From Falsarthrobacter nasiphocae (lineage in GTDB: Bacteria; Actinomycetota; Actinomycetes; Actinomycetales; Micrococcaceae), in NCBI RefSeq assembly GCF_031456275.1, contig NZ_JAVDUI010000001.1, forward strand, positions 1 through 64,000: a DNA stretch of 64,000 bases, given 5' to 3'. Position numbers and translations under genes: made by a program. Under the pieces are notes generated by a model that made no database searches, had not been told where the DNA came from, and was given only the letters and a program-made list of their open reading frames with translations. Positions 1 to 64,000 of the stretch are shown here, one piece after another. Position 1 is the stretch's first letter. The number at the start of each line of letters is the position of its first letter.

Positions 1-57
1 CACCTGGGTGCGGGAGCGTTCGTCGTGAGCGCCATGGGCTCCGCTGCCCGCACGTAG
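1..57 (+). CDS. DegV family protein, C-terminal fragment (partial)
   Basis: The window opens inside a reading frame that ends with TAG at 55-57. The 18 visible residues contain His-Leu-Gly-Ala-Gly-Ala-Phe, which resembles the H-x-G-x-G-x turn near the C-terminus of DegV-type fatty-acid-binding proteins. In many actinobacteria a degV gene precedes comEA, which is the next gene here. Only the tail is present, so the assignment rests on this short match plus the neighbour and is tentative. Confidence 0.45.
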   Translation, partial: HLGAGAFVVSAMGSAART

Positions 58-123
58 GCGCGAGAGGCTCCTCCTCAACGAGTTGTCCACGTTTGCCGAG
101 GGTCCGGCGCGGCGCGAGCGCCG

Positions 124-1083
124 ATGCGGTTCCCTGGGTGCATGGGTGATCGAGAAGGACAGACGGAAGGGGCCAGCGCAGCCTTCCTCGCGCGCTTGAG
201 GAGCGCGGAGCGGCGCCGGGAGCCGGGCGGCACCGAAGCCGCCACGGGGGCTGGGACAGGGCTTGGGAGCGGGGGCACGGAGCCGCGTGGCGGGAACGCG
301 GATCCAGCTGACCGGCACGGGGGGAACGGGGTGTTCACACGGCGACTCGCCGAGCGGTGGCCCGTGTCCGTGCGCCGTGCCGTGGCCGTGGTGGCCGCGC
401 TCCTGGCCCTCGCTGGCCTCCTTCTCTGGAAGTACTCGCCGGCCGCCGGAACCTCTACGCTCCGAGGAGACGAGTCTGCCCAGTCAGTAGCCACCGGCGG
501 GGGCCAGAGCGGGCACCCCGTGGCGGTGCCCACCCCGACGCCCGCCCGCGGCCGCGGACCCGCTGGCACCCGGCCGCCGAGTCCAGGCGGGGCCGCGTCC
601 GAGGTGACTGTCGACATCACTGGCGCCGTCAAGAAGCCGGGCGTCTACACACTGCCGGCTCCCGCGCGGGTCGCCCAGGCGATTGACCGGGCCGGCGGCC
701 TCGCGGCCAATGCGGACGAGGACCGGATCAATCGGGCCGCACTGCTCGCCGACGGCGCCAAAATCACCGTGCCGCGGGTCGGCGAGCCGGCCGGGCCCCC
801 TCAGCTTCCCGGCCCCGCGGCCCCGGCCCCTGGAGGCGGCGAGGCCAGCCGCGGAGGCTCGGATGCCGGGAAGACCTCCGCCGGGGCCCCCGTCCGGATC
901 AACGGGGCGAGTGTGGCGGAGATCCAGACTCTCCCGCGCATCGGTCCCGTCCTCGCACGGCGGATCGTCGACGACCGCGAGGCGCGGGGCCCCTTCGCCT
1001 CACTGGAGGACCTCGGCCGGGTCAAGGGTCTGGGGCCGTCCATCCGGGAGGGAATCGCGGGCCGTGTGGTCTTCGATCGCTGA
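124..1083 (+). CDS. comEA: ComEA family helix-hairpin-helix DNA-binding protein
   Basis: Membrane-anchored DNA receptor of the DNA-uptake machinery. A long Gly/Arg-rich cytoplasmic N-terminus (residues 1-80) leads to one membrane helix at about 84-102 (RRAVAVVAALLALAGLLLW). A Pro-rich linker, an SLBB domain at about 160-218 (VTVDITGAVKKPGVY) and two helix-hairpin-helix motifs at about 257-318 (LPRIGPVLARRIVDDR, then KGLGPSIREGI) follow. The domain order is the standard ComEA one; the N-terminus is longer than in Firmicute homologues. It is followed directly by comEC. The start is uncertain: ATG at 124 or 142, neither with a strong Shine-Dalgarno sequence. Function in transformation is inferred from the family. 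Confidence 0.85.
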   Translation: MRFPGCMGDREGQTEGASAAFLARLRSAERRREPGGTEAATGAGTGLGSGGTEPRGGNADPADRHGGNGVFTRRLAERWPVSVRRAVAVVAALLALAGLLLWKYSPAAGTSTLRGDESAQSVATGGGQSGHPVAVPTPTPARGRGPAGTRPPSPGGAASEVTVDITGAVKKPGVYTLPAPARVAQAIDRAGGLAANADEDRINRAALLADGAKITVPRVGEPAGPPQLPGPAAPAPGGGEASRGGSDAGKTSAGAPVRINGASVAEIQTLPRIGPVLARRIVDDREARGPFASLEDLGRVKGLGPSIREGIAGRVVFDR

Positions 1084-3499
1084 GCGGTGGCGACGCTTCC
1101 GACAGACCTCCACGATCCTTGTGTGCGCGGCAGCCCTCTGGGCGGGGACAGCTGCCTTGCACCACGGCCGGGCGTCACTGGCGCTGCTCTGCGCCGCGGG
1201 CGCCTTCCTCGCGGCCCTTCGCCACCCGGCGGGGCTGGCCTATCGGGCGGCGGCCACTGCGGCGGTCGGCGTCGTCGTCCTGGCTGTGGTGGGGGACGTC
1301 AGCGGACAGCCGCGCGCCCGCGAGGCCCTGCTGGCCCATGGGCGCGACGGCCGTGAGGTGACGCTCCGGCTGAGAAGCGAGCCGCACGCGGCGTTCGGGC
1401 GCCGCTTGCCAGATCGTGCCGAGGACCGCACGAGTCCGGCTCGCGAGGGTCAGACCCCCGCCGCGCGGAGCGGCGGGGCGCGGGCGGCGGTGGGGCTCTG
1501 TGAGGCAGAGGCGCGGATCGTCGAGCCGACGTGGGCGGACGGGACGGTGGCCCTGGTGCGAACGCCCTGTGCGGGCGGTGCCGATGCGCCCGGTGCCGGG
1601 GACGTCGTGCGGGGCAGGGTTGGATCCGTCTCACCGCCCCGGGGCCAGCCCCAGCGGCACGCCGTGACACTGACGTTGAAGCATGTCGAGACAGTGGAGG
1701 GGTCGTCCTTCGCCGCGATCAGGCAAGCGCGCCGCGCGGCCGAGGCTGCCTTCGCCGTCAGCGCCGGGGCCGGAAGCGGCCGGGTGGCGGCGGCCATGGT
1801 GTACGGGGGAGAGGCGGGGGACCCGGGCGCCCACGCAGCGATGCGCGCTGCTGGACTCAGCCATCTCACGGCAGTCTCCGGGGCCAATTGCGCCGTCCTC
1901 GTCGCCGCCGCCGTCATGGCGGCGCGGTTGTGCCGAGTGGGCTTGGCGGTGCAGACGGGCTCGGCTCTCGCCTCCGTCGTGGCCTTTGTGGCCCTGTGCG
2001 GGCCGGACGCCACCGTCCTTCGGGCCGCCGCGATGGGATCCGTCGGTGCCATCGGGGCGCTCGTGGGGCGAGGTCGTTCTCCGTTCGCGCTCCTCGGCGT
2101 TGCCATTCTGGTCCTTCTGGCTGCGGACCCCTGGATCGCTCTTGAGATCGGGTTCGGCCTCTCCGCGGCAGCCACAGCCGGCATCCTCCTGTGGTCGTCA
2201 TGGATGACGGAGCGTCTCGCCACCGTGCTGCCCGCCTGGCTGGCGTCCCCGCTGGCGATGACGCTCTCGGCGATGCTCGCGTGCCAGCCGATCCTCGCGC
2301 TCATCACCGACAACGTACCGGGACTCTCACCGGCGGCCAACGTCGTCGTCGCGCCCCTCGTGCCCATCGTCACCCTCCTCGGCACCGGCGTTGTGCTCCT
2401 GGCGCCGCTGCATGCCGGGGCTGCCGCAGCCATGGCATGGGTGCCTAACCGCAGTGCCGACGCCATTGTCTGGGTGGCGCGGACCGCGTCGTCAAGCCAC
2501 CTCAACGAAACGGACCTGCCTGTCGGAGCGGCGGGCTCGGTGCTGGCGTTCGCGCTTGCCGCTGCGGTCACCTGGCGCGCCGGAGCCCCGCCACGGCAGC
2601 GCGAGACGTGGCTCGCCCGGCATCCTGCCCTTGCTCGCGGCCGGGCTGCGGTGTGGGCCGTGCCCGCCGCCCTCGTGGCCGCATTCCTCGCCCCGCCCGA
2701 GCGCGGGGTCCTCCGGGAGTGGCAGGCTGCCGCATGCGACGTCGGGCAAGGGGACGCCGTCCTTCTCCGCACGGGTGCAGACCGGGCCGTCCTCGTGGAC
2801 GCGGGCCCGCCCGGCGGGGGACTGCCGGGGTGCCTGAGAGAGTTGGGCGTCCGGGCCTTGGATCTCGTGGTCATCACCCACGGGCATGCCGACCACTTCG
2901 GGGGGCTTGCGGATCTGGCGGGGGACTTCGGCGCGCCAGCCGTCGTCGTCGGGGAGCCGGAGGGGAGCGAGCGATTCCAGGCGCGGGCGCGAGTGGCACC
3001 CGATCGCCTTACCCGGGCGGACCGGTCCCGTTTCGCGCCCGGAGACGTGCTCTTTGACCAGGGCGGCCTCCGGCTCACCCTCATCCGAGCCTCCCCACCG
3101 GCCGCCTCGGGTGCCAACGAGAACGCCGAGAGCCTCGTTCTCCTCGCGCGCTCCTCGCGCGACGGCTCCGATCTGACTCTTCTCCTCACTGGGGACCTCG
3201 AGACGGGTCAGGATCACGGCGTGGCCGAGACCCTCCGGGGAGAGCTCCACGGCGAGCGGCTCGACCTCGTCAAGACAGCCCACCACGGGGCGAAGAACGG
3301 GACGCGGGCCTACCTCGATGCCGCGCTGCCGCGCCTCGCGCTCATCAGCGTGGGCCGCGCCAACCCCTACGGGCACCCCCACGCAGCGACCCTCCGCGAA
3401 CTCGGGCAGCGGGGGATCGCGGTCCGGAGGACCGACGAGTCCGGCACGGTGACGGTGCGCAAGCGAGGCGCCGACCTCGAGGTCAGGAGCCAGCGGTGA
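1064..3499 (+). CDS. comEC: ComEC/Rec2 family DNA-uptake channel with metallo-beta-lactamase domain
   Basis: Inner-membrane channel that carries single-stranded DNA into the cytoplasm. An N-terminal pair of hydrophobic segments precedes an extracellular OB-like region. A multi-helix Competence domain follows (GLSHLTAVSGANCAVL is the family signature), and a C-terminal metallo-beta-lactamase-like domain shows DVGQGDAVLL and the metal-binding THGHADHFGG, with a distal TAHHGAKNG. Length is about 811 aa, usual for the family. The frame stays open far upstream within comEA; I chose GTG 1064 because GGGAGGG lies about 10 nt before it and it leaves a short cytosolic tail before the first helix. GTG 1121 is the alternative. 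It overlaps the end of comEA by 20 nt, implying coupling. Confidence 0.88.
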   Translation: MWSSIAERWRRFRQTSTILVCAAALWAGTAALHHGRASLALLCAAGAFLAALRHPAGLAYRAAATAAVGVVVLAVVGDVSGQPRAREALLAHGRDGREVTLRLRSEPHAAFGRRLPDRAEDRTSPAREGQTPAARSGGARAAVGLCEAEARIVEPTWADGTVALVRTPCAGGADAPGAGDVVRGRVGSVSPPRGQPQRHAVTLTLKHVETVEGSSFAAIRQARRAAEAAFAVSAGAGSGRVAAAMVYGGEAGDPGAHAAMRAAGLSHLTAVSGANCAVLVAAAVMAARLCRVGLAVQTGSALASVVAFVALCGPDATVLRAAAMGSVGAIGALVGRGRSPFALLGVAILVLLAADPWIALEIGFGLSAAATAGILLWSSWMTERLATVLPAWLASPLAMTLSAMLACQPILALITDNVPGLSPAANVVVAPLVPIVTLLGTGVVLLAPLHAGAAAAMAWVPNRSADAIVWVARTASSSHLNETDLPVGAAGSVLAFALAAAVTWRAGAPPRQRETWLARHPALARGRAAVWAVPAALVAAFLAPPERGVLREWQAAACDVGQGDAVLLRTGADRAVLVDAGPPGGGLPGCLRELGVRALDLVVITHGHADHFGGLADLAGDFGAPAVVVGEPEGSERFQARARVAPDRLTRADRSRFAPGDVLFDQGGLRLTLIRASPPAASGANENAESLVLLARSSRDGSDLTLLLTGDLETGQDHGVAETLRGELHGERLDLVKTAHHGAKNGTRAYLDAALPRLALISVGRANPYGHPHAATLRELGQRGIAVRRTDESGTVTVRKRGADLEVRSQR

Positions 3500-3684
3500 G
3501 GCGGCTCCGGCAGACACAGGGCAGGGGAGGCCGAGGGGCGACAGCGAGGGGCAGACCTCCGCAGGACGCGCTGCCGGGACTTCTGAGCTGGGAGCCGCCA
3601 CGGCGGCCTCACGGGGCACCGGAGCCGCGCCCTGGCCCGGCCCGATACGATGGTTCCGGCCCCCGACCCAGGAGAGTGGAACCC

Positions 3685-4662
3685 ATGGCAGACGTTCGCA
3701 GCCCGCGTGAGGCCGAGCTCGCCCCGCTCGTCCTGTTCCTCGGGCCCGAGGAGTTCCTCTTCCGCAAGTACTCGCCGAAGCTGCGCGCCCAGGCACAGTC
3801 CCAGAGCCCGGACTCAGAGATCCACCGCCTCGACGCGTCCACGAGCGCGGGGGGAGAGCTGGACGCGGCCACGCAGGCGTCGCTCTTCTCCCCGGCCGCC
3901 TACGTCGAGGTGGAGAACCTCGCGGCCATGACCGAGGCCTTCCTCGAGGATGCCCTGGCCTACCTGGCCAACCCGGCGCCCGAGGTCGCCCTCGTCATGC
4001 ACCACGCGGGGGGCAACCGGGGCAAGAAGCTCCTCGACCAGCTCAAGCGCTCGGCCGTGGTCTACGACTGCGCCACGCCGAAGAAGGACGCCGAGAAGCA
4101 GTCATACGTCCTGCACGAGTTCCGAACCGCCCGGCGGCGCATCTCGCCGGACGCGGTCACCGCGCTCGTCGCCGCCGTGGGGACGAGCCTCGCGGAGCTG
4201 GACTCCGCGTGCGCGCAGCTCATCCAGGACGTCCCGGGAGACGTGGACGCCGCCACCGTGGACACCTACTACGGCGGTCGGGTGGAGGCCACGGCGTTCA
4301 AGGTGGCCGACGCCGCCCTGGCGGGGCAGACGGCCCACGCGCTCGGGATTGCCCGAGCGGCGATGAACACGGGCACGGACCCGGTGCCGCTCGTCGCCGC
4401 CATCGGGGCCAAGGTCCGCAGCACGGCCCGCGTGTTCGAGTACCGAGGCGGCCCGGGGGACGCGGCGAAGGCGTTCGGCATGGCGCCGTGGCAGGCCAAG
4501 AACGCCCTGGCGGACTCGCGCCGGTGGAGCACGCAGACGCTCCGTCAGGCCGTGGCCGCCGTCGGCGAGGCGGACTACAACGTCAAAGGCGGGACCCGGA
4601 ACCCCGCCTTCGTCGTCGAGCGGCTCATCATCGAGATCGGGCGCCTGCTGTCCCGGCGCTGA
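3685..4662 (+). CDS. holA: DNA polymerase III delta subunit
   Basis: Clamp-loader delta subunit, which opens the beta sliding clamp. The 325-aa product starts MADVRSPREAELAPLVLFLG, has the N-terminal P-loop-like fold without a true Walker A (LFLGPEEFLFRKY), and carries the conserved middle motif ending in the C-terminal collar (GTRNPAFVVERLIIEIGRL). The open frame extends to 3496, but ATG 3685 has GGAGAG about 9 nt upstream and matches family N-termini. A TACGAT -10-like hexamer at 3646-3651 suggests its own promoter about 30 nt upstream of the start. The comEA-comEC-holA-rpsT order is the usual actinobacterial one. Confidence 0.92.
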   Translation: MADVRSPREAELAPLVLFLGPEEFLFRKYSPKLRAQAQSQSPDSEIHRLDASTSAGGELDAATQASLFSPAAYVEVENLAAMTEAFLEDALAYLANPAPEVALVMHHAGGNRGKKLLDQLKRSAVVYDCATPKKDAEKQSYVLHEFRTARRRISPDAVTALVAAVGTSLAELDSACAQLIQDVPGDVDAATVDTYYGGRVEATAFKVADAALAGQTAHALGIARAAMNTGTDPVPLVAAIGAKVRSTARVFEYRGGPGDAAKAFGMAPWQAKNALADSRRWSTQTLRQAVAAVGEADYNVKGGTRNPAFVVERLIIEIGRLLSRR

Positions 4663-4699
4663 CGCCCCGGTGCAGCCCGGCCGCCCGGGCACAGAAAAA

Positions 4700-4734
4700 C
4701 CTCAGCCCCGGTGCACAGTGCACCGGGGCTGAGG
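4700..4734 (-). terminator. Rho-independent terminator of rpsT
   Basis: A perfect 17-bp inverted repeat (4700-4716 pairing with 4718-4734, effective loop a few bases) lies between the convergent holA and rpsT. Read on the minus strand the stem is followed by five T (AAAAA at 4695-4699 on the plus strand), so it is best as the rpsT terminator. It may also stop holA transcripts. Confidence 0.9.
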
Positions 4735-4768
4735 CAGACGCGGTCAATGCCGCGGCAGACGGACTCGC

Positions 4769-5029
4769 TTAGAGCGCCGCAACCTTCTTGGAGATGGCCG
4801 ACTTGCGGTTGGCCGCCTGGTTGCGGTGGATGACGCCCTTGCTCACGGCCTTGTCGAGCTTGCGGCTCGCGGCGGCGAGGGCGGTGGTCGCTGCTTCCTT
4901 GTCGGCGGAGGCGACAGCCTCGTTGACGGAGCGAACGAGCGTCTTCAGCTCGCTCTTGACAGCCGCATTGCGCTGACGAGCCTTCTCGTTCGTCAGGATG
5001 CGCTTCTTCTGGGACTTGATGTTGGCCAC
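4769..5029 (-). CDS. rpsT: 30S ribosomal protein S20
   Basis: Small basic protein that binds 16S rRNA in the 30S subunit. The 86-aa product begins (GTG) [20 protein letters not shown] and contains [20 protein letters not shown], diagnostic for S20. The open frame extends upstream to 5158, but the family starts exactly at the GTG at 5029, which has GAAAGAG a few bases before it. Monocistronic, divergent from lepA, with a strong terminator downstream. Confidence 0.97.
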
Positions 5030-5309
5030 AACTGCTCTTTCACTGATGGAGAACTGGTCGGTGAGGGTGTCCCGCCGTGGTGACGACTGAGCGGCGTGGG
5101 GTACCGCGGGGATCACCTGACGGGGTGCCCGTCGACCTGCGCGGACACACAACCACACAGTCTAGCAAACATGCGGCGGATCGCCCGATTCCTGACCGCC
5201 GCCGTGTCGCGCGGGGAGTTCGCCGCGCGGACGACGCGCGGGACAGCCGTCTTCATGGGAGAATGAATCACTGCCCTGCCTCCACTCTTCGCAAGGATAA
5301 TTCGTACCC

Positions 5310-7169
<1,860 letters not shown>

Positions 7170-7174
7170 CCCGC

Positions 7175-8407
7175 GTGGCTCCTTCACTGCCCCTCGGCGA
7201 GAAGCCTCCCCTCGACGGCTCGCTGCCCCCGTCCGCCCTGGAGGGCTCGGCGGGCCGCCCTCTCTCGCTCTACGTCCACGTGCCGTTCTGCTCGGTGCGC
7301 TGCGGCTATTGCGACTTCAACACGTACACCGCCACCGAGCTCGGCGGCGGGGGCGCGCAGGCGGAGTACGCGGGTCAGGCGGTGCGGGAGTTGGATCTCG
7401 CGCGCCGGGTTCTCGGCGCCGGTGAAGAGGCCGACGACGGTCGGCCGCTGCACTCGGTCTTCTTCGGCGGGGGGACGCCGTCGCAGCTGCCCGCCGAGGA
7501 TCTCGCGGCCATTCTCCGTGCGGCGGTCGAACGGTTCGGGCTTGAGCCAGGGGCCGAGGTGACGATGGAGGCCAATCCGGACTCGGTCACCCGGGAGATG
7601 CTCGAGGCGATGGCCGCGGAGGGCCTCACTCGCGTGTCCTTCGGCATGCAGTCCGCCGTCCCGCACGTCCTGCGCACCTTGGACCGCACGCATGAGCCGG
7701 AACGTCTGCCCGTTGTGACGGCGTGGGCGCGGGAGCTGGGCCTGTCGGCGAGCGTGGATCTCATCTACGGCACACCGGGCGAGAGCCTCGGGGATTGGCG
7801 GCGCTCCCTCGAGGAGGCCATTGCGCTCGAGACGGAGCACGTCTCGGCGTACTCGCTCATCATCGAGGACGGCACGAAGCTCGCGGCCCGGATGCGGCGC
7901 GGTGAGCTGCCCTACCCGAGCGACGACGAGGCCGCGGACAAGTACGAGCTGGCCGACTCGCTCCTCACCGCGGCGGGCTTTGAGTGGTACGAGGTGAGCA
8001 ACTTCGCGAAGAGTGAAGCAGAGCGCTCCCGCCACAACCAGGCGTACTGGCTTGGATCAGACTGGTGGGGCGTCGGCCCCGGTGCGCACTCGCATGTCGG
8101 GGGCGTCCGCTTCTGGAACGCGAAGCACCCCACGGCCTACGCCCAGCGGCTGCTCGCGGGGGAGAGCCCGAGTGTGGGGCGGGAGGTCCTCACCGAGGAG
8201 CAGCGACACGTGGAGCGCGTGCTCCTGGAGATTCGCATGCGGGAGGGGCTGGACCTCGCCGTCGTGGGGCCGGCGGGCCGTGAGAAGGTCGCGGGGCTGA
8301 TCGCCCGCGAGCTGGTTGAGCCGAAGGCGGCGTTCGCCGGGCGGCTCGTGCTGACCCTCAGGGGCCGGCTCATGGCGGACGCGGTGGTTCGCGAGCTTCT
8401 CGACTAG
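7175..8407 (+). CDS. hemW: Radical SAM heme chaperone HemW (coproporphyrinogen III oxidase-like)
   Basis: Radical SAM protein of the HemN/HemW family. The CxxxCxxC iron-sulfur motif is visible at C39, C43, C46 (PFCSVRCGYCDFNTY), followed by the SAM-binding FFGGGTPS and the conserved EANPDS and SVDLIYGTPGES segments. It lacks the N-terminal extension that marks true HemN oxidases, so HemW, a heme chaperone, is preferred. 410 aa, GTG start 5 nt after lepA, as is common in bacteria. It converges with the DUF4870 gene and overlaps its end by 4 nt. Confidence 0.92.
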   Translation: MAPSLPLGEKPPLDGSLPPSALEGSAGRPLSLYVHVPFCSVRCGYCDFNTYTATELGGGGAQAEYAGQAVRELDLARRVLGAGEEADDGRPLHSVFFGGGTPSQLPAEDLAAILRAAVERFGLEPGAEVTMEANPDSVTREMLEAMAAEGLTRVSFGMQSAVPHVLRTLDRTHEPERLPVVTAWARELGLSASVDLIYGTPGESLGDWRRSLEEAIALETEHVSAYSLIIEDGTKLAARMRRGELPYPSDDEAADKYELADSLLTAAGFEWYEVSNFAKSEAERSRHNQAYWLGSDWWGVGPGAHSHVGGVRFWNAKHPTAYAQRLLAGESPSVGREVLTEEQRHVERVLLEIRMREGLDLAVVGPAGREKVAGLIARELVEPKAAFAGRLVLTLRGRLMADAVVRELLD

Positions 8408-8817
8408 CGGATGAGGCGCAGGTTGAAGTCGTAGCGGTACGGGCGGCCGCGCTCGACCTCGATGCCCGCGAGCACCGAGAAGATCGTGACGATCACCCAG
8501 ATGATGGCGTGGACGACCGCGAAGAAGCCGCCGATCCCCGGCAGCGGGGACAGGGCCAGCGCGATGAGCGCGAGGATCGTGGGGGGCAGCGTGAAGTTGA
8601 GCGCCTCCTTGGACTCCTGGGCGGTGAACGGGCCGCGGTCTTTGAAGACGAGGAAGATCAGGAGCGAGGGCACGCACATGAGGACGCCGCCGAAGTGGGC
8701 GAGCGTGGCCCACTGGCGGTCCTGCGCCGCGGTCAGCGGGAGGGCAGAGGCTGGGGCGCCTTCGAACCGGTCCGTCTCGGACTCGCGGGGATCGTGCTCA
8801 GAAGAAGCGTGTGCCAC
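8404..8817 (-). CDS. DUF4870 domain-containing membrane protein
   Basis: 137-aa small membrane protein. An acidic N-terminal tail is followed by the DUF4870 pattern: WATLAHFGGVL, then FKDRGPFTAQESKEALNF, then two hydrophobic segments (TILALIALALSPLPGIGG and HAIIWVIVTIFSVLAG). Predicted three to four membrane helices. No biochemical role is known for the family. GTG start at 8817. A TAGAAT -10-like box on the minus strand (8872-8877) would give a leader of about 55 nt. Confidence 0.8.
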   Translation of the reverse strand: MAHASSEHDPRESETDRFEGAPASALPLTAAQDRQWATLAHFGGVLMCVPSLLIFLVFKDRGPFTAQESKEALNFTLPPTILALIALALSPLPGIGGFFAVVHAIIWVIVTIFSVLAGIEVERGRPYRYDFNLRLIR

Positions 8818-8903
8818 GGGGTGCTGTTACCTGATTCGCTCGAGTGGGGGTGGGGTCTTGCGGGTATGGCAATTCTAGCGGCCAATCGGCGCGCCGGTCG
8901 CCC

Positions 8904-9770
8904 TCAGGCGGGTCCGGCGCCGGGTGGGACGGTGACGAAGTCGATCACTTCCTCGACGCGCCCGAGCAGACTCGGCTCCAGATCCGCATAGGTGGTCACG
9001 GCTCCGAGGATGCGGCGCCAGCCGTTCGCGACGTCGGCCTGGGAGGCGTGAGGCCAGCCGAGGCCGCGCAGGATGCCGGTCTTCCAGTCCTGGCCGCGCG
9101 GAACAGTGGGCCACGCAGCGAGTCCGAGGACGCCGGGCTTGACCGTCTGCCACACGTCCACGTAGGGGTGTCCGACGATGAGGACATTGCCCCGCGCGCC
9201 CGGAGTGCGCATGGCCGCGTCGCGGATCCGGCTCTCCTTGGTGCCGTCGACGAGGTGATCGACGAGGATGCCGAGCCTGCGCGTGGGGGACGGAGCGAAG
9301 TCCGCGATGGCTGCGCCGAGGTCGTCGACGCCGTGGAGGGGCTCGACGACGATCCCCTCCACGCGCAGGTCGTCGCCCCAGACCTTCTCGATGAGCTCCG
9401 CGTCGTGCTTGCCCTCGACCCAGATTCGGCTGGCCCGGGCGGTCCGCGCGCGCTGGCCGGCGACCTTGACGGACCCGCTCGCCGTCCGCTGGGGCCCCTT
9501 GGGGGCGGTCGGCGCGGGGGGAGTGAGGTCGATGGCCTGGCCGTCGAGGAGGAGTCCTGGCCCGAGGGGGAAGGCGCGGATCGCGCCGTGGCGGTCCTCG
9601 AGCTCGATGAGGATCGCGCCTCCGGACTTCTCGATCCGGACCACGGCGCCCACGAACCCCGAGAGCGGGTCCTCCAGCACCATGTCCCGCTCCACGGGCA
9701 CGCGGGGCAGCGCCTTCTTGACGGGCTTGGTGAGACGGGTGGGACCCCACGAATAGTCGAACTGCGGCAC
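8904..9770 (-). CDS. DUF3097 family protein
   Basis: About 288 aa, matching the actinobacterial DUF3097 family. Visible conserved blocks are RIWVEGKHDAELIEKVWGDDL, which resembles the acidic first strand of a Toprim-like nucleotide-binding fold, then GILVDHLVDGTKESRI and VGHPYVDVWQTVKP. The family is uncharacterised. The frame is open upstream to 9980 across the hrcA promoter; I chose GTG 9770 because GGAGGA sits about 5 nt before it and the family begins near QFDYSWGP. Transcribed divergently from hrcA; its -10-like TAGTAT (plus-strand ATACTA 9829-9834) overlaps the hrcA promoter. Confidence 0.82.
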   Translation of the reverse strand: MPQFDYSWGPTRLTKPVKKALPRVPVERDMVLEDPLSGFVGAVVRIEKSGGAILIELEDRHGAIRAFPLGPGLLLDGQAIDLTPPAPTAPKGPQRTASGSVKVAGQRARTARASRIWVEGKHDAELIEKVWGDDLRVEGIVVEPLHGVDDLGAAIADFAPSPTRRLGILVDHLVDGTKESRIRDAAMRTPGARGNVLIVGHPYVDVWQTVKPGVLGLAAWPTVPRGQDWKTGILRGLGWPHASQADVANGWRRILGAVTTYADLEPSLLGRVEEVIDFVTVPPGAGPA

Positions 9771-9828
9771 GGGGTCCTCCGGGTGAGATGGGTGGGCGTG
9801 TTCGCTCAGGGTGAGCCGGTGACTAGCC

Positions 9829-9864
9829 ATACTAGAGTTAGCACTTGTGCGAAGTGACTGCCAG
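9829..9864. promoter_or_regulatory. Overlapping divergent promoters with a degenerate CIRCE operator upstream of hrcA
   Basis: A plus-strand -10-like TAGAGT (9833-9838) and a minus-strand -10-like TAGTAT (ATACTA 9829-9834 on plus) overlap by two bases. Immediately downstream lies TTAGCACTT (9838-9846), nine bases, then GACTGCCAG (9856-9864). The left half matches the classical CIRCE half TTAGCACTC at 8 of 9 positions; the right half matches the actinobacterial form GAGTGCCAG at 8 of 9. The operator would cover the hrcA transcription start, so HrcA autorepression is the natural reading; the same site could affect DUF3097. Confidence 0.65.
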
Positions 9865-9930
9865 CCGGGAGCGCGCGGCGGCGGGATCTCCGCACGGAAC
9901 CAGCCATCGAGACGCCACGGGGGAGAGCGA

Positions 9931-10983
9931 GTGTCAGCCAGCGTGCCGAACGAGCGCCGCCTCGCCGTGCTCCGCGCCATTGTCGGAGACTACGTGTGCA
10001 CGCGCGAGCCCGTGGGGTCGAAGGCCCTGGCGGACCGCCATCATCTCGGGGTCTCCCCGGCCACCATCCGCAACGACATGGCCGTCCTCGAGGAAGAGGG
10101 CCTCATCACGGCCCCGCACACGAGCGCAGGCCGCATCCCCACGGACCGCGGCTACCGCCTCTTCGTGGACCGGATCTCCGAGGTCAAGCCCCTCTCTGCG
10201 GCGGAGCGGAACGCCATCCGCACCTTCCTGGATGGGGCTGAGGATCTCGACGACGTCATGCTGCGCAGCGTGAGGCTCATGAGCCAGTTGACGCAGCAGG
10301 CGGCGATGATCCAGTATCCGGTGAGCTCCGCTGCGAGCGTTCAGGCCATCGAGGTCGTGGAGCTGAGCGAGACGATCTCGCTGGTCATCCTGGTGACGAG
10401 CTCGGGTCAGGTGTCGCAGCGGACGGTGGCGCTGCCGGGCCTGGCACGGCCAGAGGTCGAGGCCGCCCGGGACAGCGCGCGGGCCCTGCTGGTCGGCCTC
10501 CCCCTGGAATCGGCGGGCGCCTCGGCGCGCGCCGCCGTCCCGCTGGAGGGGCCCCCGGGTCCGCCGAGTGCCGTGGGGACCATCCTCGTGGCCGCTGCGG
10601 AGATCTGCGACTCGTTCCGGGTCTCCCGCCTGGCGATGAGTGGCACGGCCCACCTCGCCCGCTCCCGGCGAGACTTCGCCTCCTCCGTCACGCCGGTGCT
10701 CGAGGCCCTCGAGGAGCAGGTGGTGCTGCTGCGCCTGCTCTCGGAGATCTCCCTCGAGGAGCGGGATCTCGAAGTGCGCATTGGCAGCGAGAACGCCGGG
10801 CCCCTCTCCGAGGCGGCCGTCGTCGTCGCCCACTACGGAAGCCCGGACTCACCGGAGGGTGGGCTGGGAGTCATTGGGCCCACGCGCATGGACTACGCCG
10901 CCTCCATGGCGGCAGTGCGGGCCGTGGCCCGCTACATCACACGCATTCTTCACTCAGACGAACAAAGGATTCTCCCGCAGTGA
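9931..10983 (+). CDS. hrcA: Heat-inducible transcription repressor HrcA
   Basis: CIRCE-binding repressor of chaperone genes. The 350-aa product begins near NERRLAVLRAIVGDYVCTREP, carries the winged-helix DNA-binding region (VSPATIRNDMAVLEEEGLI) in the first 80 residues, then the HrcA-specific GAF-like dimerisation domain (GPTRMDYAASMAAVRAVARY near the end). I chose GTG 9931 with GGGAG six bases upstream; the frame is also open from GTG 9847, which would be nearly leaderless but adds 28 non-family residues. It overlaps dnaJ (GTGA), the usual actinobacterial hrcA-dnaJ pair, and is preceded by a degenerate CIRCE. Confidence 0.93.
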   Translation: MSASVPNERRLAVLRAIVGDYVCTREPVGSKALADRHHLGVSPATIRNDMAVLEEEGLITAPHTSAGRIPTDRGYRLFVDRISEVKPLSAAERNAIRTFLDGAEDLDDVMLRSVRLMSQLTQQAAMIQYPVSSAASVQAIEVVELSETISLVILVTSSGQVSQRTVALPGLARPEVEAARDSARALLVGLPLESAGASARAAVPLEGPPGPPSAVGTILVAAAEICDSFRVSRLAMSGTAHLARSRRDFASSVTPVLEALEEQVVLLRLLSEISLEERDLEVRIGSENAGPLSEAAVVVAHYGSPDSPEGGLGVIGPTRMDYAASMAAVRAVARYITRILHSDEQRILPQ

Positions 10984-12128
10984 GCCATTACGAGACGCTT
11001 GGCGTCGCCCAGGACGCGAGCGACGAAGAGATCAAGCGGGCCTACAAGAAGCTCGCCCGCAAGTATCACCCGGACATCAATCCGGGGGAGGACGCGGCTG
11101 AGCAGTTCAAGAAGGTCTCGCACGCCTACGAGGTGCTGAGCGACCGCGAGCGGCGGGCCAACTACGACCGCTTCGGCGACGCGAACGGCAACGCCGCCCC
11201 GGGCTTCGGCGGCGGCGGCGGATTCGGAGGCTTCGACTTCGGCGACATCTTCGGCTCGTTCTTCGGCGGAGGACAGCGCGGCCCCGCCTCGCGCGCTCAG
11301 GCCGGCCAGGACGCGCTCATCGGCGTCCAGGTCACCCTCGAGGAGGCCGTCTTCGGTGTCACGCGCTCCATCGACGTGCGCACGGCCGTCGTCTGCGAGA
11401 CGTGCAACGGATCGTGCTGCGAGCCCGGCACGCGCCCCACGACATGCGACGTCTGCCGGGGCTCGGGTCAGATCGCCCAGGAGGTCGTCACACCGCTCGG
11501 CCGCATGCAGTCGGCCGCCCCGTGCGGTTCCTGCCGCGGATTCGGCACCGTCATCAAGCACCCCTGCGTCACGTGCCAGGGCCAGGGCCGCGTCCAGGAG
11601 CGCCGCAGCATCACGATCAAGGTCCCTGGCGGCATTCGCACGGGCAACCGCATTCAGCTCCGCGGCGAGGGCGAGGCCGGCGTGGCCGGAGGCCCGGCGG
11701 GAGACCTCTACGTGGAGATCAAGGTCAAGCCAGACTCGGCGTTCGAGCGGGACGGCGACGATCTCACGACGAACATCGCAGTGCCGATGACGACGGCCGC
11801 GCTCGGCGCTGAGCTGACGATCGACACGTTCGACGGACCGCAGACGGTCAACGTCGAGGCGGGCACCCAGAGCGGCACCGTCCGCACGCTCCGCGGCCTC
11901 GGGGCCAAGCGGCTGCGCAACGGCGTCGCCACGGAGGACCGTGGCGACCTGCGCGTGGTCATCAACGTCGAGACGCCGACCAAGGTCAAGGGGCGCGAGC
12001 GGGAGCTCCTCGAGGAGCTCGCCCGCCTGCGCGGCGAGGACAAGCGCTCCGGCACGGTCCGCGCTGACGCCCAGGCCGGGGGCGTGTTCTCTCGCCTGCG
12101 CGGCAAGTTCGGCGGCGGGCACGCGTGA
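10980..12128 (+). CDS. dnaJ: Chaperone protein DnaJ
   Basis: Hsp40 co-chaperone that stimulates DnaK. J domain at residues 1-70 with the HPD tripeptide at about 30-32. A Gly/Phe-rich linker (GFGGGGGFGGFDFGDIF) and the zinc domain of four CxxC repeats (CETCNGS, CDVCRGSG, CGSCRGFG, CVTCQGQG) follow, and then the substrate-binding C-terminal domains. 382 aa. Pairing with hrcA marks it as the DnaJ2-type copy of actinobacteria rather than the dnaK-linked one. The GTG start overlaps the hrcA stop by 4 nt with AAAGGA upstream. The first zinc repeat ends GS-CC instead of the usual GxG, a minor deviation. Confidence 0.95.
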   Translation: MSHYETLGVAQDASDEEIKRAYKKLARKYHPDINPGEDAAEQFKKVSHAYEVLSDRERRANYDRFGDANGNAAPGFGGGGGFGGFDFGDIFGSFFGGGQRGPASRAQAGQDALIGVQVTLEEAVFGVTRSIDVRTAVVCETCNGSCCEPGTRPTTCDVCRGSGQIAQEVVTPLGRMQSAAPCGSCRGFGTVIKHPCVTCQGQGRVQERRSITIKVPGGIRTGNRIQLRGEGEAGVAGGPAGDLYVEIKVKPDSAFERDGDDLTTNIAVPMTTAALGAELTIDTFDGPQTVNVEAGTQSGTVRTLRGLGAKRLRNGVATEDRGDLRVVINVETPTKVKGRERELLEELARLRGEDKRSGTVRADAQAGGVFSRLRGKFGGGHA

Positions 12129-12973
12129 CCCTGCACCAGTTCGCGGCCGGGCGGTCCCTTGCGGGGGCTGAGCTCGGCGGCCGCGTCGTCGTCGAGGGCG
12201 GTGAGGCCAAGCACGCGCTGACCGTCCACCGTCTCGCTGACGGCGCCCACGTGCGCATCTCTGACGGGGAGGGGCGGGTCGTCGTCGGTCCTGTCAGCGG
12301 TGACTCGATGCGCGGCAAGGAGCCGCGCCTCGTCGTCGTGGCCGAAGAGATCCTCTCAGTGCCGCGGCTCGCTCCGCCCGTCCGGGTGGTGCAGGCCCTC
12401 GCCAAGGGGGACCGGGACCTCGCCTCGATCGAGACGTGCACCGAGCTGGGCGCCGCCTGGGTCACACCGTGGGAGGCGGAGCGGTCCGTGGCCCGCTGGC
12501 CCCAGGCGAAGGCGGAGAAGTCGGCGGCCAAGTGGCGCAACACGCTCGAGGCGGCCGCCAAGCAGTCGCGCAACCCGTGGACGCCCCTCCTCGAGCCCCT
12601 CGCGCAGACCAAGGTCCTCGCGGGACGGGTCAGGGAGGCCGTCGCCTCGGGCGCCCTCGTGGTCGTCCTTCATGAGGACGCGCCGGAGGGACTGGTCGAC
12701 GTCGCCTGGCGGAACGCGGACGCATGGCCCGTGCCGGAGGTGTGGCTCATCGTCGGGCCGGAGGGCGGGATCTCGCCCCGAGAGACCGAGGCGCTGACCG
12801 GGGCCGGAGCCGCGCTGGCGGGGCTGGGCCCCCGCGTGCTCCGGTCGTCGTCGGCCGCGCCGGTGGCCATGGCAGCGCTTCAGGCGGTGACGGAGGCCCT
12901 TGAGCTGGCGGGACTGGGGGCGGCTCGCCGGAAGCACTCAGGGCAGGCCCCTAAAATGGACGTCGATGACTGA
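12125..12973 (+). CDS. rsmE: 16S rRNA (uracil1498-N3)-methyltransferase
   Basis: SPOUT-class methyltransferase that makes m3U1498 in 16S rRNA. 282 aa; the N-terminal PUA-like domain has EGGEAKHALTVHRLADGAHV. The knotted C-terminal SAM-binding domain has the family signature VWLIVGPEGGISPRE, followed by LGPRVLRSSSAAPVAMAALQ. GTG start overlaps the dnaJ stop by 4 nt, and its own stop overlaps phoH. dnaJ-rsmE adjacency is conserved across many bacteria. Confidence 0.93.
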   Translation: MTLHQFAAGRSLAGAELGGRVVVEGGEAKHALTVHRLADGAHVRISDGEGRVVVGPVSGDSMRGKEPRLVVVAEEILSVPRLAPPVRVVQALAKGDRDLASIETCTELGAAWVTPWEAERSVARWPQAKAEKSAAKWRNTLEAAAKQSRNPWTPLLEPLAQTKVLAGRVREAVASGALVVVLHEDAPEGLVDVAWRNADAWPVPEVWLIVGPEGGISPRETEALTGAGAALAGLGPRVLRSSSAAPVAMAALQAVTEALELAGLGAARRKHSGQAPKMDVDD

Positions 12974-13976
12974 TCACAGTGAGCCGGCCGAGTCCGTCCT
13001 GACCTTCGGGTCGTCCGAAGAAGCCCTGAGGGTCCTAGGCCCAGGGGACCGAACCATCGGGTTCGTCGAGAGCCGGCTGCCCGGCGTGGTCTTGACGCCC
13101 CGCGGTGAGAGCCTGCGGGTGTCCGCCCCTGACGCGGCCGCGTTGCGCCGCGCCGAAGACCTCCTGGGGGAGCTGCGCGGCGTCGCCCGCCGCGGCACCC
13201 CTGTCACCGAGCACCTCATCGGGCAGGTCGTGAGCATGCTCGACGCGCGCGGGGACGAGCCCGGCGCGGTGCCGGCGCCCTCCGAGGTCCTCACGACCAA
13301 CATCCTGTCCTCGCGCGGCAAGAGCATCCGCCCCAAGACCCTCAACCAGCAGAGGTACGTCGAGGCGATCGACGCGAACACCATCGTCTTCGGCCTGGGC
13401 CCCGCGGGAACAGGCAAGACGTACCTCGCCATGGCGAAGGCCGTCCAGGCCCTCCAGCGCAAGGAAGTCAACCGGATCATCCTGACCCGTCCCGCCGTCG
13501 AGGCGGGGGAGCGGCTGGGGTACCTGCCGGGCACCCTGAGCGACAAGATCGACCCGTACCTCCGCCCCCTCTACGACGCGCTCCACGACATGCTGGACCC
13601 CGAGTCGATCCCGCGCCTCATGGAGGCCGGCACGATCGAGGTCGCCCCGCTCGCCTTCATGCGCGGGCGAACGCTCAACGACGCGTTCATCATCCTCGAC
13701 GAGGCACAGAACACGACGGCCGACCAGATGAAGATGTTCCTGACTCGCCTGGGCTTCGCGTCGAAGATGGTCGTCACGGGCGACTCGTCCCAGGTTGACC
13801 TGCCCACCGGGTCCAAGAGCGGCCTCGCGGTCGTTGAGTCCATCCTGGACGGGGTCAATGACATCGACTTCGTCCACCTCACGGCGGGGGACGTCGTCCG
13901 GCACCGCCTCGTCAGCGACATCGTCAACGCCTACGGCGTCTGGGATGAGCGCGGGGCGAACGGGGGCCGCGCATGA
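12966..13976 (+). CDS. phoH: PhoH-like ATPase
   Basis: 336-aa PhoH-family P-loop ATPase, linked by family and neighbours to RNA metabolism. Walker A GPAGTGKT is at about 145-152, the Walker B/DEAQ box is IILDEAQNTT, and an arginine-finger-like RLGFASKMVVTGDSSQVDLP follows. The open frame extends back to 12900, but ATG 12966 matches the family start and overlaps the rsmE stop by 8 nt. ybeY starts inside its last codons (ATGA), the typical phoH-ybeY pair. Confidence 0.93.
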   Translation: MTDHSEPAESVLTFGSSEEALRVLGPGDRTIGFVESRLPGVVLTPRGESLRVSAPDAAALRRAEDLLGELRGVARRGTPVTEHLIGQVVSMLDARGDEPGAVPAPSEVLTTNILSSRGKSIRPKTLNQQRYVEAIDANTIVFGLGPAGTGKTYLAMAKAVQALQRKEVNRIILTRPAVEAGERLGYLPGTLSDKIDPYLRPLYDALHDMLDPESIPRLMEAGTIEVAPLAFMRGRTLNDAFIILDEAQNTTADQMKMFLTRLGFASKMVVTGDSSQVDLPTGSKSGLAVVESILDGVNDIDFVHLTAGDVVRHRLVSDIVNAYGVWDERGANGGRA

Positions 13977-14446
13977 GCGTCGAGTTCATCAACGAGACGG
14001 ACGCGGAGGTCAACGTCACGGCCGTTCTCGCCTGCGCGCGCTTTGTCCTCGAGCGCATGCACTTGCACCCGGAGACGGACGTCGCCATCACCCTCATCTC
14101 CCCGGAGGAGATGGAGCGCCTCCACCTCGACTGGATGGATCTCGAGGGCCCCACGGACGTCATGAGCTTCCCCATGGACGAGCTGCGTCCCGGCTCGCCG
14201 GGGTCCGTCACGGGTGTCGGCGTCCTCGGCGACGTCGCCATCTGCCCCGCGGTCGCGGCCGAGCAGGCTGCGGCGCAGGGGCACTCTCTCGACGACGAGG
14301 TCCTCCTCCTGCTGACCCACAGCCTCTTGCATCTCATGGGCTTTGACCACGACGACGACGCAGCCCGCGCCCGGATGTTCGCCCTCCAGGACGAGCTCTT
14401 GACGTCCTTCCTGGGCCGCCCCGCTCCGAAGGCGACGACTGCGTGA
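13973..14446 (+). CDS. ybeY: Endoribonuclease YbeY
   Basis: Metal-dependent endoribonuclease required for 16S rRNA 3'-end maturation and ribosome quality control. 157 aa; the zinc motif HSLLHLMGFDHD provides the three histidines, and the upstream GPTDVMSFPMDE and GDVAICP segments are conserved. ATG overlaps the phoH stop by 4 nt; the next gene's GTG overlaps its stop. Context (phoH, CNNM transporter, era) is the canonical bacterial cluster. Confidence 0.95.
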   Translation: MSVEFINETDAEVNVTAVLACARFVLERMHLHPETDVAITLISPEEMERLHLDWMDLEGPTDVMSFPMDELRPGSPGSVTGVGVLGDVAICPAVAAEQAAAQGHSLDDEVLLLLTHSLLHLMGFDHDDDAARARMFALQDELLTSFLGRPAPKATTA

Positions 14447-15744
14447 CCTACCTTCTTCTCGGAATCCTCTTCGCCATCGCGATCTCCCTCGCGGCGGTCC
14501 TCCTGGCCGCAGAGTCGGCCCTGAGCTACCTGCCGCGCTCCGAGGCGGAACGCCTCGGCAGGGGGCGGCACGGCGCCTCGATCCAGCGGATCCTGGCGCA
14601 CCCCCACAGCCACCTGCACGGCGTGCGCTTCCTGAGGATCTTCTTCGAGATGAGCGCCGCCACGGCCGTCGCCTTCATCGCCGTGGAGCTCATCGAGTCG
14701 CTCTGGATCGCGGGCCTTGTGACCACGGTGGTCATGGCGGCCCTCTCGTTCGTCATCGTCGGCGTCTCGCCGCGGCAGTTCGGGCGTGCCCACTCGTCGG
14801 CCGTCGTCGTGGCCACGGCGCCGACCGTGAGCTTCCTGTGCCGCCTTCTCGGTCCCATCCCGCGCTGGCTCGCCGATGCTGGCCGCAAGCTCGCGGGGGA
14901 GTCTGCGCCCGTCGATGACGCGTTCTTCACCGAGGAGGAGTTCCGCGAGTTCGTCGACCGCGCCTCGGACGCTGACTACATCGAGGATGAGGAGGCCGAG
15001 CTCATCCACTCGGTCTTCGACCTGGGCGACACGCTCGTGGCGGGTGTCATGGTGCCCCGCACGGACATGATCACGATCCACCGTGAGGAGCCGCTCGAGA
15101 AGGCGGTCCGCCTCTTCGTGCGCTCCGGCTTCTCGCGCATCCCGGTCATCAACGAGTCGGCGGACGACGTCGTCGGCATGCTCTACTTCAAGGATGTCGC
15201 GGCGCGGCTTCACGGCCCGCATCGGGGCGGCGGCTCCCACGTGGACCCTGCGAGCCTCACCGCGGAGGACGTGGCCCGGGAGGCGCGCTACGTGCCGGAC
15301 TCGATGCAGGCCGCCGAGCTGCTCCGCCAGCTCCAGCGGGAGTCCATCCATGTGGCCATCGTCGTCGACGAGTACGGCGGAACGGCCGGCCTCGTCACCC
15401 TCGAGGACGTCCTCGAGGAGATCGTCGGCGAAATCGTCGACGAGTATGATGCCAAGGACATCGTCCCTGTCCCCACGGAGGACGGCGGCTGGGAGGTCCC
15501 GGCCCGCATGAGCCTCGATGACCTCGGTGACCTGGTCGGGGCGGAGATTGAGGACGACGACGTCGAGACCGCCGGTGGTCTCCTCGCGAAGGCCCTCGGC
15601 CGCGTTCCCATCGTGGGCAGCCGCGGCGAGATCCTTGGCCTTGACCTGGTGGCCACGCGCAGCGAGGGCCGCCGCAACCGAATTTCGCACCTTGTGGTGC
15701 ACTATCGGCCCTCGCACGAGGCCGCGACGGAAGAAGACGCATGA
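14443..15744 (+). CDS. CNNM (DUF21)/CBS-pair/CorC-HlyC domain membrane protein
   Basis: 433-aa hemolysin-C/CorC-like membrane protein, the bacterial relative of CNNM magnesium transporters. An N-terminal DUF21 region with about four membrane segments (residues 1-140) is followed by an acidic linker and a CBS pair (VMVPRTDMITI and FSRIPVINESADDVVGML; IHVAIVVDEYGGTAGLVTLED). A C-terminal CorC_HlyC domain ends in VVHYRP. Mg2+/Co2+ transport or homeostasis is inferred from the family, not shown here. GTG start overlaps ybeY by 4 nt; stop overlaps the era ATG by 4 nt. Confidence 0.9.
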   Translation: MTYLLLGILFAIAISLAAVLLAAESALSYLPRSEAERLGRGRHGASIQRILAHPHSHLHGVRFLRIFFEMSAATAVAFIAVELIESLWIAGLVTTVVMAALSFVIVGVSPRQFGRAHSSAVVVATAPTVSFLCRLLGPIPRWLADAGRKLAGESAPVDDAFFTEEEFREFVDRASDADYIEDEEAELIHSVFDLGDTLVAGVMVPRTDMITIHREEPLEKAVRLFVRSGFSRIPVINESADDVVGMLYFKDVAARLHGPHRGGGSHVDPASLTAEDVAREARYVPDSMQAAELLRQLQRESIHVAIVVDEYGGTAGLVTLEDVLEEIVGEIVDEYDAKDIVPVPTEDGGWEVPARMSLDDLGDLVGAEIEDDDVETAGGLLAKALGRVPIVGSRGEILGLDLVATRSEGRRNRISHLVVHYRPSHEAATEEDA

Positions 15745-16733
15745 GCAACGAGAACCGGGGCGCCGCCCCCCATCGCGCTGAGGCCGAGCGGGAGGAGTTC
15801 GCGGAGCCCGTCGAGGGCTTCCGGGCCGGCTTCCTCTCGTTCGTCGGCCGCCCCAATGCGGGCAAGTCCACGCTGACCAATGCCCTTGTGGGGGACAAGG
15901 TCGCCATCACCTCGAACAAGCCCCAGACCACGCGCCACGCGATCCGGGGCATCGTCCACGGAAGTGACTTCCAGCTGGTCCTGGTGGACACGCCCGGGCT
16001 GCACCGGCCCCGGACTCTGCTCGGCAAGCGCCTCAACGAGCTCGTGGCCCAGACGCTCGCGGACGTCGACGCGATCGCGTTCTGCATCCCCGCCGACGAG
16101 CCGATCGGCCCCGGTGACCGCTTCATCGCCCAGCACATCCGGGACATGGGTCGCAAGCCGCTCATCGCGATTGTGACGAAGGCTGACCGTGTGAGCCGCC
16201 AGGCCCTGGGGGAGCAGCTGCTCGCCGTCCAGAAGCTCGGCGAGTCCGTGACGGACGGCGAGGGCTGGACCGAGATCATCCCGGTGTCGGCCACGGCAGG
16301 GTTCCAGGTGGACGAGGTCGCCCGCGTCCTGGCGCAGCACATGCCCGTGTCCCCGCCGCTCTACCCCCTGGGCTCGGTCACGGACGACGAGGACGCGAAG
16401 ATCGTCTCGGAGCTCGTCCGCGAGGCGGCGCTCGAGGGCGTCCGGGACGAGCTGCCGCACTCCCTCGCCGCCACCGTGGAGGAGATTCTGCCCAGGGAGG
16501 GCCGCCCCGCAGACCGTCCCCTTCTGGACGTCCGGGTGACTGTCTACGTGGAGCGGCCGAGCCAGAAGGCCATCATCATCGGCAAGGGCGGCTCCCGCCT
16601 CAAGCACATCGGGGCCACGGCCCGCCCGGAGATCGAGCGCCGCCTCGGCAGCCAGGTTCACCTCGATCTCCACGTCAAGGTCCTCAAGGACTGGCAGCGG
16701 GACCCGAAGCAGCTCAACCGACTCGGATTCTAG
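15741..16733 (+). CDS. era: GTPase Era
   Basis: Ras-like GTPase that binds the 3' end of 16S rRNA in 30S maturation. 330 aa; G1 GRPNAGKST at about 36-44, G2 TTRHAI, G3 DTPGLHRP, G4 TKAD, and a C-terminal KH domain with AIIIGKGGSRLKHIG. An N-terminal extension of about 25 residues is present. Last of seven genes in the run from hrcA, each overlapping the next by 4-8 nt. The LCP gene follows after 14 nt. Confidence 0.95.
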   Translation: MSNENRGAAPHRAEAEREEFAEPVEGFRAGFLSFVGRPNAGKSTLTNALVGDKVAITSNKPQTTRHAIRGIVHGSDFQLVLVDTPGLHRPRTLLGKRLNELVAQTLADVDAIAFCIPADEPIGPGDRFIAQHIRDMGRKPLIAIVTKADRVSRQALGEQLLAVQKLGESVTDGEGWTEIIPVSATAGFQVDEVARVLAQHMPVSPPLYPLGSVTDDEDAKIVSELVREAALEGVRDELPHSLAATVEEILPREGRPADRPLLDVRVTVYVERPSQKAIIIGKGGSRLKHIGATARPEIERRLGSQVHLDLHVKVLKDWQRDPKQLNRLGF

Positions 16734-16747
16734 AAGGTACGTCGACC

Positions 16748-20237
<3,490 letters not shown>

Positions 20238-20246
20238 TCTGGACGG

Positions 20247-20984
20247 GTGAGTCGAGCCCGTTCCAAGACGTATTCCACGCGCGCGATCGTCCTGCGGACG
20301 CACCCGCTCGGCGAGGCCGACCGGATCGTCGTGCTCGCCACGCGGGAGCACGGCCTGGTCCGGGCGGTGGCCAAGGGGGTCCGCAAGCCCTCGAGCCGCT
20401 TCGGCGCCCGGCTTGAGCCGTTCATGGTCTCCGACATCCAGGCCTCGGAGGGCCGCGGCCTGCACACGGTGACGCAGGCCGTCTCGGTGGCCGGCTACGG
20501 CGTGGGGATCGTGCAGGACATGGACGCGTTCCTCTTCGCCTCGGCCATCGCGGAACTCGCGGAGGTCCTGGGGGAGGGGGACGCGTCCGTGCCGCTCTAC
20601 GACCTCCTGCTTGGAGCCTTCGCGGCCCTCGCACGCGCCGCATACCCGCCTCAGCTGATCTTCGACGCGTTCGCGATCAGGGCGCTCGCCCGCGCCGGCT
20701 GGGACATGAGCGTGGACGCGTGCGCGGTGACAGGCAGCGTCGAGGGGCTCAACGCCTTCTCACCGAGCCACGGCGGCGTCATCGCCGCGCGCGTGCCCGG
20801 CGCCTCCGCGCTGCGGCCCGGCACCCGGGAGCTCTTGTCTTCGCTAAAATCGGGTGACTGGTCTTCGGCCCTCGGCTCAGACGAGGCGGCGCGGCGCCAG
20901 GCTCACGGCCTGACGAAGTCCTTCCTCGGCTGGCACCTGGAGCGGACCATGTCCTCACTCTCGCGATTCGATCGGCAGACATGA
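20247..20984 (+). CDS. recO: DNA repair protein RecO
   Basis: RecFOR mediator that loads RecA on SSB-coated DNA. 245 aa; the N-terminal OB fold begins [20 protein letters not shown], followed by the helical domain. The zinc-binding loop usual in actinobacterial RecO is degenerate: one cysteine remains ([11 protein letters not shown]) and the other ligand positions are non-cysteine. TAGTCT at 20235-20240 sits 6 nt before the GTG, so the gene can be read from a leaderless transcript starting at the GTG, with no Shine-Dalgarno. It overlaps uppS by 4 nt. Confidence 0.9.
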
Positions 20985-21769
20985 CTACCCCCTCTCTCGT
21001 CCCGCCCCCGCCGCACCCGTCGGGTGCCCGCCCGCCCCGGATCCCCCGCCAGTTCGTCCCGAAGCACGTCGCCATCGTCATGGACGGCAACGGGCGCTGG
21101 GCCAACGCCCGGGGCCTTCCTCGGACGGAGGGGCACAAGGCGGGGGAGCGCGCTCTCATGGAGGTCATGGCCGGCGCCGTCGAGCTGGGGATCCAGCACG
21201 TCTCCGTCTACGCATTCTCGACGGAGAACTGGAAGCGCAGCCCGGACGAGGTCCGTTTCCTCATGGGCTTCTCTCGCGACGTCGTCCGGGACCGCAGCCA
21301 CACCCTCAATGAGTGGGGAGTGCGCATCACCTGGTCGGGGCGGGAGCCGCGCCTGTGGAAGTCTGTTATCCGCGAGCTCAAGGCTGCGGAGGACCTGACG
21401 CGAGGCAACACGGGGCCCAACCTGAACATGTGCGTCAATTACGGCGGCCGGGCGGAGATTCTCGACGCCGTCAACCAGCTCGCCGCCGAGGTGGCCGCGG
21501 GGCGGCTGCGCCCGGGCTCCATCCGCGAGTCAACCCTGGAGAGGTTCCTCTATTCTCCCGACCTGCCGGACGTGGACCTCTTCCTGCGCACCTCGGGGGA
21601 GCAGCGCACGTCCAACTTCCTCCCGTGGCAGTCGACCTATGCGGAGATGCTCTTCCTCGACGAGCTGTGGCCGGACGTGGACCGCACGACACTGTGGCGA
21701 GCGGTGGAGGAGTACGCGCAGCGGGACCGGCGCTACGGCGGCGCGGTGGACAAGGTCGCCCAGGGCTGA
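20981..21769 (+). CDS. uppS: Isoprenyl transferase (undecaprenyl/decaprenyl diphosphate synthase)
   Basis: cis-Prenyltransferase making the polyprenyl diphosphate carrier lipid for cell-wall synthesis. 262 aa; motif [14 protein letters not shown] with catalytic Asp35, then GHKAG, the [12 protein letters not shown] block, and the C-terminal [20 protein letters not shown] Pro-rich N-terminal extension of about 25 residues is typical of actinobacteria. ATG overlaps the recO stop by 4 nt. Chain length (C50 or C55) cannot be read from sequence. Confidence 0.93.
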
Positions 21770-21817
21770 GGCTCGCGCTTCCGCCGGCGCGGGCGCCCGT
21801 TCGCATAGGCTACAAGC

Positions 21818-22882
21818 GTGAACATCTACCCCCTCTTCTTCAAGGTCGTCTTCTCGCGCATGGACCCCGAGCGGGCTCACGAGATCGGCTTCCGCATGAT
21901 CCGCCTCGCCGAATCGACCGGCGTCAGCTCGGTCCTGCGGCGCCTCACCGCCCCGCACCCCTCTCTGGAGACGGAGGCCTTCGGCGTCCGCTTCCCGTCC
22001 CCGTTCGGCCTCGCCGCGGGCTTCGACAAGACGGGCGCCGGCGTCTCGGCCCTCGCTGACCTCGGGTTCGGCCACATCGAGGTCGGCACCGTCACGGCCC
22101 AGCCCCAGCCGGGCAACCCGGCCCCGCGCCTCTTCCGGCTGGTCAAGGACCGGGCCGTGATCAACCGGATGGGGTTCAACAATGACGGCGCCGAGGCCGT
22201 CGCACGCCGTCTCGCACCGCTCAAGGAGGCCCTGGAGCGGCGCTTCCCCCGCGCCCGCCCCGTCGTCGGCATCAATATCGGCAAGACCAAGGTGGTGGCT
22301 CTCGAGGACGCAGTGGAGGACTACCGGGCCTCGGCGCGGCGACTGGCGCCGCTCGCCGACTACATGGTCGTCAACGTCTCCTCGCCCAACACGCCGGGCC
22401 TGCGGCAGCTCCAGTCGGTCGAGGCGCTTGAGCCCATCCTGCGGGCCGTCCAGGAGGAGGCCACCGCGGCGGCGGGGCGGGATATGCCTCTCCTCGTGAA
22501 GATCGCGCCGGATCTTGCGGACGACGACGTGGCCGCCGTGGCCCGCCTCGTCACGACCCTCGGACTGGCCGGCGTGGTGGCCACCAACACGACGATCACC
22601 CGCGACGGACTGACGACCGTTGCCCGCGAGGTCGAGGACATGGGCGCAGGGGGCCTGTCTGGCGCGCCTCTCGCGGCTCGGTCCCTGGAGGTGCTGCGGC
22701 TCGTCCGGGCGGAACTGGGCGAGGGGCCGGCGGTCATCGCCGTCGGCGGAGTGACGAGCGCGGCGGACGTCCGCGCTCGCCTGGAAGCGGGGGCGACGCT
22801 TGTCCAGGGGTACACGGCCTTCCTCTACGAGGGGCCGTTCTGGGCGTGGCGCATCAACCGGGGCCTCGCCCGCCGCAGCTAG
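21818..22882 (+). CDS. pyrD: Quinone-dependent dihydroorotate dehydrogenase
   Basis: Oxidises dihydroorotate to orotate in pyrimidine synthesis and passes electrons to the quinone pool. 354 aa, class 2: an amphipathic N-terminal helix region (YPLFFKVVFSRMDPERAHEIG) precedes the FMN barrel with GLAAGFDKTGAGV, NRMGFNNDGAEAV, VNVSSPNTPGLR (catalytic Ser) and a C-terminal GGVTSAADVRARLEAGATLVQ phosphate-binding region. TAGGCT at 21806-21811 lies 6 nt before the GTG and there is no Shine-Dalgarno, so translation is probably leaderless. Confidence 0.94.
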   Translation: MNIYPLFFKVVFSRMDPERAHEIGFRMIRLAESTGVSSVLRRLTAPHPSLETEAFGVRFPSPFGLAAGFDKTGAGVSALADLGFGHIEVGTVTAQPQPGNPAPRLFRLVKDRAVINRMGFNNDGAEAVARRLAPLKEALERRFPRARPVVGINIGKTKVVALEDAVEDYRASARRLAPLADYMVVNVSSPNTPGLRQLQSVEALEPILRAVQEEATAAAGRDMPLLVKIAPDLADDDVAAVARLVTTLGLAGVVATNTTITRDGLTTVAREVEDMGAGGLSGAPLAARSLEVLRLVRAELGEGPAVIAVGGVTSAADVRARLEAGATLVQGYTAFLYEGPFWAWRINRGLARRS

Positions 22883-22905
22883 GCCACTGCGGCCTCACCA
22901 ACGAA

Positions 22906-22947
22906 CAGCGCGCCTGCCGCCCCCGTCTGGGGGAGTCAGGCGCGCTG
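22906..22947. terminator. Bidirectional hairpin terminator between pyrD and the DUF3043 gene
   Basis: An 11-bp perfect stem (CAGCGCGCCTG at 22906-22916 with CAGGCGCGCTG at 22937-22947) encloses a smaller GC hairpin. It sits between two convergent stops and lacks a strong T-run. Confidence 0.7.
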
Positions 22948-22969
22948 CTCGCATGTGGGCGGTGGGGCC

Positions 22970-23635
22970 TCAGACGCCCACGGCCGGAAGGCGCATCTTG
23001 CGGAACAGGATGGCCCTCTCGATGATGTAGCGGACGTCTCCCGGCTGCCGCGTCATCCCGGCGGCCGCCTGGCGGGCGCGGACCTGGCGCGTGAGGAAGA
23101 TGAACTCGACGATGATGACGAGCACGTAGGCGTAGAAGAACCAGCCAATCATGCGCTGCAGCTCGAGGTTGGAGGCGAAGACGAGGCTGACGACGAGGAA
23201 GGGCAGCGTGACGAACATGAGCAGCTCCGAGATGCGGAAGCGCTCGTCCACCACCTTGCGGATGAGGCGCCGATTGGGGCCGCGGTGCTTGAGCGGCAGG
23301 TGGCGCTCGTCGCCTGTCTTGAGGGCCTCGCGCATCTTCTCGGCTTCCCGGGCCCGGGCCTCGCGGCGCTGGCGCTTGGCCTCGTCCGGATCCGTCACGA
23401 GGGGGCGCTTGCGGGCGGCCTCCCGCTCCTTGCGCGTGGGCGTGCGCACGCCCTTCTTCTCCTGCGGGTGCCGCTGGCGCTGCGGCGCGGAGGGCTCCGT
23501 CTGCGCGGAGGCCACGGCCGGGGACGTGCCCGCGGAGGGGGCCGCAGGCGCGGCCGTGGAGCCGTGGGTCGCCGGAGTCGAGGGCTCGCTTTCGCTGGAG
23601 CCCGTCAGGTCAGGGGTCTTCTTCTGTCGGAACAC
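22970..23635 (-). CDS. DUF3043 domain-containing membrane protein
   Basis: 221-aa actinobacterial protein. A low-complexity N-terminus of about 55 residues and a very basic stretch (RPLVTDPDEAKRQRREARAR) lead to two membrane helices (ISELLMFVTLPFLVVSLVF and WFFYAYVLVIIVEFIFL). A short basic tail follows. Function unknown. The frame extends upstream, but on the minus strand TAGAAT (plus 23643-23648) lies exactly 7 nt before GTG 23635, and the in-frame ATG at 23644 is part of that -10 box, so the GTG is chosen. Translation is probably leaderless. Divergent from the dipeptidase. Confidence 0.8.
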   Translation of the reverse strand: MFRQKKTPDLTGSSESEPSTPATHGSTAAPAAPSAGTSPAVASAQTEPSAPQRQRHPQEKKGVRTPTRKEREAARKRPLVTDPDEAKRQRREARAREAEKMREALKTGDERHLPLKHRGPNRRLIRKVVDERFRISELLMFVTLPFLVVSLVFASNLELQRMIGWFFYAYVLVIIVEFIFLTRQVRARQAAAGMTRQPGDVRYIIERAILFRKMRLPAVGV

Positions 23636-23672
23636 CCTTCCCATTCTACCGCCGGCGGATACCCTGGGAGAC
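23636..23672. promoter_or_regulatory. Symmetric divergent leaderless promoter pair
   Basis: The 37 bp between the two start codons hold TAGAAT (minus strand, 23643-23648) and TACCCT (plus strand, 23660-23665), each 7 nt from its start codon and 11 bp from each other. Confidence 0.6.
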
Positions 23673-25103
23673 ATGACTCACTCTTCCTCTTCTGACCTCT
23701 CAGCGGCCCAGGCGCAAGAACTCGTGGACCGGGAGTTCGACTCTGTCCTGGCCGAGCTCAAGGACCTCGTGGCCATCCCGGGCATCGCCTGGGAGTCCTT
23801 CGATCCTGCTGATCTCGGGCGCTCGGCCGAGGCCGTCGCCGAGCTCGCGCGCCAGGCGGGTTTCAGCGACGTCGCCATCCACAGGGCCGAGACCACACTT
23901 GACGGCAAGCCGTTCACCGGCGGACCGGCCGTCATCGCGACGATTCCCGCGCCCGAAGGCGCACCGACCGTCCTCCTCTACGCACACCACGACGTCCAGC
24001 CGCCGCAGGACCGCGCGCTCTGGGACACCGAGCCCTTCGTGGCCACGGAGAAGAACGGCCGCCTCTACGGGCGCGGCGCCGCGGATGACAAGGCCGGGAT
24101 CATGGTCCACATCGCCGCCGTGCGCACCCTCCTCAAGCACTTCGGCGGTCGACTGCCCGTCGGCGTGACCCTCTTTGTCGAGGGAGAGGAGGAGGCGGGG
24201 TCCCCGACCTTCCGGGCCTTCCTCGACGAGCACCGGGACGAGCTCCGGGCGGACGCGATTGTCGTCGCCGATTCCAGCAACTGGGTGGTGGGCACCCCCG
24301 CCCTGACGACCTCCCTGCGCGGGCTCGTCGACGGTGTCGTTCGCGTGCGCGTTGCGGAGCACGCGTCCCACTCGGGCATGTTCGGCGGGCCGGTTCTCGA
24401 CGCGCTGACCGTGCTGGGCCGGGTCATCGCGAGCCTCCACGACGAGAATGGCGACGTCGCCGTCAAGGGACTCCACGTGCGGGAGGCGGAGGCGAGCGTC
24501 GAGTACCCAGAGGCGGACTTCGCTCGGGACGCCGGGCTGCTCGGCTCCTCCCGTCTCGCAGGCTCCGGCGCGCTGACCTCGCGCCTGTGGAACAAGCCCG
24601 CGCTCTCGGTCATCGGGATCGACGCTCCGAGCGTCGCTGTCGCGTCCAATACGCTCCTGAGCGAGGCACGGGCCAAGCTCAGCCTGCGGATCGCGCCGGG
24701 GGAGCGGCCTGAGCAGGCCATGAAGGCCCTCGCCGCCCACATTGAGGCGCTCGACGTCTTCGGTGCGGAGATTGCGTTCGAGCCGGGGGAGGCCGGGCAG
24801 CCCTTCCAGACGGACACCTCCGCGCCTTACGCGCAGACCATGCTGTCCGCCCTCGGGGAGGCGTTCGGAACCGATGCCGTCGAGACCGGCCTCGGCGGAT
24901 CCATTCCCTTCATTGCGGACCTCAAGGAGGTCTACCCGGCCGTCGAGATCCTCGTGACCGGCGTCGAGGACCCGGACTCTCGTGCTCACTCCGCGAACGA
25001 GTCCCTCGATCTCGGGGACTTCCGCAAGGCCATCGTCGCGGAGACGCTCCTCCTCGCGCGCGCTGCAAGCGTCCGGGAAGAATCGGGGCCTTCGGAGCGT
25101 TGA
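23673..25103 (+). CDS. M20/M25/M40 family dipeptidase
   Basis: Zinc-dependent exopeptidase. 476 aa; metal motif LLYAHHDVQPPQD near residue 105, RLYGRGAADDKAG near 135, the catalytic EGEEEAGSP, and a dimerisation lid with AEHASHSGMFGG. Similar to PepV/CPG2-like dipeptidases; substrate unknown. The frame stays open to 23151 antisense to DUF3043, but ATG 23673 has GGGAG upstream and TACCCT 7 nt before it, matching the family start. The next gene follows after about 70 nt. Confidence 0.9.
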   Translation: MTHSSSSDLSAAQAQELVDREFDSVLAELKDLVAIPGIAWESFDPADLGRSAEAVAELARQAGFSDVAIHRAETTLDGKPFTGGPAVIATIPAPEGAPTVLLYAHHDVQPPQDRALWDTEPFVATEKNGRLYGRGAADDKAGIMVHIAAVRTLLKHFGGRLPVGVTLFVEGEEEAGSPTFRAFLDEHRDELRADAIVVADSSNWVVGTPALTTSLRGLVDGVVRVRVAEHASHSGMFGGPVLDALTVLGRVIASLHDENGDVAVKGLHVREAEASVEYPEADFARDAGLLGSSRLAGSGALTSRLWNKPALSVIGIDAPSVAVASNTLLSEARAKLSLRIAPGERPEQAMKALAAHIEALDVFGAEIAFEPGEAGQPFQTDTSAPYAQTMLSALGEAFGTDAVETGLGGSIPFIADLKEVYPAVEILVTGVEDPDSRAHSANESLDLGDFRKAIVAETLLLARAASVREESGPSER

Positions 25104-25172
25104 CAGATAGACTGGAGAAGACGACGACGACACTTGCCGCCGAACCACGGCGCCGCAGGGAAAGGAGTGCCC

Positions 25173-25535
25173 ATGAGCACTGACGTTTCCGAGAAGACCG
25201 AGATGCCGACCCACGAGGTCGCCCTCTCCGACGTTGCGGCTGAGAAGGTCCGCAGCCTCCTCGCCCAGGAAGGCCGGGACGACCTCCGCCTCCGCGTGGC
25301 CGTTCAGCCGGGCGGCTGCTCGGGCCTCATCTACCAGCTCTACTTCGACGAGCGCATCCTTGACGGAGACGCGGTCCGCGACTTCGACGGCGTCGAGGTC
25401 GTCGTCGACAAGATGAGCGTTCCTTACCTCTCGGGCGCTTCCATCGACTTCGAGGACACGATCTCGAAGCAGGGCTTCACGATCGACAACCCCAACGCTG
25501 AGGGATCCTGCGCCTGCGGAGACTCGTTCCACTAG
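25173..25535 (+). CDS. A-type iron-sulfur cluster carrier (HesB/IscA/ErpA family)
   Basis: Small scaffold/carrier delivering Fe-S clusters. 120 aa; conserved QPGGCSGLIYQLYFDE with the first cysteine and the C-terminal EGSCACGDSF with the paired cysteines. GASIDFEDTI lies between, and all three ligand cysteines are present. ATG 25173 is preceded by AAAGGAG. A strong terminator lies 16 nt past the stop. ErpA is the likely equivalent in actinobacteria, but IscA cannot be excluded. Confidence 0.9.
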   Translation: MSTDVSEKTEMPTHEVALSDVAAEKVRSLLAQEGRDDLRLRVAVQPGGCSGLIYQLYFDERILDGDAVRDFDGVEVVVDKMSVPYLSGASIDFEDTISKQGFTIDNPNAEGSCACGDSFH

Positions 25536-25550
25536 GGACGCCCCTCTCCG

Positions 25551-25592
25551 AAAGCCCCTCCCCGCCGCCTCGCCGCAGCGGGGAGGGGCTTT
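25551..25592 (+). terminator. Rho-independent terminator
   Basis: A 15-bp perfect stem (25551-25565 with 25578-25592) with a 12-nt loop ends in TTT, just after the Fe-S carrier gene. The A-tract on the left arm makes it bidirectional in form. Confidence 0.85.
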
Positions 25593-25695
25593 GTCATGTG
25601 CAGGGCGGTCAGGGCCGACAGCCGCGCCACGCTGAACTAAGTGCACAATCCGGGCCCAAGCCGGGTAAGCTCTACGATGAGTAGTAATAGACCGT

Positions 25696-25713
25696 GAAAG
25701 TCCTGTGACTTTC
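25696..25713 (+). repeat. Short hairpin in the ctaC leader region
   Basis: GAAAGTC (25696-25702) and GACTTTC (25707-25713) form a 7-bp stem with a 4-nt loop about 70 nt upstream of ctaC. It may lie in the 5' untranslated region. Role unknown. Confidence 0.35.
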
Positions 25714-25784
25714 GGCCCGCACTCCCCGGTTTGCCTCCAGGCACTGGTAGAGACGGCGGGAACTTCAACAGAAAGGGCCGTTAC

Positions 25785-26642
25785 GTGGGTTCGCAAGAAC
25801 GTACGGAGCGCGGAGGCCGCAAGCTCCTCAAGATCGCGGCAGTCATGCCCCTCGCTGCGCTCGCGCTCTCGGGCTGCACCGAAGAGGCCAAGCGCGGGTG
25901 GATGCCGGCAGAGCCGGGCACGACCAACCACACGGACGCGCTGACGTCGCTGTGGGTCCACTCGTGGATTGCCGCGCTGGCGGTCGGCCTCATCACCTGG
26001 GGCCTCCTGCTGTGGTGCCTCGTCGCGTACCGGCGTCGCAAGAACGACGTCGGCTTCCCGCGCCAGATCTCCTACAACCTTCCCCTCGAGATCCTCTACA
26101 CGGCCCTGCCGCTGTTCATGGTTTTCGTCCTCTTCTACTTCACCGACAAGACGCAGCGCCAGGTGGACGCTCGCGTCGAGAACCCTGACGTGAAGGTCAA
26201 GGTCTTCGGCAAGCAGTGGGCGTGGGACTTCAACTACGACTACCAGGGCGAGAAGCACTACTTCCAGGGCACCCAGGCGCACCTGTCTCCCACGGGCGAG
26301 ACGGGCGTCGAGAAGACCCTCCCCACGCTGTACCTGCCCGAGAACAAGAGTGTCGAGTTCCAGCTGGAGTCCCGCGACGTCATCCACTCGTTCTGGATCC
26401 CGCAGTTCCTCCAGAAGCGTGACATGATCCCGGGTCACACGAACTACATCACGCTGACCCCGCAGCGGGCCGGCACGTACCAGGGCAAGTGCGCCGAACT
26501 CTGCGGCGAGTACCACTCTGAGATGCTCTTCAACGTCGTCGTCCTTCCTGAGGACCAGTTCAAGGCCAAGATGGCTGAGCTGCCCAAGGGCGAGGTTGGC
26601 GAAGAGTACAACCGCAAGCCGACCACCACGAACTCGAACTAG
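25785..26642 (+). CDS. ctaC: Cytochrome c oxidase subunit II
   Basis: CuA-bearing subunit of the aa3 oxidase that takes electrons from the bc1 complex. 285 aa; lipoprotein signal with lipobox LALSGC (Cys31), two membrane helices ([20 protein letters not shown] and [19 protein letters not shown]), and a periplasmic cupredoxin domain with the CuA motif [15 protein letters not shown] 25785 has GAAAGGG 8 nt upstream and is preferred over the upstream ATG. ctaD follows after 11 nt. The leader contains a small hairpin. Confidence 0.94.
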
Positions 26643-26653
26643 GTGAGCTTCGC

Positions 26654-28348
26654 ATGACAACGTATGAATACAGGGGGCATTCGGGGGCTGCTGTCGACGC
26701 CCCGCGCGTGGTCCCGAAGTCCAAGGGCCGCATCCTCGTCAACTGGATCACCTCGACTGATCACAAGACGATCGGCTACATGTACCTGATCGCCTCCTTC
26801 ATCTTCTTCTGCTTCGGCGGCGTGATGGCTCTGCTCATCCGCTTCGAGCTCTTCGAGCCCGGCATGCAGATCCTTCAGACGAAGGAGCAGTACAACCAGC
26901 TCTTCACCATGCACGGCACGATCATGCTGCTCATGTTCGCCACGCCGCTTTTCGCTGGCTTCGCGAACATCATCATGCCGCTGCAGATCGGCGCACCCGA
27001 CGTCGCCTTCCCGCGACTCAACGCGCTGGCCTTCTGGTTCTTCCTCTTCGGCTCGATCATCGCCTGCGCCGGCTTCATCGCCCCGCAGGGTGCGGCCTCC
27101 TTCGGATGGTTCGCGTACGCGCCGCTCTCGAGCACGACCTACTCGCCTGGCCTCGGCGGTGACCTCTGGGTCTTCGGCCTCGGCCTCTCCGGCTTCGGCA
27201 CCATCCTCGGTGGCGTCAACTTCATCACGACGATCATCTGCATGCGCGCACCGGGCATGACGATGTGGCGCATGCCGATCTTCACCTGGAACACCCTCGT
27301 GACGGGCATCCTCATCCTCATGGCGTTCCCGCCGCTCGCGTCGGCGCTCTTCGCGCTCGGCATGGACCGCCGTTTCGGTGGTCACGTGTTCGACCCGGAG
27401 TCCGGTGGAGCCGTCCTGTGGCAGCACCTCTTCTGGTTCTTCGGCCACCCCGAGGTGTACATCATCGCCCTGCCGTTCTTCGGCATCGTCTCGGAGATCT
27501 TCCCGGTCTTCTCCCGGAAGCCGATCTTCGGCTACAAGGGCCTCGTGTACGCGACGCTCGCCATCGCCGCCCTCTCTGTCACCGTGTGGGCGCACCACAT
27601 GTACGTGACGGGCGCGGTCATGCTGCCGTTCTTCTCGTTCATGACGATGCTCATCGCGGTTCCGACCGGCGTGAAGTTCTTCAACTGGATCGGCACCATG
27701 TGGCGCGGCTCCATCACGTTCGAGACGCCCATGCTGTGGAGCCTCGGCTTCCTCGTGACGTTCCTCTTCGGCGGTCTGACCGGTGTCATCCTGTCCTCCC
27801 CGCCGATGGACTACCACCTCTCGGACACGTACTTCGTCGTGGCTCACTTCCACTACGTGATCTTCGGTACGGTCGTGTTCGCGATGTTCGCGGGCTTCTA
27901 CTTCTGGTGGCCCAAGTTCACCGGGCGCATGCTCAACGAGCGCCTCGGCAAGATCCACTTCTGGCTCCTGTTCGTGGGCTTCCACGGCACCTTCCTCATC
28001 CAGCACTGGCTGGGCGTCATGGGCATGCCGCGCCGCTACGCGGACTACCTGCCTGAGGACGGGTTCACCGACATGAACCAGCTCTCGACGGTGTTCTCGA
28101 TCATCCTGGGCCTGTCGATGGTTCCTTGGTTCATCAACGTCTGGAAGACGGCCACGAGCGCCCCCAAGGTGGAAGTGGACGACCCGTGGGGCTTCGGTGC
28201 CTCGCTCGAGTGGGCAACGTCCTGCCCGCCGCCGCGACACAACTTCACCTCGCTGCCGCGCATCCGCTCGGAGCGTCCCGCCCTTGACCTGCACCACCCG
28301 GAGCTCATTCCGGTGGGTCACGGTGCCGATGACCGGAAGGATGGCTAG
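26654..28348 (+). CDS. ctaD: Cytochrome c oxidase subunit I
   Basis: Catalytic heme a/a3-CuB subunit. 564 aa, about twelve membrane helices. Conserved blocks: [20 protein letters not shown] with the heme a histidine, [19 protein letters not shown] with the CuB histidine and the cross-linking tyrosine region, [20 protein letters not shown] with the two CuB histidines, and [11 protein letters not shown] with the heme ligands. AGGTGAG precedes the ATG. It is followed by ctaF after 3 nt. Confidence 0.97.
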
Positions 28349-28351
28349 TCC

Positions 28352-28756
28352 ATGAAGATCGAATCCAACATCTTCCTCTTCCTCGTCCCGTTCTTCCTGG
28401 TTGTGGGCGTTGTCTACGGCTTCATGACCGAGTGGACCGAGTGGGTCGGCATGCTGGCCATCCCGGTCACGGGCCTCATGGCCCTCATGATCGGGTTCTA
28501 CCTGAGTTCTAACGCTCGCCGTCTGGACGGCCTCCGCCCGGAGGACCGCCTCGACGCCGAGATCCACGAGGGCTCCGGCGAGCAGGGTCTGTTCAGCCCC
28601 TGGTCGTGGTGGCCGCTCGTCCTGGCCCTCGGTGCCGCTGGCGCCTTCCTTGGCCTGGCCATGGGCTGGTGGGTCTTCTTCATCGCCGCTGGCATCGGCG
28701 TTGTCGGCGTCATCGGCTGGGTGTACGAGTACAGCCGCGGCGACCACGCGCACTAG
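28352..28756 (+). CDS. ctaF: Cytochrome c oxidase subunit IV (actinobacterial CtaF)
   Basis: 134-aa accessory subunit found with actinobacterial aa3 oxidases. Four predicted membrane segments in two pairs (IFLFLVPFFLVVGVVYGFM, WVGMLAIPVTGLMALMIGFY, then WWPLVLALGAAGAFLGLAMG and WVFFIAAGIGVVGVIGWVYEY) separated by a charged loop (RRLDGLRPEDRLDAEIHEGSG). Last gene of ctaC-ctaD-ctaF, starting 3 nt after ctaD, with a hairpin terminator about 25 nt downstream. Confidence 0.92.
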   Translation: MKIESNIFLFLVPFFLVVGVVYGFMTEWTEWVGMLAIPVTGLMALMIGFYLSSNARRLDGLRPEDRLDAEIHEGSGEQGLFSPWSWWPLVLALGAAGAFLGLAMGWWVFFIAAGIGVVGVIGWVYEYSRGDHAH

Positions 28757-28780
28757 TCACCTGCTGGCTCTAGTCAGCAT

Positions 28781-28819
28781 GCGAGGCCCTCATCCGGATG
28801 ATCCGGGTGGGGGCCTCGC
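28781..28819 (+). terminator. Hairpin terminator after ctaF
   Basis: GCGAGGCCCTCATCCGGA and its near-perfect complement TCCGGGTGGGGGCCTCGC form a long GC stem with G-T pairs about 25 nt after the ctaF stop. There is no clear T-run, only CCCCGTCTCTCC. Confidence 0.7.
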
Positions 28820-29102
28820 CCCGTCTCTCCGCCGTGCATCCCCAATGGCGCCATGGGTCGCGCTTGGGGGCCAGCGGCGCTGCGAGCAATGCGTGTAGCC
28901 CTTACAGCCCCTAGCGCGGCCCCGCATGCCACCTCTGCACGCGCGCGCCGCACGCCGCCCGTCCACGCGGCCCCTCCACGCGCCCCACTCAAGCCACCCC
29001 TCCACGAGGCCCACGTGCGACATCTCCGGTTCGCGTGCGGAAGATTCACGCCGTCGAGGCCATGCGTTCACGTCACGGCTCAGGCAAGCTGGTTCGCGTC
29101 CG

Positions 29103-29115
29103 TAGGATAGAAAGC
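29103..29115 (+). promoter_or_regulatory. Leaderless-type -10 box of the GntR regulator
   Basis: TAGGAT at 29103-29108 is followed by seven bases and then ATG 29116, placing the expected transcription start at the start codon. There is no Shine-Dalgarno. Confidence 0.55.
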
Positions 29116-29886
29116 ATGGTGGAGCGGAAAACAGTCCAGTCGAAGCCCGAGTCCGTCCGCCGTCATCTGCTCGATCTCCTCGACGGCCTGGGCGACAGTG
29201 TGGACATGGCCCTGCCTTCGGAGCGCCAACTGGCTGCCGAACTCGGTGTGGCCCGCATGACCCTTCGGAAGGCCATTGACGCCCTCGTCGAGGAGGGCCG
29301 AGTCGTCCGCATCGTCGGCAAGGGCACCTTTGCCCTGCCAGAGAAGACCGCGCTTGAACCCAAGCTGACCGGTTACTCGGAGGAGATGCGTCGCCGCGGC
29401 ATGGAGCCTGACTCGGAGCTGCTTGCGTTCGACCAAGTCCCCGCACCCATGGCGCTTGCGCGTGAGATGGGCCTGGGCGCCGGCGCGCCGCTCGTGCGCT
29501 ACAAGCGCCTCATGCTGGCTGACGGCGCCCCCATGACCGTGGACGAGAACTTCATCCCCCTCCGCCTTGTGCCCGGCATCCTCCAGGGCCCTGCACCGAC
29601 CTCCTTGTACCGCATCCTCAGCGAGGACTACGGCCTCCACATGGACTGGGGCGAGGACACGATCACGGCCTCCGCCGCGACAGCGACGCTCTCGAGGCAG
29701 CTTCGCGTCGAGCTCGGGGCTCCGCTCCTCAGGGTCCAGCGCCGCGCCTACGTTCGCGAGAGCCTCGTCGACTATTCCGTCTCCTACTATCGCGCGGACC
29801 GCTATAGCATTTCTGTGCCCCTGAGGCGCCCTGGACAGCGGCGTTACTCCCCGCGCGTCACGCAGAGCCCCCTGGGGCCGCGCTAG
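29116..29886 (+). CDS. GntR family transcriptional regulator (HutC/UTRA subfamily)
   Basis: 256 aa. An N-terminal winged helix-turn-helix (LPSERQLAAELGVARMTLRK, then LVEEGRVVRIVGKGTFAL) covers residues 1-75, followed by a UTRA effector-binding domain (about 90-240) with RYKRLMLADGAPMTVDENFIP. The overall form resembles DasR/NagR-type regulators of amino-sugar metabolism, but no sugar gene is nearby, so the ligand is unknown. It stands alone between the two respiratory clusters; nothing in the sequence shows that it controls them. Start ATG 29116 is set by the -10 box 7 nt upstream. Confidence 0.88.
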   Translation: MVERKTVQSKPESVRRHLLDLLDGLGDSVDMALPSERQLAAELGVARMTLRKAIDALVEEGRVVRIVGKGTFALPEKTALEPKLTGYSEEMRRRGMEPDSELLAFDQVPAPMALAREMGLGAGAPLVRYKRLMLADGAPMTVDENFIPLRLVPGILQGPAPTSLYRILSEDYGLHMDWGEDTITASAATATLSRQLRVELGAPLLRVQRRAYVRESLVDYSVSYYRADRYSISVPLRRPGQRRYSPRVTQSPLGPR

Positions 29887-30406
29887 GGGCACTGGACGAC
29901 GGCGCGGCCGCGTCTATCCCCATAGCCATCGCGAGAAGGCGTCCACGGGCCCCACAACGGCCAGACATGGGCCGGCTCGTCCTGCACGGGACCTCGGGCC
30001 ACCAACGTGGCGGTGCTACCTGCGCCCACGTCACGGCCAGACGCGGCCAGACGCGAGACTGGGGGAGCAGGGGGCAACTGCCGTTGTTCCCCGAGGCCCG
30101 CCAGCTGAGGACGCCTGTTCACTCTGGAGCCTGGTGCGAGACTCGCGGCCGCGAAACGCGGCTGCTTCGGCCGAACCACGCCACCTTTCCGGGTTCTCCT
30201 CGGTGACATCGGGCGTCGTTCCAGACGTGGCTGTGTCGTTCATGCCGCCGACCGACACCGTTGGGCCACGGGGACCCGCCACCCAGCTCGCGTCAGGGGC
30301 TCCCAGAGGTCGGCGCTGGCTGGTCGCGCAGTTCCTGCGGTCCCTTAGGCGGCGCCACCGCACCACGCCAACCCCGCTGTGGATGCGCCAGGCGTGTTTG
30401 AGAATG
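29887..30406. other. Non-coding stretch downstream of the GntR gene
   Basis: About 520 nt between the GntR stop and the qcrB terminator. The open frames here are Arg/Pro/Ser-rich composition artefacts without start signals. No RNA gene, repeat or insertion sequence is evident. Confidence 0.55.
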
Positions 30407-30449
30407 CGAGAAGGGCCCGCCGCGCGTGATGCGCAGCGGGCCCTTCTCG
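30407..30449 (-). terminator. Terminator downstream of qcrB
   Basis: A 14-bp perfect stem (30407-30420 with 30436-30449) and a 15-nt loop lie 40 nt past the qcrB stop. Confidence 0.8.
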
Positions 30450-30488
30450 ATACGGTCAGCTGGTCAGCTGGCCGATGTGGCGCCCAGA

Positions 30489-32165
30489 CTAGTGGCCGAT
30501 CGCCTTGTGCGAGCCAGCGGACTCGACCTCGGCGGCATGCCCGTGGTGGGCGGCCTCGAGCTCGGCCGGGGTGACCGGGAGAACTCGGTCCTCGAAGAAG
30601 AGGCGGGACAGGCGTCCGCGGAGCTTTTCCTTGAGGGTGAGGTTGCCGTCGATGTCGGGCGTCGCCGGGATGACCTCGTACGAGTTGAAGTGAACGAGGC
30701 GGTGACGCTTGTAGGGGTCAAGTGCCTCGTGCATTTCCTGGTACTCACCGTGGGGGAGCCGAACGAGTCGACCCGTCTCACGGCCGTGGAGCACGATCTC
30801 GCGGTCCTTGCGCTGCAGGGAGAGGCAGACGCGCTGGGTGATGATGAAACCGAGGATCGGGCCGAGGAAGAACAGCGCCCGAAGCCAGTAGGTCACATCG
30901 TTGAGGGACACGCGGAAGTGCGTGGCAATGAGGTCAGAGCTTGCTGCTGCCCAAAGCGTGCAGTAGAAGATGAAACCGGCAACGCCGACGGCCGTGCGGA
31001 ACGGTGCATTGCGCGGGCGGTCCAGCACGTGGTGCTCGCGGTTGTCCTTCGTGACCCACCGCTCGATCCACGGCCAGGTGAAGAGAAGGCCGAGGATGAG
31101 GAGAGCGGGGCCGAGGGCCGGCAGGAGAACGTTCAGGACGAACGTGTTCGCGCCCCACGGGAAGCGAACGTTGCGCTCGAAGCTGAAGTCGCCCAGGACG
31201 CCCGGCATGAGGCGGAGTGCGCCATCGACCCAGCCGATGTACCAGTCAGGCTGCGTACCGGCGGACACGGGGGAGGGATCGTACGGGCCGTAGTTCCAGA
31301 TCGGGTTGATCGTGAAGAAGCCTGCAAGAACCGCGATGATGCCGAAGACGATGAAGAAGAAGCCGCCGGCCTTCGCTGCGTACACAGGGCCGACAGGGAA
31401 GCCGACAACGTTCTCGTTGGTGCGACCCGGGCCGGGGTACTGCGTGTGCTTGTGCACCACAACCATGAAGAGGTGGATGACGATCATCAGGAGGATGATG
31501 GCCGGCACCAGGAGGATGTGGAGCACGTAGAGGCGGCCGATGATGTCCGTACCCGGGAACTCGCCACCGAAGAGGAAGAGAGAGATGTACGTGCCGACGA
31601 TCGGGATCGACTTGATGACGCCGTCGATGATGCGAAGGCCGTTGCCCGAGAGGAGGTCATCCGGGAGGGAGTAGCCGGTGAAGCCGGCAGCCATGGCGAG
31701 CACGAGCAGCACGCCACCGACAACCCAGTTGAGCTCACGCGGGCGACGGAAAGCGCCCGTGAAGAACACGCGGAGCATGTGGACGGACACCGAGGCCACA
31801 AACATGAGCGCGGCCCAGTGGTGGACCTGACGCATGAAGAGGCCGCCGCGGATGTCGAACGAGATGTCGAGCGACGACTGGTACGCCACCGACATCTCCA
31901 CACCCTTGAGCTGGACGAAGGACCCGTTGTAGTGGGTCTCGGCCATTGAGGGGTCGAAGAAGAACGTCAAGAACGTGCCCGAGAGGAGCAGGATGACGAA
32001 CGAGTAGAGGGCGACCTCGCCGAACATGAAGGACCAGTGGTCCGGGAAGATCTTGCGCCCGAACTCCTTGACCATGGCAGAGCCACCGGTGCGGGAGTCC
32101 ACGAAGTTCGCAACGCGGCCGAGCTTCGTGGCCGGGACGAACGAGTCGTTGGGAGTATTCGACAT
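30489..32165 (-). CDS. qcrB: Cytochrome bc1 complex cytochrome b subunit
   Basis: Menaquinol-oxidising diheme cytochrome b of the bc1-aa3 supercomplex. 558 aa; the N-terminal helices carry FSFRRPR-like heme surroundings (GGLFMRQVHHWAALMFVASVSVHMLRVFF and VIHLFMVVVHKHTQYPGPGRTNENVVG, broken here, with four heme-ligand histidines). The quinol-site block here is PIWNYGPYDPSPVSAGTQPD followed by WYIGWVDGALRLMPG. The long actinobacterial C-terminal tail is present. Last gene of ctaE-qcrC-qcrA-qcrB, 6 nt after qcrA. Confidence 0.96.
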   Translation of the reverse strand: MSNTPNDSFVPATKLGRVANFVDSRTGGSAMVKEFGRKIFPDHWSFMFGEVALYSFVILLLSGTFLTFFFDPSMAETHYNGSFVQLKGVEMSVAYQSSLDISFDIRGGLFMRQVHHWAALMFVASVSVHMLRVFFTGAFRRPRELNWVVGGVLLVLAMAAGFTGYSLPDDLLSGNGLRIIDGVIKSIPIVGTYISLFLFGGEFPGTDIIGRLYVLHILLVPAIILLMIVIHLFMVVVHKHTQYPGPGRTNENVVGFPVGPVYAAKAGGFFFIVFGIIAVLAGFFTINPIWNYGPYDPSPVSAGTQPDWYIGWVDGALRLMPGVLGDFSFERNVRFPWGANTFVLNVLLPALGPALLILGLLFTWPWIERWVTKDNREHHVLDRPRNAPFRTAVGVAGFIFYCTLWAAASSDLIATHFRVSLNDVTYWLRALFFLGPILGFIITQRVCLSLQRKDREIVLHGRETGRLVRLPHGEYQEMHEALDPYKRHRLVHFNSYEVIPATPDIDGNLTLKEKLRGRLSRLFFEDRVLPVTPAELEAAHHGHAAEVESAGSHKAIGH

Positions 32166-32171
32166 GACTTC

Positions 32172-33191
32172 TTAACCTCGTTCCCAGTACGACGGGCCGA
32201 CGGGCTCGTGGAAGTCGGACTGCGCGACAAGGTAGCCGTCGGCGTCGACCTCGATGGGGAGCTGCGGAAGGGCGTGACCCGCCGGGCCGAAGATGACCTT
32301 GCACTCCTGGGTGAGGTCGAACGTCGACTGGTGGCAGGGGCACAGCAGGTGGTGCGTGTGCTGCTCGTACAGAGCAACGGGGCATCCGACGTGCGTGCAG
32401 ATCTTGGAGTAGGCGACGATGCCGTCCACATGCCAGTTCTCGCGCCCCTCGGAGATCTTCATCTTCGCGGGGTCGAGGCGCATGAGGAGGACGACGGCCT
32501 TGGCCTTCTCGTTGAGCTTGTGCTCAGCCGACTCCAGGTTCTCCGGGATGACGTGGAACGCCGAGCCCAGCTGAACGTCCGCAGCGCGGATGGGCGTGCC
32601 ATCCGGGTCGCGAACGAGCTTGACGCCCTTGGCCCACAGCGTGTGGCGGAGAACGTCGACGTCGACGCTGGGGGAGAGGTCCCGGAAAATCGCAATGGCG
32701 GGGAGCGGGGCCAGGAGGCCAGCGGCAATCAAGGTGTTGCGGATGAGCGGACGGCGGGCAACGCCGGACTCGTCCAGGACCTGGTTGATGATGGCGGCGG
32801 CGTCGCGGCGGTCCTCCTCGGGGCGGATCTCGTGGCGGTCCTCGGCGATCTCGTGGTCCGGCATGAGGCTCTTGGCCCACTGGACGATGCCGATGCCGAT
32901 GCCGAACATGGCGAATGCCGTGCCGAGACCGAGCAGGAGGTTCTGCGTCCGTACACCCGCGATGTGGTCTTCCGGGCTCGGCTTCATGAAGAAGTATCCG
33001 AAGAAGAACAGCAGGGTGCCTACGATGGACAGCACGAAGAAGAAGGCCACGAGCCGCTCCGCGGACTTCGCTGCCCGCGGGTCGATGTCTGTGACCCTGT
33101 CACCGTGAGGGGGAATTCCCGGGTCCGCGAAGCGGTCCGCAGTGTCCTTCTGCGCGACGACTGCGCCGGACGAATCCTTATGCGAGCTCAC
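32172..33191 (-). CDS. qcrA: Cytochrome bc1 complex Rieske iron-sulfur subunit
   Basis: 2Fe-2S protein transferring electrons from quinol to cytochrome c. 339 aa; three N-terminal membrane helices typical of actinobacterial QcrA (LVAFFFVLSIVGTLLFFFGY, LLLGLGTAFAMFGIGIGI, LIRNTLIAAGLLAPLPAIAIF) and a C-terminal Rieske fold with CTHVGC and CPCHQSTFD ligands. GTG start at 33191 with GGAGGA five bases upstream. Confidence 0.95.
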   Translation of the reverse strand: MSSHKDSSGAVVAQKDTADRFADPGIPPHGDRVTDIDPRAAKSAERLVAFFFVLSIVGTLLFFFGYFFMKPSPEDHIAGVRTQNLLLGLGTAFAMFGIGIGIVQWAKSLMPDHEIAEDRHEIRPEEDRRDAAAIINQVLDESGVARRPLIRNTLIAAGLLAPLPAIAIFRDLSPSVDVDVLRHTLWAKGVKLVRDPDGTPIRAADVQLGSAFHVIPENLESAEHKLNEKAKAVVLLMRLDPAKMKISEGRENWHVDGIVAYSKICTHVGCPVALYEQHTHHLLCPCHQSTFDLTQECKVIFGPAGHALPQLPIEVDADGYLVAQSDFHEPVGPSYWERG

Positions 33192-33271
33192 GGTTCCTCC
33201 AATCCATGTTGTCGAGTTGATTTTTCACGTGTTTCGTCATCCTCTAGTGAGGCCTAGGGCCTGGTCTGGTG

Positions 33272-34069
33272 CTAGTGGGAGCGGGACGTCAGCCAGATCG
33301 TGAAGCCGATGACGGCTCCGAGACCTGCGGTCCAGATGAAGAGACCCTCCGCCACCGGTCCGAGCGAGCCGAGCTTCGCGCCACCGGCCGAGCCCTGCTC
33401 CTCGCTGGTCTTGAGGAAGGCGATGACCTTGGTCTTCTGCTCGGGGGAGATGTTCGAGTCAGAGAAGACCGGCATGTTCTGCGGGCCCGTGACCATGGCT
33501 TCGTAGATGTGCTTCGGCGAGACGCCATCCAGCGTGGGCGCGAACTTGCCGCGGGTGAGAGCACCGCCGGCTGCGGCCGCGTTGTGGCACATGGCGCAGT
33601 TGGTGCGGAAGATCTCGCCGCCCTCGGCGATCTCCTCATCCGAGAGCTTGCTGTAGTCCAGCTCCTTCTCGGTGGGGACTGCCGGCCCCGGGGCCAGGGA
33701 CGCCACGTAGGCGCTGAGCTGGCGGATCTGCTGGTCGTCGAACTGCGGCGGCTTGCGGAGCGCCTGCGGGCCCTGCATCTGCATGGGCATGCGACCGGAA
33801 CCGACCTGGAAGTCGACCGATGCGGCGCCCACACCGATGAGGGAGGGGCCCGTTGCGGTGCCCTGTGCGTTCATGCCGTGGCACGTCGCGCAGTTGGCGG
33901 CGAACAGCTTCTGGCCGTCCTCGACGTCCTGCGAGCTTGCCGTGGCCTGGGCCTGTGCCTCGTTGTTCTTGGTGACGAGCGCATAGGTGCCGCCCGTGAG
34001 GACGAGCGCCAGCACCAGCAACGCGAAGATGGCGAGCGGATGACGCCGATTCAGTGATCGTGACTTCAC
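33272..34069 (-). CDS. qcrC: Cytochrome bc1 complex diheme cytochrome c subunit
   Basis: Diheme c1-type subunit that replaces soluble cytochrome c in actinobacteria. 265 aa; N-terminal membrane anchor (PLAIFALLVLALVLTGGTYAL), two CxxCH heme motifs (CATCHG and CAMCHN), and a C-terminal helix (WTAGLGAVIGFTIWLTS). GTG start with AGGAAAG 7 nt upstream. It follows ctaE after 37 nt, as in Mycobacterium and Corynebacterium. Confidence 0.95.
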   Translation of the reverse strand: MKSRSLNRRHPLAIFALLVLALVLTGGTYALVTKNNEAQAQATASSQDVEDGQKLFAANCATCHGMNAQGTATGPSLIGVGAASVDFQVGSGRMPMQMQGPQALRKPPQFDDQQIRQLSAYVASLAPGPAVPTEKELDYSKLSDEEIAEGGEIFRTNCAMCHNAAAAGGALTRGKFAPTLDGVSPKHIYEAMVTGPQNMPVFSDSNISPEQKTKVIAFLKTSEEQGSAGGAKLGSLGPVAEGLFIWTAGLGAVIGFTIWLTSRSH

Positions 34070-34106
34070 GAAACTTTCCTAACTGTGGTTCTCGGTCTCG
34101 GGCGAT

Positions 34107-34748
34107 CTACTTGAGGAAGTAGATGATGGCGAAGAGGGCGATCCACACGACGTCGACGAAGTGCCAGTAGTACGACACAACGATGGCCGCGGTGGCCTCG
34201 AACTGCCCGAAGCGCTTGGCGAGGTTTGCGCGCCCGATGATGAGGAGGAACGCGATGAGTCCGCCGACGACGTGGAGGCCGTGGAAACCGGTTGTGATGT
34301 AGAAGACGGAGCCGTAGCCGTTCGTGGAGATGGCGAGGTCCTCGTGGGAGACGAGGGTCGCAAACTCGTAGGCCTGGACACCGACGAAGATGGCGCCGAG
34401 GACGAACGTGAGGTAGAACCACTCGATCATGCCCCACTGCCGCAGGGCGTAGATCGGCCCCGAGCGGCGAGGCTTCATCTCCTCAGCACGCCACACGCCG
34501 AACTGGGCGGTGAAGGAGCTGGAGACGAGGATCGCCGTGTTGATCGAGGCGAAGAGCACGTTGAGTTTGGCTGACTCCGTGGCCCACTCGTGCGGCAGGG
34601 CCGCGCGGAGGGAGAAGTACATGGCAAAGAGGCCCGCGAAGAACATGAGCTCGCTCGCCAGCCACACCATGGTTCCGACGGAGACCATGTTGGGCCGGTT
34701 GAGCGTCGCCTGAGCCGCGGGGGCTGGGGTATGAGTCGCAGATGTCAC
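34107..34748 (-). CDS. ctaE: Cytochrome c oxidase subunit III
   Basis: 213-aa subunit III with five predicted membrane helices; conserved WLASELMFFAGLFAMYFSLR, ITTGFHGLHVVGG and VSYYWHFVDVVWIALF. The frame extends to 34793, but GTG 34748 gives the family start (TSATHTP). On the minus strand CATAAT lies 6 nt before this GTG and no good Shine-Dalgarno is present, so the transcript may start at the GTG. First gene of the ctaE-qcrCAB operon, divergent from trpD. Confidence 0.94.
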   Translation of the reverse strand: MTSATHTPAPAAQATLNRPNMVSVGTMVWLASELMFFAGLFAMYFSLRAALPHEWATESAKLNVLFASINTAILVSSSFTAQFGVWRAEEMKPRRSGPIYALRQWGMIEWFYLTFVLGAIFVGVQAYEFATLVSHEDLAISTNGYGSVFYITTGFHGLHVVGGLIAFLLIIGRANLAKRFGQFEATAAIVVSYYWHFVDVVWIALFAIIYFLK

Positions 34749-34887
34749 CCTGCCATTATGTCTAAAAGTTCTCTGTGAATCCCACTCCAACACGGTGGGA
34801 GGTCGTGTCGTGGGGGCCGGATCGTTGGTTTGGCGCGGATCCGGGCCCCAAAAGATTTTCTACGACTCGTAGTTGTAGCCTTGAGGA

Positions 34888-35949
34888 GTGAACGTTCAGC
34901 CCCCGCAGCACGCCCCGCAGTACTCCTGGCCGCAGATCCTGAGCACCCTCAAGGACGGTGACTCGCTCAGCTATGAGCAGGCCCGTTGGACGATGTCCGA
35001 GGTCATGAGCGGCGAAGCGGGGGAGGCCCGGCTGGCCGCACTCCTCATGGGGCTCGCCATCAAGGGGGAGACGGTTGACGAGGTCGCCGGCTTCTCGGAC
35101 GTCATGCGCGAGCGCGCCGAGCCCCTCAAGCTGCCCGCCGAGTCTCTCGACATCGTGGGCACCGGGGGAGACCAGCTCAACACCGTGAACATCTCGACGA
35201 TGTCGGTCATCGTCGCCTCCGCGGCGGGTGCGCCTGTCGTCAAGCACGGCAACCGCTCGGCGACCTCCATGTCTGGCTCTGCGGATGTCCTGGAGGCCCT
35301 GGGTGTCCGCCTGGCGGCGCCCATGGAGCGGCTCGAGTCGACCTTCGATCAGATCGGCCTCGCCTTCGTCTTCGCCCAGGCCTTCCACCCGTCCATGCGC
35401 CACGCGGCCCCGGCCCGCCGTGCCATCGGCGTGCCCACGGTCTTCAACCTTCTCGGGCCGCTGACCAACCCCGCGGCCCCTGCGGCGTCGGCCATTGGAG
35501 CCCCCCGTCAGGAGTCCGCGGATCTCATTGCGGGCGTTCTGGCGCGTCGGGGGAGCAGGGGACTGGTCTTCCGAGGTCATGACGGTCTCGACGAGCTCAC
35601 AGTCACCGATGCGAGCACGGTCCTTGAGGTCCGCAACGGCGAGATCACGCGCCAGACGGTCACCCCGGAGGAGGTCGGCCTGCGGCGGTGGACGGTGGCG
35701 GACCTGACGGGTGGGGACGCGCACCACAACGCGAGCGTTGTGCGGTCGGTCCTCGAGGGTCGGCCCGGTGCGGCGCGCGACGCGGTGCTCCTCAACGCAG
35801 CGGCCGGTCTCGTGGCTTTCTCGTCCGCTGCGGACGGCAGCGTCGTCGAGCGCTTGACGGCAGGCATTGCCCAGGCGGCCCAGGCCATTGACAGCGGCGC
35901 CGCTGCCCAGCGCCTGGACCGCTGGGTTCAGCTCACCTCCGCCGAGTAG
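34888..35949 (+). CDS. trpD: Anthranilate phosphoribosyltransferase
   Basis: Second step of tryptophan synthesis from chorismate: anthranilate plus PRPP gives phosphoribosyl-anthranilate. 353 aa; the glycine-rich PRPP loop is IVGTGGDQLNTVNISTMS, followed by KHGNRSATSMSGSADVLEALG and PTVFNLLGPLTNP. Other trp genes are not adjacent, and trpD stands alone by ctaE as in several actinobacteria. TAGCCT (34876-34881) is 6 nt before the GTG; GAGGA also abuts the start, so leaderless and leadered initiation are both possible. Its 3' end overlaps DUF3054 by 17 nt. Confidence 0.95.
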   Translation: MNVQPPQHAPQYSWPQILSTLKDGDSLSYEQARWTMSEVMSGEAGEARLAALLMGLAIKGETVDEVAGFSDVMRERAEPLKLPAESLDIVGTGGDQLNTVNISTMSVIVASAAGAPVVKHGNRSATSMSGSADVLEALGVRLAAPMERLESTFDQIGLAFVFAQAFHPSMRHAAPARRAIGVPTVFNLLGPLTNPAAPAASAIGAPRQESADLIAGVLARRGSRGLVFRGHDGLDELTVTDASTVLEVRNGEITRQTVTPEEVGLRRWTVADLTGGDAHHNASVVRSVLEGRPGAARDAVLLNAAAGLVAFSSAADGSVVERLTAGIAQAAQAIDSGAAAQRLDRWVQLTSAE

Positions 35950-36436
35950 CGGCACCGAGGGCTGCGCGCCCTCCGAGAATCGTCAGCGCCAGGAAAAGGG
36001 AGGCGACGACGAGGAACGCGACGGCGAATCCGCCGCCGGTGCCGACGCGCAGGCCCATGCCTGCGGCGACGGTGACGACCCAGACGATGAGCCCCTGAGG
36101 CGCCAGCCGGTGCGGGTGCCGCCACGCGCGCACCGCGAGCCATCCGAGACCCAGCCCGGCGAGGAACGGCCAGGCCGTCGTCAGCACTCCGGCCGGGTCG
36201 AGCGATTCACTGTGGGATGCGCGTCCGACGACGGCGAACGCCACCACGAGCGCCGCGTCAAGGACGGCCTGGGCTGCGGGGGTTGAGCGCCGGGCGTCTG
36301 AGTCGCGTTTCGATCGCTGGGCCGGAGTGGGCTGCTGCTGTCCGCGGCGCGGGTCTGACTCGCGCGGTGCAGTGGTCGCGGCGTCCTGCTGAGTGCCCGG
36401 GTGTGCGGTCGTGCGTTCGGCGTTCTGGTGACTCAT
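35933..36436 (-). CDS. DUF3054 domain-containing membrane protein
   Basis: 167 aa. A hydrophilic Gln/Pro/Arg-rich N-terminus of about 55 residues precedes the DUF3054 core of four membrane helices (ALVVAFAVVGRASHSE, LTTAWPFLAGLGLGWLAV, LIVWVVTVAAGMGL, FAVAFLVVASLFLALTILGG). Function unknown. ATG start with AAGGA five bases upstream. An AT-rich -10-like stretch lies about 60 nt upstream (36493-36506). Its stop overlaps the trpD end on the other strand. Confidence 0.82.
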   Translation of the reverse strand: MSHQNAERTTAHPGTQQDAATTAPRESDPRRGQQQPTPAQRSKRDSDARRSTPAAQAVLDAALVVAFAVVGRASHSESLDPAGVLTTAWPFLAGLGLGWLAVRAWRHPHRLAPQGLIVWVVTVAAGMGLRVGTGGGFAVAFLVVASLFLALTILGGRAALGAATRRR

Positions 36437-36492
36437 GGGTTCCTTGAGGGTTGGATCGGCCCCGGGGGACGGCCCCCGAAGAGTTAGTTGAC

Positions 36493-36506
36493 ATAATGTA
36501 TATTAT
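36493..36506. promoter_or_regulatory. AT-rich palindrome, possible promoter of the DUF3054 gene
   Basis: ATAAT-GTAT-ATTAT is a perfect 5-bp inverted repeat in a very GC-rich background, about 60 nt upstream of the DUF3054 ATG. The minus strand reads TACATTAT, a fair -10. Confidence 0.35.
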
Positions 36507-36513
36507 CGGCGCT

Positions 36514-37020
36514 TTATCCGTCATGGCCGAGAGGGGCGTTGAGGCGCCGCGTGATGGCCTCACGGAGGCCTGCACTGGCGGGCCCGTACGCGTGCGCCGG
36601 CTCGCTCCAGTTCGTCGGCGGGTACAGCCACACGGGCTTGGCCCGCACATCGTCCGGCTCCCAGGCGTAGCGCGGCCACACGTGGGCGTGCAGGAAGGGA
36701 TCCTTGTTGCCGAGGATCTCGATGTTGACGCGAAGAAAGTCGCTGTCGGCCTCGGAGCACGCCGCCTCGACCGCCTCCGCGAGCCGGTCCAGGCTGCTGA
36801 GGAACTCGAGCCGCTCGGTCCGCTCGAGATCCGTGAGGCGCTCGACGCCTGGCGTGTCGGTCAACAGGACGCTGTAGCCAGGCAGCCACTGGACGTCGCC
36901 GATGACGGCGAATGACTGCGGGAGGCGCGCCATGACCATCGGATTCGCTCCGATGATCGCGGCGCCGATCCGGTCGGCCTTCCAGTCGTCGCCTGATTGG
37001 GCTGCGTGGGTCTCGGTCAC
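36514..37020 (-). CDS. HIT-superfamily-like protein (diadenosine tetraphosphate hydrolase-like)
   Basis: 168 aa. The segment FLRVNIEILGNKDPFLHAHVWPRYAWEPD resembles the His-x-His-hydrophobic motif of HIT-type nucleotide hydrolases, but the third histidine of the classical triad is replaced by Trp-Pro, as in an annotated actinobacterial branch. Upstream there is LPGYSVLLTDTPGVERLTDL, where LPGYSVLL is shared with HIT-like nucleotidyl hydrolases. GTG 37020 is chosen over upstream starts because GAGGAG lies 7 nt before it. Substrate not known. Confidence 0.6.
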   Translation of the reverse strand: MTETHAAQSGDDWKADRIGAAIIGANPMVMARLPQSFAVIGDVQWLPGYSVLLTDTPGVERLTDLERTERLEFLSSLDRLAEAVEAACSEADSDFLRVNIEILGNKDPFLHAHVWPRYAWEPDDVRAKPVWLYPPTNWSEPAHAYGPASAGLREAITRRLNAPLGHDG

Positions 37021-37075
37021 GTGTTTCTCCTCTCGCCTGCGGCATGCGCCCCGGCGGGCTCGGTCGGCCCACGGG

Positions 37076-37088
37076 TAACGTTGCACGC
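37076..37088 (+). promoter_or_regulatory. Leaderless-type -10 box of the rRNA methyltransferase gene
   Basis: TAACGT at 37076-37081, seven bases, then GTG 37089. No Shine-Dalgarno is present. Confidence 0.5.
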
Positions 37089-37946
37089 GTGTCTCCATCA
37101 TCCCTGAGTCTTCTTGACGAAGGCTGCGTCCTGTGTCCGCTGTGCGGGAGCCCTGTGTCGCGCCCGGACGGCCCCGGCTCTGGCCCCCTCGTCTGCCGCG
37201 AGTCCCACCGCTTCGATGCCGCGCGTCAAGGTTATGTCAACCTCCTCGTGGGCGCCGGGACACCCTTTACGCCGGACACCTCGGCGATGATCCTCGCCAG
37301 GGAGCGTTTCCAGTCCGCCGGTCACTACGCGCCGCTCGCCCGCCGGCTCACTGAGTTCCTCTCGTCCCGAACGGTCGTCGACGTCGGCTGCGGCACCGGG
37401 TACTACTCCGCCGGATCTGAGTACTCGGAACTTGTGGCCATCGACCTCTCCCCTGCCGCCGCACGCCGAGCGGCCCGTCTTCCGCGGACTCTGGCCCTCG
37501 TGTGGGACGCCTGGCGCCCCCTGCCGCTGGCCGACGCGTCCGTCGAGGCGGTCCTCAACGTCTTCGCGCCCCACAACATGGACGAGTTCGCCCGCGTACT
37601 CAAGCCGGGCGGCTCCATCGTCGTCGTCACCTCAGGCAAGGGGCACCTGAGAGAGCTGGCCGACGCCGGGCTGACGCTGGGGCAGGCCGCCGGCAAGCGC
37701 GAGGCGCTGGACGCGAAGGCCGCGCGGGCTGGGTTCGAGCTGGCGCACCGCGAGACGCTGCAGCTCAGCCTCAGCCTCTCCCCCGACGATGTCGCCGACC
37801 TCGCGTTCATGGGGCCCGCGGGCCACCACATGACCCTCGAGGAGGCCCGCGGGCGTGCGCATGCCTCGCAGCCGGAGCGGGGCCAGGTCACGGCCGTCTT
37901 CGATCTCGCCGTCTTCGGGTCCCCCGCTCCGGCCGCAACGCGATAG
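37089..37946 (+). CDS. RlmA-like 23S rRNA (guanine-N1)-methyltransferase
   Basis: 285 aa. An N-terminal zinc finger (CPLCGSPVS then LVCRESHRFD) recognises rRNA in RlmA-type enzymes. The conserved DAARQGYVNLLVGAG and a class I SAM domain follow (VVDVGCGTGYYSAG, VLNVFAPHNMDEFARVLKPGG). The family covers RlmA(I) (G745) and RlmA(II)/TlrB (G748, linked to tylosin resistance); which base is modified cannot be settled here. The start is set by the -10 box 7 nt upstream. Its TAG stop forms part of the rbpA -10. Confidence 0.82.
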   Translation: MSPSSLSLLDEGCVLCPLCGSPVSRPDGPGSGPLVCRESHRFDAARQGYVNLLVGAGTPFTPDTSAMILARERFQSAGHYAPLARRLTEFLSSRTVVDVGCGTGYYSAGSEYSELVAIDLSPAAARRAARLPRTLALVWDAWRPLPLADASVEAVLNVFAPHNMDEFARVLKPGGSIVVVTSGKGHLRELADAGLTLGQAAGKREALDAKAARAGFELAHRETLQLSLSLSPDDVADLAFMGPAGHHMTLEEARGRAHASQPERGQVTAVFDLAVFGSPAPAATR

Positions 37947-38009
37947 AATAATGATTTTGGGCGTGTCAACTGCGCCCGCACCCGATCCGCACGACGAATT
38001 GAGGATGAC

Positions 38010-38375
38010 GTGAGTGATCGCAGCTTGCGAGGAATGCGACTCGGATCGCAGTCCATGGAGACCGAGGCCGGCGTTGAGCCCGCGCCCCGCCAGCACATCG
38101 AGTACCGCACGGAAGACGGCGAGTCTGTCTTTGTGACGTTCTCAACCGAAGCTGACGTCCCCCCGGTGTGGACCACGAAGACCGGCAAGGAAGCCGTCAT
38201 CGTCAACGGCGAGAAGCCCGAGGCGGGCAACGAGAAGCCGCAGCGCACCCACTGGGACATGCTGCTTGAGCGCCGCAGCGTCGAAGAGCTTGAGGTGATC
38301 CTCCAGGACCGCCTCACCGTCCTGCGCGAGCGCCGCGGAGAGTCCGTCTCCACCGGCAAGGCGAAGAAGAAGTAG
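38010..38375 (+). CDS. rbpA: RNA polymerase-binding protein RbpA
   Basis: Actinobacteria-specific partner of RNA polymerase and the principal sigma factor that stabilises open complexes. 121 aa; starts SDRSLRGMRLGSQSMETEAG, central beta domain (EYRTEDGESVFVTFSTEADVP), and the sigma-interaction region THWDMLLERRS with the helix that follows. The protein contains no cysteine, so the zinc site of some homologues is absent. GTG start with GAGGA upstream; -10-like TAGAAT at 37944-37949. A strong terminator lies downstream. Confidence 0.95.
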   Translation: MSDRSLRGMRLGSQSMETEAGVEPAPRQHIEYRTEDGESVFVTFSTEADVPPVWTTKTGKEAVIVNGEKPEAGNEKPQRTHWDMLLERRSVEELEVILQDRLTVLRERRGESVSTGKAKKK

Positions 38376-38463
38376 CCTCCGCTCCCCCGGTTCAGGCCAG
38401 ACGCGAGCCCGCCCGCTGTGACAGCGCGGCGGCCCTGCGCGTCCCCCGCCTGCCCCTGACGCG

Positions 38464-38513
38464 AACGCCCGGCGCGTGCCCTCCCCCTGGAGGCCACGCG
38501 CCGGGCGTTTTGT
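38464..38513 (+). terminator. Rho-independent terminator after rbpA
   Basis: A 15-bp perfect stem (38464-38478 with 38495-38509) and 16-nt loop run into TTTTG, about 90 nt past the rbpA stop and facing the convergent mannosyltransferase gene. Confidence 0.88.
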
Positions 38514-38573
38514 GCTTGTCAGGCTGCAGCGGGCTGTCACGCCGCAGCAGCGGCCGACGACGTCGGCTGGCGC

Positions 38574-39329
38574 CTAGCGCTGGCGCCGCCCGCGGAGGGA
38601 GTCCACCGCGCCGCGAACCTGGGACGCGCGCTCGGCGAGACCCCACTTGGTCACGTTGAGCATGGCCTCGCGGACGATCCCGCCGCTCATCTTGCTCGTT
38701 CCGAGCTCGCGCTCAATGAACGTGATGGGCACCTCGACGATCTTCATGCCGAGCTTGTGCATGCGGAAGGTCATGTCGACCTGGAACCCGTAGCCCACAG
38801 ACTCGATCTGCGAGAAGTCCAGCGCCTCGAGGGCAGTGCGCCGATACGCGCGGTAGCCGGCCGTGATGTCCTTCAGCGGCATGCCGAGCATGGTCCGCGA
38901 ATAGAACGACCCGCCGAGCGAGATGAGCTTGCGGGACAGCGGCCAGTTGACGACGCGGCCGCCCGGGACCCAGCGGGAGCCGATCGCGAGGTCCGCCCCG
39001 TCCTCGACCGCCTGGATGAGGAGAGGGAGCTGCTCGGGCTGGTGGGAGCCATCGGCGTCGTGCTCGACGATGATCTCGAAGTCTCGCTCAAGGGCCCACT
39101 CGAAGCCCGCGATATAGGCGGCGCCGAGGCCGTTCTTTCCCGTGCGGTGGAGGACGTGGACGCGCTCGTCGGCAGCTGCGGCCTCATCCGCCCACTGGCC
39201 GGTGCCGTCGGGACTGGCGTCGTCGACCACGAGCACGTCCGCATCCGGCACGGCCGCGCGCAGGCGCGCCACCGTTTTGGGCAGAGACTCAATCTCGTTG
39301 TAGGTCGGGATAATCGTCAGTACTCGCAC
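38574..39329 (-). CDS. Polyprenol-phosphate mannosyltransferase (Ppm1-type GT2)
   Basis: Glycosyltransferase family 2 enzyme that loads mannose from GDP-mannose onto polyprenyl phosphate for glycolipid and glycoprotein synthesis. 251 aa, soluble GT2 domain only; the motifs are LTIIPTYNEIESLP, VLVVDDASPDGTG, VEHDADGSHQPE with the DxD and GSRWVPGG. The membrane acyltransferase half fused in some mycobacterial Ppm1 proteins is absent. GTG 39329 has GAGAGG 7 nt upstream and matches the family N-terminus; the longer start at 39356 lacks this. Confidence 0.88.
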   Translation of the reverse strand: MRVLTIIPTYNEIESLPKTVARLRAAVPDADVLVVDDASPDGTGQWADEAAAADERVHVLHRTGKNGLGAAYIAGFEWALERDFEIIVEHDADGSHQPEQLPLLIQAVEDGADLAIGSRWVPGGRVVNWPLSRKLISLGGSFYSRTMLGMPLKDITAGYRAYRRTALEALDFSQIESVGYGFQVDMTFRMHKLGMKIVEVPITFIERELGTSKMSGGIVREAMLNVTKWGLAERASQVRGAVDSLRGRRQR

Positions 39330-39407
39330 TTGAAGCCTCTCGCCAGCGTGGGACACGCATCTCGGACCGCTCCCACGGGCAGCCCCCTTACCTTGCTCTG
39401 AAACATT

Positions 39408-41072
39408 CTAAGCGAGGTCGCCTGAATCAAAGGCGACGTCACCGTTGACGACGGTGCGCACGGCCCGCGGCGGCACCTCGGTGTCGAGGGCCGGGAGCAT
39501 CGGGACGCGGGCGCGCGGGTCGGTGGACCAGGCGCTGATCGTCGGATCCGGGATCTGGATGGCCAGCTCCTCGATCTCCCAGACGGCGAACGAGGCGGGA
39601 GCACCGGGGATGAGCTGGCCCTCGCCGTGGCGCGGCCCGCCGGAGCGGTGCCTGTTGAGGGCGCGCCACGCCCCGCGCGTGTGGGCCGTGAACGCCCCTC
39701 GAGCCGTGAGGGACTCGGCCGGGTTGGAGTGATTCATGGCCGCCGCGACCTGCCACCAGGGGTCCGGCAGCAGGACGGGCGCGTCCGAGCCGAATGCGAG
39801 CGGCACGCCGAGACGCGCCATCGTGGCGAAGCGGTTCATGCCGAGCCGGCGATGGCCGAGGCGGACGCCGTAGAGCTCCCCCTCCCGGCCCCAGGCTGCG
39901 TCGAATCCGGGCTGGGACGAGGACGTCAGAGCGAGGTCCCGCATCCGCGCCAGCGCGTCGTCGTCCGTCATCTCCGCGTGCTCGAGGCGATGGCCGCGCG
40001 CCGCGAAAGCCCGGGCACCGACGATCTCCACGGCGGCCTGGGCGCCGTCCAGCGCGATGTCCATGCCGCGGTCTCCGATGACGTGGAAGCCGCCCTGGAG
40101 CCGTGCGTTCGTCGTCGCCACGAAGTGGTCCCGCACCTGCTCCGGCGAGAGATAGGCGATGCCAGTCCCGCTGGCAGGGTCGTCGTCGTATGGCTGGCGC
40201 AGCGCCGCGGTCCGGGACCCGATGGACCCGTCGACGTTGAGGTCGCCCGCGAGACCGAGGACCCAGGGGTCGACGTCCCCGCCGTCCAGGCCGCCCTCCA
40301 TCTCCGCCACTCGCGCCAGGGCCGCTTCGGCCGTGTCCACGAGCTCGCCCCAGAGGACGAACACCTCAGGCGAGGCGGCATCGAGCGAGGCCTGCTTGAG
40401 GGTGACGACGTCCGAGACGCCGCCCAGGTGCGGTGCCGCGTTCTCGACGACGGCCACGTGGCCCGTCCGCGCGAACTCGTCCAGGCCGAGCCGAGCGGCC
40501 TCCGCCGCCTCGCGGCTCGAGAGAGCGTTGACGACGGCGGCCATGTCCGTACGGGCCTGTCCGTCGATGAGCCACGGCTCGTCCGGCTCCGCGTCGAGGG
40601 GGACCTGCATCTGCGCGTAGGCGTACGCCGCGCGCGTCACAAGCGCCGAATGGCTGTCCACGCGTGCTGCGTAGACAGCCCGCCCACCGGCGGCGCGCTC
40701 CAACTGCGCGAGCGTCGGCAGGGCCGGGTCGGCCCACAGGGTCTCGTCCCACCCGCAGGCCCGCACAAGCTCCGTCTCTGGAAGGCCCGCTGCCCGGGCG
40801 GCGAGGGCATCGAGCAGCTCCCCCGCGCTCCTGACGTGACGGAGGTCCACCTCGACGCGCGTGCGGCCCAGGCCGATGACGTGCGTGTGGGAGTCGACGA
40901 AGCCGGGGCCGACGAAGCGGCCGTCGAGATCGACGATGCTCGCTCCCGCCGGCCGTGGGGCCGACCTCGAATCCCCGACCCACTCGACGAGGCCGTCGGT
41001 GACGAGCATGGCGTCCGCCGCCGGGGACGCGGAGGAGTAGATGGGGCCGTTGAGATAGAGGGTGCTGGGCAC
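39408..41072 (-). CDS. Amidohydrolase family 3 (YtcJ-like) protein
   Basis: 554-aa metal-dependent hydrolase of the YtcJ/Amidohydro_3 type. N-terminal beta-sandwich strand, the metal motif GPGFVDSHTHVIGLG, a middle histidine region (GGFHVIGDRGMD) and HRLEHAEMTDDDAL, then the late GSDAPVLLPDPWW aspartate motif. Substrate unknown; the family hydrolyses varied amides and imides. GTG start with AAAGGA upstream. It lies between the mannosyltransferase and the helicase without functional connection. Confidence 0.88.
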   Translation of the reverse strand: MPSTLYLNGPIYSSASPAADAMLVTDGLVEWVGDSRSAPRPAGASIVDLDGRFVGPGFVDSHTHVIGLGRTRVEVDLRHVRSAGELLDALAARAAGLPETELVRACGWDETLWADPALPTLAQLERAAGGRAVYAARVDSHSALVTRAAYAYAQMQVPLDAEPDEPWLIDGQARTDMAAVVNALSSREAAEAARLGLDEFARTGHVAVVENAAPHLGGVSDVVTLKQASLDAASPEVFVLWGELVDTAEAALARVAEMEGGLDGGDVDPWVLGLAGDLNVDGSIGSRTAALRQPYDDDPASGTGIAYLSPEQVRDHFVATTNARLQGGFHVIGDRGMDIALDGAQAAVEIVGARAFAARGHRLEHAEMTDDDALARMRDLALTSSSQPGFDAAWGREGELYGVRLGHRRLGMNRFATMARLGVPLAFGSDAPVLLPDPWWQVAAAMNHSNPAESLTARGAFTAHTRGAWRALNRHRSGGPRHGEGQLIPGAPASFAVWEIEELAIQIPDPTISAWSTDPRARVPMLPALDTEVPPRAVRTVVNGDVAFDSGDLA

Positions 41073-41118
41073 AATGGTCCTTTGTCGAAAGTGCGGTCAA
41101 GAAGAGTTCAGGGCGGCT

Positions 41119-43887
41119 TCAGCCGGCGGCGACGACGCCGCGGCGCAGGGCGTCCATGGCCTCCTCGGCGCAGCCTCGCACCGAGGGGTCGCCGCTCGCT
41201 GCGCGCAACTGGTCGAGGGAGTCCACGACCTGCTTGGCCCAGCGCACGAAGTCGCCCGCCGCGAGGTCGGAGCCCTCGAGGGCCCGTCTGAGGGTAGCCC
41301 CCTGAGCCCATCTCCAGACCGGGCGCATGAGGCCCGGGTCGGGATCAGGCGTCAGAGGCACGGCGGCGCGCTCCTCCTCGTCCGTGACGCGGGACCAGAT
41401 CCGCACGAGGGAACGGTAGCGCTCCTGCAGGTCCTCCGTGGGCATCACGATGTGCCCCGGCGTGTGCTCCCGCTTGCCCTGGTAGACGAGGAGGGAGACA
41501 AGGGCCGCCAGCTCGGCGGGCTCCAGCCCCGAGAGCTCTCCGCTGTTGAGCATCTGCGCGGTGAGCAGGTCCCGGTCCCCGTAAATGCGGCTGAGGACCG
41601 CGCCCTGGGGCGTGACCTCAGACTGCTCCGTCAGGTAGCCCGTGGCGCGGAGGACGTCGCAGACCTTGTCGAACTGGCGGGAGATCGTGTTGGTGCGGCC
41701 ACGAATCCTGGCCCGAAGGGTCGAGGTCTCACGGGCGAGCTTCGCGTGCCGCTCTCCCCAGCGGACGTGCTCGTCCCGCTCGGGGCAGCCGTGAACCGGG
41801 TGGGCGCGAAGCCGGCGGCGCACCTCGGCCGCAGGCGAGGCGTCGTCCTCCCCCTTGGCGGTGGAGAAGAGAGGACTCCGACGAGGCGCGGAGCCGGCCC
41901 GGTCCAGCGCGGCCTTGAGGGCCGAGACGAGGTCCCGGCGCTCCTTCGGCGAGCGGCCAGTGAAGCGCCGCGGGACCTTCATCGTGGTGACGACCTCGAC
42001 CGGCTCGGCAAGGTCATCCACCGAGATGCGACGGATGGTGCGCTGGAGCGTGAGGATCGAGGGGCGCGGGTGGAGGCTCACCGCGTCAGCATCGATGATG
42101 ACGCCCTTGCCCTTGAGGCGGCCTGACGGGACCTCGATGACGTCGCCGATCTGAAGGCGCTCGAGGGACGCCGCCACGGCGGACGACTGGGCTTTGCGCG
42201 AGTGGCGACGGGCCCGTTTCTCGGCCTCGCTGAGCTCCCTGCGCAGCCGCAGGTACTCCGCGACGTCCCCCCGCTCGCAGCGCATGGACTCCTCGAACCC
42301 GGCGAGGGCGCGCTCGCGCTCCCGCACCTGGCGGGCCAGACCGACGACGCCCCGGTCCGCCTGGAACTGCGCGAACGAGGACTCGAGGACGCTGCGCGCC
42401 CGGTCCAGGCCGAAGCGGGCCACGAGGTTGATGCTCATGTTGTAGGTCGGCGCGAAGCTCGAGTTGAGCGGGTACGTGCGCGTCGACGCGAGGTCCGCGA
42501 TCTGCGCCGGGTCCGCATCCCGGTCCCAGAGGACGACGGCGTGGCCCTCGACGTCAATGCCCCGCCGGCCGGCGCGGCCCGTGAGCTGCGTGTACTCCCC
42601 CGGGGTCACGGCCACGTGAGACTCGCCGTTGAACTTGTCCAGCTTCTCCAGCACGACGCTGCGCGCCGGCATGTTGACGCCGAGCGCGAGCGTCTCCGTG
42701 GCGAACACCGCCTTGATGAGGCCCGCCCCGAAGAGCGCCTCGACGGCCTCCTTGACCACGGGCAGCATCCCGGCGTGGTGGGCGCCGTAGCCCTTGAGGA
42801 CGCCCTCGCGCCACGACCAGAATCCCACGACATCGAGGTCCTCAGGCGGCAGGAGGGAAGCGACCTGGTCCACGACGCGCTGGATCTCGGTGCGCTCGCT
42901 CGCCGTCGTCAGGACGGCCCCGTGCTCGACGCACTGCCGAACCGCCTGCTCGCAGCCCTTGCGAGAGAAGATGAAGACGATCGCCGGCAGGAGACCCTGC
43001 TCAGCGAGGCTCGCGATGATCCTGGGCCGTGAGGCGCGCGAGGGCCCGCCGCCGCCGTGGCCCGAGTGGGAGGGCCGCTTGCCACGGGGTCCGGAGCCGC
43101 GCCGTCCCCGCCCGAATCCGCTCGGCCCGCTCGAACGCGCCAACTTGATGAGCTCGGGGTTCACATGCGGGGTCCCGCCGGACTGCGCGAGTTCGTCGAA
43201 GGCCACGTGCCCCTCGAAGAGGTCCACGAGGCGGTCCCTCACCATGACGTGCTGGGTCAGCGGGACGGGGCGGTGCTCCGAGACGACGACGTCGGTCTCC
43301 CCGCGGACCGTGCCAAGCCACGCCCCGAACTCCTCGGCGTTGGAGACGGTGGCCGAGAGGGAGACGACCGTGACCGACTCGGGCAGGTGGATGATGACCT
43401 CTTCCCACACGGCACCGCGGAAGCGGTCTGCCAGGTAGTGGACCTCGTCCATGACGACGAACCCGAGGGAAGCCACGGTGCTCGAGCCCGCATAGAGCAT
43501 GTTGCGGAGGACCTCAGTCGTCATGACGACGACGTCCGCCTCACCGTTGATCGAGGTGTCCCCCGTCAGGAGACCCACCCTGTGGCTGCCGAGCGCCTCG
43601 CAGAGGTCGTGGTACTTCTGATTGCTGAGCGCCTTGATGGGCGTGGTGTAGAAGGCCTTCTGGCCCCTAGCGAGGGCGAGATGGACGGCGAACTCGCCGA
43701 CGATCGTCTTGCCGGCGCCCGTCGGGGCCGCTACGAGCACACCGCGGCCGGCCTCGATGCTTCGGCAGGCCTCGCGTTGGAACTCGTCGAGGGGGAACGG
43801 CTGCGCCGCTGCGAATCGGCTGAGCTCCGTCGCTGCTTCGGCGTGTCGGATTCTCATCGCTTCGTAGCGCTCGGCCGGGGTGGTCAT
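41119..43887 (-). CDS. Ski2-like DExH-box RNA helicase (HelY type)
   Basis: 922-aa superfamily 2 helicase. Motif I is APTGAGKT, motif II DEVH (VVMDEVHYL), motif III SLSATVSN. A Gly/Arg/Ser-rich linker follows (about residues 270-300), then motif VI as QLTGRAGRRGID and a C-terminal DSHCT-like domain. Related to Mtr4/Ski2, so RNA processing or decay is likely. ATG 43887 is set by family start (TTPAERYEAMR) and by TATCGT on the minus strand (ACGATA 43895-43900) 7 nt upstream, suggesting a leaderless mRNA separate from tatC. Confidence 0.9.
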   Translation of the reverse strand: MTTPAERYEAMRIRHAEAATELSRFAAAQPFPLDEFQREACRSIEAGRGVLVAAPTGAGKTIVGEFAVHLALARGQKAFYTTPIKALSNQKYHDLCEALGSHRVGLLTGDTSINGEADVVVMTTEVLRNMLYAGSSTVASLGFVVMDEVHYLADRFRGAVWEEVIIHLPESVTVVSLSATVSNAEEFGAWLGTVRGETDVVVSEHRPVPLTQHVMVRDRLVDLFEGHVAFDELAQSGGTPHVNPELIKLARSSGPSGFGRGRRGSGPRGKRPSHSGHGGGGPSRASRPRIIASLAEQGLLPAIVFIFSRKGCEQAVRQCVEHGAVLTTASERTEIQRVVDQVASLLPPEDLDVVGFWSWREGVLKGYGAHHAGMLPVVKEAVEALFGAGLIKAVFATETLALGVNMPARSVVLEKLDKFNGESHVAVTPGEYTQLTGRAGRRGIDVEGHAVVLWDRDADPAQIADLASTRTYPLNSSFAPTYNMSINLVARFGLDRARSVLESSFAQFQADRGVVGLARQVRERERALAGFEESMRCERGDVAEYLRLRRELSEAEKRARRHSRKAQSSAVAASLERLQIGDVIEVPSGRLKGKGVIIDADAVSLHPRPSILTLQRTIRRISVDDLAEPVEVVTTMKVPRRFTGRSPKERRDLVSALKAALDRAGSAPRRSPLFSTAKGEDDASPAAEVRRRLRAHPVHGCPERDEHVRWGERHAKLARETSTLRARIRGRTNTISRQFDKVCDVLRATGYLTEQSEVTPQGAVLSRIYGDRDLLTAQMLNSGELSGLEPAELAALVSLLVYQGKREHTPGHIVMPTEDLQERYRSLVRIWSRVTDEEERAAVPLTPDPDPGLMRPVWRWAQGATLRRALEGSDLAAGDFVRWAKQVVDSLDQLRAASGDPSVRGCAEEAMDALRRGVVAAG

Positions 43888-43906
43888 GAATCCCACGATA
43901 CACAGC

Positions 43907-43943
43907 AAGAAGGCCCCGGCCGGGCGGCGTGGGGCCTTCTTTT
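43907..43943. terminator. Hairpin terminator between tatC and the helicase gene
   Basis: AAGAAGGCCCC (43907-43917) and GGGGCCTTCTTTT (43931-43943) form an 11-bp stem. It ends the tatA-tatC transcript just before the helicase promoter; the T-run is stronger on the plus strand. Confidence 0.75.
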
Positions 43944-43965
43944 CGCGGCGCGCAGATCAGGCAGA

Positions 43966-44766
43966 TCAGATCGCGGACACTGGGCGGACTTCGTCGGTCG
44001 TCGCGTGCGCGATCGTGCGACGAGCCCGACGCCTGTCATTGACCATGCAGACGAGCACTGCAACGAAGAAGAGAATGAGCATCGGGGCAGCCAGGGCGAA
44101 CATCGGGAAGAGGTCCGGTCCCGGCGCGGCCATGGCGGCGAACGCCACGCACACGAAAACGACGATGCGCCAGGCCTTGGCGACGCGCTTGCCCGTCACG
44201 AACCCGAGCATGTTGGCACCGACGAGGAGCAGGGGCACGAGGAAGGCGAAGCCGAACGCGAGGTGGAGGCGGAGGACGAACTGGATGAACTCCGCGGCGG
44301 CGAGGTAGTACGTGGACCCCTCGGGGACGAACGCGTAGAGCGCCCGCACAGCGTGCGGGTAGATGAGCCAGGCCAGGTAGACGCCGCCGAGGAACAGCGG
44401 GATGGCCGCGAAGAGGAAGCCGAGCGACATGCGCTGCTCCTTCTTCGTCAGCGCCGGCTGGAGGTAGGCCCAGGCCTGGTACAGCCAGAACGGGCTGGAG
44501 GCGACGAACCCGAGGAAGAGGGACCCCTGGAGAAGCTGGTCAAAGGCCTGCGTCTGGGTACCGAAGTTGATGGTGCCCCTGTCGCCGGCGGCCTCCTTGA
44601 CGGGGGCCGTGAGGAGCCCGACAAAGGGTTTCCAGAAGAAGCCTCCCGCGATGGAGCAGACGACGATGGCAATAGCCGAGGCGAAGAACCGGTTTCGCGC
44701 TTCCTTCAGGTGCTCCCCGAGGGACATGTTTCCCTCGGGGTTGTCCTTACGACGTGCTCGGGCCAT
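43966..44766 (-). CDS. tatC: Sec-independent protein translocase TatC
   Basis: Membrane core of the twin-arginine export system; it binds the twin-arginine signal peptide. 266 aa, six predicted membrane helices. Conserved features: MSLGEHLKEARNR near the N-terminus, FLGFVASSPFWLYQAWAYLQPALTKKE, FVPEGSTYYLAAAEFIQFVLRL and AFAMAAPGPDLFPMFALAAPM-like segment near the end (the visible order is AFAAMAAPGPDLFPM). Starts 5 nt after tatA, the standard actinobacterial pair. Confidence 0.94.
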   Translation of the reverse strand: MARARRKDNPEGNMSLGEHLKEARNRFFASAIAIVVCSIAGGFFWKPFVGLLTAPVKEAAGDRGTINFGTQTQAFDQLLQGSLFLGFVASSPFWLYQAWAYLQPALTKKEQRMSLGFLFAAIPLFLGGVYLAWLIYPHAVRALYAFVPEGSTYYLAAAEFIQFVLRLHLAFGFAFLVPLLLVGANMLGFVTGKRVAKAWRIVVFVCVAFAAMAAPGPDLFPMFALAAPMLILFFVAVLVCMVNDRRRARRTIAHATTDEVRPVSAI

Positions 44767-44771
44767 AGGGA

Positions 44772-45038
44772 TTACTTGGAGTTCCCGTCAATGACGCGGC
44801 CGGTGACGGGGGTGTCGGCCGAGGTCGAGCCCGTGCCGGTGGCGCCTGCGCCGGTTCCCGGCGTCTTGGGGTTGTCCTCGTCCTCTTCCTCTTCGTTCTT
44901 CAGCTGCTTGACCTCGGAACGGAAGACGCGCATCGACTCGCCGACGCTGCGGGCAAGCTGAGGAAGCTTGGGGGCACCGAAGAGGAGAAGAACGAGAACG
45001 ACGACGATCAGGATGTGGGACGGCTGAGCCCAGCCCAT
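44772..45038 (-). CDS. tatA: Sec-independent protein translocase TatA
   Basis: 88-aa pore-forming Tat subunit. One N-terminal membrane helix (SHILIVVVLVLLLFG), the Tat hinge FGAPKLPQLARSVGESMRVF, and an acidic, Gly/Thr-rich tail. ATG 45038 has AAAGGA six bases upstream and gives the family N-terminus MGWAQPSH; the frame extends to 45071. Lies between pafBC and tatC on the same strand. Confidence 0.93.
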   Translation of the reverse strand: MGWAQPSHILIVVVLVLLLFGAPKLPQLARSVGESMRVFRSEVKQLKNEEEEDEDNPKTPGTGAGATGTGSTSADTPVTGRVIDGNSK

Positions 45039-45067
45039 GTGCTTGTCCTTTCGTGAGAACAGGGTAC

Positions 45068-47119
45068 TCACATGATTCTACGCATGGACCCTGTGGATCG
45101 TCGCACTCGTCCCGCGGCCGCGGCGACCGCGGTCCGGGCCGCCTGCGGTTCCAGGACGGCCAGGTCCCCGGCGGAGCGCAGCACTTCGCCCACAATTCGG
45201 TCCCCAAAGAGCGTCACGGTTCCGGCGACGCCGTCGGCGAGCTGCCGGCGATCCCGGGCATCGAAGTCGTCGAGGCGCTCGTCCGGCATGCGGGCACGGC
45301 CCGCGAGAGCGAGGATCACGGCCGTGGGCCCCGAGGTCCGGGCGGTCCCCCACCGCGGCAGGCGGGTCTCGCCGTGGGTTGCAGCGCCGCCGGCGGCCGT
45401 GCCTGGCGCTTCGCACACCTCGAGCTCGTGGCACCGCTCCAGCCGGAAGTGCTTCTCGGTGCCGCGCTCACCGGGCGCCGCGGCCTCGTCCCCCACGAGG
45501 TACCGGCGCCCGCCTGCGTCCATGAGGCGAATCGGCCGCACCGTGCGGCGGCGCGCGTCGTCGTCCGCCTTGACGTAGACAAAGGTGAGCCAGCCGCCGG
45601 AGGCGAGCGCCCGCATGACGGTGCGGACCTGCGCGTCCGGGGCCTCGGTGCGGCTCGTCGCCTCCAGGGTCGCCGCCAGCTCGGGGTCCCCGAGCGAGGC
45701 GAGAAGCTTCAGGCGAGCGCCGGCGAGCGGCTCGCTCTCGGGGTGGTCGGGGCCGAGCACGCCCTCCAACTCCCTCAGGGCGACGAGGAGCGGCAGGACG
45801 TCCTCGGGCGTCGGGGCGGGCACCGTGACGCCGGATCCTCCCGCGAGCGTGGCCCACCGGCCGTCCTCCGAGACATGGACCCGTCCCTCCTCCCCCGCGT
45901 CCTCACCGTGCGCGAGGCTCAGGGCGAGGACCTCCTCGAGGACTGTCTCGGCCGGCTTGCCGAGGGCGTCGGCGAGCTCGGCGACCTCCCGGGGCGTGCC
46001 GTCGTCGAGCAGCCGAAGCAGGGCGAGGGCCCGGGAGACGCGGGCGTGGGCGTCCGGGCGGATGCGCTCCCGGCGGGCCCTGGGCGCCGTGGCAGCCGCT
46101 GGGGCGGGGCCGGTGTGCCGCCGCTCGAGCTCCGCCGCGGCCGTCTCGACGTCCTCGACAAACGCGGCCGGGGCGAGAGGCACGGCGTCCCCTCCCGCGG
46201 CAAGGATCTCGGCAACGGCCTCCTCCCAGAGGCGGCTCGGGACCCGCACCCGGTCCCATGCGGGCGACGACGCTCCGGCCTCACTCGGCGCCGCGGCCGG
46301 CCCGGAGGGCGAGGGGACAGACACCGCCCGCAGCCACGCGCCGGCGCCCGGGCGCACCGCGACCTCGCACTCCCGAGGGCCACCAGGGGCCAGGGCATGC
46401 TCGGACAGGTGAGACGCACGCTGCTCAAGGGGCACAGGGTCGCCCCCGGGCGCGGCGACCGCCTGACTCAGGGTCTCGATCCGGTCCAGCCTGAACGAGC
46501 GCACGGCGGCCCGGAGCTCGTCGTACCCGATGACGACCCACCGGCCGCCGCGGGCCACAACGGTCCAGGGCCACACGGTCCGGGAGGTCGCGGCACCCGC
46601 CGCGTCCACGTAGTTCAGAGTCACCGCCCGTCGCTCGACCGCCGCCGACGAGAGCAGACCAAGCAGGCCGCCATCCGGCGGCAGAAGCGGCGACCAGGCG
46701 CGGCGCGGGGCGGCCTCGAGCTCGTCCGGCGTGAGGGCGAGGCGCTCCGCCGCGCGCTGGGCCTGGCGTCCCGCAGACGAGCGGCCGAGAGCGGACGCCG
46801 CCAGGGACACCGCCGCCCGCTCGTCCCGCGTCAGCTCCGGCAGGGGTCCAGCCGCCTCGAGGGCGTACACGTACTGCGGCGCGGAGAAGTCGCCCGGGAC
46901 AAAGCGGATGCCAGCGCGCTCGAGCCCTGCACGGTCCCGCTGAAACGCCTTGCGGCTCGCCTGCGTGAGCTCGTAGCCCGGGACGGCGGCAGCGATCTCG
47001 GGCCAGGTCAGCCCGTCCGGTGCCGCCCGGAGGGCGCGCCACAGCGCGATCGACCGTTCCACGACGGGCTCTGACCGCGCCAGCGCGCCGTCGTCGGCCA
47101 TCTCCGACTCCACGTTCAT
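45068..47119 (-). CDS. pafBC: Fused PafB-PafC WYL-domain transcriptional regulator (PafBC)
   Basis: DNA-damage-responsive activator, in mycobacteria made of separate PafB and PafC. 683 aa in one frame: HTH-WYL-WCX twice. First half: winged HTH in residues 20-70, WYL domain near 175-225 (RAVTLNYVDAAGA, TVVARGGRWVVIGYDEL, RSFRLDRIETL). Second half: HTH near 355-410, WYL near 540-590 (GGWLTFVYVKADDDARRRTV, GGRRYLVGDE, KHFRLERCHELEV). No stop or frameshift separates them. PafBC activates an SOS-independent DNA repair set; it does not need the proteasome for this. The minus-strand TAGGCT 6 nt before ATG 47119 suggests a leaderless mRNA. Confidence 0.9.
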   Translation of the reverse strand: MNVESEMADDGALARSEPVVERSIALWRALRAAPDGLTWPEIAAAVPGYELTQASRKAFQRDRAGLERAGIRFVPGDFSAPQYVYALEAAGPLPELTRDERAAVSLAASALGRSSAGRQAQRAAERLALTPDELEAAPRRAWSPLLPPDGGLLGLLSSAAVERRAVTLNYVDAAGAATSRTVWPWTVVARGGRWVVIGYDELRAAVRSFRLDRIETLSQAVAAPGGDPVPLEQRASHLSEHALAPGGPRECEVAVRPGAGAWLRAVSVPSPSGPAAAPSEAGASSPAWDRVRVPSRLWEEAVAEILAAGGDAVPLAPAAFVEDVETAAAELERRHTGPAPAAATAPRARRERIRPDAHARVSRALALLRLLDDGTPREVAELADALGKPAETVLEEVLALSLAHGEDAGEEGRVHVSEDGRWATLAGGSGVTVPAPTPEDVLPLLVALRELEGVLGPDHPESEPLAGARLKLLASLGDPELAATLEATSRTEAPDAQVRTVMRALASGGWLTFVYVKADDDARRRTVRPIRLMDAGGRRYLVGDEAAAPGERGTEKHFRLERCHELEVCEAPGTAAGGAATHGETRLPRWGTARTSGPTAVILALAGRARMPDERLDDFDARDRRQLADGVAGTVTLFGDRIVGEVLRSAGDLAVLEPQAARTAVAAAAGRVRRSTGSMRRIM

Positions 47120-47152
47120 GGTTCAAGCCTAGAAGACGCGCGCAGAGACGGC

Positions 47153-47188
47153 AGGGGCCCGCCGATCCAGAAGGATCGACGGGCCCCT
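47153..47188 (-). terminator. Hairpin terminator after the FKBP gene
   Basis: AGGGGCCCGCCGATCC and its complement with one mismatch (47153-47168, 47173-47188) form a strong stem with a 4-nt loop, just past the FKBP stop. Confidence 0.7.
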
Positions 47189-47214
47189 CGCTCGCCCCAC
47201 GCGGAGGCGAGGCG

Positions 47215-47610
47215 TCAGCGCACGCCCATGAGGTCGACGACGAAGATGAGCGTCTCACCCGGCTTGATGGCCGCGCCAGCGCCGCGATCCCCATACGCCA
47301 TGTGCGGCGGGATGACGAGCTTGCGACGGCCGCCCACCTTCATGCCGAGCAGGCCCTGATCCCAGCCCTGGATGACCTGGCCGACGCCGACCGTGAAGTC
47401 GAGCGGCGCGCCGCGGTTCCACGAGGCATCGAACTCTTCGCCCGTCGAGTGGGCGACGCCCACGTAGTGAGCGGACACCGTCTTGCCGGCCGTGGCCTCC
47501 GTGCCCGTGCCCTCGATGAGATCCTCGATGACGAGGTCCGTGGGGGCCTCATCTCCGGGGAAGTCGATCTCGGGCTTGGTGCGATCAAAGTCGCGCTGTC
47601 CAAAGGACAT
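47215..47610 (-). CDS. FKBP-type peptidyl-prolyl cis-trans isomerase
   Basis: 131-aa single-domain FKBP catalysing proline isomerisation in the cytoplasm; no signal peptide. Active-site segments: VSAHYVGVAHSTGEEFDASW, VIQGWDQGLLGMKVGGRRKL, and PPHMAYGDRGAG, with the aromatic pocket residues retained. ATG 47610 is preceded by AGGAGGAGAC. It lies 33 nt downstream of a larger FKBP lipoprotein, likely in the same transcript. Confidence 0.93.
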   Translation of the reverse strand: MSFGQRDFDRTKPEIDFPGDEAPTDLVIEDLIEGTGTEATAGKTVSAHYVGVAHSTGEEFDASWNRGAPLDFTVGVGQVIQGWDQGLLGMKVGGRRKLVIPPHMAYGDRGAGAAIKPGETLIFVVDLMGVR

Positions 47611-47643
47611 GTCTCCTCCTGGGTGACGTTGGGGATGTGCCGC

Positions 47644-48987
47644 CTACTTTGCGGCGGCCGTCTTCTCAATCTTCACGTAGAACACGAGGTCTCCCTCGGC
47701 GTCGCCCTGGGGCGTCTCGCCGTAGGCGAGGTCCTTCGGGACGACGAGCATGACGGTCGAGCCGACCTTCTTGCCGGCGAGGCCCATCTTCCAGCCCTTG
47801 ATCACGCCGTCGAGGCTCATCGGGATGGGGCTCTTGGTGAAGTTCTCGTCAAAGTTCTTGTGGGAGTCCCACGCCCAGCCCGAGTAGGTCACGGTCACCG
47901 TGTCGGTGTCCTTGACCGTGGGGCCCGTGCCCTCCTTGATCGTCTCCGAGACGAGGTCCTGGGGGGCCTTCGTGTCCTTCGGGAACGTGATGGCCGGGAC
48001 CTTCTTGGCGCCCTGCTCCTTGACCGTGGGGAGCTTCCCCTCGTCGCGGAGCTTCTTGACCTGGTCCTGCTTCATGAGGGTGGGCGTGTGGTACTTCTCG
48101 GCGCCCGTAACCGTCATGACGAGGGCCGTGGCCTGCTGGCCCTGGGCCGTCTTGGGCACGTAGACGACCGTCTGGCCGACCTTCTGTCCCTTGAGAGCCT
48201 CGTAGAGGACCGGCATCTCGGTCTTGAGGTCCGCCATGATGGGCTTCGTCGGGGTGTCGAGGGAGTACGTGTCCTGGGTCTGGTTGCCCGTCGCGATGTC
48301 GATGATCGCCGTGTTGACGGACAGCTTCATGTCATCGGTGATGACGGCGCCGTCCTCCTTGGGGCTGCCGTACAGGCGGGCGCCGGCCTTCGTGGGGTTG
48401 AGGGCCTTGTCGATGCTGACCTGCGGGGCCCAGTTGTCCGCGCCCCACTTGACGCCGATCTTGTCTGTGACGCTCTTGTCCCCGAACTGCGCGCCGGGCG
48501 CCATGTCCGTGTAGGTCGGCGGCTTCTGGACATCGGTGATCGTGAAGACCATGACGCCGCGCTGGTCGTCCGACTCGGCCTTCGGGATGAAGGCGATCGT
48601 GGCGCCCTTCTTCTGGTCCTTGAGGCCCTCGTAGAGCGCGCTGGCCTGCTGCTTGAGCTGGGGACCGAAGATGAGGGGGGCGTCCTTCTTCTTCGTGTAC
48701 GTCTCGTTGACGACCTTGTCCGTGTTGCCGTCGACGGCCGCGAGGCGGTACATGACGCGGTCGCCCTCGGCGATCTTGTCCCCCGAGCCCTCCTTGACGA
48801 TCTGGACGGTGTCTTCCTTGACATTGATCGGGGTGTCGAACTTGACGTCAGGCACCTGATCATCCGCCTTCACGTCCACCTTGAGGGAGCTCACGCCGTC
48901 CTTGTCTCCCACGGGGGTGGACGGGCCGGAGCAGGCCGCGAGCAACAGGGCCAGCGGCACCGTGGCGATGATGATCTTCTTGCGCAC
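47644..48987 (-). CDS. FKBP-type lipoprotein with three FKBP-like repeats
   Basis: 447 aa. Lipoprotein signal VRKKIIIATVPLALLLAAC with the lipidated Cys19, so it acts outside the membrane. Three FKBP-like modules repeat. The first (about 50-150) ends in GLKDQKKGATIAFIPK, the second (about 180-290) in ALKGQKVGQTVVYVPK, the third (about 335-440) in GLAGKKVGSTVMLVVPK. Only the third keeps the catalytic pattern (VTYSGWAWDSHKNFDENF, VIKGWKMG, LAYGET); the first two have lost it and may serve as chaperone or dimerisation modules. GTG 48987 is supported by AAAGGA upstream. Confidence 0.87.
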   Translation of the reverse strand: MRKKIIIATVPLALLLAACSGPSTPVGDKDGVSSLKVDVKADDQVPDVKFDTPINVKEDTVQIVKEGSGDKIAEGDRVMYRLAAVDGNTDKVVNETYTKKKDAPLIFGPQLKQQASALYEGLKDQKKGATIAFIPKAESDDQRGVMVFTITDVQKPPTYTDMAPGAQFGDKSVTDKIGVKWGADNWAPQVSIDKALNPTKAGARLYGSPKEDGAVITDDMKLSVNTAIIDIATGNQTQDTYSLDTPTKPIMADLKTEMPVLYEALKGQKVGQTVVYVPKTAQGQQATALVMTVTGAEKYHTPTLMKQDQVKKLRDEGKLPTVKEQGAKKVPAITFPKDTKAPQDLVSETIKEGTGPTVKDTDTVTVTYSGWAWDSHKNFDENFTKSPIPMSLDGVIKGWKMGLAGKKVGSTVMLVVPKDLAYGETPQGDAEGDLVFYVKIEKTAAAK

Positions 48988-49093
48988 GAAAGGAATCCTT
49001 TGCTTGGGAATCTCGGGTCTCGATCTTCCATCCTCGCAGGTCAACCCCGCGATTGTCGCACCTGACGGCGCGCAGATGGGTTCCCCCGGGGGA

Positions 49094-50473
49094 TCAGGAG
49101 GCGGTGCTGAGCCGGCTCACAGACTCCATGAGGGGGGCGACGGCGGCTGGCGCGGTCTCGAACGGGTCCTTCAGCGCGACCTGGCTGTGCGGGTCCGCGT
49201 TGACGCGCAGGTTGACCCAGTCCACAGTCGTGAGGACCTCCCCCGCACGGGCCGCCTTGAGGAACGCCCCGCGGAGTGCGGCGCGCGTTGTCGACGGCGG
49301 CTGCTCCACGGCCGCCTCGATCTCGGCCTCGGGGACGAAGGTGGCCAACCGGCCGGAGGCCTCAAGGATCGAGGCCAGTCCGCGGCCGGGGGCGATGTCG
49401 TGGTAGGCGAGGTCGAGCTGCCGCAGGCGGGCGTCGCCCGGCTCCAGTGCGTTCTTCGCGGCGTACGCGGTGAGGAGGGAGCGCTTCGCCGCCCAGTCCA
49501 CATGCGTGGAGAGGACCGTGTCCGTGCCCTCCTCGAGGTCCGTGAGGACGGCGTCCCACAGAGTGAGGACGTCCCGCTCCTCGTCCGTGGCGCCCTCCCG
49601 CTCGCAGAAGGCGGCGGCGTGCGCGTAGAACGTGCGCTGGAGCTCGAGGGCCGTGGCGGTCCTGCCGTCCGCCAGGCCGAGAGGCGCCGGGGAGTCCACG
49701 GCCACGGAAACGTCGCGGAGTGAGCGAAGAGGATTGGCGACAGAGACGTCCGGCAGCCGCTCCCCCGCCTCGATGAGGCGCAGGACGAGAGAGGCGGTCC
49801 CGATCTTGAGGAAGGTGGTCCCCTGCGCCATGGACGAGTCCCCCGAGATGACGTGGAGGCGCCGGTAGAGGGAGGCGTCCGCGTGGGGCTCGTCTCGCGT
49901 GTTGATCATGGGGCGCGAGCGCGTCGTGGACCCGGAGACCGGCTCCCACAGGTGCTCGGCGCGCGGCGAGAGAACAAAGCCGGAGCCGTGCTCCCCCGCC
50001 GTCACGCCGCCGGAGCCTGCGATCAGCGGCCGTGTGACGAGGAAGGGCACCAGCCACGAGGACAGGCGCGTCATCTCCAGGCTGCGCTTGATGAGGTAGT
50101 TCTCGTGGCTGCCGTACGAGTTGCCGGCGGAGTCCACGTTGTTCTTGAAGAGGTAGACCCGCGGCTCGTACCCGTCTGCCTCAAGGGCTGCGGCGGCGTC
50201 CTGGGCAAGGCGGTGGACGATCCGCTCGCCAGCCCGGTCCTGGGCGATGAGCTGGCGCACTGAGTCGCACTCGGCCGTGGCGTACTCGGGGTGGGATCCC
50301 ACGTCGAGGTAGAGCCGCGCAGCGTTGTCGAGGAAGACGTTGGAGCTGCGGCCCCACGCGATGACGGGGCGGAACAGGACCCGGGCCAGCTCCTCGGGGA
50401 GCATGCGGGGGCCTCGCGACGGCATGTGGGCGAGGCCGAACTCCGTCTCCAGCCCGAAGATCCTGCGCTGCAC
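49094..50473 (-). CDS. pafA: Pup--protein ligase
   Basis: Carboxylate-amine ligase that joins Pup's C-terminal glutamate to lysines of target proteins. 459 aa; starts RRIFGLETEFGLAHMPSRGP with the ATP-site glutamates, then ATAECDSVRQL, VYLFKNNVDSAGNSYGSHENY and INTRDEPHADASLYRRLHV. GTG start lies 3 nt after the pup stop. In proteasome-bearing actinobacteria prcB and prcA usually lie between pup and pafA; they are absent here. Confidence 0.95.
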   Translation of the reverse strand: MQRRIFGLETEFGLAHMPSRGPRMLPEELARVLFRPVIAWGRSSNVFLDNAARLYLDVGSHPEYATAECDSVRQLIAQDRAGERIVHRLAQDAAAALEADGYEPRVYLFKNNVDSAGNSYGSHENYLIKRSLEMTRLSSWLVPFLVTRPLIAGSGGVTAGEHGSGFVLSPRAEHLWEPVSGSTTRSRPMINTRDEPHADASLYRRLHVISGDSSMAQGTTFLKIGTASLVLRLIEAGERLPDVSVANPLRSLRDVSVAVDSPAPLGLADGRTATALELQRTFYAHAAAFCEREGATDEERDVLTLWDAVLTDLEEGTDTVLSTHVDWAAKRSLLTAYAAKNALEPGDARLRQLDLAYHDIAPGRGLASILEASGRLATFVPEAEIEAAVEQPPSTTRAALRGAFLKAARAGEVLTTVDWVNLRVNADPHSQVALKDPFETAPAAVAPLMESVSRLSTAS

Positions 50474-50476
50474 GGG

Positions 50477-50683
50477 CTACTGACCGCCCTTCTGGACGAA
50501 CCCGGAGACGAACTCCTCGGCGTTCGCGGTGAGCACCGAGTCAATGTCGGCGAGGAGGTCGTCAAGGCCCCCCGCATCGACGGACTGGGACTGCGAGGCG
50601 CGGCCCTCGGCGGGGAAGACGTCTCCGGCCGACGGGCCGTCCTCGTGCTCGGAGGCGGACTCGTTGATGGATGTGCGGCTCAT
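50477..50683 (-). CDS. pup: Prokaryotic ubiquitin-like protein Pup
   Basis: 68-aa intrinsically disordered modifier. It ends in the diagnostic GFVQKGGQ; the terminal Gln must be deamidated by Dop before ligation. A coiled-coil-prone helix (DDLLADIDSVLTANAEEFVSG) that in other species binds Mpa/ARC is present. ATG 50683 has AAAGGAG 7 nt upstream and overlaps the dop stop by 4 nt; the longer frame (to 50881) is antisense composition. pafA follows 3 nt later. Confidence 0.95.
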   Translation of the reverse strand: MSRTSINESASEHEDGPSAGDVFPAEGRASQSQSVDAGGLDDLLADIDSVLTANAEEFVSGFVQKGGQ

Positions 50684-52392
50684 GGCGCGCTCCTTTCGTG
50701 GTGGTCGGCAGACAGGGCAGTGGTGTGCGCGGCGACAGCCCGTGCGAGAGACTCGGCGAACGACTCGGCATCCGCGGCCCCCAAGGCCGGCGCCAGCGCG
50801 GCGCCGCCGATCGACGGGTCGGGCAGGACGATCCGCGTAGGGGCGGACGCGGAGGCGAAGCTGAACGTCAGCGTGTCCCACGAGGCCGAGACGAGCGAGT
50901 CAGCGAACGAGCTCACGGCGTGGCCGCGGGCGGCGGCACGGGTGGAGGCAGGAGCCCGGTGGACCGCCTCGAGGACCTCCTCGTCCGTGACCGACACGAG
51001 CGATGCCGCAGAGCCGGCGGCGCGCAGACGCTGGCCGAGGCCGCGCCTCGCGTCGAGCAGCGCGTACTGCAAGTCGACGGCCTGGAGCTTGACGTCGTCC
51101 CACGCGAGCCCATCCCGGCGGCGCAGCCCGTCCACGAGGCGGAACTTGGCGATCCAGTCCACGTCGGCAGCGAGCGAGAGCGGGTCAGTCTCCAGCCCGT
51201 CCAGAAGACGGCCCCACAGGGTCAGGGCCTCGTCCGTCTCGGCGTCGGCACCCGAGTAGGCCCGCCGCGCCGCGTCGAGATAGGTCCGCTGGACCGCCAG
51301 GGCCGTCGTCGTCCCCCCGGTATCCAAGCGCAGAGGCGAGCGGAACGCGCCGGCGAGGGCCGCGGCAGTCGAGGGAGCCTCGAGGGGAATGTCGTGACTC
51401 AGGGAGCGGATTGCGTCCACGGGGTCCTCAAGCCGTACGTCCGGGCAGATCCCGTCCTCGATGAGACGCAGGACGAGGGAGGTGGCCGCGAAGCGCACCG
51501 TGATGGAGGACGGGAGCAGGTTCGCGTCGCCCACGATGACGTGGAGGCGGCGGAAGCGGGACTCGTCCGAGTGCGGCTCGTCCCGGGCGTTGACGATGGG
51601 GCGGCGCAGGGTGGTCTCGAGGCCGACGAGCTCCTCCATGAAGTCCGCGCGCTGGGAGATCTGGAAGCCCGGCCGTGCCTCCACGGGCCCGCCCGGGACG
51701 CCCACACCGACGCGGCCTGCGCCGCAGAGCACCTGACGGGTGACGAAGAACGCCATGATCCCCTCGGCGAGCGACTCGAACGGCACGGCACGGTCGACGA
51801 GGTAGTTCTCGTGGGTGCCGTAGGAGCTGGACTTCGAGTCCGTGTTGTTTTTGAAGAGGTCGATCCTCGGGGCGCCCGCGGCCTCGGCTGCGGCGGCGGC
51901 GCGCATGGCGACGACGTCCCCGGCGAGGTCCCACACCGCGGCTTCCCGCGGCGTCATGACCTCCGGAGACGAATACTCAGGGTGGGCGTGGTCCACGTAG
52001 AACCGCGCGCCGTTCGTGAGGACGGTGTTGGTCACGAGCTCGTCGCGCCCGCGCGCGGCCAGGGCGCGCTGGGAGCGCAAGGAGCGGGGCGTCCCGGCGG
52101 CGGCCACGCTCAGGGCGTCGACGACGGCTGGCGCGTCCGTCAGCTGACTCGGGTGCGCCTGGCGGCGCGGAACCGTGAACCCGCGGGCGTCCCGAAGCGG
52201 CCGCTCCGTCGAGTAGTCCCAGCCGCCCGAGGGCAGGAAGCCGGGCCGCCCCTCGGCCGCCGCTCGCTCCTCCTCCGCGTCCGCGTAGGCGGACACGAGG
52301 ATCGCGGAGAGGTACGTGTGGGCGGACTGCGTCAGCCCGGCGCTGGTCAGCCCGAACTCGGTCTCGCCGCCCATGGGGCGCCGCACGCTCAT
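50680..52392 (-). CDS. dop: Pup deamidase/depupylase
   Basis: PafA homologue that deamidates Pup-Gln to Pup-Glu and removes Pup from substrates. 570 aa, longer than PafA; starts MSVRRPMGGETEFGLTSAGL, with FYVDHAHPEYSSPEVM, IDLFKNNTDSKSSSYGTHENY (broken by its length) and VNARDEPHSDESRFRRLHVI. The segment upstream of ATG 52392 is antisense-like and excluded. ATG overlaps the arc stop by 4 nt. Retention of Dop implies Pup is still being activated and recycled. Confidence 0.95.
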   Translation of the reverse strand: MSVRRPMGGETEFGLTSAGLTQSAHTYLSAILVSAYADAEEERAAAEGRPGFLPSGGWDYSTERPLRDARGFTVPRRQAHPSQLTDAPAVVDALSVAAAGTPRSLRSQRALAARGRDELVTNTVLTNGARFYVDHAHPEYSSPEVMTPREAAVWDLAGDVVAMRAAAAAEAAGAPRIDLFKNNTDSKSSSYGTHENYLVDRAVPFESLAEGIMAFFVTRQVLCGAGRVGVGVPGGPVEARPGFQISQRADFMEELVGLETTLRRPIVNARDEPHSDESRFRRLHVIVGDANLLPSSITVRFAATSLVLRLIEDGICPDVRLEDPVDAIRSLSHDIPLEAPSTAAALAGAFRSPLRLDTGGTTTALAVQRTYLDAARRAYSGADAETDEALTLWGRLLDGLETDPLSLAADVDWIAKFRLVDGLRRRDGLAWDDVKLQAVDLQYALLDARRGLGQRLRAAGSAASLVSVTDEEVLEAVHRAPASTRAAARGHAVSSFADSLVSASWDTLTFSFASASAPTRIVLPDPSIGGAALAPALGAADAESFAESLARAVAAHTTALSADHHERSAP

Positions 52393-54080
52393 GACCGCTC
52401 CGCCGCGTGGGCGAGGTTGGTCAGGGCGACGATGGGCTCGCCGCGCCGCCCGAGGACGCGGGCCCACTCGTCCGGGCTGCTCGTGCTCGGCAGGTCCTCG
52501 ATCTCGCGGCACTCCTGGTCGACTGCCCCGCGGATGTGCTCGACCGTGAGGCCGCGCGCGGCGCCGCGGACCACGTCCTTGACGGCGGCCGTCTTGGCCC
52601 GGTCCACGACGTTGCGCAGGACGGCGCCGGAGATGAAGTCGGAGAAACGCAGGATGGAGCGGGTCCCGCCCGCGAAGACGACCTCCACGAGGTCCCGGTC
52701 CGGCCCCTCACGGTAGATGGACTCGAGGGCGGCATCGATGAGCTCGTCCCGCGTCAGGCCCGCTGCGAGCGGGACCTCGGGCGTCAGGTGCTTGCCGAGG
52801 ATCTCTCGGGCACCGGCCCGCGTGGGGCGCTCGACGCGGATCTTGACGTCGAGCCGCCCTGGGCGCAGGATCGCCGGGTCGATCATGTCCTCGCGGTTCG
52901 TGGCACCGATGACGATGACGTTGTCGAGCCGCTCGACGCCGTCGATCTCGGCGAGGAGCTGCGGGACGATCGTCGTCTCGACGTCCGAGGACACGCCGGA
53001 CCCGCGGGTGCGGAAGAGCGAGTCCATCTCGTCGAAGAAGACGATGACCGGGTTGCCGTTCGCTGCCCGCTCCCGGGCGCGGGCGAAGATCGTCCGGATG
53101 TGGCGCTCCGTCTCGCCGACGTACTTGTCGAGGAGCTCGGGGCCCTTGATGTTGAAGAACCAGCTCTGCGACGCCTCCGCTCGCCCCGCCTCCCGGGCCC
53201 GGTCAGAGAGCGAGCGGGCCACCGCCTTGGCGATGAGCGTCTTGCCGCAGCCCGGCGGGCCGTACAGCAGGATGCCCTTGGGCGGCGTGAGACGGTGGGC
53301 CCGGAACTCGTCGGCGTGGAGGAAGGGCAGCTCGACCGCGTCCGTGATCTGCTCGATCTGCGGGCCGAGACCGCCGATGTCCGCGTAGCTGACGTCCGGT
53401 GTCTCCTCCATGATGAGGTCCTGGACCTCCTGGCGCTCCACTCGGCTCGAGGCGGTGTTGGTCTTGAGGTCGACGACGACGCCGTCGCCAACCCGGATGC
53501 TCTCCCCCACGAGGCTCCTGGCCCGGGCGACCACCCGCTCCTCGTCCGAGCGCGTCGCCACGAGAAGGCTCCGGGCCCCCATCACTTCCTTGACGGTGAG
53601 GACCTGGCCCGTCGCGGGGGCCGGGTACACGGCGACGATCTGCAGCGACTCGTCGAGGAGCACCTCGTCCCCGTCCTTGCAGACCTCGAGGGCGAGCAGC
53701 GGGGACATCCGCGCGCGGATCTTGCGCCCGTTGAGCATGACGTCCACCCCGGGCCGACGAGCGGCCTGCGTCTGGGTGACCGGGCCGTTGAGGGGCGCGG
53801 GCACGGCGGGGCGGACCGCGACGACGGTGCCATAGCTCAGCGTGGCGTCGTCGTCCGGCTCGAGGGAGGCGCGGATGCGCCGCAGCTCGTCTCGTGCGAC
53901 GCCCAGCGCGGACACAAGACGCTCGTTGGAGGTCGTGGCCTGGGCGAGCTGGCGGTCCAGCTGGCGGATGCGGTCTTGGAGGAGGGCCACGCGGCGCTCC
54001 ATCTGGCTCTCGGAAGGCGTGGCACCGTCACGGCCCGTCCGGGCGCCCTGTGCGGCCCCCGCCGCCTCGGCGGGGCTCAT
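52389..54080 (-). CDS. arc: Proteasome-associated ATPase ARC/Mpa homologue, tail lost
   Basis: AAA+ ring ATPase that recognises Pup. 563 aa: N-terminal coiled coil (about 27-67), tandem OB domains (about 80-215), one AAA module with Walker A GPPGCGKT at 274-281 and Walker B VIVFFDEMD at about 345-352, sensor region IGATNREDMIDPAILRPGR. In proteasome-containing species the C-terminus ends with a penultimate tyrosine (GQYL-like) that docks into the 20S ring; here it ends AHAAERS. That fits the absence of prcBA. Overlaps both neighbours by 4 nt. Confidence 0.93.
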   Translation of the reverse strand: MSPAEAAGAAQGARTGRDGATPSESQMERRVALLQDRIRQLDRQLAQATTSNERLVSALGVARDELRRIRASLEPDDDATLSYGTVVAVRPAVPAPLNGPVTQTQAARRPGVDVMLNGRKIRARMSPLLALEVCKDGDEVLLDESLQIVAVYPAPATGQVLTVKEVMGARSLLVATRSDEERVVARARSLVGESIRVGDGVVVDLKTNTASSRVERQEVQDLIMEETPDVSYADIGGLGPQIEQITDAVELPFLHADEFRAHRLTPPKGILLYGPPGCGKTLIAKAVARSLSDRAREAGRAEASQSWFFNIKGPELLDKYVGETERHIRTIFARARERAANGNPVIVFFDEMDSLFRTRGSGVSSDVETTIVPQLLAEIDGVERLDNVIVIGATNREDMIDPAILRPGRLDVKIRVERPTRAGAREILGKHLTPEVPLAAGLTRDELIDAALESIYREGPDRDLVEVVFAGGTRSILRFSDFISGAVLRNVVDRAKTAAVKDVVRGAARGLTVEHIRGAVDQECREIEDLPSTSSPDEWARVLGRRGEPIVALTNLAHAAERS

Positions 54081-55183
54081 TCGCTCGCCCCGCCGCGAGG
54101 CAGGCGGTGCTCCCCAACAGCGTCCGGGTCCGTCGCGGGCAGCGAGCCTCGCTGGACCATCGAGGCGGCGTCCTTGGCCGCGCGGCGGAGCTTCTTCGAG
54201 GAGACGCCGCGCTCGCCGAGCTCCTCATTGCCCCACTCTCGCTCCGGGGTCCACGTCTCGACGTCCGCCGGCGAGAAGTCGCTCTTCGACGAGCGCTTCG
54301 CGGGGTACATGGGGCTCGCCCCGTCGGAGAGTCGCCGCGTGACCAGGAGAAAGCCCGTGTGCGCCACCATGCGGTGGTCCGGGCGCACGGCGAGCCCCTC
54401 GACGTGCCAGCCGCGGACCATGGACTCCCAGGACACCGGGTTCGTGAAGCGGCCGTCCTCGCGGATCGCCTCCGCCGTGCGGGAGAGCTGGGTCGCGGTG
54501 GCCACGTAGTTGATCCAGACGCCGCCGGGCGCCAGGACCGTGGCGACCGCGTCCGTGCACTCCCACGGAGCGAGCATGTCAAGGACGACGCGGTCCACGC
54601 TGCGAGGCGCCTCGAGTTCGACGACGCGGTCCTGGAAGTCGCCGATGCTCAGGCGCCACGAGGGGTGCTCGCCCCCGAAGAACGTCGTGATGTTGCCTCG
54701 GGCCACGTCCGCGAACTCCTCGCGGCGCTCGATCGAGTGCACGTGGCCCCCGTCCCCGACGGCCCGGAGGAGGGACAGCGTCAGCGCGCCGGAGCCGACG
54801 CCCGCCTCGACGACCCGGGCCCCCGGGTAGATGTCCGCCATCGTGACGATCTGCGCCGCGTCCTTCGGGTAGACGACGGCGGCGCCTCGCGGCATGGAGA
54901 GCACGAAGTCGCTGAGGAGCGGCCGCATGGCGAGGTAGGCGAAGCCCTCCGAGTTCGTCACGCGGGAGCCCTCGGGCAGCCCGAGGATGTCGTCGTGCTG
55001 GAGGACGCCGCGGTGCGTGTGGTAGCCGCCGCCCGGCGTGAGGGTGATCGTGGCCAGGCGCATCTTCTCGTCCGTGAGCTGGACCCGGTCCCCGGGCCGG
55101 AACGGGCCCCGCCTCGTGGCCGCCCCATGCGGGGCCGGGACGCCGTCGGTGGGGACAGACGCGGACTGGGGATCGTGGCTCAT
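54077..55183 (-). CDS. trmI: tRNA (adenine58-N1)-methyltransferase
   Basis: Makes m1A58 in the tRNA T-loop. 368 aa; N-terminal beta domain (GDRVQLTDEKMRLATITL, PGGGYHTHRGVLQHDDILG), then the class I SAM domain with VVEAGVGSGALTLSLLRAVG and HSIERREEFADVARGNI, and LDMLAPWECTDAVATVLAPGG. The C-terminal basic tail is actinobacterial. Its location upstream of arc is common in actinobacteria. ATG overlaps the M50 stop; its stop overlaps the arc ATG. Confidence 0.93.
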   Translation of the reverse strand: MSHDPQSASVPTDGVPAPHGAATRRGPFRPGDRVQLTDEKMRLATITLTPGGGYHTHRGVLQHDDILGLPEGSRVTNSEGFAYLAMRPLLSDFVLSMPRGAAVVYPKDAAQIVTMADIYPGARVVEAGVGSGALTLSLLRAVGDGGHVHSIERREEFADVARGNITTFFGGEHPSWRLSIGDFQDRVVELEAPRSVDRVVLDMLAPWECTDAVATVLAPGGVWINYVATATQLSRTAEAIREDGRFTNPVSWESMVRGWHVEGLAVRPDHRMVAHTGFLLVTRRLSDGASPMYPAKRSSKSDFSPADVETWTPEREWGNEELGERGVSSKKLRRAAKDAASMVQRGSLPATDPDAVGEHRLPRGGASE

Positions 55184-56340
55184 CGGCGGTTCTCCGTGGT
55201 TGGGTTCGCTGTCGCGGGGGTGTGTGTGGCGGCTCGGACGTCGTCGGACGTGATGGCGAGGTCCTCGTGAGTCAAGATTCCCACGATTCGCCCGCCCTCT
55301 GCGACCGGGATGGCCCAGACGGCCTCCCGGGTGAGCGCCTCGACGGCTGCGGGCGTTCCGGCGGATCGCTCGACGCTCGGCCCGACAAGGCGCATCTCGT
55401 CAGAGGCGAGGGCGCCGGGAGCCGCGAACTCGTCGAGGCAGCCGACCGGGGCCCCCGACTCGTCCACGACGAGGAGGGCGCCGGTGCGGGCGGACGGGAC
55501 TCGGTCGGTGACCCGCACGGTGCCGGCGAGGGGGCGGGTCCGGGCGAAGACGTCCCATCGCTCCACGAAGTCGAGGACGGGGATCCTCTGGAGCTGCGAG
55601 AACGCCGAGTAGGCGATGAACCCTCCTGTGGCCAGGGCACCGAGGAACATCGACATCGGCGCGCCGACGAGGAGCAGCGTCAGGCTCGCGGCGAGGATGC
55701 CGGAGCCGATGACGATCCCGGCCCACGCGCTGGCAGCGGTTCCGGTCCGGCGGCGCCCCGTGGCCCGCCAGACCGCCGCTTCGACGATCTGGCCGCCGTC
55801 GAGAGGCATGCCGGGCAGAAGGTTGAACACGCCGAGGAGAAGATTGGACCAGACGAACGCCCACAGAAGGTCGGCGCCCAGGCTGGGGGCCCCGGACCCC
55901 AGCGCCCAGAGCACGAGCCACCCGGCGAGTGCCGCGAGGAGGTTGACGGCCGGGCCTGCGAGGGCGATCAACAGGAGGTCCCGGTTGCGCGGCCGTCGGC
56001 TCGCGGGTCCCGCGAGGTTCGTGTGCCCGCCGAGGAACGTCAGGACAATCCGCTCGCTGCGGTGCCCCACGCGGTTTCCGACGACGGCATGCGCCGCCTC
56101 ATGGATGAGGACCGAGACAAGAAGCACCGCGGCGTAGCCCGCCGCCAGCCCGTACCCGGCGGCGGCTCCCATCGAGGCGGCCAACCGCGGGCCGAGGACG
56201 ACGAGGACGATGGCGATGAGGACGAGCCAGGAATACCCGAGCACGACGGGCACGCCCCCGATCCGGCCAGCCGTGATGCCGGGCTCCGTCCGCGCGTGCG
56301 GCGGCGTTCGGGGGCGCTGTGGCTCGTCGGGGGGCGTCAT
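55180..56340 (-). CDS. Site-2 protease family (M50) metalloprotease with CBS-like region
   Basis: 386-aa intramembrane zinc protease. The catalytic HEAAHAVVGNRVG lies in an early membrane helix and NLLPGMPLDGGQ in a later one, together giving the His-Glu-His and Asp ligands. About six membrane helices are followed by a C-terminal cytosolic region with CBS-like segments (TGALLVVDESGAPVGCL, AIPVAEGGRIVGILTHEDLA). Family substrates are membrane anti-sigma factors or signal peptides; no partner is nearby. ATG 56340 overlaps the HAD stop by 4 nt. Confidence 0.88.
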   Translation of the reverse strand: MTPPDEPQRPRTPPHARTEPGITAGRIGGVPVVLGYSWLVLIAIVLVVLGPRLAASMGAAAGYGLAAGYAAVLLVSVLIHEAAHAVVGNRVGHRSERIVLTFLGGHTNLAGPASRRPRNRDLLLIALAGPAVNLLAALAGWLVLWALGSGAPSLGADLLWAFVWSNLLLGVFNLLPGMPLDGGQIVEAAVWRATGRRRTGTAASAWAGIVIGSGILAASLTLLLVGAPMSMFLGALATGGFIAYSAFSQLQRIPVLDFVERWDVFARTRPLAGTVRVTDRVPSARTGALLVVDESGAPVGCLDEFAAPGALASDEMRLVGPSVERSAGTPAAVEALTREAVWAIPVAEGGRIVGILTHEDLAITSDDVRAATHTPATANPTTENRR

Positions 56341-57032
56341 GGCGTCAGTGCCCGTCCGAGGTCCGCACAGGTGCGGCCTTCGAGGCCGTCCCACTCGATC
56401 CGGACCTCGCCCTCGGGGAGGGCCGCGTGGAGGGGCACGGCCACGGTGGTCAGCCCCGCGCTGGTCGCGGAGCAGTAGCCGGGCCAGGAGTCCTCGATGG
56501 CCACGCACTCGTCCTTGGCCAAACCGGGGGCGGTCTCGCTGAGCTCGAGGAAGCCGAGCTCGTACGCGTCCGGGGCCGGCTTGCCCTGCGCCACTCGGTC
56601 CCCCGTGACGACGGCCTGGAACGCGCCTGCCGGCATCTGCGCGAGGACGACCTCCGCGAAAGGGCCCTCGCTCATCGTCACGAGGGCGCACGGGATCCCG
56701 AGCTCGCGGGCCTCTGCGAGGAGCTCCCGCGCCCCGGGGCGCCACGGGACGCCGGCCGCGCACTGCTCCACGACGCGCCTCGTCAGGGTGTCGATAATCT
56801 CGCGCACGGACAGGTCGATCCCGTGTCTCTGAAGGATCGCCGCGGAGGTCGGCAGGGCCTGACCCACGAGCTGGATCGCGTCCTCGGAGGTCCACGTGAG
56901 CCCGAAGCGCTCGACGAGCTCCCGCTCGGCCGTCATCCAATACGGCTCCGAGTCGATGATGGTTCCGTCCATGTCCCACAGAATCGCGGCAGGGAGGCGA
57001 GTGGTCGGCGCGGCATCAGGGGAAGCAGACAT
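56337..57032 (-). CDS. HAD family hydrolase (beta-phosphoglucomutase-like)
   Basis: 231 aa. Motif I is ILWDMDGTIIDSEPYW with the two catalytic aspartates, motif II is CALVTMSE, motif III is GKPAPDAYELG and motif IV is AIEDSWPGYCSATSAG. The helical cap between motifs I and II is type C1. Substrate unknown. First gene of the operon reaching to pafA. The start is set by TAGACT (minus strand; AGTCTA 57040-57045) 7 nt before ATG 57032, with no Shine-Dalgarno; translation is probably leaderless. Confidence 0.88.
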   Translation of the reverse strand: MSASPDAAPTTRLPAAILWDMDGTIIDSEPYWMTAERELVERFGLTWTSEDAIQLVGQALPTSAAILQRHGIDLSVREIIDTLTRRVVEQCAAGVPWRPGARELLAEARELGIPCALVTMSEGPFAEVVLAQMPAGAFQAVVTGDRVAQGKPAPDAYELGFLELSETAPGLAKDECVAIEDSWPGYCSATSAGLTTVAVPLHAALPEGEVRIEWDGLEGRTCADLGRALTP

Positions 57033-57069
57033 GAAACCCAGTCTACGGTTCGCACCTAAGCTGGAGTGT
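57033..57069. promoter_or_regulatory. Symmetric divergent leaderless promoter pair, HAD and PAC2
   Basis: 37 bp between the two start codons. TAGACT (minus strand, 57040-57045) and TAAGCT (plus strand, 57057-57062) each lie 7 nt from their start codon and 11 bp from each other, the same geometry as at 23636-23672. Confidence 0.6.
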
Positions 57070-58017
57070 ATGACCGACACCCCTGACCGCCACGAGCCCG
57101 CCACCCTGATGCGCGCCCTGGGGACCATGGCCGCCTCTCGGGGAGAGAACCCGGACGCGGCGAAGACGGTCCTCCTCATCGCGTTCCGCGGCTGGAATGA
57201 CGCGGGCGAGGCCGCCTCGAGCGTTCTTCGCAGGGCGCGCACGGCAGCCAACGCGCCCCTCGTCTCAGCCGTGACGGACGAGCGATTCTATGACTACCAG
57301 GTGCTGCGGCCCCGCGTCTCGCGCTCGTCCTCGGGCGAGCGCAGCATCCGCTGGCCCGGGGTCCGGTTCTACGACGTGGGCACGGGCGCCGGGCGCGACC
57401 GCGTCATCGTCGCCTACGGGCACGAGCCGAGCTTCGCATGGCGGACGTTCGCCGAGCGCGTCATGGCCTTCACGGCGGCCGAGGGCGTGGATGCTGTGGT
57501 CCTCCTCGGTGCGATGCTCGCGGACGTCCCGCACTCGCGGCCGTTCCCGACCATCATGACGACGGAGGATGAGCGCCTCGGCACGCTCATGGGCCTCGAT
57601 GCCTCCACGTACGAGGGCCCCACAGGCATGCTCGGCGTGCTGAGCTCGACGTTCGCACGCCATGGCGTCCCCGCCCTCTCCGCGTGGGTGTCAGTCCCCC
57701 ACTATGTGAGCCAGTCCCCCTCCCCGAAGGCGCAGCTGGCGCTTGTCGGCGCGCTGGAGGAGATCTTCGGCGTCGTCCTCCAGGACGCCCAGCTCGTCGA
57801 CGAGGCTGAGGCGTGGGAGCGCAACGTCGAGGAGCTCGCCGAGAACGACGAGGACATCCGCGAGTACGTCCGCCGCCTCGAGCGCACCGTCGACGCCGCC
57901 GTCGAGGCCTCCGCCTCGCTCCCCGAGGTCTCGGGGGACGTCATCGCGGAGGAGATCGAGACGTTCCTGCGCTCCTACGGCTCAGGAGAGGACGACGACG
58001 GGGCCGCCCGGACCTAG
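57070..58017 (+). CDS. PAC2 family protein
   Basis: 315 aa; the PAC2 fold named after eukaryotic proteasome assembly chaperone 2 but widespread in archaea and actinobacteria. Features: [81 protein letters not shown] (split by its length) and an acidic C-terminal helix. Actual function in bacteria is unknown. It is divergent from the pupylation operon. TAAGCT lies 7 nt before the ATG, and GGAG also precedes it. Overlaps the mshC tail by 4 nt. Confidence 0.85.
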
Positions 58018-59294
58018 AGCCGGATGCCGAGAAGCGCGTCGAGCGCGTCCCGGATGCCCTGCGATCCCTCGTCCTGCTGCGTCGGGACATGCCGCGTCAG
58101 GGCGGCGTCCACCGCGACGAGCGCGGCCGGGGCATCCAAGTCGTTGGCCAGCGCGGCCCGAATCTCCGCGATGAGCCGCTCGGCCTCCGCGGCCGTCCAC
58201 GCCGTGCCGGTGAATGCCTCGCGCCAGCGCGCCAAGCGGGTCTTTGCCGCCGCCAGGACGTCGTCGCTCCAGAACCAATCCTCCCGGTAGCGCTGGGAGA
58301 GAAGCGCGAGCCGGATCGCGGCGGGGTCCGTCCCCTCGCGGCGCAGCACGCTGACGAAGACGAGGTTCCCGCGGGACTTGCTCATCTTCTCCCCGTCGAG
58401 GCCCACCATGGCCGCGTGCGCGTAATGGCGCGCCAGCGGAACGCCGTCGGCCGCATACGCGTGAGCCGCGGACATCTCGTGGTGGGGGAAGGTGAGGTCG
58501 CTGCCGCCGGCCTGGACCGTGAAGGGGGCCGGGAGGAGTCGGCGGGCGATGACGCAGCACTCGATGTGCCAGCCGGGGCGGCCCTCCCCGAGGGAGGCCC
58601 CGTCCCAGGCGGGCTCTCCGGGGCGGGCCACGCGCCAGAGCAGCGGGTCGAGGGGTCCGCGCTTGCCCGGGCGCTCGGGGTCTCCCCCTCGCTCGGCGGA
58701 GAGGCGGAGCATGTCCTCACGGGAGTAGCCGCTCACCTGGCCGAGCACCCATGCGCCGGCCTCGGTGTGCGGCTGGATGCGCTGAGCGGCCTCGATGTCG
58801 AAGTAGACGTCCCCGTCGGGCTCGCCGTCGTGGCCGGGCACCGTATAGGCGACGCCCTCGGCGACGAGGTGCTCGACGCCCTCGACGATGAGCGGGACGG
58901 ACTCGACCGCGCCGACGTAGTGCTGCGGCGCGACGACGTTGAGCGCCTCCATGTCCTCGCGGAACAGGTCAGTCTGCTCTCGGGCGAGCTCGCGCCAGTC
59001 GGCACCGGTGGCGTTGGCGCGCTCGAGGAGGGGGTCGTCGACGTCCGTCACGTTCTGCACGTATGTCACGTCGTGACCCGCGTCGCGCCACTGGCGGACG
59101 AGGAGGTCGAACGCCACGTAGGTCGCAGCGTGGCCCATGTGGGTCGCGTCGTAGGGCGTGATGCCGCAGACATAGAGACTTGCCTTGCCGTTCGTCTCAG
59201 GCTCGACGAGCCTCTGCTGCGCCGTGTCCCACAGGGTGAGGCGCGGAGGACGCCCGGCGACGCGCGGGATCGGGGCGGTGGACCATGCTCGCAT
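58014..59294 (-). CDS. mshC: Cysteine--1-D-myo-inositol 2-amino-2-deoxy-alpha-D-glucopyranoside ligase
   Basis: Third step of mycothiol synthesis: ATP-dependent joining of cysteine to glucosaminyl-inositol. 426 aa, a class I cysteinyl-tRNA synthetase relative without the anticodon-binding part. Zinc and HIGH-like motifs [33 protein letters not shown] and the KMSKS loop KMSKSRGN. Distinguished from CysS by length and by TWLYDTAQ-type N-terminus (here [14 protein letters not shown]). ATG start with GAAAGG upstream. Presence of this gene means the cell uses mycothiol. Confidence 0.94.
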
Positions 59295-59366
59295 GCGGCG
59301 GGCCTTTCGTGTCAGGAGGCGGGGCGGGCAGTGCGTGCCGCGCCCTGCAAGGACAGGGGTGGAGCG

Positions 59367-60197
59367 TCAGGCGCTGATGACGCCCGTGCCCAGAAGGATG
59401 TAGACGACGACGCCGAGCCCGATGCGGTACCAGACGAACGGCCGGAAGCTGTTGTGGGAAATGTATCGCAGGAACCACGCGATGATCGCGTAGCCGACGC
59501 CGAAGGCGATGACCGTGGCGAGGGCCGTCTGCGGCATGGTGTAGACGGTCGGCGAGGTGGACTTCAGGGCGCCGTAGAGCTCGTAGAGGCCCGAGGCGAA
59601 GACCGCCGGCATGGCCAGGAGGAACGAGTAGCGGGCAGCCGCCTCGCGGGTGTACCCCATGAGGAGGCCCGCGGTGATCGTGCCGCCGGACCGCGAGACG
59701 CCCGGGATGAGGGCAAGGGCCTGGGCGAATCCGTAGATGAGGCCGTGAGGAACGGTGAGGTCCTCGAGCTTGCGGACCTGGCGGCCGACGGCGTCGGCGA
59801 CGCCGAGGATGACGCCGAAGACGATGAGCGTCGTGCCGACGATCCACAGGCTGCGGAAGCTCGTCTCGATCGCGTCCTTGAGCAGGAGGCCGAAGACGAC
59901 GATCGGGATGCTGCCGACGATGATGAGCCAGCCCATCCGGGCGTCCTGGTCGTTGCGCGGCACGCGGCCCGTGAGGGAGCCGAACCAGCGCGAGATGATC
60001 CGGACGAAGTCCTTCCAGAAGTAGATCAGCACCGCCAGCTCAGTGCCGAGCTGGGTGATGGCAGTGAACGCGGCCCCAGGGTCCTTGCCGTCGGGCAGGA
60101 GCTCACCGACGATCCGCAGGTGGGCGCTCGAGGAGACGGGGAGGAACTCGGTCAGGCCCTGAACCAGGCCAAGAATGATCGCTTCAATCCAATGCAC
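59367..60197 (-). CDS. uppP: Undecaprenyl-diphosphatase
   Basis: BacA-type membrane phosphatase recycling the undecaprenyl carrier; confers bacitracin tolerance when abundant. 276 aa, about eight membrane helices; motifs [19 protein letters not shown] and [13 protein letters not shown]. The GTG start is preceded, on the minus strand, by TAGAGT six bases upstream (ACTCTA 60204-60209) with no Shine-Dalgarno, so translation is probably leaderless. Confidence 0.95.
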
Positions 60198-60241
60198 GTG
60201 TCCACTCTAGACCCCGCGCCCGGGCTCCTTGAGGCGGCCTG

Positions 60242-60451
60242 TCAGTCCTCGTCGTCGACGAGGTCCATGGGCAGGGCCTCCCCGAACTCCTCGTCGAGGG
60301 CGTCGGCATAGTCCGCGAAGGCGTCGCCGACGCGGTCATAGAGCGCCTCAACGGCGAAGTCCCCGTCTCCACGCGACTCGCGCAGGGCGGCGAGGTGCTC
60401 CCTCATGAGCGAGACGAGGTCCTCGAGTGACTGTTCCGGTGTGTGGCTCAT
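60242..60451 (-). CDS. Small acidic hypothetical protein
   Basis: 69 aa, acidic, helical throughout (SLEDLVSLMREHLAALRES then EALYDRVGDAFADYADALDEEFG); no membrane segment or known domain that I recognise. ATG 60451 is chosen because TAGGAT on the minus strand (ATCCTA 60459-60464) lies 7 nt before it; an ATG three codons upstream would fall in the -10 box. It sits 44 nt upstream of uppP and 36 nt past the M20 gene. Confidence 0.7.
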   Translation of the reverse strand: MSHTPEQSLEDLVSLMREHLAALRESRGDGDFAVEALYDRVGDAFADYADALDEEFGEALPMDLVDDED

Positions 60452-60487
60452 GGCACACATCCTACCCGCGCGGGACGCGGCGTGCGC

Positions 60488-61843
60488 TTACTGCGCTGAG
60501 AGCAGACGGTGGAGGACCTTCGTGCCGAACACGAGGGAGTCGACCGGGACCCGCTCGTCCACGCCGTGGAACATCGACGTGAAGTTGAGCTCCTTGGGCA
60601 GACGCAGCGGGGCGAAGCCGTAGCCCGTGATCCCGAGGCGGCTCAGTGCCTTGTTGTCCGTGCCGCCTGACAGGGTGTACGGCAGGACTGGTGCTCCGGG
60701 GTCCTCCGCGCCGAGCGCCGCGATCATGCCGTCCACGAGGTCCCCGTTGAAGGCGGTCTCGAGGGAAGGTCCGATGCTGATCGGCTCGACATCCACGTGC
60801 TCTCCCGCGAGCTCCTTGATGATGCGCATGACCTCGTCGTGCTTGCCGGGGAGAGTGCGTACGTCGATGTGCGCCTCGGCGGTGCCGGGGATGACGTTGG
60901 TCTTGTAGCCGCTCTTCAGGAGGGAGGGGTTCGAGGTGTTCTGGAACGTCGCCCCGACGAAGAGGGCCACGCTGCCGAGCTGCTCCAGGAACGCCCGGGG
61001 ATCGGACTCGTCGAAGTCCACGCCGGTCATGTCCTCCACGATGGAGACGAACTGCTCCGTGGTCTTGGTGAACTCGACAGGCCACGTGTGGCGTCCGATG
61101 GCTGCCACGGCCTCGGCGAGCCGGGTGACCGCATTGTCCGTGTTGATCTGCGAGCCGTGGCCCGCGCGGCCGTGCGCGATGAGCCGCAGCCAGGCAAGAC
61201 CCTTCTCCGCCGTCTGGAGGTAGTAGACGCGCTGGCCAGCGATCTCACCGGAGAATCCGCCGACCTCGCTGATGGCCTCGCTGGCGCCCTCGAAGAGTTC
61301 GGGCCGGTTGTCCACCGCCCAGTTCGAGCCGTATGTGCCGTTGGCCTCCTCGTCCGCGAACATCGCGAAGATGAGATCGCGCTCCGGGCGAACCTTGTTG
61401 CGCTGCATGGACTCCATCGTGGCGAGGATCATCGCGTCCATGTCCTTCATGTCCACCGCGCCGCGGCCCCAAATGAGGCCGTCCTTGACCTCGGCGGCGA
61501 AGGGGTCGACGCTCCAGTCCTCCGCCTGTGCGGGGACGACGTCGAGGTGTCCGTGGACGACGAGCGCGGGCTTGTCCGGGTTGGTGCCCTTCATGCGGGC
61601 GACGACGGAGGCGCGGCCGGGGGCCGATTCAAAGAGGTCCGGCTCAAGGCCAGCCGCACTCATGCGCGCCGCCACGTACTCGGCCGCTTCTCGCTCCCCC
61701 GGCCCGGCGTTGTCGCCGTAGTTCGAGGTGTCAATCCGGATGAGGTCTCTGCACATGTCGATGACGTCGCTGAGAGCCTGATCGTCCGGGAGGGAGCCGT
61801 ACCCGGTGAGGTCCGCGGTGTCCGTTGCGTCGGCGTTCGGCAT
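60488..61843 (-). CDS. M20/M25/M40 family metallopeptidase
   Basis: 451 aa, zinc peptidase of the ArgE/DapE/CPG2 clan. Metal sites: VVHGHLDVVPAQAEDW, LIWGRGAVDMKDMDAM, FADEEANGTYGSNW; lid domain with HGRAGHGSQ. Related to but clearly different from the M20 gene at 23673 (the motif is GHLDVVP here, HHDVQPP there). Substrate unknown. ATG 61843 has AAGGAG six bases upstream and is preferred to the longer frame. Confidence 0.9.
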   Translation of the reverse strand: MPNADATDTADLTGYGSLPDDQALSDVIDMCRDLIRIDTSNYGDNAGPGEREAAEYVAARMSAAGLEPDLFESAPGRASVVARMKGTNPDKPALVVHGHLDVVPAQAEDWSVDPFAAEVKDGLIWGRGAVDMKDMDAMILATMESMQRNKVRPERDLIFAMFADEEANGTYGSNWAVDNRPELFEGASEAISEVGGFSGEIAGQRVYYLQTAEKGLAWLRLIAHGRAGHGSQINTDNAVTRLAEAVAAIGRHTWPVEFTKTTEQFVSIVEDMTGVDFDESDPRAFLEQLGSVALFVGATFQNTSNPSLLKSGYKTNVIPGTAEAHIDVRTLPGKHDEVMRIIKELAGEHVDVEPISIGPSLETAFNGDLVDGMIAALGAEDPGAPVLPYTLSGGTDNKALSRLGITGYGFAPLRLPKELNFTSMFHGVDERVPVDSLVFGTKVLHRLLSAQ

Positions 61844-61954
61844 GGTGTCTCCTTGGGATCGCTGCGTGGGTCTCATCCACAGACTAGGGCAGGGACTGGA
61901 GCGACCCAATCCCTGCCCGTTGTGCGGCACTCGGCCACGTGTGACCCGAGGGCT

Positions 61955-62935
61955 CTAGCGCCGCTCTTCTGCCTCGTAGCGGGCGCGGGCGTTGGCCGCG
62001 TTGGACTTGGCCTCTCCCGCCGCGAGGATTGCGGACTGGATGGATGCGAACGTGTTCTGGAACTGGTCCGCGGCCGGCGGCAGGAGCACCGTGCTGGAGT
62101 TGCCCTTCTCGGCGAAGGCGATCTGGGCGTCGACCTGCTGGGTGAACATGAGGACGGCGAGGGAGTTGGCGGCGTCGCCGTTCGTCGCGTCCCCGATCTC
62201 GCGGACGGACTGGGCGAGGCCCTCCGCGATGGCCTTGCGTTGGAGGGCCACGCCCTCACCGGCGAGGCGGGCTCGGTCCCGGTCCGCCTCGGCGCGGATG
62301 ATCGTGGCCGACTTCTCGGCCTGTGCCTTGTTGATCGTGGCCTCCTTCTCACGCAGCGACGCCATGACGTTGTTCATCGCGGAGAGGACGCGGGCGTCCG
62401 TCGGGGCGACATCGGGCACGAGCGTGTTGAGGATGTGGAAGCCGTAGCCGCTCATGCGGGCCGCAAGCTCGGTGGAGACGTGCTCGGCGATGGCGGCCTT
62501 GTCGCTGAAGGTCTCGTCGAGGGACATGTTGGGGACCTTGCCGCGGACGGCGTCGGCGACATACGTGCGGATCTGCGCGCCCGGGTTGGACAGCGAGTAC
62601 ACCGCCGCCTTGACGCCCTCGGGGTTGATTCCGGCGGGGTTCATCGGGTCTGCGGCCGCCACCTCGAACTGAACGGAGGTGCGGACGAGGACGGTCACGT
62701 TGTCCTCCGTCTTCGTCTCGATGTCCATGTCGATCTGCTGGACGCGGAGGTCCACGCGCTGTGCGACGCGGTCGATGAAGGGGATCTTGAAGTTCAGGCC
62801 GGGCATCGCCACGCGCTGGAACTTGCCGAGGCGCTCGACGACGGCGGCCGTCTTCTGACGCACGATGAACAGCGTCTGAGTCAGCAGGGCGACGATGACG
62901 ATAAGGGTGACGAGAGTGGAGATAGTGATGGCCAT
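61955..62935 (-). CDS. SPFH domain (stomatin/prohibitin-like) membrane protein
   Basis: 326 aa. One N-terminal membrane helix (TLVTLIVIVALLTQTLFIV), then the SPFH domain (ERLGKFQRVAMPGLNFKIPF, VDLRVQQIDMDIETKTEDNV), and an Ala/Glu-rich coiled coil (residues about 190-250) for oligomerisation. Such proteins scaffold membrane microdomains; an NfeD partner is not next to it here. ATG 62935 has GAGG six bases upstream. Confidence 0.88.
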   Translation of the reverse strand: MAITISTLVTLIVIVALLTQTLFIVRQKTAAVVERLGKFQRVAMPGLNFKIPFIDRVAQRVDLRVQQIDMDIETKTEDNVTVLVRTSVQFEVAAADPMNPAGINPEGVKAAVYSLSNPGAQIRTYVADAVRGKVPNMSLDETFSDKAAIAEHVSTELAARMSGYGFHILNTLVPDVAPTDARVLSAMNNVMASLREKEATINKAQAEKSATIIRAEADRDRARLAGEGVALQRKAIAEGLAQSVREIGDATNGDAANSLAVLMFTQQVDAQIAFAEKGNSSTVLLPPAADQFQNTFASIQSAILAAGEAKSNAANARARYEAEERR

Positions 62936-63067
62936 AGGCACCTCGCAGCTCGGTGTGAGAGAGGCAACGCCAGGGGTTCGACGACGCTGCCGAGTTGAGT
63001 ACTCCCCCAGTGTGTCAAATCAACCTGAACGTCGCCGCAGGACGCGGACAGCCGGGCGCAATGCGGA

Positions 63068-63100
63068 ACGGGCCGCCGGATCAGTGATCCGACGGCCCGT
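63068..63100 (-). terminator. Hairpin downstream of tRNA-Leu
   Basis: A 15-bp stem with one mismatch (63068-63082 with 63086-63100) and a 3-nt loop lies 10 nt past the tRNA 3' end. No T-run follows. Confidence 0.7.
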
Positions 63101-63109
63101 GTCCATCTG

Positions 63110-63193
63110 TGCGCGAAGGGGGACTTGAACCCCCACCCACTTTCGTGGACTAGCACCTCAAGCTAGCGCGTCTACCTATTCCGCCACCCGCGC
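63110..63193 (-). tRNA. tRNA-Leu (GAG anticodon)
   Basis: 84 nt on the minus strand from 63193 to 63110, including the discriminator A. The acceptor stem GCGCGGG pairs with TTCGCGC. The anticodon stem GCTAGC/GCTAGT encloses the loop TTGAGGT, giving anticodon GAG, which reads CUC and CUU leucine codons. A long variable arm (CCACGAAAGTGG-type) and TPsiC stem (GGGGG TTCAAGT CCCCC) confirm a class II tRNA-Leu. CCA is not encoded. Confidence 0.95.
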
Positions 63194-63457
63194 AGGTGAC
63201 CAACAGCAACCGAAACGGTGCCGCGGCAACGGATTCAACTCTACCACCGAGAGGGCGGTTCGTGAAATCGGGGTGAATGGCGGGCCAAGAACGGGGCGGT
63301 GTCGATACGCGTCGCGAACGGACACGTCACGTCCGGTACGGGGCCCGTTGTCACGAGCCTGTGCGGGTTATAGGCCAAAATGTGTGTAAGCGGTGCCCCT
63401 GCTTCCCAGTCGGCAGTAAGGCAACACGGCCGTTGACATGGCCTGGGAGCATGTCTC
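63194..63457. other. Non-coding stretch between tRNA-Leu and the transposase gene
   Basis: 264 nt with no coding potential. GGCCAAAATGTGTGTAAG (63374-63391) followed by CGGTGCC resembles the TGTGTAA-type left ends of IS256-superfamily elements and may mark the IS boundary. The other end is outside the window. Confidence 0.4.
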
Positions 63458-64000
63458 ATGCCCCTTCCACGCAATCGGCCCCACTGTGGTGTATGCGCCC
63501 AGCCCCTTGCCAAGAACGGCACTACAAGCTCAGGACGAACCCGATGGCGCTGCCTGACCTGCGGAGCGAGCACGACCCGCTCCCGCGCCACCGAGCTCAC
63601 ACAGGCCCGCGCGTTCCAACGATGGATCACGGGCAAAGCCTCTCAAGCCGAACTCGCCACGGAACTGCGGATCAGCCCCCGCACACTACGACGACGCTTT
63701 GAACCTCTCTGGTCGCTCGTGCCACGTCCTGTCAGGACCGGGGAAATCCACCCCGTCCTCGGGCTCGACGGGATCTGGCTTGAACGCACAACGGTCTGCT
63801 TGATCGCTTCCACCCCCTCAGGCATCGTCGTGAACTGGGTCTGGGCCCGAGCAGAAACACGTGCGAGCTGGCAAGACCTCATCGAAGGCCTCCCCGCCCC
63901 GGAGTACGTCGTCATCGACGGTGCGGGCGGGATGCGATCGGCGCTGAGCACCATGTGGCCTTCGACGAAAGTGCAGCGGTGCCTCTTCCATGTCCACGCC
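63458..64000 (+). mobile_element. IS1249-like transposase, N-terminal 181 residues (runs off the window)
   Basis: The reading frame from ATG 63458 is open to the edge. It starts MPLPRNRPHCGVCAQPLAKN and has a four-cysteine zinc ribbon (C10, C13, C32, C35). A helix-turn-helix follows (GKASQAELATELRISPRTLR, about 59-78), then the catalytic DDE-fold aspartates LDGIWL (D104) and VIDGAGGMRSAL (D154). The pattern matches IS1249-type transposases of actinobacteria. GGGAG lies about 9 nt upstream. No stop or frameshift is visible in this part; the glutamate of the triad and the right end lie beyond the window. Confidence 0.87.

Follow-up and report, generated by a model that had tools for sequence, protein, structure and literature searches.

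The original study of bidirectional promoters with –10 symmetry is reportedly that of Warman et al. 2021. The available text of a later account defines a bidirectional promoter by a shared –10 element with divergent starts on either side, 7–25 bp from each other (PMC10268837), and in E. coli, according to the accessible part of another paper, overlap of the two promoters prevents simultaneous polymerase binding and activating one direction tends to repress the other (PMC12825309). In M. tuberculosis, a TANNNT box lies 7–12 bp upstream of the start site with no –35 motif, roughly one gene in four is leaderless, with transcription starting at the start codon, and a figure legend calls closely juxtaposed divergent promoters common (PMC3898074, available portion).

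In the window, which is the whole stretch of 64,000 nucleotides of Falsarthrobacter nasiphocae DNA that we analysed, an earlier note had described two intergenic regions of 37 bp, each with two opposed –10 boxes 7 nt from divergent start codons and 11 bp between the boxes. We found this arrangement at both places, 57033–57069 and 23636–23672. Read on the forward strand, the HAD/PAC2 site is CAT-GAAACCC-AGTCTA-CGGTTCGCACC-TAAGCT-GGAGTGT-ATG and the DUF3043/M20 peptidase site is CAC-CCTTCCC-ATTCTA-CCGCCGGCGGA-TACCCT-GGGAGAC-ATG, and both have the geometry 7+6+11+6+7 (Table 1). Pfam matches agree with the gene names that had been given (HAD, PAC2, DUF3043 and dipeptidase, that is, M20), and the layout supports the description of symmetric, leaderless, opposed promoters with no room for a separate upstream element. 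The GTG start of DUF3043 is well placed because relatives with both boxes have a GTG in the equivalent position, 6–7 nt after the box.

Table 1. Features of the two divergent intergenic regions in the window.
Feature	Position	Strand	Basis and conservation
DUF3043 gene	22970..23635	-	GTG start 23635-23633; Pfam DUF3043 1.2e-35
DUF3043 leader, 7 nt between –10 box and start codon	23636..23642	-	GGGAAGG read on -; sequence
DUF3043 –10 box TAGAAT	23643..23648	-	sequence; TAGAAT in 3/3 species of genus
Box-to-box gap, 11 bp, CCGCCGGCGGA	23649..23659	.	11 bp in 3/3 species of genus; 12 bp in two g27 species
M20 peptidase gene –10 box TACCCT	23660..23665	+	sequence; congeners TAGGCT and TAGGGT
M20 leader, 7 nt between –10 box and start codon, GGGAGAC	23666..23672	+	sequence
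M20-family peptidase (dipeptidase) gene	23673..25103	+	Pfam Peptidase_M20 1.4e-29
HAD-type hydrolase gene	56337..57032	-	ATG start 57032-57030; Pfam HAD_2 1.5e-23
HAD leader, 7 nt between –10 box and start codon	57033..57039	-	GGGTTTC read on -; sequence
HAD –10 box TAGACT	57040..57045	-	sequence; retained in congeners and, with different spacings, in most relatives
Box-to-box gap, 11 bp, CGGTTCGCACC	57046..57056	.	length 11 in 3/3 species of genus; letters not retained
PAC2 gene –10 box TAAGCT	57057..57062	+	sequence; TAAGCT in both congeners, mostly TAGGGT in relatives
PAC2 leader, 7 nt between –10 box and start codon, GGAGTGT	57063..57069	+	sequence
PAC2 family gene	57070..58017	+	Pfam PAC2 3.8e-42

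At both HAD/PAC2 and DUF3043/M20, a TANNNT box lies 6–8 nt before the ATG or GTG and is retained in relatives. We used a simple coding score to collect 111 leaderless candidates from 864 kb of the genome (the 64-kb window and 40 stretches), a sample that is not random for the third site described below because one stretch was placed to contain that site. The 92 candidates with better boxes showed no –35 signal: nowhere between –45 and –2, counted back from the box, did the information reach 0.1 bit. When the genes lie apart in relatives, we saw by eye no –35 motif at the HAD promoter (gaps of at least 40), and a conserved stretch 20–29 bp before the PAC2 box does not resemble a –35 hexamer. 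The earlier note had put each –35 region inside the start of the opposite gene; a spacer of 17 bp would instead place the –35 hexamers in the opposite 7-nt leaders, and there is no –35 motif anyway. We also considered whether –35 elements explain the gap itself. The arithmetic fits, with the 17-bp spacer made up of the 11-bp gap and the 6-bp opposite box and the –35 in the opposite leader; however, we rejected this explanation for the lack of any –35 preference in the leaderless promoters of the genome or in the spread relatives.

If the boxes were not the promoters, transcription would start inside the neighbouring genes and yield mRNAs with leaders. The presence of GGAG in the PAC2 and M20 leaders, two of the four, speaks for this reading. 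However, the GGAG is not retained and leaves only 2–3 nt to the start codon, and each box stays 6–8 nt from the orthologous start throughout the family even as the DNA separating the boxes changes; we regard leadered messages as improbable.

In named actinobacteria (mostly Arthrobacter), 72 of 80 PAC2 loci have a divergent HAD neighbour, and the usual boxes at these 72 loci are TAGACT for HAD and TAGGGT for PAC2, each leaderless. Both boxes occur within 150 bp at 36 of the 72, where the start distance is 58–149 bp; at the other 36 they do not both fall within that distance. Within the family, both boxes are present at 26 of 30 HAD/PAC2 loci (four were unscorable for boxes), and the start distance is 37 bp in F. 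nasiphocae and its congener G002 and 52–219 bp in the other 24. At DUF3043/M20, where 25 of 30 family loci have both boxes and five were unscorable, the start distance is 37 bp in two, 36 bp in a second congener, G001, 40 bp (gap 15) in one and 54–135 bp in the other 21, and two species of g27, another genus of the family, have a start distance of 36 bp and a gap of 12 at this locus. Each box seems to work alone, because relatives retain the HAD and PAC2 boxes and the DUF3043 GTG when the genes are farther apart, and the compaction of the two loci is recent and derived in the genus, because elsewhere in the family the boxes are usually tens of bp apart.

Among the spread HAD/PAC2 relatives (Arthrobacter-like), the conserved stretch that precedes the PAC2 –10 box by about 20–29 bp has a consensus near ATTCCATGCA. 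No such stretch is found at the compact F. nasiphocae locus, and it could be a regulator site lost during compaction. Two database records also drew our attention. The HAD/PAC2 locus of a record titled Vibrio cholerae strain 35D (L057, WNZI01000004.1:81104-84913) closely resembles those of Arthrobacter agilis-type genomes, and the assembly therefore appears to be mislabelled or contaminated. In a record titled Streptomyces sp. NP160 (L047, NZ_VDMJ01000002.1), PAC2 is 47% identical to the query and ranks beside Quadrisphaera (48%), and both of these PAC2 loci are without a HAD neighbour; this record is possibly misnamed.

Within the genus, proteins are only 57–61% identical, yet the gap is 11 at HAD/PAC2 and DUF3043/M20 in all six species-loci (three species). 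Both loci are 7/11/7 in G002, and in G001 both have a start distance of 36 bp with the gap unchanged at 11. As a control, we followed another compact pair of the genome, at 79757, whose gap is 20 in F. nasiphocae and 27 in G002 and is thus not kept (one case, with the 27 read by eye). These comparisons bear on plain compaction, in which a small genome deletes intergenic DNA down to the –10 boxes and leaders, and the common 11 reflects coincidence and shared ancestry without functional coupling. The wider separation of the boxes in relatives, mostly 52–219 bp at the two loci, suits this explanation, since it makes the compact form derived in the genus; the retention of gap 11 in three species although a leader shifts, and the loss of the gap of 20 in G002, argue against it.

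To place the two sites in the whole F. nasiphocae genome (2,195,465 bases), we scanned for the pattern CAY-N7-ANNNTA-N11-TANNNT-N7-RTG and found exactly three sites, compared with none for the reversed control and with 0.02 expected from base composition (P of at least three, 1.4e-6). The proposal that the 37-bp pattern is enriched genome-wide thus survived the scan. The idea of an identical 37-bp module stood in part: the module recurs, but 37 bp is not the unit, as the start distance is 36 bp in G001 and 35–37 bp at the compact third locus. When the leaders were fixed at 7/7 and gaps of 0–30 were scanned, only gap 11 occurred, three times. With other leader lengths, we found further compact divergent pairs with gaps of 6, 6, 12, 16, 18, 19, 20, 20, 23, 25 and 27, of which several are probably chance and several real, because the reversed controls also gave matches (4+4 and 3+2). 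Apart from the pair at 79757, compact pairs of this kind lie at 454475, 724138, 810497, 933727 and 1054277. Since the same genome has compact gaps of 6–27 bp, 11 is the commonest gap but neither the sole nor an obligatory one. Given one locus at 11, the probability that at least two of 8–11 others are also at 11 is 0.026–0.047 if gaps are uniform on 0–30, and the clustering within the genome, taken alone, is weakly significant. Both this weak significance and the existence of other compact gaps favour plain compaction.

When we scanned 197 family genomes, the 7/11/7 pattern was present in 79, compared with 13 for the reversed control (the 13 counted by hand). We fetched 20 of the matches: 16 are the third locus, two are the HAD/PAC2 and DUF3043/M20 loci of G002, and the remaining two, which are not flanked by long genes on each side, appear to be chance matches. 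When the boxes were strict and the leaders 7/7, these genomes had gap 28 as often as gap 11 (by hand count, 11 and 9 of the 63 sites), and loci with gaps of 4, 5, 10, 12, 13, 20 and 28–29 are common to several congeners. Compact leaderless pairs with gaps of 28–29 are shared by several congeners in genera g32, g13 and g10, and 28–29 is possibly a second favoured spacing. Two near-perfect 36-bp palindromes (G116:C3:414499-414534 and G171:C1:283099-283134) match the two-box pattern with a gap of 4; these are perhaps a repeat or hairpin and not promoters. We also considered a strict forbidden zone at gaps of 13–25, into which only 2 of 188 rows pooled from the three loci fall (one G001 DUF3043/M20 locus was entered twice, as L203 and L262, and the named and unnamed collections may have species in common), but the same genome has gaps of 16, 18, 20, 20 and 23 and the family scan has gaps of 13–22, and we rejected it.

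The third 7/11/7 site is at 1443050 of the F. nasiphocae genome, between genes for a penicillin-binding protein and a DUF4177-like protein. The transglycosylase/penicillin-binding protein matches Pfam Transgly (1.8e-59), and the transpeptidase match of the fragment, at 20.4 bits, is below the cut-off of 22.1. The small partner has 51 residues and a DUF4177 match of 23.8 bits, slightly under the Pfam cut-off of 25; a DUF4177-like small gene is present in 61 of 61 family genomes. We measured the spacing in the 59 family genomes in which both starts were available (two fetched stretches were without a recognised partner) and found that the start distance is 37 bp in 26, 36 bp in 13, 35 bp in 3 and 47–199 bp in 17, and that the gap between the boxes is 11 in 38, 10 in 2, 12 in 2, 21 in 1 and 38–174 in 16. 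The locus is therefore compact (gap 10–12) in 42 of 59 genomes and in 23 of 32 genera, with a gap of exactly 11 in 38 of the 42. The leaders range from 6 to 8 nt while the compact gap holds at 10–12 bp, and the tight quantity is the box gap rather than the start distance, because the gap clusters at 11 while the distance takes values of 35–37. A spacing of 11 bp is thus favoured, but other gaps occur in the F. nasiphocae genome. That the gap is 10–12 in 42 of 42 compact genomes, from 23 genera, speaks against plain compaction, which we consider a possible but doubtful account of the spacing.

We placed the 59 rows on a protein tree that was built by a quick method and in which many forks are weak. 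On it, the 42 compact rows, which are related by descent and do not count as independent events, require at least four gap changes, each by 1 bp, against at least three and at least six changes of the two leaders, so that the leaders change more often than the gap. There are at least four switches between the compact and the spread state. The 17 spread rows require at least 15 gap changes, a contrast with the compact rows that overstates the per-base difference because longer spread gaps give more sites for insertion and deletion. Outside the family, we found no compact third locus: among 29 loci from an order search, 6 are divergent with both boxes and have gaps of 43–540, 13 are without both boxes within 600 bp and 10 are without a recognised penicillin-binding protein nearby, and with 16 further stretches the third-locus rows with both boxes came to 8 in all, none of them compact. 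Within one genus of the family, the gap is 21 in one species (L192, G012) and 11 in another (L196, G041), a difference of 10 bp, or about one helical turn. Helical phasing as the basis of the spacing was set aside, with the gap of 21 (11+10) in one genome as its single case.

At the third locus, conserved letters adjoin the boxes. This would suit an operator in the 11-bp gap for a single regulator of both genes, and a fixed spacing could house a dyad site. However, the inner sequences vary from locus to locus and, at each locus, from species to species, and no shared dyad was seen among them. We rejected a shared operator because the inner sequences differ, and consider a single regulator of this kind very unlikely.

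Taken together, these data suggest that each 37-bp region probably holds two superimposed, opposed, –10-only leaderless promoters that are mutually exclusive and whose gap of 11 bp (10–12) is selected. Each promoter would consist of one TANNNT –10 box 6–7 nt before the start codon, without a –35 motif. The housekeeping (SigA-type) RNA polymerase would read each box and begin transcription with the A or G of the start codon, so that the mRNAs would lack a 5' leader. By arithmetic from the predicted start, a promoter's own box occupies –13 to –8, and the elements of the opposite gene follow at –30 to –25 (box), –37 to –31 (leader) and –40 to –38 (start codon), with 38 bp between the two predicted start sites. 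The upstream contacts of polymerase (about –37 to –14) would cover the opposite box and leader; because the promoter contacts overlap (~37 bp), two polymerases should not bind together, and the two genes should compete for one landing place. In the compact state, the gap of 11 (10–12) bp would be maintained by selection. Our best guess for the value of 11 is that shrinkage of the DNA between the genes has stopped at the length of one promoter, with the upstream contacts of polymerase ending where the opposite coding sequence begins, a guess undercut by the absence of a –35 sequence preference of any kind.

A classic bidirectional promoter, in which a single symmetric –10 element serves both strands, would also yield two divergent transcripts, and according to the accessible text of PMC12825309 and PMC10268837 short symmetric DNA is a widespread source of divergent transcription. 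However, there are two separate boxes here, 11 bp apart, and the predicted starts, at 38 bp, are outside the 7–25 bp definition and away from the optima of 18, 10 and 23 bp, and we find a single symmetric element scarcely credible.

Should two superimposed promoters be the right reading, the unit of two –10 boxes and a gap, without a –35 element, leader or ribosome-binding site, may be the smallest natural two-way gene-driving unit. More tentatively, superimposed leaderless pairs might be a distinct architecture in the family, in which a selected spacing of 11 bp (±1) sets the competition between polymerases and couples otherwise unrelated housekeeping genes; if this is true, the coupled pairs are a cell-wall synthase and a DUF4177-like protein, HAD and PAC2, and DUF3043 and a dipeptidase. 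If the gap is selected, competition between polymerases at divergent promoters can be tested directly with the gaps of 10, 12, 21 and more that occur naturally at one orthologous locus, and these variants would help in designing compact two-way promoters for bacteria of high GC content.

Compared with the leaderless TANNNT promoters of M. tuberculosis, the F. nasiphocae promoters have the same type of box and likewise no –35 motif; in contrast, two are superimposed in F. nasiphocae with a gap of 11 bp, and the available portion of PMC3898074 gives no such spacing rule. Another system, of minimal –10-only leaderless expression, has the same minimal form, and the main text of its paper uses neither "divergent" nor "bidirectional". 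We found no description of an 11-bp spacing rule in the accessible text of the open-licence literature. As in the bidirectional promoters of E. coli and Salmonella, a short piece of DNA would drive both strands, and in those species opposing polymerases exclude each other, so that the two directions compete (PMC12825309; PMC10268837, available text). In contrast to their shared or interlocked –10 elements and starts 7–25 bp apart (18 being commonest), F. nasiphocae has separate boxes and predicted starts 38 bp apart. On predicted starts, the F. nasiphocae pairs are thus outside, but adjoining, the published definition of a bidirectional promoter. Their parts are ordinary, and their spacing is real, recurrent and conserved: they are a tight variant of known divergent promoters.
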